In this document: in pieces, positions 1 to 37,375 of the stretch
Layout: the number at the start of each line of letters is the position of its first letter
Numbering within the stretch: the first letter of the stretch is position 1
Virus record (IMG/VR): IMGVR_UViG_3300043435_000893
Location: 1 to 37,375 of that record
From: a virus
DNA: 37,375 bases
Direction: 5' to 3' (one strand)
Translations under genes and position numbers: made by a program
The notes under the pieces: generated by a model
Told to the model about the DNA's origin: nothing
The model's database searches: none
Seen by the model: the letters and a program-made list of their open reading frames with translations, nothing else

Positions 1-231
1 TTGAACCGCCTCATCCAAGGGTCAGCCGCCGACCAGACAAAGGCAGCAATGGTTGCGTTAGCTCGGGAGGGGATCATGCCCATGCTGCAGGTTCATGATG
101 AACTGGCATTGAGCGTCAAGACAAAGGAAGAAGCGCAGCGTGCAGCAGAAATTATGGCAACGTGCGTGAATATGCAAGTCCCCAGTCGGTGCGATGTGGA
201 AGTCGGACCGAGCTGGGGTGAGGCAAAGTAA
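1..231 (+). CDS. polA: DNA polymerase I (PolA family), C-terminal fragment
   Basis: This is the 3' end of a family-A DNA polymerase that replicates the phage genome; the 5' part lies outside the window. The 76 visible residues hold the end of the palm domain: NRLIQGSAADQTK matches the conserved helix of family A, and LQVHDEL is motif C, whose Asp-Glu pair includes a catalytic metal ligand. The frame is open at base 1, and TTG there is an internal Leu codon rather than a start. The stop at 229-231 directly abuts the stop of the opposite-strand GIY-YIG gene, with no intergenic bases. Family assignment is confident; nothing can be said about the exonuclease domain. Confidence 0.95.
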   Translation: MNRLIQGSAADQTKAAMVALAREGIMPMLQVHDELALSVKTKEEAQRAAEIMATCVNMQVPSRCDVEVGPSWGEAK

Positions 232-1125
232 CTATGCGGTCTCAACCTCTTTGAGGTTGACCCAACAGGGCTTGACATAGGTCAGCCTGTTTTCTGCCAA
301 CTTGCGCATGTGGCCTTTGCGGTAATGCGCGCAAGGCGAGCCATGTGCAAAATCACCACGCTGAAGCGCTTCAATTGCCGCGTCCCGCTCACCGACGCCT
401 ACCTTAAGACTGTGGAGCAGCCGAAGCTTGTGCATCATCCTGATGCCCGCCATCCCTCCGGCAATGGCATTTAATCCCAGAGGTGTTAGCGTGAACCGCT
501 GCACCGCATCTTCTTCCATCTCATAAACCTCCTTCAAGGTTTCTGCCGAACCGCAAAGTTGGATGACAGGATGCATAACAATCTTTTCCTGTAGCAAAAA
601 ATGCCACACCGAATGGAACAGGAAGCCTGTGTTGTTGCGTGCTTTGTCACCATGCTCCGCGAACCGCGTCATGAACCCACGCTTTGTAATTCCAATGTAG
701 CCGCGTCTCAACGGCTCACTTGTCTCATCCGTGAACCTGTCGTCCCTGTCATTGATCTTGAACCGGATGTGATAAATCGCATACTTCTGAATGGGCTGCT
801 TGTCGTAGGCCAAGTGCAACGGGATGTCAACGCGCATGGCAATGTTTTCACTTATGTCAATTACAGCATCTTCAATTAAAGGCGGACTAGACAAAGCACA
901 TACCATCAGCCTTGAACTGCCGTCGCCATCTCTGATGATTGGTTCAGTTAATTGCAGAAACTTAGGCTGCTGCGTTGCCCTGTCCATCCAAAACACCACG
1001 CGGACGTGGATACCATCTTTGGCATCCACGCCCAATGGATGCGCCTTGGCTTGCTCCAAGGCGCTTTGAACCTTTTTGCATAGTTGCTTGTTTAAAAAGC
1101 AATACTCAAGGTTTTTCCATTTCAT
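232..1125 (-). CDS. GIY-YIG domain endonuclease
   Basis: This 297-residue protein has the signature of a GIY-YIG nuclease. AIYHI is at residues 116-120 and GYIGI at 142-146, followed by Arg154 and His158, and an acidic stretch YEMEED near 201-206 could supply the metal-binding Glu. The C-terminal part (about 265-290) has Cys, HYRKGHMRKL and a YVKPCWVN end, a pattern I recall from several phage proteins that may be a small DNA- or metal-binding module. It is the last gene of the leftward operon and starts with a 4-bp ATGA overlap with the upstream gene. It ends flush against polA, the usual neighbourhood for homing-type nucleases, but mobility is only inferred. Confidence 0.75.
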   Translation of the reverse strand: MKWKNLEYCFLNKQLCKKVQSALEQAKAHPLGVDAKDGIHVRVVFWMDRATQQPKFLQLTEPIIRDGDGSSRLMVCALSSPPLIEDAVIDISENIAMRVDIPLHLAYDKQPIQKYAIYHIRFKINDRDDRFTDETSEPLRRGYIGITKRGFMTRFAEHGDKARNNTGFLFHSVWHFLLQEKIVMHPVIQLCGSAETLKEVYEMEEDAVQRFTLTPLGLNAIAGGMAGIRMMHKLRLLHSLKVGVGERDAAIEALQRGDFAHGSPCAHYRKGHMRKLAENRLTYVKPCWVNLKEVETA

Positions 1126-1757
1126 CTGACCCGTCCTTCCAAGCGATCAGCCACCAACTTAGCGTAGCCGGCAATATCTAGCCAGTGGTCAACCACATCA
1201 GGATTGCCGTTCACAATGCGGCCAATCTTGTGGATGATCATGTCCATGGCCTCGGCCTGATCATGTGCCAACGTCTTGTCACGATTGTTCAAGGCATTCA
1301 ACACAACACGTTTCAACATCTGCATGACTTCAGCGCCCTCGATGAACTTGCCGTACTCCACGGCCCGAGCGTCAAGGGTTGCATCCACTTCGTCTTCGTA
1401 CATCTCAATTCCCGTTTGCTTATGCTCTTGGGAATCTTCTGTTGCAAGCTCGTCCAACATTCCCATGTCTGCAAGCGCTTGGACGTAGTCCTGATCAGAG
1501 AATCCCAATTTCTTGGCAATCTCTAATTGGGTGCGATTTATTGTGTACCGTTTAGGTGCAGGAGCAAGCGTGGCCAACTGCTCAGACCTCTTGGGGAACA
1601 CAAAGCCTTTCTTCTTCATTGTGTTACGCAGAACATAGATGGATTGTTTGGTCAGGCCAAACCGCACTGCTACCTCATTTGGTGCTGCAGCAGGATTACT
1701 CTGCATAAATGAGCGTGCGCGTGCGGTTTTTGTATTTTTACGTTTAGTGGCTTTCAT
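1122..1757 (-). CDS. HTH-containing DUF6378-like phage protein
   Basis: A 211-residue protein with two parts. The basic N-terminal part (1-65) reads like a helix-turn-helix: NPAAAPNEVAVRFGLTKQSI resembles an HTH with a recognition helix. The C-terminal part (about 130-207) has EYGKF, then IIHKIGRIVNGNPDVVDHW and LDIAGYAKL, which matches the phage DUF6378 pattern as I remember it. The biochemical role of that domain is not known to me. The combination suggests a DNA-binding regulator or replication accessory. It is translationally coupled to the downstream nuclease by ATGA. No strong Shine-Dalgarno sequence is visible before its ATG at 1757, only an AAGAAAG stretch. Confidence 0.65.
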   Translation of the reverse strand: MKATKRKNTKTARARSFMQSNPAAAPNEVAVRFGLTKQSIYVLRNTMKKKGFVFPKRSEQLATLAPAPKRYTINRTQLEIAKKLGFSDQDYVQALADMGMLDELATEDSQEHKQTGIEMYEDEVDATLDARAVEYGKFIEGAEVMQMLKRVVLNALNNRDKTLAHDQAEAMDMIIHKIGRIVNGNPDVVDHWLDIAGYAKLVADRLEGRVR

Positions 1758-1817
1758 ATTGGACTTTCTTCATATTGCGATTGCTCGCGTTGGGTTGGTT
1801 TAGGAAAGAACTTTGGG

Positions 1818-2063
1818 TCAAGTCTTGTGAATGGCCACCACGCCATCAGTTGTTCTTGACTCAAAGGTTTTTGGGGCTCTTGGGACTGCAGCTTCTTTTG
1901 AATTGTTAAAGACTTCATAATATTTCTTAGGCATCGGTGCCTTCTTATCTAACAGGTTGCGCAGCCATTCCGCGCCACCTAATTGGTTGAGAATCATCCA
2001 CTGTCTGTCAGACATCCTCACTTGTCTTCCGATCAGTGGCTCGGGTGGTTTTGGCCTTGGCAT
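1818..2063 (-). CDS. Small conserved phage protein, unknown function
   Basis: An 81-residue protein with a proline-rich start (MPRPKPPEPLIGRQ) followed by VRMSDRQWMILNQLGGAEWLRNLLD. That segment resembles small phage proteins with a ribbon-helix-helix-like or HTH-like stretch, so DNA binding is possible but not shown. The C-terminal third is low in predicted structure. Its start overlaps the end of the upstream zinc-ribbon gene by 56 bp. An AAGGAA about 12 bases upstream supports the ATG at 2063. It lies inside the leftward operon between regulatory-looking genes, which fits a small regulator. The assignment is tentative. Confidence 0.55.
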   Translation of the reverse strand: MPRPKPPEPLIGRQVRMSDRQWMILNQLGGAEWLRNLLDKKAPMPKKYYEVFNNSKEAAVPRAPKTFESRTTDGVVAIHKT

Positions 2064-2241
2064 GTTGTATTAAATTCCTTGTCGTTACTCGTTTAGTCCA
2101 GCAGCAAGCGCAAATCCACTTTGCTGCACTCATTTGTATTCCACCTTCCGGTGGCCGCTTCTCCTCGCATTTATTACAAAGTTGTAATTGATGCACTGGT
2201 TGTTTGCTGCCCAATTGCAAGTGTTGATTTGTGAAGCTCAT
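2008..2241 (-). CDS. Small zinc-ribbon protein
   Basis: A 77-residue protein with two cysteine pairs, Cys22-x2-Cys25 (LCNKCEEKRPPEGG) and Cys44-x2-Cys47 (WICACCW), spaced as in a treble-clef or zinc-ribbon fold. It resembles small phage proteins carrying the phrase KRPPEGGIQM. The tail after residue 50 is basic and looks disordered. It overlaps the glycosyltransferase upstream by 68 bp and the next gene downstream by 56 bp. Overlaps of this length are unusual even for phage operons, so the true 3' limit or start could differ. The ATG at 2241 has AAAGAAG about 8-10 bases before it. A role in nucleic-acid or protein binding is inferred. Confidence 0.6.
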   Translation of the reverse strand: MSFTNQHLQLGSKQPVHQLQLCNKCEEKRPPEGGIQMSAAKWICACCWTKRVTTRNLIQHAKAKTTRATDRKTSEDV

Positions 2242-2911
2242 CTTCCATCTTCTTTCTTAAAAATTCTTGGTAATCCCCTTGGTATTTTCTCACCCCGAAG
2301 TGATCACACGTGTAAGCCACATCAACAAAGATCTTGAACCCCACGTCCGTTAGCTTCTTGCAAAGCTGCACATCCTCAGAAATCAATCCCCCGTCAATGA
2401 TCTGCAGATCACAGATCAAGCGCCGAGGCTTGTCCTCAAAGTAAGGCGTCGATTGCTCCCAAACAGCCGTCATGGCCGCACGAGAAAGGCGCAAGAATCC
2501 AGTGCCAATGCACTCGACCTCTAGCAGATTCACATACGGGTTCCAACTGTGCTTCCAAGGGTCCTCAGGACGCAAGTTATAGCGTTCCTCATCCACCTTC
2601 ATCGGAACAGGGACCCCCACAACATCCACGGGATGGTCAATCAGATCAAAGAAAGCCTGTGCGTCAAAGGATTGGTCCGAATCAATGAAAACAATGTCGT
2701 CCACCCCCGCGTCATAAGCTTCCCCAAACAGATTGCTTCTCGCCTTTTGCAGCAGCGCCTCACCCATCCAGAAGTTAAGATTCAACTCCAAGTCAGGCCT
2801 TTCCACCGCAGCGCGCTGAAAGATCACAGCCATCGTGACCGCAAAGTCACAGACAACCTTGCCGTCATAAGACGGGCAAAGAATGGCTACCTTGCGTTTA
2901 ATCGGGCTCAC
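2174..2911 (-). CDS. GT-A fold glycosyltransferase-like protein
   Basis: A 245-residue protein resembling family-2-type glycosyltransferases. AILCPSYDG opens the first Rossmann strand, LLQKARSNLFGEA matches the helix before the sugar-nucleotide site, and DDIVFIDSDQSF carries the Asp77-Ser-Asp79 DxD-type metal motif. The segment ECIGTGFLRLSR and a later ISEDVQLCKK resemble the acceptor region. It probably transfers a sugar to phage DNA, a virion protein or a host surface glycan; the acceptor cannot be read from sequence. It starts at GTG (2909-2911) with a GTGA overlap with the upstream gene. The 245-residue length fits a single catalytic domain with no membrane segment, so a cytoplasmic enzyme is likely. 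Confidence 0.75.
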   Translation of the reverse strand: MSPIKRKVAILCPSYDGKVVCDFAVTMAVIFQRAAVERPDLELNLNFWMGEALLQKARSNLFGEAYDAGVDDIVFIDSDQSFDAQAFFDLIDHPVDVVGVPVPMKVDEERYNLRPEDPWKHSWNPYVNLLEVECIGTGFLRLSRAAMTAVWEQSTPYFEDKPRRLICDLQIIDGGLISEDVQLCKKLTDVGFKIFVDVAYTCDHFGVRKYQGDYQEFLRKKMEDELHKSTLAIGQQTTSASITTL

Positions 2912-3114
2912 GTTTTCATATTCCTGATATAGGCAGCGAAACTGCCCGTTGTGTCCGGCCCGAAAGCCTTCATCTTCTCAATCTCCTTGGCCACCTCTTC
3001 AAGGACCAAGTTGCGTTGCGTAGACAAGACCCATGGATCCTCTTCAAGCTGTTCAATGACCATCTGGCGCTTACGCCAACCCATGGCCTTCTCCCAAATG
3101 CTTAGTTCTTTCAC
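2908..3114 (-). CDS. Small conserved phage protein, unknown function
   Basis: A 68-residue, mostly helical and charged protein. The segment VIEQLEEDPWVLSTQRNLVLEEVAKEIEKMKAF is rich in Glu and Lys and looks amphipathic. The C-terminus, FAAYIRNMK, resembles small phage proteins I have seen without assigned function. It starts at GTG (3112-3114), overlapping the stop of the preceding gene as GTGA, and ends with the same GTGA overlap into the glycosyltransferase. The three genes are therefore translationally coupled, and it may act with the glycosyltransferase. No catalytic motif is visible. Confidence 0.6.
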   Translation of the reverse strand: MKELSIWEKAMGWRKRQMVIEQLEEDPWVLSTQRNLVLEEVAKEIEKMKAFGPDTTGSFAAYIRNMKT

Positions 3115-3743
3115 GTTTTCTTCTCCTCAATGTTGTAAAACCAATCGTCGCCCGCGGACCACTTGCGTGTGCCATCCACTGTCCACAACCTCTGCGCTGC
3201 TTGGAAGTCAGGAAACTTCGTATCAGCAGGAACAAGACTCTGGTCATACCAGAGGCACCGGTTGTTGGGCTGACAGGCAAACTGCCCGTTGTCCAGAGCA
3301 ATGAAGTTAAAGCTCTTGTGCTCCTCGGCCGTTTCTGTGAATCCAGTGTCCAAGTCCATGCCATCAGCACAGAAGTCCACAGTGAACAGATAGCGCCCGA
3401 AATGCCATTCCTTATCCTTGCCAAGGAACTTCACACCAAGATTGCGCAGGCCAATCTTTTCAATGATGGTGAATTGATAGCCCATGCAATCCCATAACTG
3501 CAGGGTGTCAATGGGCAAATTACCGTGGTCCGCGTGCCACACATAAGCATGAATCGGCAGCTTGTCGTACAGCGCCCCGTAATGCGGCAGCAGGGATTCA
3601 ATCCTGAATACCTGACCGCGCAGCGCCTTCAAACTGACCCACACCGCCGGCTCCAACTCCCCATGGCCCTTGTGATCGTTGTACAGAAACTCACGTTTTA
3701 CAAAACACTTCAGGGGCGGCAGGGATGCCACGATATAGCTCAT
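3111..3743 (-). CDS. Conserved phage protein, unknown function
   Basis: A 210-residue protein rich in aromatic residues, starting MSYIVASLPPLKCFVKREFLY. I place the start at 3743 and not further upstream because it forms an ATGA overlap with the stop of the previous gene and because the residues before it read as a shadow of that gene. The protein has regularly spaced Trp/Tyr/His (HAYVWHADHG, WHFGRYLFTVDFC, NRCLWYDQSLVP) and a final DDWFYNIEEKK, consistent with a compact beta-rich fold. No known motif is recognised. It sits directly upstream of the 68-residue protein and the glycosyltransferase in the same coupled set. Confidence 0.65.
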   Translation of the reverse strand: MSYIVASLPPLKCFVKREFLYNDHKGHGELEPAVWVSLKALRGQVFRIESLLPHYGALYDKLPIHAYVWHADHGNLPIDTLQLWDCMGYQFTIIEKIGLRNLGVKFLGKDKEWHFGRYLFTVDFCADGMDLDTGFTETAEEHKSFNFIALDNGQFACQPNNRCLWYDQSLVPADTKFPDFQAAQRLWTVDGTRKWSAGDDWFYNIEEKKT

Positions 3744-3940
3744 GCTTGCTCCCTCGCTCGAATGGCGGTAGCAAGGGTTTCTGTACCACCATGCCAATCG
3801 CTCCAAGCTTCCACTACCTTGGCACACGCCTCACGCTCATGTTCTGCTACCAGTTTGGCAAAGTCATCTAATTCAACACAAATATCGAATGACTCCATGC
3901 CCACTTCTTTTGCCATACGAACAATGTCTTCTCTGGTCAT
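3740..3940 (-). CDS. Small phage protein with AEREACAKV motif
   Basis: A 66-residue protein of a type found very widely in phages and prophages. It has an acidic N-terminal helix (MTREDIVRMAKEVGME), then LDDFAKLVAEHEREACAKVVEAW and a C-terminal TAIRARE. I recognise the FAxLVAxxEREACAKV and AIRAR pattern as a common phage hypothetical family with no established function. Length is typical. It is coupled at both ends by 4-bp overlaps (3937-3940 and 3740-3743). The conserved single Cys in EACAK is present. Confidence 0.7.
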   Translation of the reverse strand: MTREDIVRMAKEVGMESFDICVELDDFAKLVAEHEREACAKVVEAWSDWHGGTETLATAIRAREQA

Positions 3941-4164
3941 TTTTCGGGCTCCTCATATTTGCTGCACTCTTCCAACCAAATAGGGTCAAAGTTCCACGGC
4001 CAATGGAACCAACCCTTCTGCGCTGCGCGCGCATTGCCAGAGATCAACGCCTTGGGCTCCAAGCACTGGATGTGATGCGTCATGGGCAAAGGATCATGGT
4101 TCACGCACTTGTGGCAGTTAGGCCGGTCCACCTGCGGTTTGTAGTCTTCAAGATTGCTCATCAA
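3937..4164 (-). CDS. Small Cys-rich phage protein
   Basis: A 75-residue protein with Cys17-x2-Cys20 (NCHKCVNHDP), a third Cys in HIQCLEP and a fourth in WLEECSKYE. Between them is the hallmark GWFHWPWNFDPIWL. This spacing of C-x2-C ... C ... WFxWPxNFDPxWLxxC matches a small phage family I recall, most likely a zinc-binding mini-fold. Function is unknown. It overlaps the upstream gene by 17 bp and the downstream gene by 4 bp (ATGA), so it belongs to the same transcript. Confidence 0.65.
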   Translation of the reverse strand: MMSNLEDYKPQVDRPNCHKCVNHDPLPMTHHIQCLEPKALISGNARAAQKGWFHWPWNFDPIWLEECSKYEEPEK

Positions 4165-4348
4165 ATTCGTCCTTTATCTTCTGACGATTGATCATGGCCT
4201 GCATGGGATCGATATCCCCCATCAGCACTTCAAGCAGCAGACGATCTATTGCCTTCAAGTGCTTTTCCAATGCCGCATTCTTGGTAACCATCTCACCGCA
4301 TGCGGCAACATATGGCCGCAGGATCTCTACCTCGCGTTCTGCATTCAT
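4148..4348 (-). CDS. Small helical protein, unknown function
   Basis: A 66-residue, entirely helical-looking protein with alternating charges: EREVEILRPYVAACGEMVTKNAALEKHLKAIDRLLLEVL, then a short acidic tail ending FDEQS. It looks like a coiled-coil or helical hairpin. The first ATG forms an ATGA overlap with the stop of the upstream gene at 4345-4348. No catalytic or metal site is visible. Function is unknown; the context is the leftward early-type operon. Confidence 0.55.
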   Translation of the reverse strand: MNAEREVEILRPYVAACGEMVTKNAALEKHLKAIDRLLLEVLMGDIDPMQAMINRQKIKDEFDEQS

Positions 4349-4605
4349 ACAACGTTCCTCATCTCTTCAAAATAAATAGGTGCGTCCTGCTCAATCCGAA
4401 AAATCACATCCGGATGCAAAACCCCGCTCAAGTCCACATTACTGTTAGGCAAGAACACCGAAATCAACGTCCATACCTCAGGGTAGTCCGGCTCCAACTT
4501 CAAACCAGACATGGGCTCAACAGAACCAACCTCGGCCGGCTCATACTCAAAAAAGCATTTGAGCGCTAAACCCAACTCATCGCACTCGTACAAAAATTCA
4601 TGCAT
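4345..4605 (-). CDS. Small acidic protein, unknown function
   Basis: An 86-residue acidic protein (MHEFLYECDELGLALKCFFEYEPAEVGSVEPM...). The middle, PDYPEVWTLISVFLPN followed by VDLSGVLHPDVIFRIEQ, reads as beta strands and the protein could be a small alpha/beta fold. Phages often encode small acidic proteins that mimic DNA or bind host enzymes, but nothing here shows that. It ends with an ATGA overlap into the next gene. Only 3 bp separate its start from the stop of the upstream gene, so translation is probably coupled. Confidence 0.55.
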   Translation of the reverse strand: MHEFLYECDELGLALKCFFEYEPAEVGSVEPMSGLKLEPDYPEVWTLISVFLPNSNVDLSGVLHPDVIFRIEQDAPIYFEEMRNVV

Positions 4606-4608
4606 TTG

Positions 4609-4854
4609 TTACCCCACAGTCAAAATTATTAGAAAACCCACAATCAACGACCCTAACGTCACAGGCCACAAGGGCACAGGACGATGGATCGAGGACCATC
4701 CCATCAAAGCTGCCTGAACAAGCTCCTCGGAACTCGTCATCTCAGGAGGCTTTGGCTGATACATCAAACCAATCTGCACCTTCCCCGTGTTAAATGGCGT
4801 CACGCGCCCGTTTGTGCTGCTTACAGAGGTGAATTCATGCGCATTAGTGATCAT
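4609..4854 (-). CDS. Small C-terminal membrane-anchored protein
   Basis: An 81-residue protein with a soluble N-terminal part and one hydrophobic segment at residues about 60-80 (LWPVTLGSLIVGFLIILTVG), predicted to be a single C-terminal transmembrane helix. The central phrase VQIGLMYQPKPPEMTSSEE resembles small phage proteins with a Pro-rich stretch before the helix. It could be an inner-membrane modulator of host functions, but the sequence does not say which. Its start overlaps the end of the first operon gene by 11 bp. Confidence 0.6.
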   Translation of the reverse strand: MITNAHEFTSVSSTNGRVTPFNTGKVQIGLMYQPKPPEMTSSEELVQAALMGWSSIHRPVPLWPVTLGSLIVGFLIILTVG

Positions 4855-5092
4855 AAGAAGCTCCCATTTCCTTTTTGGTCTTTAACGCATCCTTATACGC
4901 CTGCTCAAAGCCTTCTAAAAAGACTTCAACAGGCACGTCTAATTCTGCAGTCAGAATGGCTGAGGAGACAAGGCACGCGTACCATGCCTGTGATGGTTTT
5001 ACAAAAGTAGTTGAGCAGAAGTTAATCAAAGTCTGCGCATTGTCCATGATCTGTTCGATCTGTTTATCCGGTGTGTGTGGTAATTTACCCAT
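4844..5092 (-). CDS. First gene of leftward operon, unknown function
   Basis: An 82-residue helical protein (MGKLPHTPDKQIEQIMDNAQTLINF...). It has two Cys residues, in INFCS and ACLVSS, and a C-terminal helix LEGFEQAYKDALKTKKEM. It is the promoter-proximal gene of the 13-gene leftward operon. Its ATG at 5092 is preceded by AGAAAGGATAG (plus-strand positions about 5096-5107), the same extended ribosome-binding word used by the rightward accessory genes. A good sigma70-like promoter lies about 50 bp further upstream. No recognised domain. Confidence 0.65.
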   Translation of the reverse strand: MGKLPHTPDKQIEQIMDNAQTLINFCSTTFVKPSQAWYACLVSSAILTAELDVPVEVFLEGFEQAYKDALKTKKEMGASYDH

Positions 5093-5169
5093 GTCACTAT
5101 CCTTTCTTTGTTAATGGTGTTTGTCTAAGTAGACAGGGTTATTATCATGCTTTTATCTAGTTAGGTCAA
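5093..5169 (-). promoter_or_regulatory. Leftward promoter and leader
   Basis: On the minus strand there is a -35 TTGACC (5164-5169), a 17-bp spacer and a -10 GATAAT (5141-5146). After the start point the leader has TGTCTA-CT-TAGACA, a 6-bp inverted repeat (about 5123-5136). AGAAAGGATAG then precedes the ATG at 5092. It should drive the whole leftward operon. The -35 and -10 are close to consensus, so the call is fairly firm, but no start site is proven. Confidence 0.7.
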
Positions 5170-5576
5170 TTACTTGGAATGTACTATTTCCTAGGGGTTT
5201 TCCCTTGGTTTTGGGGTTTTAGTGTGCTGCGCTATGGTACTGGGTGGATATACAGTGGTGGATTTGGGTGGGATGGGGGACCGAGGACCGAGGGTCAAAA
5301 AGGGTGAAAATGGCTCAAAAAGTAATACTAAGGTTTAGGTGCTATAGACCTTTTAGGGGTAAGGTATGTTTTTTTTTTTATTTTTGTGAGATTTGGCGTA
5401 ATAGACGTAATGGTGTAAGAACTGAATGAAATCAATACGTTACGAGCATTCGGCAAATTACGTCTGGAGATTCAATGTAATATTTCTAGGGGGGCTCCGC
5501 GAGATGAAAAGTGAAAAAATAAAAACACACTACACCCTCCAAAAGTTCTATAGGGAGCCCTGATTGCTTTTGTTGG

Positions 5577-5605
5577 TTGACTCTTTGGGCGACACTCGTT
5601 ATACT
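5577..5605 (+). promoter_or_regulatory. Rightward sigma70-like promoter
   Basis: TTGACT (5577-5582), a 17-bp spacer and TATACT (5600-5605) form a near-consensus host promoter pointing into the rightward genes. The expected start lies near 5612, about 20 bases before the ATG of the first gene. It should transcribe the DUF7303-like gene, the small terminase and the nuclease. Confidence 0.7.
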
Positions 5606-5633
5606 CGTGGTAGTTCTTTTACGGGAGTTAATG

Positions 5634-5849
5634 ATGGTACACATTGATCAGGGAATAGCCCTGCCAACTAATCGATCCAAATACCCTTTTGGGGAAATGG
5701 AGGCGGGGGATAGCATTCTGTTTGGCGTGCGCAAGCAAGCTGAAAGCTGCAGAGTGGCTGCCCTTCGGTTTACCCGAGTGCATCAGCCTAAATGGGTGTT
5801 CACGTTGCGCAAGGTGGACAATGGTTGGCGTTTGTGGAGAATCAGCTAA
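5634..5849 (+). CDS. Small DUF7303-like phage protein
   Basis: A 71-residue protein: MVHIDQGIALPTNRSKYPFGEMEAGDSILFG..., ending WVFTLRKVDNGWRLWRIS. The pattern YPFxxMxxGDS with a terminal RxVDNGxRxWRxx matches small phage proteins I know as DUF7303, function unknown. GGGAG at 5623-5627 is 6 bases from the ATG at 5634 and 3 from an in-frame ATG at 5631, so 5634 is slightly preferred. Its stop overlaps the ATG of the small terminase by one base (TAATG), so the two are coupled. Confidence 0.65.
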   Translation: MVHIDQGIALPTNRSKYPFGEMEAGDSILFGVRKQAESCRVAALRFTRVHQPKWVFTLRKVDNGWRLWRIS

Positions 5850-6517
5850 TGGCCAAGAAAGACGTTTGGAATGTTCCCCCTGTCATGCCTGACAAGGCAC
5901 AGAAACGAATGTCTACTGAGGTGGCCCCGCTGCGGCAGCAGCGCAGGAAGCTAACAGCCAAGGAATGGACCTTTGTCACTGAGCTTGTGAGTGGCGATGG
6001 CCGCACCACAATGAAAGAGGCAGCCATCAGGGCGGGGTACAAGTCGTCCAGCGCTTCTGTGATGGCATGGAAGCTCACAAACCCTGATATCAACCCCCAT
6101 GTGGTCTCTGCCATTCAGGCCTATCGTGCTGACTTGGCGTCCAAGTACAACACGTCCTATGAGCGCCATATGCGCGATTTGCAGATCATTCGCGATAAAG
6201 CCCTTGATGCCGGTGCATTTGCAGCAGCCGTCCAAGCAGAGTATCGTAGGGGCCAAGCCTTGGGAACGATCTATGTGGAGCGCAAAGAGATCCGCCACGG
6301 CACAATTGACAGCATGAGCAAGGAAGAGGTGCAGCGCAAGCTTGACGAGCTTAAAAAGCTGTATGGTGGGCCTCCACCCACTGCCTTGATCGATGCGGAC
6401 ACTGGAGTGGTGATTGAAAGTGCAGCAAGAGAAAAAGATCCCGAATTCGACGCGGGAGTGGAGCAGCCTCCGCTTGACATCTTTGAGCGAGGTTTGGGGG
6501 GATCAGATGACACCTGA
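5849..6517 (+). CDS. terS: Terminase small subunit
   Basis: A 222-residue protein with the layout of a phage small terminase, which recognises packaging sites and stimulates the large subunit. Residues about 32-75 (KLTAKEWTFVTELVS, then TMKEAAIRAGYKS and PDINPHVV) read as a helix-turn-helix DNA-binding region. A long helical section follows (YERHMRDLQIIRDKAL ... AAVQAEYRRGQALG ... EIRHGTIDSMSKEEVQRKL) suited to ring oligomerisation. The acidic C-terminal tail probably contacts TerL. The start at 5849 overlaps the previous stop by one base; upstream in-frame codons are a shadow. The large subunit lies 5.6 kb downstream, an unusual separation. Confidence 0.8.
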   Translation: MAKKDVWNVPPVMPDKAQKRMSTEVAPLRQQRRKLTAKEWTFVTELVSGDGRTTMKEAAIRAGYKSSSASVMAWKLTNPDINPHVVSAIQAYRADLASKYNTSYERHMRDLQIIRDKALDAGAFAAAVQAEYRRGQALGTIYVERKEIRHGTIDSMSKEEVQRKLDELKKLYGGPPPTALIDADTGVVIESAAREKDPEFDAGVEQPPLDIFERGLGGSDDT

Positions 6518-6911
6518 AGCTAGATTTTCGGCTAGGGTGAAAGCCGGCCTTGTCAATTGCTCAATTGAACGCATTGAGAATCGGGTGAACCTTGGCATTC
6601 CTGACATGTTAGTTGGTGTCGGGGAATACTTTGTTTTGATGGAATTGAAAGTGGTGGCCAAGGGATTAAAAGTTGGGCTGCGTCCCCATCAAATTGCTTT
6701 CATGACTCGGCATGCTGCCAAGGATAGGCCTTGCTTTATTCTTGTGCTTGACATGGGTAATACACTACGCCCCTCGACCATTCGTTTGTATCAGGGGAGC
6801 GATGCTATGAAATTGGCTGCAGAGGGCATAAAGCTTGAACCCATTCGCTGTTGGCCATCGCGTGGCATGCCATGGGGGGAACTAGAGGAAACCCTAGGTT
6901 TAGTAAAATAA
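6507..6911 (+). CDS. VRR-NUC / PD-(D/E)xK-type nuclease
   Basis: A 134-residue protein with the catalytic pattern of a small PD-(D/E)xK nuclease. GIPDMLVG carries Asp33, LMELKV carries Glu46-x-Lys48 and RPHQIAFM carries the Gln62 typical of VRR-NUC proteins. These enzymes often act as Holliday-junction resolvases or flap nucleases, so a role in resolving replication or packaging intermediates is likely. I start it at 6507 because GGGGGA lies just upstream and the ATG overlaps the small terminase by 11 bp. The preceding in-frame codons are in another frame of terS. Confidence 0.75.
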   Translation: MTPEARFSARVKAGLVNCSIERIENRVNLGIPDMLVGVGEYFVLMELKVVAKGLKVGLRPHQIAFMTRHAAKDRPCFILVLDMGNTLRPSTIRLYQGSDAMKLAAEGIKLEPIRCWPSRGMPWGELEETLGLVK

Positions 6912-6924
6912 ATGTAAAAAAGTG

Positions 6925-6995
6925 TTGCAAGGTACAAAAACCTTGCTATACTGGCGATGCCGGTGCTTGATCCGGTGCTTAGAAAGGATAGAGAG
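6925..6995 (+). promoter_or_regulatory. Leader A: extended -10 promoter plus SD word
   Basis: TTGCAA (6925-6930), 16 bp, then TGCTATACT with the -10 at 6947-6952 preceded by TGn (extended -10). The leader contains a direct repeat CCGGTGCTT-GAT-CCGGTGCTT (about 6960-6980). AGAAAGGATAGAGAG runs immediately up to the ATG at 6996. AAGG/CCTT inside the spacer could form a short hairpin. It is the first of a family of similar leaders. Confidence 0.6.
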
Positions 6996-7181
6996 ATGGC
7001 AGTTTATAAAATACGTCTTTGCCGAACAGCATATGCATTTACTACAGTAGACATTGAAGCAGTAAGTGCGGATGCTGCAGTGGATAGAGCATTAGACTAT
7101 TCAGGGGATTACAGTTATTTGGAAAAAGATGCCGAATATTCAGTTGAAGCAGTAACCGAAACAGAAAGGATAGAGAAATGA
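6996..7181 (+). CDS. Small protein, possible paralog of next gene
   Basis: A 61-residue protein (MAVYKIRLCRTAYAFTTVDIEAVSADAAVDRALDYSGDYSYLEKDAEY...). Its pattern (YK strand, VDIEA strand, AVDRAL helix, final EY-VEAV strand) resembles small DpnD/PcfM-like proteins of unknown role. The following gene has the same order, so the two may be diverged duplicates. The ATG at 6996 is set by AGAAAGGATAGAGAG directly upstream. The last codons (TERIEK) are read from the ribosome-binding word of the next gene, and the stop overlaps that gene's ATG (ATGA, 7178-7181). Confidence 0.65.
   Translation: MAVYKIRLCRTAYAFTTVDIEAVSADAAVDRALDYSGDYSYLEKDAEYSVEAVTETERIEK
7163..7177 (+). promoter_or_regulatory. Leader B: intragenic SD word
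   Basis: AGAAAGGATAGAGAA directly precedes the ATG at 7178. It lies inside the coding end of the upstream gene and encodes its C-terminal ERIEK. No separate promoter is seen here. Confidence 0.7.
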
Positions 7182-7348
7182 AAACCTACAAAGTAGTTGC
7201 AGCAAGTACAAGCTACGTCTATTGCTTGGTCCAAGCAGAAGACGAGCAGCAAGCATGGGATAAGGCACGCGAAATCGATGGCGGTGATTTTGATGACGCG
7301 GGCTATGGCAGTTGGATCATTGACACTGTTGAAGAGGTGACAAAATGA
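7178..7348 (+). CDS. Small protein, possible paralog of previous gene
   Basis: A 56-residue protein (MKTYKVVAASTSYVYCLVQ ... AWDKAREIDGGDFDDA ... WIIDTVEEVTK). It follows the same strand-strand-helix-strand plan as the gene before it, with YKV, VYCLVQAEDEQQAW and a final VEEV, and may be a diverged copy. The RBS word AGAAAGGATAGAGAA supports the start, and ATGA overlaps bind it to both neighbours. Function unknown. Confidence 0.6.
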   Translation: MKTYKVVAASTSYVYCLVQAEDEQQAWDKAREIDGGDFDDAGYGSWIIDTVEEVTK

Positions 7349-7503
7349 AAGAATTATTAAGAGATATAGAAATGGGTTTGGTGCTTGCGGGGTATTACAT
7401 TGAGGATCATTGGGGTGATCCAAATGAGCAATACGAAACAGATTGTAAAACCTTAGAAGAAGCACAGGCAGCATTTAAAAAATTACAGGAGATTGCAGAA
7501 TGA
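7345..7503 (+). CDS. Very small helical protein
   Basis: A 52-residue acidic protein (MKELLRDIEMGLVLAGYYIEDHWGDPNEQYETDC..., ending EEAQAAFKKLQEIAE). Overlaps with both neighbours are 4 bp (ATGA at 7345 and at 7500), which argues strongly that it is translated. It reads as a short strand pair followed by a helix. It has no RBS word of its own, so it is probably translated by termination-reinitiation. Function unknown. Confidence 0.6.
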   Translation: MKELLRDIEMGLVLAGYYIEDHWGDPNEQYETDCKTLEEAQAAFKKLQEIAE

Positions 7504-7880
7504 AAAATTTAAGCTTTGATGAAGTGGCTTTCCTTGACGTTTATCAGCATGCCGTTGCTGTTGCTTCGCGTGCTGATGTAGTTCGCTTTTTATCTGCTGA
7601 TCCGGACGAGCGCAGCAGCCGCGAATTTTGCGATTCGATGGACGATGTTTATTCGTCGATTGCTGATGCGTATGAGGTTTGGTTTTGCGCTTTGAAGCAT
7701 GCCCGAACGAATAAAGGCATGACTGTTCGCACCTTGTCGGCTGCGCTCGCTAATTTGCCGCAAGATTTGCCCGTTTTGATTTGGGACGCCGGCACCCGTT
7801 TAGGGATTGCGCATATTGACGACAGTTTCATAGAAGACGAATACCCGCGCCTTGAGTTGAACACCGACCGCGACGATTAA
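7500..7880 (+). CDS. Hypothetical protein
   Basis: A 126-residue protein with no recognised family. The first half looks helical (FDEVAFLDVYQHAVAVASRADVVRFL). The second half contains LSAALANLPQDLPVLIWDAGTRLGIAHIDD, where LPxDxPVxI resembles small phage proteins that follow the pattern LAxLPxDxPV. The end is acidic. It starts by ATGA overlap and closes the first coupled cluster of the accessory block. Confidence 0.6.
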   Translation: MKNLSFDEVAFLDVYQHAVAVASRADVVRFLSADPDERSSREFCDSMDDVYSSIADAYEVWFCALKHARTNKGMTVRTLSAALANLPQDLPVLIWDAGTRLGIAHIDDSFIEDEYPRLELNTDRDD

Positions 7881-7883
7881 CCT

Positions 7884-7897
7884 AGAAAGGATAGAAA
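7884..7897 (+). promoter_or_regulatory. Leader C: SD word
   Basis: AGAAAGGATAGAAA runs directly up to the ATG at 7898, just downstream of the stop at 7878-7880. No convincing promoter precedes it, so this copy probably works only as a ribosome-binding site. Confidence 0.65.
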
Positions 7898-8155
7898 ATG
7901 CCAATTTACAAATATGACGTGTGCTTTCCCAACTCCCAGAGTGTTGTTCGCTCTTTTCCTTCCCTTGTTCGCGCTCGTGACTTTATGCGCGTTATGTCGG
8001 CCGATGACTTGCCTTTTTTGGTGATGCCATGGGACGAAAACAGCAGTCCCTTAATTGTGCGACGCGTGAAAACCCCTAGAAAATATCACACACAAAAGGC
8101 CGTTAAAGTTGATATACTGGGCCCTTCATCAACAGAAAGGATAGAGAAATGTTAA
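7898..8155 (+). CDS. Small protein with RBS-encoded C-terminus
   Basis: An 85-residue protein (MPIYKYDVCFPNSQSVVRSFPSLVRARDFMRVM...). It begins with a YK-type strand like the two small genes upstream, then a helix (LVRARDFMRVMSADD) and a strand (LPFLVMPWD). The basic tail is followed by TERIEKC, encoded by the ribosome-binding word of the next gene. The start is set by AGAAAGGATAGAAA upstream. It overlaps the next gene by 7 bp. Function unknown. Confidence 0.6.
   Translation: MPIYKYDVCFPNSQSVVRSFPSLVRARDFMRVMSADDLPFLVMPWDENSSPLIVRRVKTPRKYHTQKAVKVDILGPSSTERIEKC
8111..8148 (+). promoter_or_regulatory. Leader D: extended -10 promoter plus SD word
   Basis: TGATATACT (-10 at 8113-8118 with TGn) lies inside the end of the upstream gene. 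A GGGCCC palindrome follows, and AGAAAGGATAGAGAA runs up to the ATG at 8149. The -35 is poor, as expected if the extended -10 carries the promoter. Confidence 0.55.
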
Positions 8156-8853
8156 AAACAGTCAGAATTAGCGCCAACAGCAAAACCGGCCCAATAGCAG
8201 TTACTTATCGCAGCGGCGAACATGAAACTTACGGCACGTGCCCCACAAGCTGCAGCCTTCACCCTAAAAGTGAAACCGGCACATCACAAATTGACAGTGA
8301 ATATTTACAAGCTGTTTTTGACAGCGTGCCCCGTGGTGGTCAAGCTTGGACATATTCGCATTTTGCGGCCGAAGCGCTCCCGCTGCCGAAGCCAAATAAA
8401 ACAGTGATAAACGCAAGCTGCGACACTACGGCCGAAGCAGTGCGCGCCGTAGAATTAGGCCGGCCCGCTGTGTATGCTGCGCCCCTAGAATCGGCCGATC
8501 AGTGGCCGCGTAAAATCCACGGCGTACAATTTGCCCGTTGCCCTGCTGAATTGGCCGACAATTTCAGCTGCCAACAGTGCGGCGGCGGCCGGCCATTGTG
8601 TGCACGTGGTGCGCGTGATTTTGTTGTTGTTTTTGTTGCCCATGGCACCGGTAAAAAGAAAGTGGGAACTGATGCGACCGGCGGCTGTTATGCTGCAAGC
8701 GGCCCGACAGCGATTCAATGGCACAACACTAGAAAAAACGGCGCTGCTAATGATGCTGCAGCGCTTCGCGAATTTGTGCGCACTCTCCCGCATGGATCTT
8801 TTTTGCGCCACCATATCGCGGGCGATTGTGGGCGGGAATTGGGGGCCCCTTGA
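8149..8853 (+). CDS. DUF7227-like Cys-rich phage protein
   Basis: A 234-residue protein with a highly patterned sequence: NSKTGPIAVTYRSGEHETYGTCPTSCSL, then GGQAWTYSHF, RCPAELADNFSCQQCGGGRPLCA, ARDFVVVFVAHGTGKKKVG and GGCYAASG. The spaced Cys pairs (TCPTSC, CQQCGGGRPLC) suggest metal binding. I recall this layout from phage and plasmid proteins grouped as DUF7227, with no proven activity. It is a sizeable protein with its own leader. The final GELGAP end overlaps the start of a tiny membrane peptide. Confidence 0.7.
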   Translation: MLKTVRISANSKTGPIAVTYRSGEHETYGTCPTSCSLHPKSETGTSQIDSEYLQAVFDSVPRGGQAWTYSHFAAEALPLPKPNKTVINASCDTTAEAVRAVELGRPAVYAAPLESADQWPRKIHGVQFARCPAELADNFSCQQCGGGRPLCARGARDFVVVFVAHGTGKKKVGTDATGGCYAASGPTAIQWHNTRKNGAANDAAALREFVRTLPHGSFLRHHIAGDCGRELGAP

Positions 8854-8915
8854 TCATTGCAATAATTCTTATTTTTTGGGCGCTGTGGTGGTTACTTGAT
8901 CAATTTGAAAAATAA
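8850..8915 (+). CDS. Possible 21-residue membrane micropeptide
   Basis: A TTG at 8850 overlaps the stop of the previous gene (TTGA) and opens a 21-residue frame, reading (M)IIAIILIFWALWWLLDQFEK. It is almost entirely hydrophobic, with a charged end, and looks like a single transmembrane helix with the DQFEK end in the cytoplasm. GGGGG at 8841-8845 sits 4 bases upstream. Small one-helix peptides are common in phages, but the TTG start and the size make this uncertain. Confidence 0.4.
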   Translation: MIIAIILIFWALWWLLDQFEK

Positions 8916-8949
8916 TTGTAAATAAATCGTACAAAGTGTAAAAAGTATG

Positions 8950-9007
8950 TATAATTCAAGCACCGGCACAAAAAACCGGTTTTTATCAACTTAGAAAGGA
9001 TAGCGTA
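8950..9007 (+). promoter_or_regulatory. Leader E: promoter, stem-loop and SD word
   Basis: A -10 TATAAT (8950-8955) is followed by a stem-loop ACCGG-CACAAAAAA-CCGGT (about 8962-8979) and then TTAGAAAGGATAG before the ATG at 9008. The -35 region is weak. GTACAAA lies 21 bp before the -10, a word also found near leaders A and G. Confidence 0.6.
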
Positions 9008-9964
9008 ATGGCACACATGATCGACACAACAACAGGCACAGCAGCAATTGCTTATTCAGGCCTTGCACCATGGCATAAGCTAGGGCAGCAATTGACAGCG
9101 GGCGCGACAATTCAGGAATGGACACAGCAAGCCGGTTTGGCTTATGACGTATTAGAGAGCCCTGTGTTATTCAACACACCGGCCACCAGTGCTCCGCAAG
9201 CTTGGCCTGATAGAAAGGTTTTGCATAGAAGCGATACCGGCGCGCCGTTAGCTGTAGTCTCACAGGGCTATAACGTAGTGCAGCCGGCCGAAGTAATGGG
9301 GTTTTTTAGTAAGCTTGTGGATCTTGGCGGGTTCACAATGGAGACGGCCGGCGCGTTAAGTTATGGCCGGAGGGTTTGGGCCTTGGCTAAGGTTAACGAG
9401 GGGGCCGATATCGTAGAGGGTGACACAGTGCGCCCTTATGTTTTGCTTGGCACGTCATACGATGGAACCATGGCCACAATAGCCAAGTTCACCAGTGTTC
9501 GCGTGGTGTGCAATAACACAATCACAGCAGCAGTGAATAACAGTGAATCGCAAATTAGGGTTTTACATTCTGAGCGTTTTAATGCGGACGATGTCCGGCT
9601 GCAGCTTGGAATTGTCGCGAATCAGTGGGAGCGGTTTCTAGTTCAATCCCGCAAATTGGCCGGTGAAAGTATGACGGCCGAACAGGCGGACGATTTTGTA
9701 ACCGAATTATTAAAGCCCTATCACACCGGCAAAATCGAAATTAAAGACAGTCGCGCATTCAAGCGAATCATTGAATTATTTAATGGGCGCGCTATCGGTT
9801 CCAACATTGTGGGCGTGGCCGGCACGCGGTGGGCGGCCTTAAATGCGGTCACTGAATTAGTAGATCATGAGCGCGGACGATCTGATAATACCCGCATTGA
9901 ATCTGCTTGGTTTGGAACCGGTGCGGCCCTTAAAAATAGAGCTTTAGAACTACTGTCCGCTTAA
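9008..9964 (+). CDS. DUF932 / TIGR03299 phage-plasmid-like protein
   Basis: A 318-residue protein of the DUF932 family (LGT_TIGR03299), common in phages and plasmids and sometimes called YfjQ/YubP-like. Matching parts are the opening APWHKLGQQL, PLAVVSQGYNVVQPAEVMGFF, GRRVWALAKVN, YVLLGTSYDGTMA, SVRVVCNNTI and a C-terminal AESAW-type ending (RIESAWFGTGAALKNRALELL). Length is close to the family's usual size. The role is not established. It has its own promoter and hairpin leader and is followed by a strong terminator, so it is a monocistronic unit. Confidence 0.85.
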   Translation: MAHMIDTTTGTAAIAYSGLAPWHKLGQQLTAGATIQEWTQQAGLAYDVLESPVLFNTPATSAPQAWPDRKVLHRSDTGAPLAVVSQGYNVVQPAEVMGFFSKLVDLGGFTMETAGALSYGRRVWALAKVNEGADIVEGDTVRPYVLLGTSYDGTMATIAKFTSVRVVCNNTITAAVNNSESQIRVLHSERFNADDVRLQLGIVANQWERFLVQSRKLAGESMTAEQADDFVTELLKPYHTGKIEIKDSRAFKRIIELFNGRAIGSNIVGVAGTRWAALNAVTELVDHERGRSDNTRIESAWFGTGAALKNRALELLSA

Positions 9965-9977
9965 CCAGTGCAATTAG

Positions 9978-10021
9978 CCGACCGGCCCGATGGTTTTTCA
10001 CTCTCGGCCGGTTGGTTTTTT
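9978..10021 (+). terminator. Rho-independent terminator after DUF932 gene
   Basis: Stem CCGACCGGCC (9978-9987) pairs with GGCCGGTTGG (10006-10015), with one G-U pair, across an 18-base loop. A run of six T follows directly (10016-10021). It lies 13 bp past the stop of the DUF932 gene. Confidence 0.75.
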
Positions 10022-10100
10022 GTGCTTATCGGTTGGTTAATGAATACCCTATAAACTAGGCCCTCGGCCCCTGCCGCTCAACGCGTCAATCGTGGCGCTT

Positions 10101-10137
10101 GGCCCGCGTCGCTTGCGTCGCGGGCCTTGGTTTTTGT
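10101..10137 (+). terminator. Second terminator-like stem-loop
   Basis: GGCCCGCG (10101-10108) and CGCGGGCC (10119-10126) form an 8-bp perfect GC stem with a 10-base loop. TTGGTTTTTG follows. It could back up the first terminator or act as a structural element; the T-run is short. Confidence 0.45.
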
Positions 10138-10228
10138 TCTTTGGGCCGTGGCCCATGGCCCGCGGGCCGTTAGGCGCGCGGGTTTTTTCTCTGCAGCCGG
10201 TTTTGTTTTCTTTGATTTTTTCCCTTGA

Positions 10229-10257
10229 ATGGTGGTGGCGGGGGTGGGTGGGCCCGC
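10229..10257 (+). repeat. 29-bp G-rich repeat, copy 1
   Basis: ATGGTGGTGGCGGG followed by GGTGGGTGGGCCCGC is identical to the copy at 11865-11893. The G runs (GG, GG, GGGGG, GGG, GGG) could fold as a G-quadruplex on the plus strand. A pyrimidine-rich tract precedes it. It ends 21 bp before the -35 of leader F. Confidence 0.85.
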
Positions 10258-10278
10258 TGATCTTTTTTGTTTTATTTG

Positions 10279-10334
10279 TTGCAAAGTGCTGGCGCGGTGG
10301 TATACTGTGTGCTCAACTTAGAAAGGATAGAGAG
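10279..10334 (+). promoter_or_regulatory. Leader F: extended -10 promoter plus SD word
   Basis: TTGCAA (10279-10284), 16 bp, then TGGTATACT with the -10 at 10301-10306 (TGn extended). A short leader CTCAACTTAGAAAGGATAG leads to the ATG at 10335. The spacing and both boxes match leader A exactly. Confidence 0.65.
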
Positions 10335-10745
10335 ATGACCGATCAGGAAAAAATTGATTTGCTTGGCGAGGCCTTGAACAATCTTATGCAGTCCGCTGAC
10401 ACTTACATTGTCGATGGATCTTGGATTGATGAATTGACCCTTGACATTGAAAATGCTCGGGCTTTGCTTAAGAGAATGACAAATTGCATTATTCAAATGA
10501 GACATGACCTTGCTGAAGAGGGCTATTCTGTCCCTGCTTCGCGGACCTTCAGCAATTACGACACACTGGACGATGACCTTTACATTTCTGCCGATGAATT
10601 GAAAGGCGCAACGTTTGGCGACGATCCCGCTGATCCCGACGATCACCCGTTTTGCTATCTTCAATTGAAGGACGGCCGGTCCCTGTATTTCATAGGGGCT
10701 GATCTAGACTTTATTTATAAATTAAAGATTGTACAAACAGAGTAA
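10335..10745 (+). CDS. Hypothetical acidic protein
   Basis: A 136-residue acidic protein with no recognised family. A helical N-terminal half (MTDQEKIDLLGEALNNLMQS ... LTLDIENARALLKRM) is followed by an acidic segment (DDLYISADE, DPADPDDHP) and a C-terminal strand pair (FCYLQLKDGRSLYFIGADLDFIY). The start at 10335 is chosen because the AGAAAGGATAGAGAG word and a promoter lie directly upstream. The codons upstream of it read through palindromes and the G-rich repeat and are not likely to be coding. Confidence 0.6.
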   Translation: MTDQEKIDLLGEALNNLMQSADTYIVDGSWIDELTLDIENARALLKRMTNCIIQMRHDLAEEGYSVPASRTFSNYDTLDDDLYISADELKGATFGDDPADPDDHPFCYLQLKDGRSLYFIGADLDFIYKLKIVQTE

Positions 10746-10750
10746 AACAG

Positions 10751-10812
10751 TGCTATAATTCAACTATCTAATCGGCCGATTAGATACAACCTTAGAAAGA
10801 AGAGAGAACGCA
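10751..10812 (+). promoter_or_regulatory. Leader G: promoter, 22-bp palindrome, SD word
   Basis: TGCTATAAT (10751-10759, extended -10) is followed within a few bases by a perfect 22-bp palindrome (10765-10786; half TATCTAATCGG). CTTAGAAAGAAGAGAGAAC then leads to the ATG at 10813. The SD word is a variant of the AGAAAGGATAG type. Confidence 0.65.
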
Positions 10813-11289
10813 ATGAGCAACCCAGTAACACCCTTTCGTAATAACCTGTTTGGTTCACGTCCCACAATCCAAGAAGCTTTGGATTATGCGGAGATGCTGA
10901 TCAATACTTTAAGTTCCACGGATCAAGTGGCCGTCCGGACTGCCTTTGGTGTTTTGATAAACACCATCGACAACAAGGTGACCAACACCCCCGAGCGAAT
11001 TGCAGTGGTCCAACTGATCAGTTCCATTATCAATGAGCAATTGAATGTCACAACAAATGACATCGATGAGCAGATCAGCAACTGGATGAACAGTAATTTA
11101 AAAGAGCGGATCATGGACATCATGGCCGATGACGACATCGATGACCAGATCAGCAACTGGATGTCAAACAACTTTGACATCACAGATTACAACGTGGATG
11201 ATGCAATTGAATCTTGGATGGATAACAACATAGACGAAAAGATTCAAGACGCAATAAGTAATATTGAATTCAGTGTTACTGTTAAATAA
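10813..11289 (+). CDS. Hypothetical protein with DIDxxISNWM repeats
   Basis: A 158-residue acidic protein. Residues 17-80 look helical (IQEALDYAEMLINTL ... IAVVQLISSIINEQL). The C-terminal half has four imperfect repeats of one motif: DIDEQISNWM (about 83-92), DIDDQISNWM (108-117), NVDDAIESWM (127-136) and NIDEKIQDAI (139-148). Their Asp/Glu and Trp/Met pattern suggests short amphipathic helices that could bind one partner several times. No homolog is recognised. It has its own hairpin leader. Confidence 0.6.
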   Translation: MSNPVTPFRNNLFGSRPTIQEALDYAEMLINTLSSTDQVAVRTAFGVLINTIDNKVTNTPERIAVVQLISSIINEQLNVTTNDIDEQISNWMNSNLKERIMDIMADDDIDDQISNWMSNNFDITDYNVDDAIESWMDNNIDEKIQDAISNIEFSVTVK

Positions 11290-11293
11290 TCCG

Positions 11294-11361
11294 TGATATA
11301 ATTCATGCACTGGACCAGCCGGTCCAGTGCAACTTAAACCCTAGAAAGAAGAGAGAACATC
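11294..11361 (+). promoter_or_regulatory. Leader H: promoter, stem-loop, SD word
   Basis: TGATATAAT (11294-11302, extended -10), then a perfect stem-loop GCACTGGACC-AGCC-GGTCCAGTGC (11307-11330) and CTAGAAAGAAGAGAGAAC before the ATG at 11362. The stem would lie at or near the very 5' end of the transcript. Confidence 0.7.
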
Positions 11362-11673
11362 ATGACTAAAGTCATCACAATTGATAGCAACCGTTACGTG
11401 TTACCAACTGAAATGTCCAACAAGGACATTCAAGCTCTGGCCGGTTTCCTGATCACTCTAACCAGAGTGGACTATGAGTGGATGTATGGCCAAGGCGATA
11501 GCCTTTACTTTCCGAACGAAGGCGCGAAAGTCAGCATAGACCAGTTGGATCTGGTCAGCAAAGAAGAAGCAAAGACCAGAGCGAACACGGCCCGCGAAGT
11601 TTATCAGGCCAAGAAGGATGAAGAAGAAAGGGCCAAGGCCGGTGACCTGATCGGCCTACACGTGAACCAGTAA
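11362..11673 (+). CDS. Hypothetical protein
   Basis: A 103-residue protein. The N-terminal half reads as short strands and one helix (MTKVITIDSNRYVLPTEMSNKDIQALAGFLITL). A patch YGQGDSLYFPNEGAKVSI comes next, and then a charged helix (SKEEAKTRANTAREVYQAKKDEEERAK) ends the protein. No family is recognised. It has its own leader with a strong stem-loop and is closed by a terminator, so it is the last unit of the accessory block. Confidence 0.6.
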   Translation: MTKVITIDSNRYVLPTEMSNKDIQALAGFLITLTRVDYEWMYGQGDSLYFPNEGAKVSIDQLDLVSKEEAKTRANTAREVYQAKKDEEERAKAGDLIGLHVNQ

Positions 11674-11681
11674 GCGCTGGT

Positions 11682-11707
11682 CTAGGTTGTATGTACATAC
11701 AACCTAG
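11682..11707. repeat. Perfect 26-bp palindrome
   Basis: Each 13-base half is CTAGGTTGTATGT / ACATACAACCTAG. The right end runs into CCTAGAAATC, which resembles the leader word of the small genes (ACAACCTTAGAAAG in leader G). No gene follows, so this may be an orphan leader. Confidence 0.8.
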
Positions 11708-11721
11708 AAATCACAAACCCG

Positions 11722-11748
11722 AAGGCAGCCGACTGGCTGCCTTTTTTG
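11722..11748 (+). terminator. Rho-independent terminator
   Basis: AAGGCAGCC (11722-11730), loop GACT and GGCTGCCTT (11735-11743) form a perfect 9-bp stem. A T-run (11742-11747) follows. It ends transcription of the accessory block. Confidence 0.85.
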
Positions 11749-11756
11749 TCAGCCGT

Positions 11757-11780
11757 TACTCTACCCTACAGGGTAGAGTA
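11757..11780. repeat. Inverted repeat, 11-bp arms
   Basis: TACTCTACCCT / AGGGTAGAGTA with two bases (AC) between the arms. It directly follows the terminator and has no T-run. Confidence 0.75.
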
Positions 11781-11782
11781 TC

Positions 11783-11802
11783 ACAGGGCCCTAGGGCCCT
11801 GT
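11783..11802. repeat. Perfect 20-bp palindrome
   Basis: The half-site is ACAGGGCCCT, repeated in reverse complement with no gap. It could be a dimer-protein binding site or a cruciform; no function is shown. Confidence 0.8.
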
Positions 11803-11864
11803 AGCCTTACCACACTATCCTTACGCGCGCCTTACACTTTCCCTTTTTTTATTATTCTTCCCTC

Positions 11865-11893
11865 ATGGTGGTGGCGGGGGTGGGTGGGCCCGC
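11865..11893 (+). repeat. 29-bp G-rich repeat, copy 2
   Basis: Identical over 29 bases to 10229-10257. It again follows a pyrimidine-rich tract (CCCTTTTTTTATTATTC) and again lies downstream of a terminator in a gene-free gap. Confidence 0.85.
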
Positions 11894-12041
11894 CTGTTCC
11901 TCTGTTGTCTATGTATGGGGTTACATTCTTAACTAGGGGGAGGGCCATAAACAGCCCAGTTCACTCAGGCTAAACCTTCGCCCTGTTTCTGCCAAATTTC
12001 AAACCTTTTTAAACTTGGTCTCCTCAAAAGACCCCCCCTTG

Positions 12042-12070
12042 TTGTTTTAAATGCAATCAGGGGTTATATT
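12042..12070 (+). promoter_or_regulatory. Candidate promoter of terL and the head operon
   Basis: TTGTTT (12042-12047), a 17-bp spacer and TATATT (12065-12070) lie just before the ATG of terL at 12095. The match is moderate, but a promoter is expected here because a terminator lies upstream. Confidence 0.4.
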
Positions 12071-12094
12071 TATGCAAATTTCAAAACGTGGCCT

Positions 12095-13564
12095 ATGCAC
12101 TCTATAAAACCCGATGACGTCCAAGAAGAACAGCTTCGCTTGGAGCTTCGCCTCAAACTTCTTGAAGCGCAGGAGCGTGCAACCACTGACTTTCTCAGCT
12201 TCTGCCAGTACGTCTGGCCCGAGATGCTCGTTGGGGAGCACCACAAACGTATTGCCAAAGCCCTTGATCGTGTGATCTCTGGCGAGTGCAAACGCCTGAT
12301 GATTGCGATGCCTCCTCGTCATGGCAAGTCACAGCTTGGGAGCTACTTGTTTCCGGCGTATCTTATGGGTAGAAACCCTGACACTAAACTTATTGTCGGC
12401 TCCCACACGGCTGAACTAGCGCAGCGTTTTGGCCGGATGATTCGTAATCTGGTTGACGACGAGAAATACAAAGAGTTGTTCCCAAAGATGGCCTTGTCCG
12501 TGGACAGTAAAGCGGCGGGCAGATGGAACACGGCCCAAGGCGGTGAAGCGTTCTTCATTGGTAAGGGCGGTGCGATGACGGGCCGTGGTGGTAATGTTGT
12601 TGTGCTGGATGATATTTTGGACGAGCAGGATGCTGTGTCTGAAACTGCGATGGAGAACACGTGGGAGTGGTACACGTCCGGTCCTCGTCAGCGTTTGCAA
12701 CCGGGTGGCGCGATCATTGTGATTAATACGCGTTGGAAGACAGACGATCTGTCTGGCCGCTTGCTCAAGCAGCAGGGCTATTTGAAGTCAGACCAGTGGG
12801 AAGTTCTGGAGTTCCCAGCTATTTTGCCGTCCGGAAAACCCCTGTGGCCCGACTATTGGAGCCTTGACGAGTTAGAGAAAGTCAAGGTATCCATTGGCTT
12901 GAAGAAGTGGAATGCCCAGTGGCAGCAGCAACCAACGAATGATGAGGGTGCAATCCTGAAGCGTAACTGGTGGCGCAAGTGGAAGTACGATGATCCACCA
13001 GAGTGTGAGTATCTGATTCAGGTATACGATACGGCGTACTCAAAGAAAGAGACTGCTGACTTCTCTGTTATCAGTACGTGGGGCGTGTTTTATCCTGATG
13101 CTGATTCTGGAGCCAATCTGATGCTGCTTAATGTGCGCAAAGGCCGTTGGGACTTTCCTGAGCTAAAGCGCATGGCCAAGGATGAATACATGTATTGGAA
13201 GCCTGATAATGTTTTGATTGAGGCGAAAGCTACTGGCACACCATTGCAGCAGGAACTGCGTAAGATGGGCATTCCTGTCACGATGTTCTCGCCCGGCGGT
13301 CGCCGCTCTGGTCAGGACAAGGTATCCCGCGCCAATGCCGTGGCCCCGCTTCTTGAATCAGGCATGATCTGGTATCCTGAGGGTAAGGAGTGGGCCGAGG
13401 ACCTTGTAGAGGAATGCGCGGCTTTTCCTAACGGGAACAATGACGACCAAGTGGATACTGCGGTGATGGCTTGGACAAGATTTCGTGCTGGTAACTTTAT
13501 TGCGTTGGACACGGACGACGATACGGAAGACGAGCCTGATACAACACCGGTTGAGTATTATTGA
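12095..13564 (+). CDS. terL: Terminase large subunit
   Basis: A 489-residue packaging motor that couples ATP hydrolysis to DNA translocation into the procapsid and cuts the concatemer. The ATPase domain has a Walker A MPPRHGKS at 72-79, a Walker B VVVLDD at 168-173 and the coupling motif NTRW at 211-214. The C-terminal nuclease domain has YDTA (Asp312), VLIEAKATG around 370 and DDQVDTAVMAW around 455-465, giving the acidic metal ligands of the RNase H-like fold. Length is normal. No strong SD precedes the ATG. It stands 5.6 kb from the small subunit because the accessory block lies between them. Confidence 0.95.
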   Translation: MHSIKPDDVQEEQLRLELRLKLLEAQERATTDFLSFCQYVWPEMLVGEHHKRIAKALDRVISGECKRLMIAMPPRHGKSQLGSYLFPAYLMGRNPDTKLIVGSHTAELAQRFGRMIRNLVDDEKYKELFPKMALSVDSKAAGRWNTAQGGEAFFIGKGGAMTGRGGNVVVLDDILDEQDAVSETAMENTWEWYTSGPRQRLQPGGAIIVINTRWKTDDLSGRLLKQQGYLKSDQWEVLEFPAILPSGKPLWPDYWSLDELEKVKVSIGLKKWNAQWQQQPTNDEGAILKRNWWRKWKYDDPPECEYLIQVYDTAYSKKETADFSVISTWGVFYPDADSGANLMLLNVRKGRWDFPELKRMAKDEYMYWKPDNVLIEAKATGTPLQQELRKMGIPVTMFSPGGRRSGQDKVSRANAVAPLLESGMIWYPEGKEWAEDLVEECAAFPNGNNDDQVDTAVMAWTRFRAGNFIALDTDDDTEDEPDTTPVEYY

Positions 13565-13610
13565 AATGCCGCATAAAATGTCTTGAATATTTGATCAAGG
13601 ACCTCGGACC

Positions 13611-16600
13611 ATGGCCCAACAGACGTTTGAAGAGTTAGTTGCTGCTGTAAAGCAAGCGGAGAGCCGCGGCAAGCGCTACAAAGATGACGGTAAAACTCTG
13701 ACCACCAGTCCCAAGGGTGCCCTTGGTGAGATGCAGGTCATGCCCAAGACTATTCTTGATCCCGGCTTTGGTGTAACCCCTGCTAAGGATAAGTCCCCTG
13801 ATGAGATTGCAAGGGTCGGCGTAGATTACTTGCAGGCCATGAAGCAGAAGTATGGCGATACAGAAAAGGCTTTGATTGCGTATAACTGGGGACCGGGCTC
13901 CACGGACAGGTGGTTAGCTTCTGGTGCTGACCCAAAGAAGTTGCCGGCGGAAACCCGCACTTATGTAGAGCGTGTCAAGGGATTCCTTGGCAAGGATGTT
14001 CCACGTGAAACAATGGCAAAAAAAGACCGTGAGCCGTTGCCCCCATCGCTGCCCCCAATGGCACAAGCGGAACCAAAAACAACAACTGTGGCAAGTGCCA
14101 GCAAAGGCATACCGGACATTAAGAACATGCCCGCCAGCTATCAAGCCGCTTTTGCTTTAGCCGCCTTGGCAGATGCCAAGGATGATGAGAAGGAATTTGA
14201 CGAGAACAAAGAAACCGAAGCTGAAAAGCTGATGCAGGATTACAAGCCTGTCAATTATTTGGCTTCTTTGGAGTTGGATGTCAAGCCGGTCATGATGAAG
14301 GACGGTGGGGAAGTGGACGCGGAGGAGAAGCGCCCTGATGACATCAATTACTTTAGCAATGTCAATCGGATGAAGGACCGCGGAACGACAACAGATTCCG
14401 TGATGCTCGGCGCGCGGACCAAGGCTGGTGAAGGTTCTGTCATTGCTGGTCTGAACATGGCCAACATGAGCAAAGACGAGAAGATGCAGACGGCGCGTGC
14501 TTTGATGTTGGCGTATACGCAGCAGGATCCTGAAGGTTTGGGGTTTAGTGCAAATGTTGTCAAGCCCCAAGGCGCTCCGGCCATGGCTAATTTGATGGGA
14601 TCACTTCCTGTGGGTGAGGGCCGTGTATCGGCGGGTGTGCATGGTAATCAGGCGTATTCGTTGGGATACAACCGCCCTGTTGAGGGTGGTCAGTTCAGTG
14701 CAGACTTGAATGTTCCACGTGGAACAATGGGTTCTCCCCAGTTAAACCTGCGGTATGACAAGCGGTTTGCCAAAGGTGGCGACGTATCCAGTGTTAACAG
14801 AAGTTTTGAAGAGGAAGAGGATGTAAGCAAGCCGTTTATTGGCAATCCTAATATTAGCAGACAGGTTGGGCAAGCAAGAAGAAATGCTGCAATCCAAAAA
14901 GCCAGCTATCGTGATGAAGTAGCCGAAGCAAAAGATACCGCACGCAAGGGCGAGGCGTATCAAGAGCTTGAGAAATACTTGCAATCGCGGGATGCAGTCC
15001 CCAACGTAAAGGTAACAAGCTACTTGCCTGAAGGCACTCACGGAATGTTTTCTTCGGATAGACCAAACATTACCACGGGTAGCATAAAAATTAACAAAAA
15101 CCTGCCTGAAATGTTTATGCCTTCAACAATAGCGCATGAAATGACACATGCTGCAGACAGGCAGATGGAACAGCAGGCAATGGAGCAGGGCCTGTTTGGC
15201 AAGAGCAATCAATTTACTGAAGCCTACAAAAAAATGGTAGGTAAAGAGGGTAGAAACCGCACACAACTTCTGCGTAAGCGTTACCCAGAGTTTGAAGAAG
15301 ACAATCGGTACTACCGGTCAAGGCCAGATGAAGTTGCAGCGCACGGTATAGGCGCTTATTCCGGTCCAGTTATGCAAGACAGCGCGCCGCGGCACGTGGA
15401 TGCTACTGCTGCAACGGAGTTACGTATCCTGATGGACCTTGCGCAAAGGAACGTGGACAAAGGACCAACTGGTTTAGGCAAAATCCTGCCGTTTTTTAGA
15501 AAACTTGAAAGTTACGCAGACGGCGGTGAGGTGTACCGTGCAGACGGAAGCCCCCCAACAGGCGAGCGCAAGTTAGACCGTGAAACAATGGATATGTTGC
15601 GCAGGCAAGGTACATCTCCTGCGTCATTAACACGAGTGGCTCCTCCTGCTGACATAAGTTCTTCTGCGGCAGGTTTGCCCGGATTGATGTTGCTTGCCGA
15701 TCCACGCATTGACAATACCAACGCGTATGGTTACGTGTTGGATAGCAGTGATGACAAAAAAAACTTTGGCATGGCTCAGGCAATGTTTTTAAACAAAAGC
15801 AGATCAGAAGATTATCCCGATACGATTGCACATGAAACAGAACATTTGTTGGCACGTCAGAATTTGGGATCTGCGGCCAGTATTAATAGTAAGTTTGATG
15901 AGTTGATAGGAAATAAGGGCATTTCTCGTCTTAACTTTGTTAGAGACGCCGTTAAAGCAGCCCCTTATTTAAAAGAAAAATACGACTTGCAATCTAGCTA
16001 TCTTGATCCAAAAATGTTTGAGTATCAATCCAAATTTGGTTTGGGCAAGAACCTTTTGTATGAACAATTGGCTTCTTTAGCTGCTTTGGAGCAGCGCCAC
16101 AAAATAGATTTGACCAAAGATCCGGAGTTGCGCAAGACTTTGTTCTCTCGGCCCGATGTCCGCGAGACATATAACGCCCTCACTGGTCTGCGTCAAACGC
16201 GCCTAGACCCACGGGACTTGCCTCCACACACACGCGTGCCTGAACCCGGCATGTTGGATGCTATTAAAGGGGTGTTTAAGCGTGCCGATGGTGGCATGGT
16301 GTACCGTGCAGACGGCAGTCCAGAGACGGGTGAGCAGTTGACCCCGCAACAGATGGAAAGAATCGCGGCCCAAGAATCAGCAGAGCGTGAAGCGGCAAGC
16401 AATGCTGCTTTTATTGCGCAGAAGTCTGGTATTGGTCGCAAAGCAGGCCCTGTTTCTCAGGCTTTGCAGTCTGGTCAGGGGCAGATAGAGTTCCTTAAAG
16501 GCATGACCAACGTACCGCAGAATATTTTGGGTGCGCCGATGGATATTTCCAACATGATTGCCAACGTATATGGCGGTGGTGTTGAGAAACCGTTCATGGG

Positions 16601-18410
16601 CAGTGAGTATCTGAAGGAAAAATCACGGGCCGCGGGCCTAGGATTTACCCCATCTACTGATCCAACCCTAGCCGGCTTCTATGGTGCGGGTGATCTAGGC
16701 AGCAATCTTGTTAATCCAGCTGGCGTTACGCGCGCGGGCGTGAAGGCTGCGGAGAAAACAGGGGAAGCAGCCAAGATGTTGGCCCGTGATTTCCAAGGCT
16801 ACAACCAGCAGTTGGCTGTTCCCGGTGCTTCGTATGCAATCCGCAATCGTGGTACGCCGTTTTTGAATACACCTGAACAATTTGATCACATGGGGAAAGT
16901 AGAACGGGGAGCAATGGGTGAGGCGGATGACTACGCAAATTGGTTATCCCGTACTTTTGCTCATGGGCAGCCAGCATTAAAAACTTGGCTACGAGATAAA
17001 GTAGGGGCATATTTGCGCCGTGACTTTGGAACTGAAAGCGACCAGATGGTTCAAGCTGCGGACCAAGGCAAAAAACTGCACTTTATGTCGCCTAAGCTGA
17101 CAGAAAACGTACCTCATCAATTAGGTACAGACATTGGTCTTTCTCGGGAACTTGAAGGGTTTCCAAAAGCAGGATTTGCAAAAACACCGCAAGGACAAAA
17201 GGTAGAAGAGGTCATTGACTCTACAATTTATCCGCTTCAATTGCAGGACATTAATACCTCTGGTCTGTCATACAAAGTTCCAAAAAGCATGCAACAGTTT
17301 GTGGATACCAATCCTGAGATGCGTGTAAGTCAAATGGGGCCTATTGATGAAAACCTGAAGCTTGACGAGTTGGCTCAGGCGATGGAAAAGATGTTTAAGG
17401 AAAAAGAATTTAAGGCGTATGGAGAAACTGCTCCAATGCCTAAAGAGTACATTTTGACAGATGAAACTTTGCAGGGATTGACGCCTGCGCAAGCATCCAA
17501 CCGCGTAGCAAACAAAATGGCATGGGTTGAGAAAAAACGTGGCGAGTTAGCAGGCGTTGCGATTTCTAAAGATCCGCAGATCGTAAGCCACAGTTATGAC
17601 AACGGTAACAAGTGGATTAGTCCTGCTGATTTAGCCGACAATCCAAACCACGCAGAGATGGTAAAAGACATTGGTTGCGCGGGGGGATGGTGCACAGACA
17701 AGGCTAATTTTGCTTTGGACTACGGTTCTGGTGAAAATAGACTGAACATTTTGTTGGATAAGAAGTTTGAGCCACGTGTGCAGCTTACTTTAAACCAACC
17801 ACAGCCTTCAGTTGCTGAATTTGCCAAGTACATATACTTGACGAATAACGACAGTTCTGTATTAGATGAAATGGCTAAGTCAGCATATGGCTGGTACACT
17901 GCAGCGGATGCTAAGATTGAAGCCAAAGTTAGGGCCATGCCTGAGTATCAGCAATATGTTAAACAATACCAACCAGAAAAAAGCATTACAGAAATTAAAG
18001 GCCAGTTTAACAATTCGGATTTAACAAAATCACCATACCTTAAACAGGTTCAAGATTTTGTTAAACGTCAAGGCACGGATCTACAACGCGTAGACAATTT
18101 AGGCGGCATTAACATGGTGGACATGCGTAATACCGTGGATTTTTCTGATTACGGGGTTTCAAGAAAAAATCTATCAAAAGAAGAGTTTGGCGCATACACT
18201 GATTTATTTAATAAAAAACTTGTAGAACTTAACGGTAACTCTTATTTTGTAGACAAAGATAGACTGCCTGATTTGATTAAAACAGTTCGCGAAACCATAC
18301 CAACCAACAAGGCGCGCCAAATCCAAATGAATTTATTTGGACTCCCCAAAGAAAAGGCGCATGGGGGTATGATCGAGCGCCAGCCCAACGATAACCGCAG
18401 ATATCTGTAA
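13611..18410 (+). CDS. Giant modular protein: lytic transglycosylase plus zincin-like modules
   Basis: A 1599-residue protein. Residues 1-125 match a soluble lytic transglycosylase: Glu17-Ser, then SPKGALGEMQVMPKT and ALIAYNWGPG. Two HExxH segments follow, HEMTH at 509-513 (possible third ligand Glu574) and HETEH at 741-745, suggesting metallopeptidase-like folds. A near-copied segment VYRADGSPxTGE occurs at 641 and 897. The C-terminal third has GCAGGWC (Cys1356-Cys1361), KSITEIKGQFN and VQDFVKR, resembling phage polyvalent or PcfJ-like proteins. Modules are joined by short GG(E/D/M)(V/I) phrases. It lies between terL and portal and is probably an injected virion protein that opens the cell wall. 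AAGGA 9 bases upstream supports the start. Confidence 0.7.
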   Translation: MAQQTFEELVAAVKQAESRGKRYKDDGKTLTTSPKGALGEMQVMPKTILDPGFGVTPAKDKSPDEIARVGVDYLQAMKQKYGDTEKALIAYNWGPGSTDRWLASGADPKKLPAETRTYVERVKGFLGKDVPRETMAKKDREPLPPSLPPMAQAEPKTTTVASASKGIPDIKNMPASYQAAFALAALADAKDDEKEFDENKETEAEKLMQDYKPVNYLASLELDVKPVMMKDGGEVDAEEKRPDDINYFSNVNRMKDRGTTTDSVMLGARTKAGEGSVIAGLNMANMSKDEKMQTARALMLAYTQQDPEGLGFSANVVKPQGAPAMANLMGSLPVGEGRVSAGVHGNQAYSLGYNRPVEGGQFSADLNVPRGTMGSPQLNLRYDKRFAKGGDVSSVNRSFEEEEDVSKPFIGNPNISRQVGQARRNAAIQKASYRDEVAEAKDTARKGEAYQELEKYLQSRDAVPNVKVTSYLPEGTHGMFSSDRPNITTGSIKINKNLPEMFMPSTIAHEMTHAADRQMEQQAMEQGLFGKSNQFTEAYKKMVGKEGRNRTQLLRKRYPEFEEDNRYYRSRPDEVAAHGIGAYSGPVMQDSAPRHVDATAATELRILMDLAQRNVDKGPTGLGKILPFFRKLESYADGGEVYRADGSPPTGERKLDRETMDMLRRQGTSPASLTRVAPPADISSSAAGLPGLMLLADPRIDNTNAYGYVLDSSDDKKNFGMAQAMFLNKSRSEDYPDTIAHETEHLLARQNLGSAASINSKFDELIGNKGISRLNFVRDAVKAAPYLKEKYDLQSSYLDPKMFEYQSKFGLGKNLLYEQLASLAALEQRHKIDLTKDPELRKTLFSRPDVRETYNALTGLRQTRLDPRDLPPHTRVPEPGMLDAIKGVFKRADGGMVYRADGSPETGEQLTPQQMERIAAQESAEREAASNAAFIAQKSGIGRKAGPVSQALQSGQGQIEFLKGMTNVPQNILGAPMDISNMIANVYGGGVEKPFMGSEYLKEKSRAAGLGFTPSTDPTLAGFYGAGDLGSNLVNPAGVTRAGVKAAEKTGEAAKMLARDFQGYNQQLAVPGASYAIRNRGTPFLNTPEQFDHMGKVERGAMGEADDYANWLSRTFAHGQPALKTWLRDKVGAYLRRDFGTESDQMVQAADQGKKLHFMSPKLTENVPHQLGTDIGLSRELEGFPKAGFAKTPQGQKVEEVIDSTIYPLQLQDINTSGLSYKVPKSMQQFVDTNPEMRVSQMGPIDENLKLDELAQAMEKMFKEKEFKAYGETAPMPKEYILTDETLQGLTPAQASNRVANKMAWVEKKRGELAGVAISKDPQIVSHSYDNGNKWISPADLADNPNHAEMVKDIGCAGGWCTDKANFALDYGSGENRLNILLDKKFEPRVQLTLNQPQPSVAEFAKYIYLTNNDSSVLDEMAKSAYGWYTAADAKIEAKVRAMPEYQQYVKQYQPEKSITEIKGQFNNSDLTKSPYLKQVQDFVKRQGTDLQRVDNLGGINMVDMRNTVDFSDYGVSRKNLSKEEFGAYTDLFNKKLVELNGNSYFVDKDRLPDLIKTVRETIPTNKARQIQMNLFGLPKEKAHGGMIERQPNDNRRYL

Positions 18411-18419
18411 GGACACAAC

Positions 18420-20804
18420 ATGCCAATTGAAAAGAACATGACAATCGACGACTTGCCTGAGGGCGATGTCGCCGTTGAGATGGAAGATGAGTTGCCTTCA
18501 GATATTGACATTGAGTTTGATACAGAAACCGGTGAAGTTGTTGTAAACATTGGCGCAGAAGACGACGATGTTGCCTATGACAGCAACTTAGCCGAGATCA
18601 TTGAGCCTGATGTCTTGCAGCTTATCTCTTCTGACTTGATGTCGTTGTTTGATGCTGACAAGTCTTCACGCAAAGAGTGGGAAGAGCAGTACAGCAAAGG
18701 CATGAAGATGCTGGGCTTCACGTTTGAAGAGCGTACCAAGCCGTTCAAGGGCGCGTGCGGCGTGCAGCACCCACTTTTGACAGAGAGTATTGTTCAGTTC
18801 CAAGCACAAGCGCTCAAGGAACTGATGCCCGCGGGCGGGCCCGTGCGCACGCAGGTGCTGGGCAAAGAGACACGTGAGAAGTTGATGCAAGCGGACCGCG
18901 TGCGTGACTTCATGAACTATCAGATCACGACAGTGATGGAAGAGTACACGCCTGACTTTGATCAGTTGCTGTTCTATGTTGGCTTTGGTGGCTCGGCATT
19001 CAAGAAAGTTTATTACGACGAGACCAAGGGCCGCATGGTAAGCGCTTTGGTGCTGCCAGATAATCTGTATATACCGTATACCGGCTCATCTGTGATGAGC
19101 GAATGCCAGCGGATCACGCACCGCGTTCCGATGTCCACCAACGATTACCGCAAAGCAGTGATCCGTGGTCAGTATTTGGATACAGCGCAGATGACGACTG
19201 CTGCAGAGACAGGCCAGAGCATTATCAAGAAGGAAACAGACCGCACTACGGGTGTTGACCCTACTGGTGTGGAAGAAGAGATCTGTTTGCTGGAGTTCTT
19301 GGTTGATTTGGACATCCGCGGCTTTGAGCACAAGGATGAAGACGGCGAAGAGACAGGCATCAAGCTGCCGTACATCGTCACAATTGACGAGATCTCTCAG
19401 TCTGTTGTGGGTGTGCGCCGTAACTGGAAAGAGGGCGATCCTCTGTTTGCGCGCAAGCAGTACTACGTGCATTATTTGCTGGTCCAAGGCCCCGGAGCGT
19501 ATGGCTTGGGCTTCTTGCACTTGGTTGGTGGCCTTACGAAGACAGCTACCTCTGCTTTGCAGCAATTGGTGGACGCTGGAACGCTGGCTAACCTGCCTGC
19601 AGGCTTTAAAGCCAAGGGCGCGCGCATTGCAAACGACGATACACCTTTGTCGCCCGGTGAGTTCCGCGACATGGACGCTGGTGGTGCGGAGTTGTCTGCA
19701 TCCTTGTTGCCATTACCGTACAAAGAGCCAAGTCAGACCTTGTTTGCACTGCTAGGTTTCTGCGTAGACGCTGGTCGCCGTTTGGCAAGCATTACCGACA
19801 TGCAAGTTGGTGACAGCAACCAGAATGCTGCGGTGGGAACAACGATTGCGTTGCTTGAAAAAGGCAGTGCGGTTATGTCTGCAATTCACAAACGTTTGCA
19901 TTACAGCCAGCGCATGGAATTTCAATTGCTGGCCAAAGGTTTTGCCGACTATTTGCCTGCTGAGTACCCATACGATGTGCCCGGCGAGAGCCGCAGGATC
20001 AAGGCACGTGACTTTGATGACCGCATCGATGTCTTGCCTGTCTCTGACCCTAACATCTTCTCTGTTGCCCAGCGTATCACGATGGCGCAGACGCAGTTGC
20101 AACTGGCGCAGAGCGCACCGCAGATGCACAACATGTATGAGGCCTATCGCCGCATGTATGAAGCCATTGGTGTGCGGGATATCGACACCATTTTGAACAC
20201 ACAGCAGGTAGATAAGCCAAAGGATCCTGCAAGCGAGAACGCACAGGCGCTTGATGGTTCACCACTCAAAGCTTTTGCCGGCCAGCAGCACGATGCACAC
20301 ATCCTGACCCATATCTTATTTGGTATGAGCCCGATGATGCAGGGTATGCCTAACGTGGCGGTTACTTTGCAGAAACACATCTTTGATCACATCCGTTTGA
20401 AGGCGGAAGAAGAGGTGGAAGCGGAGTTGTTCCAGCAGTACGGCACAGATCCTGACCAACTTATTTCATCTTTGCAGCGTGAGGCGATGATTGCAATCAA
20501 GGTTGCGCAAGGTTTCCAAGAGGTCAAGGCCTTGCAGAACCAATTGATGGGCCCACAGACCGATCCGCTGGTTGAATTGAAGAAACAAGAGCTTGGACAA
20601 AGCGCTCAACGCGATCAGGCTAAGCTGCAGATGGATCAACAACGCCTTGGCCTTGATCAACAGAAGGAACAGGCCGATGTTCAGTTTGATACTGCACGTT
20701 TAGCACTGCAACAACAGGCTGCTGCACAGAAGAATTCTCAAGATGCCATACGAAATGCCCAACAAGGAGCAAAAAATGCAAACCAAAGCAGCAAAAAAGA
20801 CTAA
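18420..20804 (+). CDS. Portal protein (P22-like)
   Basis: A 794-residue portal subunit that should form the dodecameric channel at the capsid vertex. After an acidic N-terminal tail the core begins around residue 60. Typical phrases are KGACGVQHPLLTESIVQFQAQALKEL, LFYVGFGGSAFKKVYYDE, QYYVHYLLVQGPGAYGLGFLHL and SITDMQVGDSNQNAAVGTTIALLE, seen in P22-type and related podovirus portals. The C-terminal 110 residues are Gln- and Lys-rich (QKEQADVQFDTARLALQQQAAAQK) and should form the long helical barrel. Length fits P22 (725) and its relatives. AAGGA precedes the ATG at 18420. It overlaps the next small gene by 29 bp. Confidence 0.88.
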   Translation: MPIEKNMTIDDLPEGDVAVEMEDELPSDIDIEFDTETGEVVVNIGAEDDDVAYDSNLAEIIEPDVLQLISSDLMSLFDADKSSRKEWEEQYSKGMKMLGFTFEERTKPFKGACGVQHPLLTESIVQFQAQALKELMPAGGPVRTQVLGKETREKLMQADRVRDFMNYQITTVMEEYTPDFDQLLFYVGFGGSAFKKVYYDETKGRMVSALVLPDNLYIPYTGSSVMSECQRITHRVPMSTNDYRKAVIRGQYLDTAQMTTAAETGQSIIKKETDRTTGVDPTGVEEEICLLEFLVDLDIRGFEHKDEDGEETGIKLPYIVTIDEISQSVVGVRRNWKEGDPLFARKQYYVHYLLVQGPGAYGLGFLHLVGGLTKTATSALQQLVDAGTLANLPAGFKAKGARIANDDTPLSPGEFRDMDAGGAELSASLLPLPYKEPSQTLFALLGFCVDAGRRLASITDMQVGDSNQNAAVGTTIALLEKGSAVMSAIHKRLHYSQRMEFQLLAKGFADYLPAEYPYDVPGESRRIKARDFDDRIDVLPVSDPNIFSVAQRITMAQTQLQLAQSAPQMHNMYEAYRRMYEAIGVRDIDTILNTQQVDKPKDPASENAQALDGSPLKAFAGQQHDAHILTHILFGMSPMMQGMPNVAVTLQKHIFDHIRLKAEEEVEAELFQQYGTDPDQLISSLQREAMIAIKVAQGFQEVKALQNQLMGPQTDPLVELKKQELGQSAQRDQAKLQMDQQRLGLDQQKEQADVQFDTARLALQQQAAAQKNSQDAIRNAQQGAKNANQSSKKD

Positions 20805-20919
20805 AAAAGAGCCTAAAGAGATGTCTGGGTCACCAAAAAGTGTAAAAACACCACAAAATGACCCACGCGTAACGTATGTTTACCGAAAAGATGCATTCAA
20901 AAAGGTAAAATTAGCGTAA
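20776..20919 (+). CDS. Small basic protein overlapping portal end
   Basis: A 47-residue Lys-rich protein (MQTKAAKKTKKEPKEMSGSP ... VYRKDAFKKVKLA). It starts inside the portal coding end in another frame. AAGGAG at 20764-20769 lies 6 bases from the ATG, an excellent ribosome-binding site that argues for real translation. The basic character suggests DNA or RNA binding, but this is only inferred. Confidence 0.55.
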   Translation: MQTKAAKKTKKEPKEMSGSPKSVKTPQNDPRVTYVYRKDAFKKVKLA

Positions 20920-20926
20920 AAGTGTG

Positions 20927-20985
20927 CATAATAGCCACGTAACCTTCGGACAGGGGTCTATCTGTCTGCTTCATTGGAGTTATCC
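20927..20985 (+). promoter_or_regulatory. Candidate promoter and stem-loop leader
   Basis: CATAAT (20927-20932) may be a -10, with a weak -35. GGACAG...CTGTCT (20948-20967) could form a short stem. TTGGAGTTATCC then precedes the ATG at 20986. The layout echoes the accessory-block leaders, but the SD word is different (GGAG). Confidence 0.35.
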
Positions 20986-21171
20986 ATGCTTGAATTTGCA
21001 GAGAAAGTCATATTTGCCATTCGCAGGCTTGAAAACGAGACTAAAGACTTCGTTAGCAGCGGCAATGTCAAATCGATGGAGCAGTACAAACATTTGATGG
21101 GCCGGTTAGAGGGTTATGCGTTTGTTCAGGAAGCCATACAGGATGTCTTGAACAAGAACTCTGATCTATAA
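20986..21171 (+). CDS. Small helical protein
   Basis: A 61-residue helical protein (MLEFAEKVIFAIRRLENETKDFVSSGNVKSMEQYKHLMGRLEGYAFVQEAI...). The pattern of two helices around SGNVKSMEQYKHLMGRLEG resembles small phage proteins found next to portal or scaffold genes, function unknown. I use the ATG at 20986, which has GGAG at a good distance, over an upstream TTG. It precedes the co-chaperonin by 12 bp in the same operon. Confidence 0.65.
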   Translation: MLEFAEKVIFAIRRLENETKDFVSSGNVKSMEQYKHLMGRLEGYAFVQEAIQDVLNKNSDL

Positions 21172-21183
21172 AGGACCAAACAG

Positions 21184-21642
21184 ATGGAAATGACTGCATT
21201 AGAGAAGCGATGGGCTGAAGAAGCGGTTGAAAAAGCCGCCTTTGAAGCCGCTCTTGTTGAGGCTGCCAAGATTGAAGAGGCAGAAGAAGAGCAACGCATC
21301 GAAAACATCAGGGAACACCTTCCACAGCCCACAGGTTGGCGGATTGTTGTTTTGCCCTACAGAGGCGCTAAGAAAACCAAGGGCGGCATTGAATTAGCCG
21401 AAGAAACCTTGGAACGACAGCAACTCACTACCACTTGCGCATACGTTTTGGCCGTTGGCCCACTCGCTTACAAAGACACCGACAAGTTTCCGGACGGTCC
21501 TTGGTGTAAAGAAGGCGATTGGATCATTTTTGGTCGGTACGCTGGCGCACGTATGGGCATTGATGGCGGAGAGATCCGTATTCTCAATGATGACGAAATT
21601 CTGGCCCGTGTTAAGGACCCAGAAGACATTCTGCACATGTAA
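21184..21642 (+). CDS. GroES-like co-chaperonin
   Basis: A 152-residue protein. Residues about 49-143 match the Cpn10/GroES fold: PTGWRIVVLPY opens it, KTKGGIELAEETLERQQ is the mobile loop (about 63-80) that contacts GroEL, and then come VLAVGP, KEGDWIIFGRYAG and RILNDDEILARV. The N-terminal 46 residues are an added Glu/Ala-rich helix (EKRWAEEAVEKAAFEAALVE), not present in normal GroES, so the protein is longer than the usual 97. It lies between portal and scaffold, so it probably redirects host GroEL to fold capsid protein, as T4 gp31 does. AAAGGA is upstream. Confidence 0.85.
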   Translation: MEMTALEKRWAEEAVEKAAFEAALVEAAKIEEAEEEQRIENIREHLPQPTGWRIVVLPYRGAKKTKGGIELAEETLERQQLTTTCAYVLAVGPLAYKDTDKFPDGPWCKEGDWIIFGRYAGARMGIDGGEIRILNDDEILARVKDPEDILHM

Positions 21643-21650
21643 GGAAGCAT

Positions 21651-22568
21651 ATGACACAAGTAATGAACGATTCGCAGCTTGAGTTTGACCTCGGGGCAGA
21701 TGAAAAGGCTACAGATGTAACCTTTGACAGACCTGAAGGCGACGAAAGCCCTGCAATGCCTGAGCCAGAGGCTAAGATATTCCAAAAACCTGAAGTTGAT
21801 TCTGCTCCTAAAAACGAGTTGGATGAGATTAGTGAAGGTGTTCAAAAACGCATCTCTAAACTCACCGCGCGCATGCGCGAGGCCGAGCGCCGTGAGCAGG
21901 CAGCCCTTGAGTACGCTAAAGGATTGCAGAACCAGACGCAGAACCTCCAGCAAAAGCTTGTGCAGACGGATTACAGCCGTCTGAACGAAGCTAAAACCCG
22001 TTTGGAGACCCAACAGGTCCAGTTGCGCCAAATCATTGCCAAAGCGCGGGAAGAGAACGACATCAACACTGAGTTAGAAGCGCAAGAGCGCTTGTCTGCC
22101 TTGGTGGGTGAGCAGCGTCAAGTAGCAGGTTGGTTGCAGTCGCAGCAAGAAGTTGTTCAACAGCAACAATACCAACAAGCACAACCAGCCACTGCTCAGC
22201 AACCTCAACGTCCCGCACCCAGCCCTCGTGCAGAGGAATGGGCAGAACAAAACTCGTGGTTTGGACAAGACCGCGTGATGACTTATGCTGCGTGGGGCAT
22301 ACACCAAACACTTGTTGAACAAGAAGGTGTTGACCCAAGTTCAGATGAGTACTATACTGAACTTGACAAACGAGTTAGGAATACTTTTCCAGACAAGTTT
22401 AAAGACCAATCCAGACAACAGCGTTCCGCGCCTGCTGTTGCCCCTGCCGCCCGTAGTTCGGGAATAAATAGTGCGCGCCGTACTGTCCGGCTTTCGCCGA
22501 GTCAGGTTGCTATAGCAAAAAAACTGGGCGTTCCTCTTGAAGAGTATGCCAAGTATGTTAAGGAGTGA
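21651..22568 (+). CDS. Scaffolding protein
   Basis: A 305-residue acidic, coiled-coil protein that should guide procapsid assembly and then leave. The N-terminal part is acidic and unstructured, residues about 60-170 form a long coiled coil (VQKRISKLTARMREAERRE ... RLSALVGEQRQVAGWLQSQQ), and a Gln/Pro-rich linker follows. The C-terminal part has SWFGQDRVMTYAAWGIHQTL ... EYYTELDKRVRNTFPDKF, which matches the scaffold core of P22-like phages as I recall it, and a basic end (RRTVRLSPSQVAIAKKLG) for capsid binding. Position before the capsid gene fits. Confidence 0.78.
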   Translation: MTQVMNDSQLEFDLGADEKATDVTFDRPEGDESPAMPEPEAKIFQKPEVDSAPKNELDEISEGVQKRISKLTARMREAERREQAALEYAKGLQNQTQNLQQKLVQTDYSRLNEAKTRLETQQVQLRQIIAKAREENDINTELEAQERLSALVGEQRQVAGWLQSQQEVVQQQQYQQAQPATAQQPQRPAPSPRAEEWAEQNSWFGQDRVMTYAAWGIHQTLVEQEGVDPSSDEYYTELDKRVRNTFPDKFKDQSRQQRSAPAVAPAARSSGINSARRTVRLSPSQVAIAKKLGVPLEEYAKYVKE

Positions 22569-22572
22569 AACA

Positions 22573-23037
22573 ATGACTAAAGTTACTATCGACAAAGCCC
22601 CCCGCGCAACCCGCGATACGGAAAAGCGTCGCCGTCCTTGGACCCCTCCCTCACGTCTTGACGCGCCTCCTGCCCCCGAAGGGTTTAAGCATCGTTGGAT
22701 CCGTGCCGAAGTGAATGGCCATCTGGATAAACAAAACGTCTACGGACGTCTTCGTGAGGGCTATGAACTAGTCCGTCTTGAAGAGTTGCCAGAAGAATAT
22801 CAAGGCATGATGCCTACCGTTGATGACGGTAAGCATGCTGGAGTGGTTTCTGTAGGTGGACTTTTGCTTGCAAGAGTTCCCGATGAGACTATTGCAGAGC
22901 GCAACGAGTATTACCGCCGTAAGGCTCAGGAACAGTTACACGCTGTTGACAACGAGATGATGCGAGAGAACGCACACTCTACAATGCGGATTCAGAGCCC
23001 CGAGAGGAGCTCGCGCACAACATTCCGTCAACAATAA
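22573..23037 (+). CDS. Putative head-associated protein
   Basis: A 154-residue protein with a basic, Pro-rich N-terminus (RRRPWTPPSRLDAPPAPEGF). KHRWIRAEVNGHLDKQNVYGRLREGYELVR then follows, which I recognise from phage proteins lying between scaffold and capsid. The C-terminal third is helical and charged (ERNEYYRRKAQEQLHAVDNEMMRE). The role is probably structural or an assembly cofactor. The start at 22573 has AAGGAG upstream; residues before it would read into the scaffold's stop region. Confidence 0.6.
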   Translation: MTKVTIDKAPRATRDTEKRRRPWTPPSRLDAPPAPEGFKHRWIRAEVNGHLDKQNVYGRLREGYELVRLEELPEEYQGMMPTVDDGKHAGVVSVGGLLLARVPDETIAERNEYYRRKAQEQLHAVDNEMMRENAHSTMRIQSPERSSRTTFRQQ

Positions 23038-23072
23038 AACGTTGATACTTTAAATTTTTGTAGGAGCTACAA

Positions 23073-23654
23073 ATGGCAAACGTTAATAAGCCTTTTGGTT
23101 TGCGTCCCATTGGTAACCTATCTGCTACTGGAGCCCAGAAGCAGTATGGCTATCAAATTCAGGATAACCAAGCCGGAGCAATTTTCCAAGGCGATTTAGT
23201 TGTCGTATACGACGGCTACATCATTAAGTATGACGCATCCACGCACACCGCCCCCACAGGCGTGTTCAACGGTTGCCAGTACTATGACCCAACCCGTGCG
23301 GGCAAGCCCACATGGAAAAACTTCTACCCCGGTAGCGTCGATATCACTTCAGGCATCATTGCTTGCGAAGTGTTAGATGATCCTAACCAACTGTTCTTGA
23401 TCCAAGCTGCGGGTACTATTACTCAAGCTGATATCGGTAAGAATGCTGATCCTACTGCTTCCACAACTGGTAGCACAACGACTGGTGTTTCTAACGGTAC
23501 ATTGGGCACTCCCGCGAAGACTGCTGCATTGACTATGAAAATTGTTGGTTTGAGCGAGCAAGCTGACAACGAATTGGGTCAATACGCTGTGGTTGTTGTT
23601 AAACTTAATCAACACCAGTACGGTAGTACAGGCGTTGCTGCTGATGGAGCATAA
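23073..23654 (+). CDS. Putative capsid decoration or head structural protein
   Basis: A 193-residue beta-rich protein beginning MANVNKPFGLRPIGNLSATG, a pattern shared by many phage structural proteins encoded next to the capsid gene. Short strands alternate (GDLVVVYDGYIIKYD, GIIACEVLDDPNQLFLIQAAG). The Thr/Gly/Ser-rich stretch ADPTASTTGSTTTGVSNGT could be a surface loop. It ends three bases before the capsid gene. A decoration or minor head role is likely; no enzymatic motif. Confidence 0.65.
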   Translation: MANVNKPFGLRPIGNLSATGAQKQYGYQIQDNQAGAIFQGDLVVVYDGYIIKYDASTHTAPTGVFNGCQYYDPTRAGKPTWKNFYPGSVDITSGIIACEVLDDPNQLFLIQAAGTITQADIGKNADPTASTTGSTTTGVSNGTLGTPAKTAALTMKIVGLSEQADNELGQYAVVVVKLNQHQYGSTGVAADGA

Positions 23655-23657
23655 ATC

Positions 23658-24569
23658 ATGGCAATTACCCGTTCCCAACTAGTAAAAGAACTTGAGCCCG
23701 GCCTGAACGCATTGTTCGGCTTAGAGTACAAGCGTTACGAAAACGAGCACGAGCAGATCTTCTCTATCGAGACTTCTGACCGTGCATTTGAAGAAGAGGT
23801 CATGTTGACTGGCTTCGGTTCTGCTCCAGTGAAAACTGAGGGTGCCGGCGTTCAGTACGACACAGCACTGGAATCCTTCACAGCCCGCTACACACACGAA
23901 ACCGTTGCTATGGCTTTCGCGTTGACAGAGGAAGCTGTGGAAGATAACTTGTATGACCGCTTGTCAGGTCGTTACACCAAGGCTATGGCTCGTTCAATGA
24001 GCTTCACAAAGCAAGTAAAAGCTGCTTCTGTGTTGAACAACGGTTTCACTGGCGGCAACTATGCCGGCGGCGACGGCGTTGCATTGTTCTCTACAGCCCA
24101 CCCAACTGCTTTGTCTTCCAACTATGCAAACACTCCCGCAGTGGCTGCAGACTTGAACGAGACATCGTTGGAGCAAGCCTTGATTGACATCGCAGCGTTT
24201 ATCGACGAGCGTGGCTTGAAGGTCGCTTTGACTGGCCGCAAGATGATTGTTCCTAAGGAACTGCAGTTCACTGCAGAGCGCCTGATGAAGAGCACTTTGC
24301 GTACTGGCACTGCTGACAATGATGTCAACGCCATCAAGTCTATGGGCATGCTCCCAGAAGGCTACTCTGTCAACCACTACCTGACAGACGTCAACGCTTG
24401 GTTCATCATCACTGATGCACCTAACGGCTTGAAAATGTTCGAGCGCTCACCTATCAAGACAGCCTTTGAAGGCGACTTTGACACAGGTAACGTTCGTTAC
24501 AAGGCTCGTGAGCGTTACAGCTTCGGTTGGTCTGACCCACGTGGCGCTTACGGTTCGCCCGGCGCTTAA
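23658..24569 (+). CDS. Major capsid protein (HK97 fold, Mu gpT-like)
   Basis: A 303-residue protein that should form the capsid shell. It has the layout of Mu-type major head proteins: an N-terminal helix (ITRSQLVKELEPGLNALF), YTHETVAMAFALTEEAVEDNLYDRL, the loop GGDGVALFSTAHP, an A-domain phrase LKVALTGRKMIVPKELQFTAERLMKS and a C-terminal ARERYSFGWSDPRGAYGSPGA. No protease processing site is evident and no protease gene is seen in the head module. Codon use is strongly biased toward a small codon set, fitting high expression. A stem-loop and a terminator follow directly. Confidence 0.85.
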   Translation: MAITRSQLVKELEPGLNALFGLEYKRYENEHEQIFSIETSDRAFEEEVMLTGFGSAPVKTEGAGVQYDTALESFTARYTHETVAMAFALTEEAVEDNLYDRLSGRYTKAMARSMSFTKQVKAASVLNNGFTGGNYAGGDGVALFSTAHPTALSSNYANTPAVAADLNETSLEQALIDIAAFIDERGLKVALTGRKMIVPKELQFTAERLMKSTLRTGTADNDVNAIKSMGMLPEGYSVNHYLTDVNAWFIITDAPNGLKMFERSPIKTAFEGDFDTGNVRYKARERYSFGWSDPRGAYGSPGA

Positions 24570-24586
24570 TATTTCTTCGGAAATAT
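24569..24586 (+). other. UUCG tetraloop hairpin at capsid stop
   Basis: ATATTTC-TTCG-GAAATAT forms a 7-bp stem with a UUCG tetraloop right after the capsid stop. Such hairpins often protect mRNA 3' ends. It precedes the terminator by 3 bases. Confidence 0.6.
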
Positions 24587-24589
24587 GTG

Positions 24590-24617
24590 AAGGGGGCCTT
24601 GTGCCCCCTTTTCTTTT
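24590..24617 (+). terminator. Rho-independent terminator after capsid gene
   Basis: AAGGGGGC (24590-24597), loop CTTGT and GCCCCCTT (24603-24610), followed by TTCTTTT. A strong GC stem with a T-rich tail. Confidence 0.75.
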
Positions 24618-24716
24618 GTTGTATATTGCATTCACTCCGGGCCTATCCGGTGCATCAAACAGTCCCGGCTGACGACATACAGATTGATGCGCCTAACTTG
24701 TATGTAAGGAAAAATC
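24599..24716 (+). promoter_or_regulatory. Candidate promoter and leader after capsid
   Basis: TTGTGC (24599-24604), 17 bp, TATATT (24622-24627), overlapping the terminator. A CCGG-GCCTAT-CCGG stem (24637-24650) follows, and TAAGGA precedes the ATG at 24717. It may restart transcription for the tail genes. The boxes are weak. Confidence 0.35.
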
Positions 24717-25235
24717 ATGGCAAATACCACGTTTAATGGACCAGTTCGTTCCGTAAATGGTTTTCAAGACATTTCTATTAGTGCCACCACTGGCGCAGTC
24801 ACCGTTGACGCTACATTTGGTGCTACCACCAGCGTAACCAACTTGACTACCACAAATCTGGTTTTCACTGATCAGAATCACCCTAGCACTGCTGCAATCA
24901 ACGCTACTGGCACCGCCACTGCTGCTCAAGTTGCAACTGGCTACATCACTTCTACTTCTGCATCTCCTACAACAATCACGTTGCCTACAGGCACATTGTT
25001 GGGCGCAGCTATTAGCGCGGTTCGCGGTACTGTGTTGGAGTTGTATGTTGACAACACTGCTGGTGCAAGCACAGTGACTATCGCTGTTGCAACCAATGGT
25101 ATTTTGTCTAGCGCTGCTGCTGATACAGCAGGCAGCTTTGGTGACTTGACAATTGCATCAGGTGCAACTGGCCTTGCCCGTTTCACTATCATGTTCTCCA
25201 GCGCAACGGCCTACGTGTTCACCCGTACTGCTTAA
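24717..25235 (+). CDS. Virion structural protein, Thr/Ala-rich
   Basis: A 172-residue protein rich in Thr, Ala and Gly. It opens MANTTFNGPVRSVNGFQDIS, a start I know from phage structural proteins downstream of capsid genes. The body alternates short beta strands (AVTVDATFGATTSVTNLTTT, TITLPTGTLLGAAISAV, VLELYVDNTAGASTVTIAV), fitting a beta-sandwich or jelly-roll decoration or fibre protein. It has its own leader with SD TAAGGA. No catalytic motif. Confidence 0.6.
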   Translation: MANTTFNGPVRSVNGFQDISISATTGAVTVDATFGATTSVTNLTTTNLVFTDQNHPSTAAINATGTATAAQVATGYITSTSASPTTITLPTGTLLGAAISAVRGTVLELYVDNTAGASTVTIAVATNGILSSAAADTAGSFGDLTIASGATGLARFTIMFSSATAYVFTRTA

Positions 25236-25243
25236 TTGATCTA

Positions 25244-25263
25244 GGGGGCCTCGACCCCCGTTT
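25244..25263 (+). terminator. Weak terminator-like hairpin
   Basis: GGGGG (25244-25248) and CCCCC (25255-25259) with loop CCTCGA, followed by GTTT. The stem is short and the T-run poor. It resembles the GGGGGCC hairpin after the capsid gene and may only reduce read-through. Confidence 0.35.
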
Positions 25264-25278
25264 ACAAGGAGATTAATT

Positions 25279-25572
25279 ATGGGTTTTCAATATGACGTAA
25301 AAGCGAAGACGATGGCTACTACTGCTGCCACCGGCATTGGTCAGCCTCGCGCGCGTATCAAAGCAGTCTACTTTGTTGCGGGGACCGCGGGCTACATCTC
25401 TTTTACAGATGGTGGCTCGGGCGGTGTAGAACGACTCCGTATTGCTGCTCCGGCCAGCACGGCAGGAAACGGCTCTACTTCTGTTTTAATTCCCGGAGAC
25501 GGAATTGTCTTTTTAGATGATCCCTATTTAACAATCAGTGGCCCTTCTTCGGTCACATTCTTCTACGGATAA
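25279..25572 (+). CDS. Small head or neck structural protein
   Basis: A 97-residue protein with strands and Gly-rich turns (ARIKAVYFVAGTAGYISFTDGGSGGVERLRIAAPAST...). It looks like a single small beta-barrel. GDGIVFLDDPYLTI and a final SSVTFFYG could be edge strands. The SD AAGGAG is optimal. No named family is recognised; the context is head completion or neck. Confidence 0.6.
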   Translation: MGFQYDVKAKTMATTAATGIGQPRARIKAVYFVAGTAGYISFTDGGSGGVERLRIAAPASTAGNGSTSVLIPGDGIVFLDDPYLTISGPSSVTFFYG

Positions 25573-25582
25573 GGAGTCCAAA

Positions 25583-25765
25583 ATGGGACGAGCAGCAAAA
25601 ATGGCAGATGATCAATACCAAGGCGAAGTTCAGCCCGGTGCACAGAAACAAGACATGGCTAAAGGTGGCGCTAAGCAGACCCCTCGCAAAACAGTGGCTC
25701 CTTCTGGTTCCACTACGCCGCGTGGTGTAGGTTTGGCTCGTAACAAGCCCTGCAAAATGTATTGA
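25583..25765 (+). CDS. Small basic protein with RGVGxAR tail
   Basis: A 60-residue protein, MGRAAKMADDQYQGEVQPG..., with a disordered basic middle and the C-terminus TPRGVGLARNKPCKMY. The tail closely resembles that of the gene at 26269 (VRGVGAARARTAMIY), so these two small proteins may share a binding partner. The start at 25583 follows AAGGAG with good spacing; the longer reading from 25538 is not needed. Role unknown, probably virion-associated. Confidence 0.6.
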   Translation: MGRAAKMADDQYQGEVQPGAQKQDMAKGGAKQTPRKTVAPSGSTTPRGVGLARNKPCKMY

Positions 25766-25766
25766 A

Positions 25767-26021
25767 ATGGCTAAGTCTCCCGCATGGCAGAGGAAAGAAG
25801 GGAAAAGCCCAACTGGCGGTTTGAACGCCAAGGGCCGTGCTTCTTACAACAAGGCCAATCCGGGTAAACCCGGATTAAAGGCTCCGCAGCCAGAGGGGGG
25901 TTCTCGCAAAGACAGCTTCTGTGCCCGTATGGAAGGCATGAAAAAGAAGTTGACAAGCGAGAAGACAGCCAAGGATCCAGATAGCAGGATTAACAAGAGC
26001 CTGAAGAAGTGGAAGTGCTAA
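25767..26021 (+). CDS. DUF6321-like protein
   Basis: An 84-residue basic protein that matches DUF6321 almost throughout: SPAWQRKEGKSPTGGLNAKGRASYNKANPG, GLKAPQPEGGSRKDSFCARMEGMKKKL and KDPDSRINKSLKKWKC. The family is common in cyanophages and other aquatic phages, and no function is established. The strong net positive charge would suit DNA or RNA contact. It begins one base after the stop of the previous gene. Confidence 0.75.
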   Translation: MAKSPAWQRKEGKSPTGGLNAKGRASYNKANPGKPGLKAPQPEGGSRKDSFCARMEGMKKKLTSEKTAKDPDSRINKSLKKWKC

Positions 26022-26264
26022 ATGGAAAGCATTGTTTGGAACATGATCCTAACGGCAGGTATAGGATTCGTGGGTTGGGTATTGCGCGACAAAGCATCTG
26101 AGATTAATCGTCTTCAGATCTTGCTCAATCGCACCCGCGAAGAAATTGCCAAGGAATATGTAACCAAAGCCGAAGTTCATGCAGACATTAACCGTGTTTT
26201 GGACAGGTTAGACAGATTGGACGAAAAGTTAGATCGTTTAATGGCAACAACTTTAAAAGGATAG
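26022..26264 (+). CDS. Membrane-anchored coiled-coil protein
   Basis: An 80-residue protein with an N-terminal hydrophobic helix (VWNMILTAGIGFVGWVL, residues 5-21) followed by a long coiled coil (EINRLQILLNRTREEIAKEYVTKAEV ... VLDRLDRLDEKLDRLM). It is similar to small phage proteins that carry REEIAKEYVTKAEV. It could be a spanin-like or holin-like membrane protein, or a virion-assembly factor. It starts directly at the previous stop (TAAATG), so translation is coupled. Confidence 0.65.
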   Translation: MESIVWNMILTAGIGFVGWVLRDKASEINRLQILLNRTREEIAKEYVTKAEVHADINRVLDRLDRLDEKLDRLMATTLKG

Positions 26265-26268
26265 CAAA

Positions 26269-26466
26269 ATGAAACATAAAGACGGTGGACTCGCAAAAAA
26301 AGGCGAAGGCATTGCCAAAAAGGGTTTTGCCAGTGGCGGCATGGTTGCTGGTATGGGCCAGTCACAGGGTAAAACCTTGAACCAGAACGTTAAGAAAATG
26401 GAAGGCGACAAAGTTGCCGTCCGTGGTGTTGGTGCAGCCCGTGCCCGCACAGCAATGATCTATTGA
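26269..26466 (+). CDS. Small Gly/Lys-rich protein with RGVGxAR tail
   Basis: A 65-residue protein, MKHKDGGLAKKGEGIAKKGF, then ASGGMVAGMGQSQGK and a tail VRGVGAARARTAMIY. The N-terminal DGG and ASGGM phrases echo the linkers in the 1599-residue protein, and the tail echoes the gene at 25583. It is basic and probably disordered. The AAGGATAG before the ATG is similar to the recurrent SD word. Function unknown. Confidence 0.6.
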   Translation: MKHKDGGLAKKGEGIAKKGFASGGMVAGMGQSQGKTLNQNVKKMEGDKVAVRGVGAARARTAMIY

Positions 26467-26467
26467 T

Positions 26468-27145
26468 ATGGCAGTTTCCGGCGTATCCGATTTTGATCTG
26501 CAGTTTGACGACCTCATAGCTGAGGCGTATGAGCGCTGCGGTATTGAGGTGCGCGACGGTTACGACATGAAGACGGCGCTTCGCTCCGTCAACTTGATCT
26601 TTGCAGAATGGGCTAACCGCGGATTGAATCTTTGGACAATTGAGCAGCGCCAGCAGGTGCTGACGCCCGGTGTGTATGAGTATGACCTACCCGCAGACAC
26701 GATTGACGGCCTCTCAGCCGTGATTCGGACCAATGCGGGCCAGTCTACCCAGCAGGACATCACAATCGACCGTATAGGCCGCGCTGAGTGGCTCCATGTG
26801 CCTAATAAGTTGACCCAGTCCCGCCCTGCGCAGTACTACATTCAACGCACAGTGCCGGCCAAGGTATTTTTGTACCCAGCGCCGGATGCAACGCAGACAT
26901 GGACCTTTGTCTACTACGCTATTCGCCGCATGGATAACGCGGGCGGTTTTACTAACACTGCTGACATTTCTTTCCGATTCTTGCCTTGTTTAGCGGCAGC
27001 GTTGGCGTACTACTTGGCTGTCAAAAAAGCACCTGACCGTGTCATGCTGCTCAAGCAAATGTACGAAGAAGAGTTTATGCGTGCAGCAGCAGAGGACCGT
27101 GAGCGCTCGGGCTTCTTTGTGGTACCTACGTATACACAGAGGTAA
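26468..27145 (+). CDS. Head-tail adaptor (P22 gp4-like)
   Basis: A 225-residue protein that probably binds below the portal. DFDLQFDDLIAEAYERCGIE opens the helical core, SVNLIFAEWANRGLNLWTIEQR is a distinctive segment of tail accessory factor gp4-like proteins, and YEYDLPADTIDGL is the first strand region. FRFLPCLAAALAYYLAVKKAPDR and ERSGFFVVPTYTQR close it. Length is above the 166 residues of P22 gp4, but the order agrees. The stop is 3 bases before the next ATG. Confidence 0.65.
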   Translation: MAVSGVSDFDLQFDDLIAEAYERCGIEVRDGYDMKTALRSVNLIFAEWANRGLNLWTIEQRQQVLTPGVYEYDLPADTIDGLSAVIRTNAGQSTQQDITIDRIGRAEWLHVPNKLTQSRPAQYYIQRTVPAKVFLYPAPDATQTWTFVYYAIRRMDNAGGFTNTADISFRFLPCLAAALAYYLAVKKAPDRVMLLKQMYEEEFMRAAAEDRERSGFFVVPTYTQR

Positions 27146-27148
27146 CCC

Positions 27149-27478
27149 ATGGCCTATGTATCAGGCAAATTTGCAATTGCGCTGTGCGACAGGTGTGGCC
27201 AACGGTACAAACTCAATACGCTTATCAAAGAATGGACAGGCTTTAAGACTTGTCCTGAGTGCTATGAACCCAAGCACCCACAACTTGAGCCAAAGCGTTC
27301 AATAAATGAGCCACAAGCCTTGCAACAACCTCGTCCAGAGAGTAGACTTGGGGTTACCGTCTACGTCGGGTTCACGGCTGATACTTCGTTTGCTAGTATC
27401 GGAATGATGCCGATGCCTTATGCCAAACCACTGACTGCTCAAGCAGTCCTTGGAACAGTCACAACGAGCATCACATGA
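27149..27478 (+). CDS. Zinc-ribbon protein
   Basis: A 109-residue protein with Cys13-x2-Cys16 (LCDRCGQRY) and Cys35-x2-Cys38 (TCPECYEP) around KLNTLIKEWTGFK, followed by KHPQLEPKRS. This forms a classic zinc ribbon. I have seen the same CDRCG ... CPECYEPKHPQLEP phrase in other aquatic phages next to adaptor genes. The C-terminal half is Pro/Gln-rich and then hydrophobic. A structural neck role is plausible. It overlaps the next gene by ATGA (27475-27478). Confidence 0.65.
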   Translation: MAYVSGKFAIALCDRCGQRYKLNTLIKEWTGFKTCPECYEPKHPQLEPKRSINEPQALQQPRPESRLGVTVYVGFTADTSFASIGMMPMPYAKPLTAQAVLGTVTTSIT

Positions 27479-28317
27479 CATACACCGAATTAAAAGCTGC
27501 CATCATTGCTTACACCGAAAATCAGGGGTTTACGGCCACTGATTTAGCCACGTTTACAAAGCAGGCAGAGCAGCGCATTTACAATTCGGTTCAGATTGCC
27601 AATTTGCGCAAGAACGTTACGGGAGTCTTGTCTTCTGGCAACAAATATTTGGCTTGCCCTAACGATTATTTATCCAGCTATTCACTGGCTATTTATCCAT
27701 TTGTCAGCACGACTGCAACAGGTACTGCTGGTCAATTAACGATTGTTGTAGCCAGCGCCTCGGGTATTGTTGTGGGTCAGTATGCTGCTGGAACAGGTAT
27801 TGGTACAGAAGCGGTGGTAACACTGATTGTGGGCACCACTATCACTTTAAGTGTGGCTAATAGTGGCACCGTGTCAGGAACGATTACTTTTCAGGGCGAT
27901 TACACATACTTGTTGAATAAAGATGTGAACTTTATTCGCGAGGTGTACCCTAATCCGCGTGATGTAGCGCTGCCCAAGTATTACGCTATCTTTGGCCCAC
28001 AGTCCGCAAATGACGCTGAGTTGTCGTTCATTTTAGGCCCAACGCCTGATGCAAATTACTACGCTGAGTTGCATTACTACTACTATCCACCATCCATTGT
28101 GACTGCGGAAACAACGTGGCTGGGCGATAACTTTGACTCTGCACTTTTGTATGGTTGCTTGGTGGAAGCCTACACCTATATGAAGGGCGAGCAGGATATG
28201 ATGGTTTTGTACGATACCAAGTACAAAGAAGCACTGATGCTCTTGAAGAACTTGGGCGATGGTAAGCAACGTGGTGATGCTTATCGCGATGGTCAAGTTA
28301 AATTGCCTGTGAGGTAA
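27475..28317 (+). CDS. Head-tail adaptor with inserted beta module
   Basis: A 280-residue protein. The adaptor frame is MTYTELKAAIIAYTENQGF ... FTKQAEQRIYNSVQIANLRKN, then the phrase LACPNDYLSSYSLAIYPF, and a C-terminal part (SALLYGCLVEAYTYMKGEQDMMVLYDTKYKEAL) typical of phage adaptor proteins. Residues about 77-140 are an insertion of Gly/Thr/Val-rich strands (QYAAGTGIGTEAVVTLIVGT, ITLSVANSGTVSGTITF). This matches a small beta module often added to virion proteins. It is translated by overlap with the zinc-ribbon gene. Confidence 0.65.
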   Translation: MTYTELKAAIIAYTENQGFTATDLATFTKQAEQRIYNSVQIANLRKNVTGVLSSGNKYLACPNDYLSSYSLAIYPFVSTTATGTAGQLTIVVASASGIVVGQYAAGTGIGTEAVVTLIVGTTITLSVANSGTVSGTITFQGDYTYLLNKDVNFIREVYPNPRDVALPKYYAIFGPQSANDAELSFILGPTPDANYYAELHYYYYPPSIVTAETTWLGDNFDSALLYGCLVEAYTYMKGEQDMMVLYDTKYKEALMLLKNLGDGKQRGDAYRDGQVKLPVR

Positions 28318-28320
28318 TAA

Positions 28321-28737
28321 ATGATTACAGCAGGACTTACCGATAGTTTTAAGCAGCAGTTATTGCTAGGTGTGCATGATTTTGCAACGGATACGTTTCG
28401 TATTGCGTTGTATACGTCCTCTGCTACGCTAGGTCCCAATACAACTATCTACAGCAGCACAAATGAGGTATCTGGAACAGGATACACCGCACCGGGTCTG
28501 GTTTTAACAAATATCACTATCCTTCTCTCACAAGGGGTGGCATATGTTAGTTTTGACAATCCTGCATGGGTAGGCGCAACATTTACCACGCGTGGGGCAT
28601 TGATTTATAACGCTACCAAGGCGGGAAAATCAGTTGGTGTGCTTAATTTTGGTGTGGATCAGACCATGTTAGGCCAATCTTTTACCATTCAACTTCCGAC
28701 AAACAATCCGGAAAACGCATTAATCCGCATCTCTTAA
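28321..28737 (+). CDS. Conserved tail or virion protein
   Basis: A 138-residue beta-rich protein (ITAGLTDSFKQQLLLGVHDF ... TFRIALYTSSATL ... TRGALIYNATKAGK). This family occurs in many phages near tail genes: an FKxxLLxGxHxF start, TFxIALYTSxAxL, a WVGATFTTRGALIYN signature and a VLNFG strand. Function is not established; it is probably a virion protein linked to tail fibres. The start has GAGG upstream. Confidence 0.7.
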   Translation: MITAGLTDSFKQQLLLGVHDFATDTFRIALYTSSATLGPNTTIYSSTNEVSGTGYTAPGLVLTNITILLSQGVAYVSFDNPAWVGATFTTRGALIYNATKAGKSVGVLNFGVDQTMLGQSFTIQLPTNNPENALIRIS

Positions 28738-28746
28738 GGAGCTTCT

Positions 28747-29310
28747 ATGACTATTGACAAAATGACTGCCACCGACATGGTGCAAGCATCTACCAAATAC
28801 AACACAATGCCTGAAGACTCTATGAGTATTCAAGGCTTTTACACGGCTGTTTGCCACGGCGCAGACGGTCAACTTAAGTGGACAGAGCCTTTCTGCAACT
28901 TGGTCACTACAGTGGGCAAGAACGCCACGTTAGATACAATTCTTGGTAACGTAGCCGCTGGCGCAGTTGTGATGGGTCTTAAAGGTGTAGGTACAGCGGT
29001 TGTAGCCGATACTCAAGCTTCTCACGCAAGCTGGTTGGAAGTGGGTCTGGCGAATGCCCCTACGTACTCAGGCAATCGCCCTACACCATCATTCAGCGCG
29101 GCCTCTGCTGGTAGCAAAGCAACATCTTCTGCGGTGTCGTTCTCTATTACTGGCACAGGTACTGTTGCTGGTTGCTTTATCAACATTGGTGGTAGCGCAA
29201 CTAAAGACTCAACAACTGGAACATTGTTCTCCGCTGGAGACTTTTCTAGTTCTAAAGCTGTTGTGTCTGGCGACACGATTGCTGTTACCTACACTGCTAC
29301 ATTGACTTAA
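28747..29310 (+). CDS. Conserved phage structural protein
   Basis: A 187-residue protein: a first third of mixed structure (SIQGFYTAVCHGADGQLKW), a central KNATLDTILG followed by small strands, and a C-terminal beta domain (SFSITGTGTVAGCFINIGGS, AVVSGDTIAVTYTATL). It resembles phage proteins that hold GKNxxLDxxLG and end with a GDTIxVTYT strand. It is probably a tail or fibre component. SD AAGGAG is optimal. It ends immediately before the repeat protein. Confidence 0.65.
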   Translation: MTIDKMTATDMVQASTKYNTMPEDSMSIQGFYTAVCHGADGQLKWTEPFCNLVTTVGKNATLDTILGNVAAGAVVMGLKGVGTAVVADTQASHASWLEVGLANAPTYSGNRPTPSFSAASAGSKATSSAVSFSITGTGTVAGCFINIGGSATKDSTTGTLFSAGDFSSSKAVVSGDTIAVTYTATLT

Positions 29311-29311
29311 A

Positions 29312-30388
29312 ATGTCTGCGGGCTGGGGTGATAATACTTGGGGCAACTTGGGTTGGGGCGGTATTACCGTCTACGAAGAAAGCGTCACTGAGTACCTCAC
29401 TACACCCAATGCTTGGGGTACGGCAGCATGGGGGGATGATACTTGGGGTGGCTTGGTTGCATTTAATGAAACCCAGACCGCAACAACCCAGTACAATGAG
29501 TCAATTATTGAACCTTTAGCCACGCCTACGCCTTGGGGTGAAGGTGCTTGGGGCTTTAGTGTTTGGGGCGGCTCTGGAGAGTTTGTAGATACGGTCTTTG
29601 GTGGTTTTGTTTTGGCGGCCTCAGTCACGGAAACTGCGGCTATATCTGAAACAAATGAAGCAATAACTACCTACACCAACGCTGTTTCAGACAGTATGGC
29701 TACCTCCACCACGGAGTCAGCCACAGCCAACTTCCCAGTATCCATAACAGAAACAACTGCGACAAGTACGACTGAAGCGGTAGCAGCAACATTTGCCAAA
29801 GATATAACAGAGACTGCGGCAATTTCAGAGGATCAGGCTGTAGCGGCTACGTTTGCTCAAAGTGTTACTGAAACAGCGGCGCTGACAGATGCAAATACAG
29901 CTATAACGGATTACACGACCACGGTTACTGAGACTGCTGTAACGTCTACAACCGAGTCTGCTACGGCAAACTTCCCAGTTTCTATTACTGAGACTAACGC
30001 CATCTTGTCGGTTGAAGAGGCCGTAGCTATCTTTGTAGGCAGTGTGACGGAATCTATGGCTATTGCGGAAGAGCAACTTGCCACGTTGATTATGACCATC
30101 ACGGAAACGATGGCTATAGCTGACTCGACTACGGTTGGAACGTATTACCAAGAATTTATTGCAGAGCTTGCGGCTATCATAGATAATCCGGTAGCGGCAA
30201 CAACGTACCCTGTAAGCCGGTCGGAAACGATGGCAATAGCAGAAACAAATGGTGGACGATTCTTGTGGGAAATTATTGATGACACACAAGGCGTTACATG
30301 GCAGAATATCAGCAATCCACAAACACCGGGCTGGTCGGATGTTGATACAACTGAATCGCCCGGTTGGACACAAATTTCTACACAGTAG
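29312..30388 (+). CDS. Repeat protein with WG motifs and 20-residue tandem repeats
   Basis: A 358-residue virion-type protein. Residues 1-90 have three blocks of Trp-Gly pairs (GWGDNTWGNLGWGG, AWGTAAWGDDTWGG, PWGEGAWGFSVWGG). Residues about 100-315 are eleven imperfect repeats of about 20 residues, such as SVTETAAISETNEAITTYTN and SITETTATSTTEAVAATFAK, with TET or SES at a fixed place. The C-terminal end repeats WxxIxxxxxPGW. The repeats suggest an extended beta-solenoid or helical fibre. No clear SD is visible before the ATG, so it may be coupled to the gene ahead. Confidence 0.6.
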   Translation: MSAGWGDNTWGNLGWGGITVYEESVTEYLTTPNAWGTAAWGDDTWGGLVAFNETQTATTQYNESIIEPLATPTPWGEGAWGFSVWGGSGEFVDTVFGGFVLAASVTETAAISETNEAITTYTNAVSDSMATSTTESATANFPVSITETTATSTTEAVAATFAKDITETAAISEDQAVAATFAQSVTETAALTDANTAITDYTTTVTETAVTSTTESATANFPVSITETNAILSVEEAVAIFVGSVTESMAIAEEQLATLIMTITETMAIADSTTVGTYYQEFIAELAAIIDNPVAATTYPVSRSETMAIAETNGGRFLWEIIDDTQGVTWQNISNPQTPGWSDVDTTESPGWTQISTQ

Positions 30389-30397
30389 GAGCAATAA

Positions 30398-31228
30398 ATG
30401 GCAAAGACATCCCTTATAGGTCTAACCCTCCCGGCAACAGGCACGCTGTCCGGTCAGTGGGGCGACACAGTCAACAACGCCATTTCCCAGATTGTGGACG
30501 TTGCGGTAGCTGGTACACAGACAATTACTGTTGATACAGACATTGATTTGGCGGTCACAGAGGGCACATACGCAAGCACGGGCCTAACAGCCAATAGCTC
30601 TCAATACGCAGTTCTCCTGTGCACGGGCGCGCGTACAGCACTACGTTTTATCAATACTCCAAAGCAAAGTAAAACCTACGTTGTTATCAACAACACCACG
30701 GGCGGATTTTCCGTAACAGTACGTGGCGGCCCTACATCTCCTACAACCGGTGTGACTGTATTGGCAGGAACTCGCGCAGTTATTGCTTGGGATGGCTCTG
30801 ACTTTGTAAACGTGGGTGGCGGCCTGCCAGCGGGTTCAAACACTCAAGTCCAGTTTAATAACTCAGGTGCATTTGGCGCTGCTGCTGGTTTAACGTGGGA
30901 TGGCACAACGCTGACGGCTAATAACTTTATTGACTCATCACTGACAGCCAGCAAGCCAGTCTTTACTGACGCAAGCAAAAACTTGGTGTCTACTGGAACA
31001 TTGGGTGTTGACCAAGGCGGTACAGGTCTTACCACAACTACGGCGTACAGCGTGGTATTCTCGGGCACAACAAGTACCGGCGCTTTTCAAGCCTCAATTG
31101 GCCCCGGTACAACAGGCTATCTGTTAACAAGTAATGGCGCAGGAGTTTTACCTTCATGGCAAGCCGCTCCCGCAACAGGCGCTACTCGCGGTCAAGCAGT
31201 GGCAATGGCTCTCGTCTTTGGTTTATAA
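30398..31228 (+). CDS. Tail fibre-like protein
   Basis: A 276-residue protein. The N-terminal part (LPATGTLSGQWGDTVNNAIS, QIVDVAVAGTQTITVD) is the usual start of phage fibre proteins, followed by strands ending VRGGPTSPTTGVTVLAGTRAVIAWDG. The middle NTQVQFNNSGAFGAAAGLTWD is a widespread motif in fibre tips. The GVDQGGTG phrase and the end GATRGQAVAMALVFG fit fibre proteins I know. It should help bind the host surface. SD TAGGAG is good. Confidence 0.7.
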   Translation: MAKTSLIGLTLPATGTLSGQWGDTVNNAISQIVDVAVAGTQTITVDTDIDLAVTEGTYASTGLTANSSQYAVLLCTGARTALRFINTPKQSKTYVVINNTTGGFSVTVRGGPTSPTTGVTVLAGTRAVIAWDGSDFVNVGGGLPAGSNTQVQFNNSGAFGAAAGLTWDGTTLTANNFIDSSLTASKPVFTDASKNLVSTGTLGVDQGGTGLTTTTAYSVVFSGTTSTGAFQASIGPGTTGYLLTSNGAGVLPSWQAAPATGATRGQAVAMALVFGL

Positions 31229-31237
31229 GGAAACATC

Positions 31238-31648
31238 ATGGCAAATCCAAATATTGCTGGTTCATCGCTCAAGATTTTTGGCAGGGTTGATTATTTAACA
31301 CCCGGTGGTACAAGTGCTTTGGTATTGCTGCCAAACGCATCTACAAGTAATCAGGTGCTTAAAATTAATCAAATTGTTGCGGCTAACGTAAACGGCTCGA
31401 CGGCGGTAGACACTACGGTGTCTATCTACACCAATGGCGCAGTTGCTAAAGGCTCTGCTCCTTCAAGCGGCACAGCCTACCCAATCGTGTCCACAGTATC
31501 GGTTCCTGCGGATGCTTCATTAATTGTTGTGGATAAAACAACAGCCATCTATTTGATGGAAGATCAATCCATTACAGTGACATCTGGCACGGCAAGCGGT
31601 ATTGCTTACACAATTAGCTACGAAATCCTTGACGGCCCAGCCACTTAA
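31238..31648 (+). CDS. Conserved virion protein
   Basis: A 136-residue beta-rich protein: SSLKIFGRVDYLTPGGTSALVLLPN, VLKINQIVAANVNGSTAVDTTVSIYTNG, TVSVPADASLIVVDKTTAIYLMEDQS and a closing ISYEIL. It resembles small phage proteins with a VxANxxGxxxxDxTVxI strand and a VPAxASLxVxDKxxxIYLxE segment, often near tail fibres. Probably a beta-sandwich structural component. SD TAAGGA is upstream. Confidence 0.65.
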   Translation: MANPNIAGSSLKIFGRVDYLTPGGTSALVLLPNASTSNQVLKINQIVAANVNGSTAVDTTVSIYTNGAVAKGSAPSSGTAYPIVSTVSVPADASLIVVDKTTAIYLMEDQSITVTSGTASGIAYTISYEILDGPAT

Positions 31649-31661
31649 TTGGGGGTAGAAG

Positions 31662-32810
31662 ATGTCCCAACGCTACCAAGGCGGGTTTATTACCGCTTCC
31701 TATAATGGGTTGAAATTACCTGATGCGCCTACTATTGGCACGGCTACACAAGCTACTCCTACATCGGTATCTGTAACCTTTACTGCACCTGCTAATGTTG
31801 GCGGTGGAGCAATTACAGGTTATACAGTGACTTCATCACCCGATGGACTTACAGGTACGGGAACATCTTCTCCAATTACAGTTTCAGGTTTGTCAACTGG
31901 CACGACTTACACATTTACAGTTACGGCTACAAACTCTTTTGGTACAGGCCCAGCAAGTGCGGCATCTAACAGTGTGACTCTTGCCACCTACACAACAAAT
32001 TTTTATTTACTACAAGCTGGCGGTGGCGGTGGTGGTAGAAACGATGGCGGTGGCGCTGGTGGTGCAGGCGGTCTTGTAATCTATGATAATTTTACTTTTA
32101 CTGCTACAAGTTATTCAGTATCAATAGGCGCGGGTGGCCCAGTCCACACACCCGGAACAAACTCAACTTTTGCTTCATCTACTGCTTCTGGTGGTGGTAG
32201 GGGTGGCGATAATTCTGAAGATACTGCTGGTATTTTGACTGGTGGTTGTGTAGGTTCTGCTGGTTCCACAGGCGGTGCGCCTTCTACTGGTACTGTAAGC
32301 CAAGCTAACCCTAGCGGTGGTGGTGTTGGTTTTGGAAATACTTGCGGTACTTTGGGTCTTGGCCCGTATCGACCCGGAGGTGGCGGTGGTACTGGCGCGG
32401 CAGGTCAAAATGGCACTGTCAATCCAACTGGTTCTGGTAATGGCGGTGCAGGTTATGAATGGCCTGTGGGTTCTGGTAATTACTACGGTGGCGGCGGTGG
32501 CGGCGGATTGCATTCTTCCGCAACTACCGCTGGCGCAGGAGGCATAGGCGGTGGCGGTGCTGGAGGAACTACTGGTGCTGTTAATGGTGGTGCTGGATTT
32601 GCCGGAACCGTTAATACAGGTGGTGGCGGTGGTGGTTCTGGCAATTTGTCAGGGTATCAGGGCGGTGCTGGCGGTTCAGGTGTTGTTGTTATTTCCTGCC
32701 CAGCCACGTTTACTGTTTCTCAGTCTGGATTAACAATGACAACAGTAACAGTAGGCAGTAAAAAAGTCACGACCATTACTGCTGGTACTGGCACATTTAT
32801 TTTGTCATAG
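31662..32810 (+). CDS. Adhesin: fibronectin-III domain plus glycine-rich region
   Basis: A 382-residue protein. Residues 1-20 (MSQRYQGGFITASYNGLKLP) look like a docking tail. Residues about 20-110 form a fibronectin type III domain (PDAPTIGTATQATPTSVSV ... GYTVTSSPDG ... TTYTFTVTATNSFGTGPAS). From about 115 the protein is a glycine-rich region with blocks such as AGGGGGGRNDGGGAGGAGG, like polyglycine-II sandwich tips of T4-type gp38 adhesins. The end GGSGVVVISC... TFILS closes the fold. It probably recognises a host receptor. Confidence 0.7.
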   Translation: MSQRYQGGFITASYNGLKLPDAPTIGTATQATPTSVSVTFTAPANVGGGAITGYTVTSSPDGLTGTGTSSPITVSGLSTGTTYTFTVTATNSFGTGPASAASNSVTLATYTTNFYLLQAGGGGGGRNDGGGAGGAGGLVIYDNFTFTATSYSVSIGAGGPVHTPGTNSTFASSTASGGGRGGDNSEDTAGILTGGCVGSAGSTGGAPSTGTVSQANPSGGGVGFGNTCGTLGLGPYRPGGGGGTGAAGQNGTVNPTGSGNGGAGYEWPVGSGNYYGGGGGGGLHSSATTAGAGGIGGGGAGGTTGAVNGGAGFAGTVNTGGGGGGSGNLSGYQGGAGGSGVVVISCPATFTVSQSGLTMTTVTVGSKKVTTITAGTGTFILS

Positions 32811-32818
32811 GATAAACA

Positions 32819-33733
32819 ATGCCTAATTATTCAGGATCATGGACATTAAGACAGCAGATGCAGGCTATTGCGGCTGGCACTTGGCCTATCGTTATACCAG
32901 TAGATTTTCTTGTGGTTGCTGGCGGTGGTGCTGGTGGTGGCAATATAGCCAATACCCAACTTACTGGAGGGGGTGGTGGTGGTGCTGGCGGCATGAAAAC
33001 TGGTTCATCTTTTAGTTTAAGTGGCTCATTTACTGTTACTGTTGGCGCTGGTGGTGCAGGGTCATCTAGCGTTCAAGGTGCTAGTGGTTCTAATTCTGTA
33101 TTTAGTTCTATTACATCTACAGGTGGTGGTGCTGGCGGCAATCAGTCAGCGGCTGGCCCACAACCTTATGTTTCGGGTTTGGCTGGCGGCTCTGGAGGTG
33201 GTGGTAGTTCTGATGCCGTAGTAGACCCCGGCCCCGGTGGTTCTGCCACCCCATCAGGTCAAGGAAATGCTGGTGGAACAGGAACTTATACCGCTAGTGC
33301 TTATGGTGGAGGTGGTGGTGGTGGCGCGGGTGCGGTAGGCGCAAATGGAACTTCTAGTGCTGGTGGTAATGGCGGTACGGGGTCTGCATCATCTATTAGT
33401 GGCTCATCTGTCACTTATGCTGGTGGTGGCGGTGCTGGCACATACACATCTGGAACATTAGGGCTAGGTGGTTCTGGTGGTGGCGGTAATGCCGCAAGAG
33501 GTGGAACATCAGGTAGTGGAACCGCAAATCTTGGTGGTGGCGGTGGCGGTAATGGCGGTACTGGCACAGCAACGGCTGGTGGCAATGGTGGTTCTGGTGT
33601 CGTCATTATTTCCTATCCATCAACAAGCCCTGATTTGACATCTATTGGTGCGGGGTTAACTTACGCAAAAACAACTTCTGGTGGAAACACTATTTATACA
33701 TTTACTGCTGGCACAGGAACAGTTACTGTCTAA
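32819..33733 (+). CDS. Glycine-rich adhesin
   Basis: A 304-residue protein similar in body to the previous one. Residues 1-28 (YSGSWTLRQQMQAIAAGTWP) are a docking segment. The rest is a polyglycine-type region (VDFLVVAGGGAGGG ... GGSGVVIISYPS) closing with strands GNTIYTFTAGTGTVTV. It lacks the fibronectin domain. It is probably a second receptor-binding tip protein. AGGATAAAC before the ATG is a usable SD. Confidence 0.7.
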   Translation: MPNYSGSWTLRQQMQAIAAGTWPIVIPVDFLVVAGGGAGGGNIANTQLTGGGGGGAGGMKTGSSFSLSGSFTVTVGAGGAGSSSVQGASGSNSVFSSITSTGGGAGGNQSAAGPQPYVSGLAGGSGGGGSSDAVVDPGPGGSATPSGQGNAGGTGTYTASAYGGGGGGGAGAVGANGTSSAGGNGGTGSASSISGSSVTYAGGGGAGTYTSGTLGLGGSGGGGNAARGGTSGSGTANLGGGGGGNGGTGTATAGGNGGSGVVIISYPSTSPDLTSIGAGLTYAKTTSGGNTIYTFTAGTGTVTV

Positions 33734-33742
33734 GGAATGAAC

Positions 33743-34120
33743 ATGGCACATTACGCATTTTTAGATTCAAACAACATTGTTACCGAAGTCATCGTTGGTA
33801 AAAACGAGGGCGAAGACGGTATTGATTGGGAGCAGTGGTACGGCGAGTTTCGTGGTCAAACGTGTAAACGTACAAGTTATAACACTGTGGAAGGCGGTCA
33901 CAGAAATAGTGGCACACCTTTCCGCAAGAACTACGCTGGGATTGGCTACACATACGATGCTGGACGCGATGCTTTTATTGCACCCAAACCGTTTGCGTCT
34001 TGGGTTCTTGATGAAACAAAATGTATTTGGAACGCCCCAACACCGATGCCGGTTGAAGAAGGTAAATCATTCCGCTGGGACGAGCCAACAACATCTTGGG
34101 TTGAGGTGACTAATGTCTAA
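33743..34120 (+). CDS. Conserved phage protein near tail fibres
   Basis: A 125-residue protein beginning MAHYAFLDSNNIVTEVIVGKNE and ending W-D-E-PTTSWVEVTNV. It is a common aquatic phage family: a HxAxLDxNNIVxxVIVxxxxE start, TSYN, KNYAGIGYTYD, AFIAPKPFASWVLDE and WxAPxPxP. The function is not established; its position suggests a tail or virion protein. I start it at 33743, six bases past AAGGA, rather than at the ATG at 33737, which directly abuts the SD. It overlaps the next gene by 8 bp. Confidence 0.7.
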   Translation: MAHYAFLDSNNIVTEVIVGKNEGEDGIDWEQWYGEFRGQTCKRTSYNTVEGGHRNSGTPFRKNYAGIGYTYDAGRDAFIAPKPFASWVLDETKCIWNAPTPMPVEEGKSFRWDEPTTSWVEVTNV

Positions 34121-36194
34121 ACAGTACCCCGGTGGCCTAATTACAAAAAATCCAGTCGTACCTAGCGGCCCGTATCAAAACAGTACAGCGTCTGGTATTT
34201 GGACGCTTGACCAACAAGCGTATTGGGCAAAACTAGGCCAATGGCCCACCGCTGGTAACATTTTACCAGTAGACGCACAATTCAACTACGTCACTATGCT
34301 TTTGCATGGTGATGGGACTAATGGCGCTCAAAACAATACATTCTTAGACAGCAGTACAAACAACTTCACTATTACCCGAAACGGCAATACAACCCAAGGT
34401 TCTTTCTCGCCTTATGGGTCTAATTGGTCTAACTTTTTTGACGGCACTGGTGATTACCTTTCTTTAGCTGACAATGCAAATTTAAATCCAGCAACACAAG
34501 ATTTCGTCATGGAAGCATGGGTATATCTTACAGGTACAACAGGTAGCAATCAAGGTATCAATGGTAAAGGAACTGCTGGCACAGATGGATATACATTATT
34601 TGTAACTGATGCTCTAGTGTTATCTTTTGTTTGGAATGGCACTGGAGGAGCAACAATAACTGGTGGCACACTTGCACTGAATACATGGAATCATGTTGCT
34701 GCAGTTAGAAATAGCAGTGTGATTCGTTTATATCTCAATGGAGTAGGCGCTGGTTCGTCTACTGCTTGCACAACAGATATCACATCAACAGCAACTAAAT
34801 TTGTTGGTCAGGCTCGCGGTGGTAGTCCTATATTAGGTTACATAAGTAATTATAGAATGACCAAAGGCTCACTCCCGTCAGGATATGACGCAACATCGTC
34901 AACTCTAACTGTTCCAACTGCACCCCTTACGGCAATTTCTGGTACATCTTTGTTGACTTGCCAAAGCAACCGATTTATTGATAACAGTGCAAATAACTTT
35001 GCCATCACAGTCAACGGCAACACAAGCGTTCAACGCTTTAACCCATTTGGTGCTTCTTCTCCCTACTCCACAAGCGTGATTGGTGGGTCAGGGTACTTTG
35101 ATGGTAGTGGGGATTCTTTGGCTACGGCAAGTAGCGCAGATTTTGGTTTTGGCACTGGTGATTTTACTATTGAGTGTTGGGCTTATCCACTTTCAAGTGC
35201 GGCTCAAAGATTGGTCTTTTTTTCTAATGACATAAATAACTTAGACCTTGGTTTTAGTTCTCTTGATACATTTCAATATTACAACGGAAGCGTCAATAAC
35301 ACAGGTGTTTCTGCGTCATCTCGACAATGGTTTCATTTTGCGGTATCGAGAACTTCTGGCACTACAAGCGTTTACATCAATGGTGTTAGAACAAATAATA
35401 TTACCGATTCAACAGATACAACTACAAGGTCAGTACAAATTGGAAATTCACCAAGTTCAAATCCTTTTAATGGATACATCAATGATGTGCGAATTATCAA
35501 AGGAACTGGAATTTACTCTGGAACAACAATAACAGTACCTACTGCGCCATTAACAGCAGTTACAAATACCAAACTATTGCTTAACTACACCAATGGCGCA
35601 ATCTTTGACAACGCCATGATGAACGACTTAGAAACTGTGGGTAACGCACAGATTTCTACAAGTGTGGTGAAGTATGGAACCGGATCAATATATTTTGATG
35701 GGACAGGAGATGGTTTATTTACTAGAAGCACACCAGATTTAGCATTTGGAACTGGTGATTTTACTGTTGAACTTTGGCTTAACTTAGCGGCAAACCTTAA
35801 TGCGTATGCAAATGTTATACAAATGGGAAGAACTGGTAATGCTTTTACTATTGAAGCGCAAGCAACAGTTAATGTTTTAACTTTAACAAATTATACAAGT
35901 ACAGTTTATTTCTCCTCAAGTACAGCACTAACAACTGGCACATGGATTCATATTGCGGCAACAAGGGCATCGGGCACTTTACGCTTGTTTCAAAATGGAA
36001 TTCTAGTTGGTAGTGCGGCAAATACAGTTGATTTTACAAATACCGGAACTGGCGTTTATATTGGTAGAGCTAGTGACTCAGGGGAAGAGATAAACGGCTA
36101 CATAGATGAACTACGCATTACCAAAGGCTATGCCAGATACACAGCAAACTTTACACCGCCAACCGAGGCATTTCTCAACATTGGCCCAAATTAA
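34113..36194 (+). CDS. Triple LamG-type lectin domain fibre protein
   Basis: A 693-residue protein with three concanavalin A-like (LamG) modules. They lie at about 62-255, 285-475 and 490-690 and are marked by GYFDGSGDS or FDGTGD, DFxxExWxY/L, W-H-x-A-x-x-R and GYIxxxRxxKG. The N-terminal 50 residues combine two phrases seen in the two glycine-rich neighbours, YPGGLITKNP and SGIWTLDQQAYWAKLGQWP, so it probably docks to the same fibre site. The modules should bind host glycans. SD GAGG is upstream, and the gene overlaps its predecessor by 8 bp. Confidence 0.8.
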   Translation: MSKQYPGGLITKNPVVPSGPYQNSTASGIWTLDQQAYWAKLGQWPTAGNILPVDAQFNYVTMLLHGDGTNGAQNNTFLDSSTNNFTITRNGNTTQGSFSPYGSNWSNFFDGTGDYLSLADNANLNPATQDFVMEAWVYLTGTTGSNQGINGKGTAGTDGYTLFVTDALVLSFVWNGTGGATITGGTLALNTWNHVAAVRNSSVIRLYLNGVGAGSSTACTTDITSTATKFVGQARGGSPILGYISNYRMTKGSLPSGYDATSSTLTVPTAPLTAISGTSLLTCQSNRFIDNSANNFAITVNGNTSVQRFNPFGASSPYSTSVIGGSGYFDGSGDSLATASSADFGFGTGDFTIECWAYPLSSAAQRLVFFSNDINNLDLGFSSLDTFQYYNGSVNNTGVSASSRQWFHFAVSRTSGTTSVYINGVRTNNITDSTDTTTRSVQIGNSPSSNPFNGYINDVRIIKGTGIYSGTTITVPTAPLTAVTNTKLLLNYTNGAIFDNAMMNDLETVGNAQISTSVVKYGTGSIYFDGTGDGLFTRSTPDLAFGTGDFTVELWLNLAANLNAYANVIQMGRTGNAFTIEAQATVNVLTLTNYTSTVYFSSSTALTTGTWIHIAATRASGTLRLFQNGILVGSAANTVDFTNTGTGVYIGRASDSGEEINGYIDELRITKGYARYTANFTPPTEAFLNIGPN

Positions 36195-36203
36195 GGAGCA
36201 TTC

Positions 36204-36656
36204 ATGTTTATTGCAAAAGTAGAAAACGGAAACATCGGCGAGATCATCGACTTCCGCACATATTTTGGAAAAACCACATCGGTCACAGACGAGCAGTTAA
36301 CGGCTCAAGGTTTTGTCAGAGTCAACCTGTTTCGCGCCCATGACCGCCTAACACAGAAGCTTGTGTCTGCTACGCCCGTGCTAGAAAACGGCTGGGTGTA
36401 CACGGTTGCTGTAGCTAACCTGACCGCAGAAGAAATCCAATCTGCCAAAGACAGCGCAATGGCTCAGATTCGTGGTCAGCGTAACAGCTTGCTTGCAGCC
36501 TGTGACTGGACGCAGATTGCCGACAGCACCGCAGATAAGACTGTATGGGCTACATACAGAACCGCATTGCGTAATCTGCCAGCCACAATTACTGGTGATC
36601 CTCGTACATTCTCTGACTGGCCTCACGACCCTAACTGGGTTGATCGGACAATCTAA
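36204..36656 (+). CDS. Tail fibre assembly-type protein
   Basis: A 150-residue protein. The C-terminal part has AQIRGQRNSLLAACDWTQIADST, WATYRTALRNLPA and WPHDPNW, a pattern found in phage tail assembly chaperone (Caudo_TAP) proteins. The N-terminal part (FIAKVENGNIGEIIDFRTYF) reads as strands. It probably helps fold or attach the large fibre protein just upstream. SD AAGGAG precedes the ATG at 36204. Confidence 0.7.
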   Translation: MFIAKVENGNIGEIIDFRTYFGKTTSVTDEQLTAQGFVRVNLFRAHDRLTQKLVSATPVLENGWVYTVAVANLTAEEIQSAKDSAMAQIRGQRNSLLAACDWTQIADSTADKTVWATYRTALRNLPATITGDPRTFSDWPHDPNWVDRTI

Positions 36657-36658
36657 TC

Positions 36659-36751
36659 ATGTGGGACTGGGCTGAAGCATTCATTGCGGCAGTCCTTATT
36701 GTGGCCTTCGTCATCTATGGCACGTACATAATTGCATGGAGTATGGTGTGA
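36659..36751 (+). CDS. 30-residue membrane mini-protein
   Basis: A 30-residue peptide, MWDWAEAFIAAVLIVAFVIY followed by GTYIIAWSMV, starting 2 bases after the tail-assembly stop. It is one hydrophobic helix (residues about 7-28) with a short acidic N-terminus. Similar tiny proteins of the MWDW type occur in other aquatic phages next to lysis genes, so it may be a holin-like or accessory membrane protein. The protein is too small to assign more. Confidence 0.55.
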   Translation: MWDWAEAFIAAVLIVAFVIYGTYIIAWSMV

Positions 36752-36754
36752 TAA

Positions 36755-37042
36755 ATGCGTTGGCTCATTCTGTTACTGCTGTTGGGGCTAGTTGGAGCCG
36801 TAGCCAAGAACGGCTGTCATGTGCGCGAGTTCTGGTCAATTGCTTGGACAATCCACAACCCTTCAGAGCGCCATCAGCAGATGTCCATGTGGCTAACAAA
36901 CAATGCACAGCACTGTCGATCACAAGATTATGTGGTGATGTGGAACAATTTGTCAGAGTGGGCTGGCGCGGCGGATTCAGCAGAACTCAGAACTAAAGTC
37001 ATTCATGGATACAAAGATGCACTTGAGCGAGAGAAGAAATGA
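36755..37042 (+). CDS. Exported small protein with signal peptide
   Basis: A 95-residue protein. Residues 1-17 (MRWLILLLLLGLVGAVA) form a signal peptide or a membrane anchor. The mature part has Cys21 and Cys54 (KNGCHVREFW and AQHCRSQDY), which may form a disulfide, so the protein is likely periplasmic. The pattern SIAWTIHNPSERHQQM ... WNNLSEWAGAADSAELR ... VIHGYKDALEREKK matches a phage family I recall near lysis genes. It overlaps the next gene by 4 bp (ATGA). Confidence 0.65.
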   Translation: MRWLILLLLLGLVGAVAKNGCHVREFWSIAWTIHNPSERHQQMSMWLTNNAQHCRSQDYVVMWNNLSEWAGAADSAELRTKVIHGYKDALEREKK

Positions 37043-37278
37043 AGATCAGCTACGACAAGTGGTATCCGATTGTTCAGCCTCAAACCAGTGTGCAAACGGA
37101 AGCGTTTGCCAAACGGGTGCAAAGGCTTGACGCTGAACGTGCTTTAAACACACAAATAGCGCAACAGGTAAAGAAGTTTCACCAATATGAGTATGAGATT
37201 TATGAATACAGGATGCGGCAGATCACAATAAACATTGATATCACAAACCTTAAACGCGAGATTGACAAACTTGTATGA
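37039..37278 (+). CDS. Small coiled-coil protein
   Basis: A 79-residue protein, mostly one charged helix (TEAFAKRVQRLDAERALNTQIAQQVKKFHQYEYEIYEYRMRQ, then ITNLKREIDKLV). It should form a coiled coil. The start overlaps the previous stop (ATGA), and the stop overlaps the next ATG in the same way. A lysis or virion role fits, but no family is recognised. Confidence 0.6.
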   Translation: MKISYDKWYPIVQPQTSVQTEAFAKRVQRLDAERALNTQIAQQVKKFHQYEYEIYEYRMRQITINIDITNLKREIDKLV

Positions 37279-37375
37279 CCAGAAAACCGATACCCAGACC
37301 GGTCAAGAAACCCACACCGGACACGAGGGACAAGCTGACGCTGTACGTCACGCTCATGGTAAGCACAACCCTATG
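37275..37375 (+). CDS. Start of a small membrane protein (partial)
   Basis: A gene that starts at the ATGA overlap and runs off the window after 33 residues: a basic, Pro-rich cytoplasmic tail (MTRKPIPRPVKKPTPDTRDK) followed by the beginning of a hydrophobic segment (LTLYVTLMVSTTL). This fits a one- or two-helix membrane protein such as a holin. The rest is not available. Confidence 0.55.
   Translation, partial: MTRKPIPRPVKKPTPDTRDKLTLYVTLMVSTTL

Follow-up and report, generated by a model that had tools for sequence, protein, structure and literature searches.

Sequence-variable hairpins with preserved pairing before the terminase gene of a phage lineage: a possible transcription-unit boundary

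Results

Genes and sequence elements before terL

The window, i.e. the whole stretch of DNA analysed (37,375 nucleotides of the IMG/VR virus record IMGVR_UViG_3300043435_000893), carries a segment of roughly 420 bp that lacks a likely gene, between ORF 11362-11673 and terL. The features of this region, hereafter the block, and of its surroundings are collected in Table 1. An earlier note had described here a cluster of three perfect palindromes around a terminator, followed by three CCTTAC repeats and preceding the large terminase gene. The terminator, the 20-bp palindrome, the repeats and the position before terL were found as described. The first palindrome is also real but measures 28 bp instead of 26 bp, and the 24-bp inverted repeat is present, although the 2 nt between its arms mean that it is not a perfect palindrome.

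Table 1. Features of the block and related elements in the window.
Feature	Position	Strand	Remarks
Terminase small subunit-like ORF	5792-6517	+	phrog_51, E 2.2e-10; later start at 5849 possible
5' hairpin, ORF 10813 unit	10765-10786	+	Predicted +1 A10766, after TATAAT 10754-10759
5' hairpin, ORF 11362 unit	11306-11331	+	Predicted +1 A11309, after TATAAT 11297-11302
ORF 11362	11362-11673	+	103 aa, directly upstream of the block, no family match
Hairpin 1	11681-11708	+	28-bp perfect palindrome, no spacer, 7 nt 3' of the ORF 11362-11673 stop
Putative intrinsic terminator	11722-11747	+	9-bp stem (11722-11743), 4-nt loop, then TTTT
Hairpin 3	11757-11780	+	11-bp arms, 2-nt spacer
Hairpin 4	11783-11802	+	Perfect 20-bp palindrome
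CCTTAC copies	11805-11810, 11819-11824, 11830-11835	+	Read from the sequence
CCTTAC copies and pyrimidine tract	11805-11853	+
G-rich element GGTGGTGGCGGGGGTGGG	11867-11884	+	Second exact copy at 10231-10248, about 1.6 kb apart
GGGGGAGGGCC	11936-11946	+	Found in 60 of 67 sequences
Promoter-like CCCCCCTTGTT...GGGGTTATATTT	12033-12071	+	Immediately 5' of terL; putative function
terL, terminase large subunit	12095-13564	+	phrog_38, E 1.7e-113

The putative terminator combines a G+C-rich stem and a short loop with a T-run directly 3' (the stem itself ends in TT and is followed by TTTT, with five T in seven), and its folding as an RNA hairpin returned a value of -16.0 kcal/mol; it is missing from the output of a simple terminator scan. 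No T-run follows hairpins 1, 3 and 4, which show at most two T in seven on the + strand.

All counts on relatives rest on the best 80 of 240 viral-contig stretches obtained from a TerL search, and 66 of these, continuous for at least 520 nt upstream of terL, were joined to the window in a set of 67 sequences. The named relatives were DSL-LC04 (63% in TerL), HTVC027P, 023Pt_psg01 and HTVC023P, and no phage DNA nearly identical to positions 10500-13000 was found in the phage collection. Within the set, CCCCCTTGTT of the promoter-like pair occurs in 57 sequences and its TATATTT part in 44, while a G-rich element near terL was detected in 36 with a strict pattern and in 45 with a loose one. The 18-mer GGTGGTGGCGGGGGTGGG is a candidate G-quadruplex former, and one relative (L013) carries a perfect hairpin roughly where the window has this element. 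At the place matching 11805-11853, two relatives (L043 and L051) show by eye another hairpin followed by TTTTCCCTTT; judging from the sequence, the tract in the window may perhaps be a decayed second terminator.

PHROG and Pfam searches gave no match for the three small ORFs before terL. On the other side of terL, a 1599-aa ORF (13611-18410) precedes the portal gene, its first ~130 residues matching virion structural, endolysin and lytic tail families; a gene annotated as PcfJ-like follows terL in DSL-LC04. A ferredoxin-like auxiliary gene (phrog_3704, E 7.9e-73) lies on the minus strand at 3111-3827. Scans of the window returned no Rfam match at the gathering score and no tRNA.

Excess, folding and recurrence of the hairpins

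The palindrome density, which the earlier note had called exceptional, exceeded chance in simulations. The window contains 12 inverted repeats (arms of at least 8, spacer of at most 4), compared with 3.45 +/- 1.6 in 20 sequences simulated from its dinucleotide frequencies, and its longest arm is 14 bp, with at most 12 in the simulations. The segment 10765-11802 contains eight of the 12, including two within ORF 10813-11289. The same clustering emerged from the window and five related genomes or contigs (G002, G003, G006, G011 and G013), where 42 of the 60 repeats with arms of at least 9 fall within 3 kb upstream of terL, i.e. in 18,000 of 332,670 bases (5.4%); the binomial p of 2e-39 treats related genomes as independent and is therefore overstated. 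Folding of positions 11674-11810 as RNA returned -72.1 kcal/mol, with -38.8 for shuffled sequences (z -9.41, none of 200 shuffles as low), and folding as DNA gave a z of -10.49.

At least two hairpins are present in the 420-nt block of 64 of the 67 sequences (mean 3.28), L019 and L040 having none and L066 one. A single hairpin in total was found in 201 equally sized windows within terL, which are coding and thus do not control for non-coding DNA. In the near clade, the hairpins stand at about -413, -372, -337 and -311 from terL and have changed arms that still pair. The core of hairpin 1 is common to 25 of 29 aligned near sequences (all except L019, L020, L026 and L029), a different hairpin occupies the position of hairpin 3 in L005, L008, L009, L024 and L025, and distant contigs carry other hairpins in this block. 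Lack of conservation of the palindromes, which the earlier note had named as an argument against its own proposals, is thus only half the case: beyond the near clade the sequences are lost, but the hairpins are kept. The hairpins before terL drift, but a perfect hairpin elsewhere in the window, AATCCGGGTAAACCCGGATT at 25857-25876, has the identical sequence in G002 and G003.

Of 141 distinct hairpins in the block, 32 have a T-run behind them on the + strand, which is the strand of the flanking genes, and five have one on the - strand; in L029, L032, L041, L047 and L053 (57-61% G+C) all block hairpins are devoid of it. In DSL-LC04, 023Pt_psg01 and HTVC023P the annotated gene preceding terL has a hairpin 10-21 nt past its stop, and HTVC027P shows by eye one in the same range with an 11-nt loop.

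Genome ends and regulator binding

A non-coding site directly before terL, with conserved elements nearby, might be expected to hold a pac or cos site, as the earlier note had proposed, but we consider this highly improbable. The terminase small subunit-like ORF, which scored 18.9 bits against Pfam Terminase_2, below the cut-off of 26.1, lies about 5.6 kb away, and the hairpin sequences are not conserved between clades. Moreover, two relatives of about 61 kb, G003 (61,782 bases) and G002 (60,977 bases), show a 127-nt overlap of their contig ends, as in circular assemblies, at positions corresponding to 8258-8384 and 22703-22829 of the window, respectively. They look like circles opened at different, unrelated places, so that no genome end is marked at the block, which speaks against cohesive ends there; the overlaps leave the position of a pac site unplaced. 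Of the two other large contigs tested, G006 showed no end overlap, and the ends of G011 matched over at least 50 but fewer than 100 nt. The 66 loci with unbroken sequence upstream of terL also stand against the proposal. Contig ends near terL, evaluated by eye among the best 80 of the 240 stretches, are spread out and occur just downstream of terL as well.

The dyad symmetry could instead indicate operators, with each palindrome as the putative target of a dimeric regulator. Hairpin 1, with its core in 25 of the 29 near sequences, would suit such a role, as would the inverted repeats that fill the -35/-10 spacer of a sigma70-like promoter about -676 to -897 from terL in L043, L054, L056, L074 and L075. 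However, the palindromes are unlike each other within one genome, and other clades hold different sequences at the same place; apart from the core of hairpin 1 in the near clade, no sequence shared among sites or relatives was found, as a sequence-specific operator would call for. We therefore regard operators as improbable, and the single regulator-binding site suggested in the earlier note lacks support for the same reason. If the block has a protein-binding site, the G-rich element, GGGGGAGGGCC and the promoter-like pair would be better candidates than the hairpins.

Paired changes and strand test

Covariation analysis used the 25 sequences (of 81) in which the core of hairpin 1 lies no more than 600 nt from terL, and the removal of six identical ones left 19 aligned sequences. 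Eight of the 39 pairs were changed on both sides, with 2.5 in shuffled alignments and none of 500 shuffles reaching this number; no more than three paired changes resulted when the partners were slid by 1-3 columns. Since some of the eight stem from rows in another hairpin 3 register, the analysis was repeated on the 14 sequences of one register, leaving out L005, L008, L009, L024 and L025: six pairs were changed on both sides compared with 0.8 after shuffling (none of 500 reaching it; at most three when slid). In hairpin 1, four of the 12 stem pairs were changed on both sides among the 19 sequences, its unvaried inner pairs being uninformative because the sequences were picked by its core; in hairpin 4, variation among the 14 sequences is restricted to the central pairs. 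Paired substitutions thus exceed the shuffled controls, as expected of a structured RNA, with the provisos that the shuffles ignore relatedness and that the sequences were chosen by the hairpin 1 core.

Stems with G.T pairs were then compared with stems with A.C pairs as a test of RNA-level selection, which would tolerate G.U pairs on one strand. The block contains 11 and 5, respectively (p 0.21), the rest of the module 44 and 30 (p 0.13), and the control of terL and downstream sequence 10 and 16; the excess of G.T was larger over the whole 2.5 kb, where chance stems are uncorrected.

Loop inversions

Loops were compared between hairpins whose inner arms are identical and whose flanks are similar. 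At a mean flank identity of at least 0.85, there are 12 distinct multi-base loop changes, of which 10 invert the loop exactly (five in 2-nt loops, for which chance is less remote, four in 3-nt loops and one in a 4-nt loop), besides eight single-base changes. At a mean flank identity of at least 0.60, 12 of 27 multi-base changes are inversions and 15 are other changes, with 22 single-base changes. Examples are AGA/TCT between L005 and L009, ACA/TGT between L005 and L008 and GGA/TCC between L047 and L049; the window itself takes part in none of the listed inversions. The pattern resembles the footprint of template switching, a mechanism that, with its loop inversions, is described for rRNA genes (PMC8794818). 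As template switching can create paired changes in a single event without selection, the covariation reported above is a weaker proof of selection.

The inversions lend themselves to two further explanations. According to the first, the hairpins would be a mutational by-product, in which template switching makes and perfects palindromes in tolerant spacers and the terminator alone is functional; the high share of exact inversions, and a mechanism and footprint already known from rRNA genes (PMC8794818), are in its favour. Mutation alone should scatter hairpins over all spacers, and thus their crowding into a single module, with 42 of 60 inside 5.4% of the sequence, counts against it, as does their single offset from promoters; we judge this explanation unlikely.

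According to the second, the structure would act at the DNA level, as cruciforms or single-strand hairpins in a control region for replication, recombination or packaging where only the fold matters. The inversions point to a stage at which the arms are paired as DNA, two hairpins lie past the terminator, conserved elements adjoin the block, and among block stems with at least nine Watson-Crick pairs 105 distinct ones lack and 11 contain G.T, although the nine-pair threshold favours perfect stems. On the other hand, in G002, G003, G006 and G011 cumulative GC skew, a marker of origins and a weak test, reached no extremum closer than 3 kb to the block, and a replication or packaging site leaves unexplained the hairpins found at predicted transcript starts and after stop codons. 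A DNA-level role hence appears rather unlikely, though worth keeping in view.

Hairpins at predicted transcript starts and after stop codons

Predicted +1 positions were derived from TATAAT-like boxes. For the hairpins at 10765 and 11306 the start of the stem fits the predicted +1, as 5' protection would demand. Across 227 distinct promoter-like sites in the module before terL, stems of at least 7 bp start in the -2 to +3 bin at a frequency of 0.30 per site, compared with 0.029 at random places, 0.048 and 0.026 in the adjoining bins and 0.066 in the spacer region (-32 to -27). Such stems start between -5 and +29 at 87 promoter sites, 70 of them at -3 to +1. In six genomes or contigs, a +1 stem accompanies nine of 50 promoter-like sites in the module and four of 249 elsewhere; in the module of G013 it was found at none of three promoter-like sites, and no +1 hairpin was convincing in the 13-kb pieces examined from DSL-LC04 and the three marine relatives. 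The five sequences with inverted repeats in the promoter spacer carry a further hairpin at the predicted +1.

Overall, 431 distinct hairpins from 64 sequences were assigned to overlapping classes: 51 lay at a predicted start, 42 preceded a T-run, 25 occupied a promoter spacer or -10 box, 140 started -6 to +40 nt from a stop codon, with a mode of 7 nt, and 97 were confined to crude ORFs. The remaining 136, including hairpins 3 and 4 of the window, belong to no class.

Discussion

Placement and known mRNA-end biology (PMC3997798) lead us to infer that the hairpins act in RNA, and a transcription-unit boundary is most likely the most economical account of the block. We give an even chance to the specific proposal that an early or middle transcription unit has its downstream boundary at the block, with the terminator among 3' stem-loops, and that the block insulates the late operon. 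Transcription of ORF 11362-11673 would end at the intrinsic terminator, set in an array with one stem-loop right after the stop codon and two past the terminator, perhaps with the remains of a second one. The stem-loops in the RNA would halt read-through or trim it back and would protect 3' ends against exonucleases, thereby keeping early transcription from the late operon, which would use its own promoter-like sequence directly before terL. Several short transcripts would bear a stem-loop at their predicted first nucleotide, as expected of 5'-end protection. The stems remain perfect as the sequence drifts, perhaps partly through template switching in DNA replication, which would also invert the loops.

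The perfect stems, the strong folding, the paired changes, the recurrence of hairpins in the blocks of relatives, the T-runs mostly on the + strand and the placement at predicted +1 positions and after stop codons support this boundary. The lack of T-runs at hairpins 1, 3 and 4 and in the blocks of the five G+C-rich relatives, the location of hairpins 3 and 4 past the terminator, where RNA would be scarce, the 136 unassigned hairpins and the +1 stems at just nine of 50 module sites count against it. The late-switch element of the earlier note agrees loosely with a border between small-gene module and late operon, but no observation supports switching. A broader proposal is more tentative, and we regard it as possible but doubtful: the lineage would flank its short transcription units by perfect hairpins that change rapidly in sequence, namely a +1 stem-loop and a post-stop array. 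Their pairing would persist, and template switching would flip their loops as the phage replicates. This would amount to a lineage-wide protection of mRNA ends that passes on the structure and leaves the sequence free to vary.

If true, the system would provide a compact natural case of hairpins kept by structure alone, in phages related to HTVC023P-type pelagiphages, and the loop inversions would be a sign of active template switching in intergenic phage DNA. It would also caution against taking every palindrome cluster ahead of terL for a packaging site. The records of HTVC023P and HTVC027P name a host strain (Pelagibacter HTCC1062) and the transcriptome of HTVC027P has been studied (PMC12753301), so that a related case is testable. 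Among the titles and abstract openings listed from open-licence papers, none describes such arrays in these phages, and the terms 'palindrom' and 'hairpin' are absent from PMC10611076 and PMC9599517.

Comparison with known systems

The element at 11722-11747 is like known intrinsic terminators in its G+C-rich stem followed by a T-run, and so is the last block hairpin of L043, L051 and L074, followed by TTTTCCC or TTTTTCCC. Intrinsic terminators occur singly or in tandem. The window differs from them in having three more stems without T-runs, two of which are past the terminator.

A 5'-terminal stem-loop reportedly stabilises the ompA mRNA of E. coli. In this bacterium 5' structures stabilise mRNA because RppH and RNase E depend on single-stranded 5' ends, according to PMC3997798, whose reference list includes papA as an example of a 5'-stabilised mRNA. 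The 5'-terminal stem-loops of E. coli mRNAs and the hairpins outside the block are alike in lying at or near the first transcribed base, whereas here several short phage transcripts are concerned, with unrelated stems and predicted starts.

The inversions described for rRNA genes (PMC8794818) likewise reverse-complement the loop exactly and leave the arms unchanged between near relatives. The same likeness applies to the small inversions reported for chloroplast DNA, where the loop is flipped between unchanged arms; in contrast to both, the inversions reported here occur in a phage module before terL. Finally, the SAS/ESAS elements of cluster K mycobacteriophages (PMC3203893) are similar as inverted repeats just upstream of phage gene starts. 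ESAS repeats have a consensus in common and, according to that paper, departures from it do not generally support pairing, whereas the hairpins of the phage studied here differ in sequence and keep their pairing.
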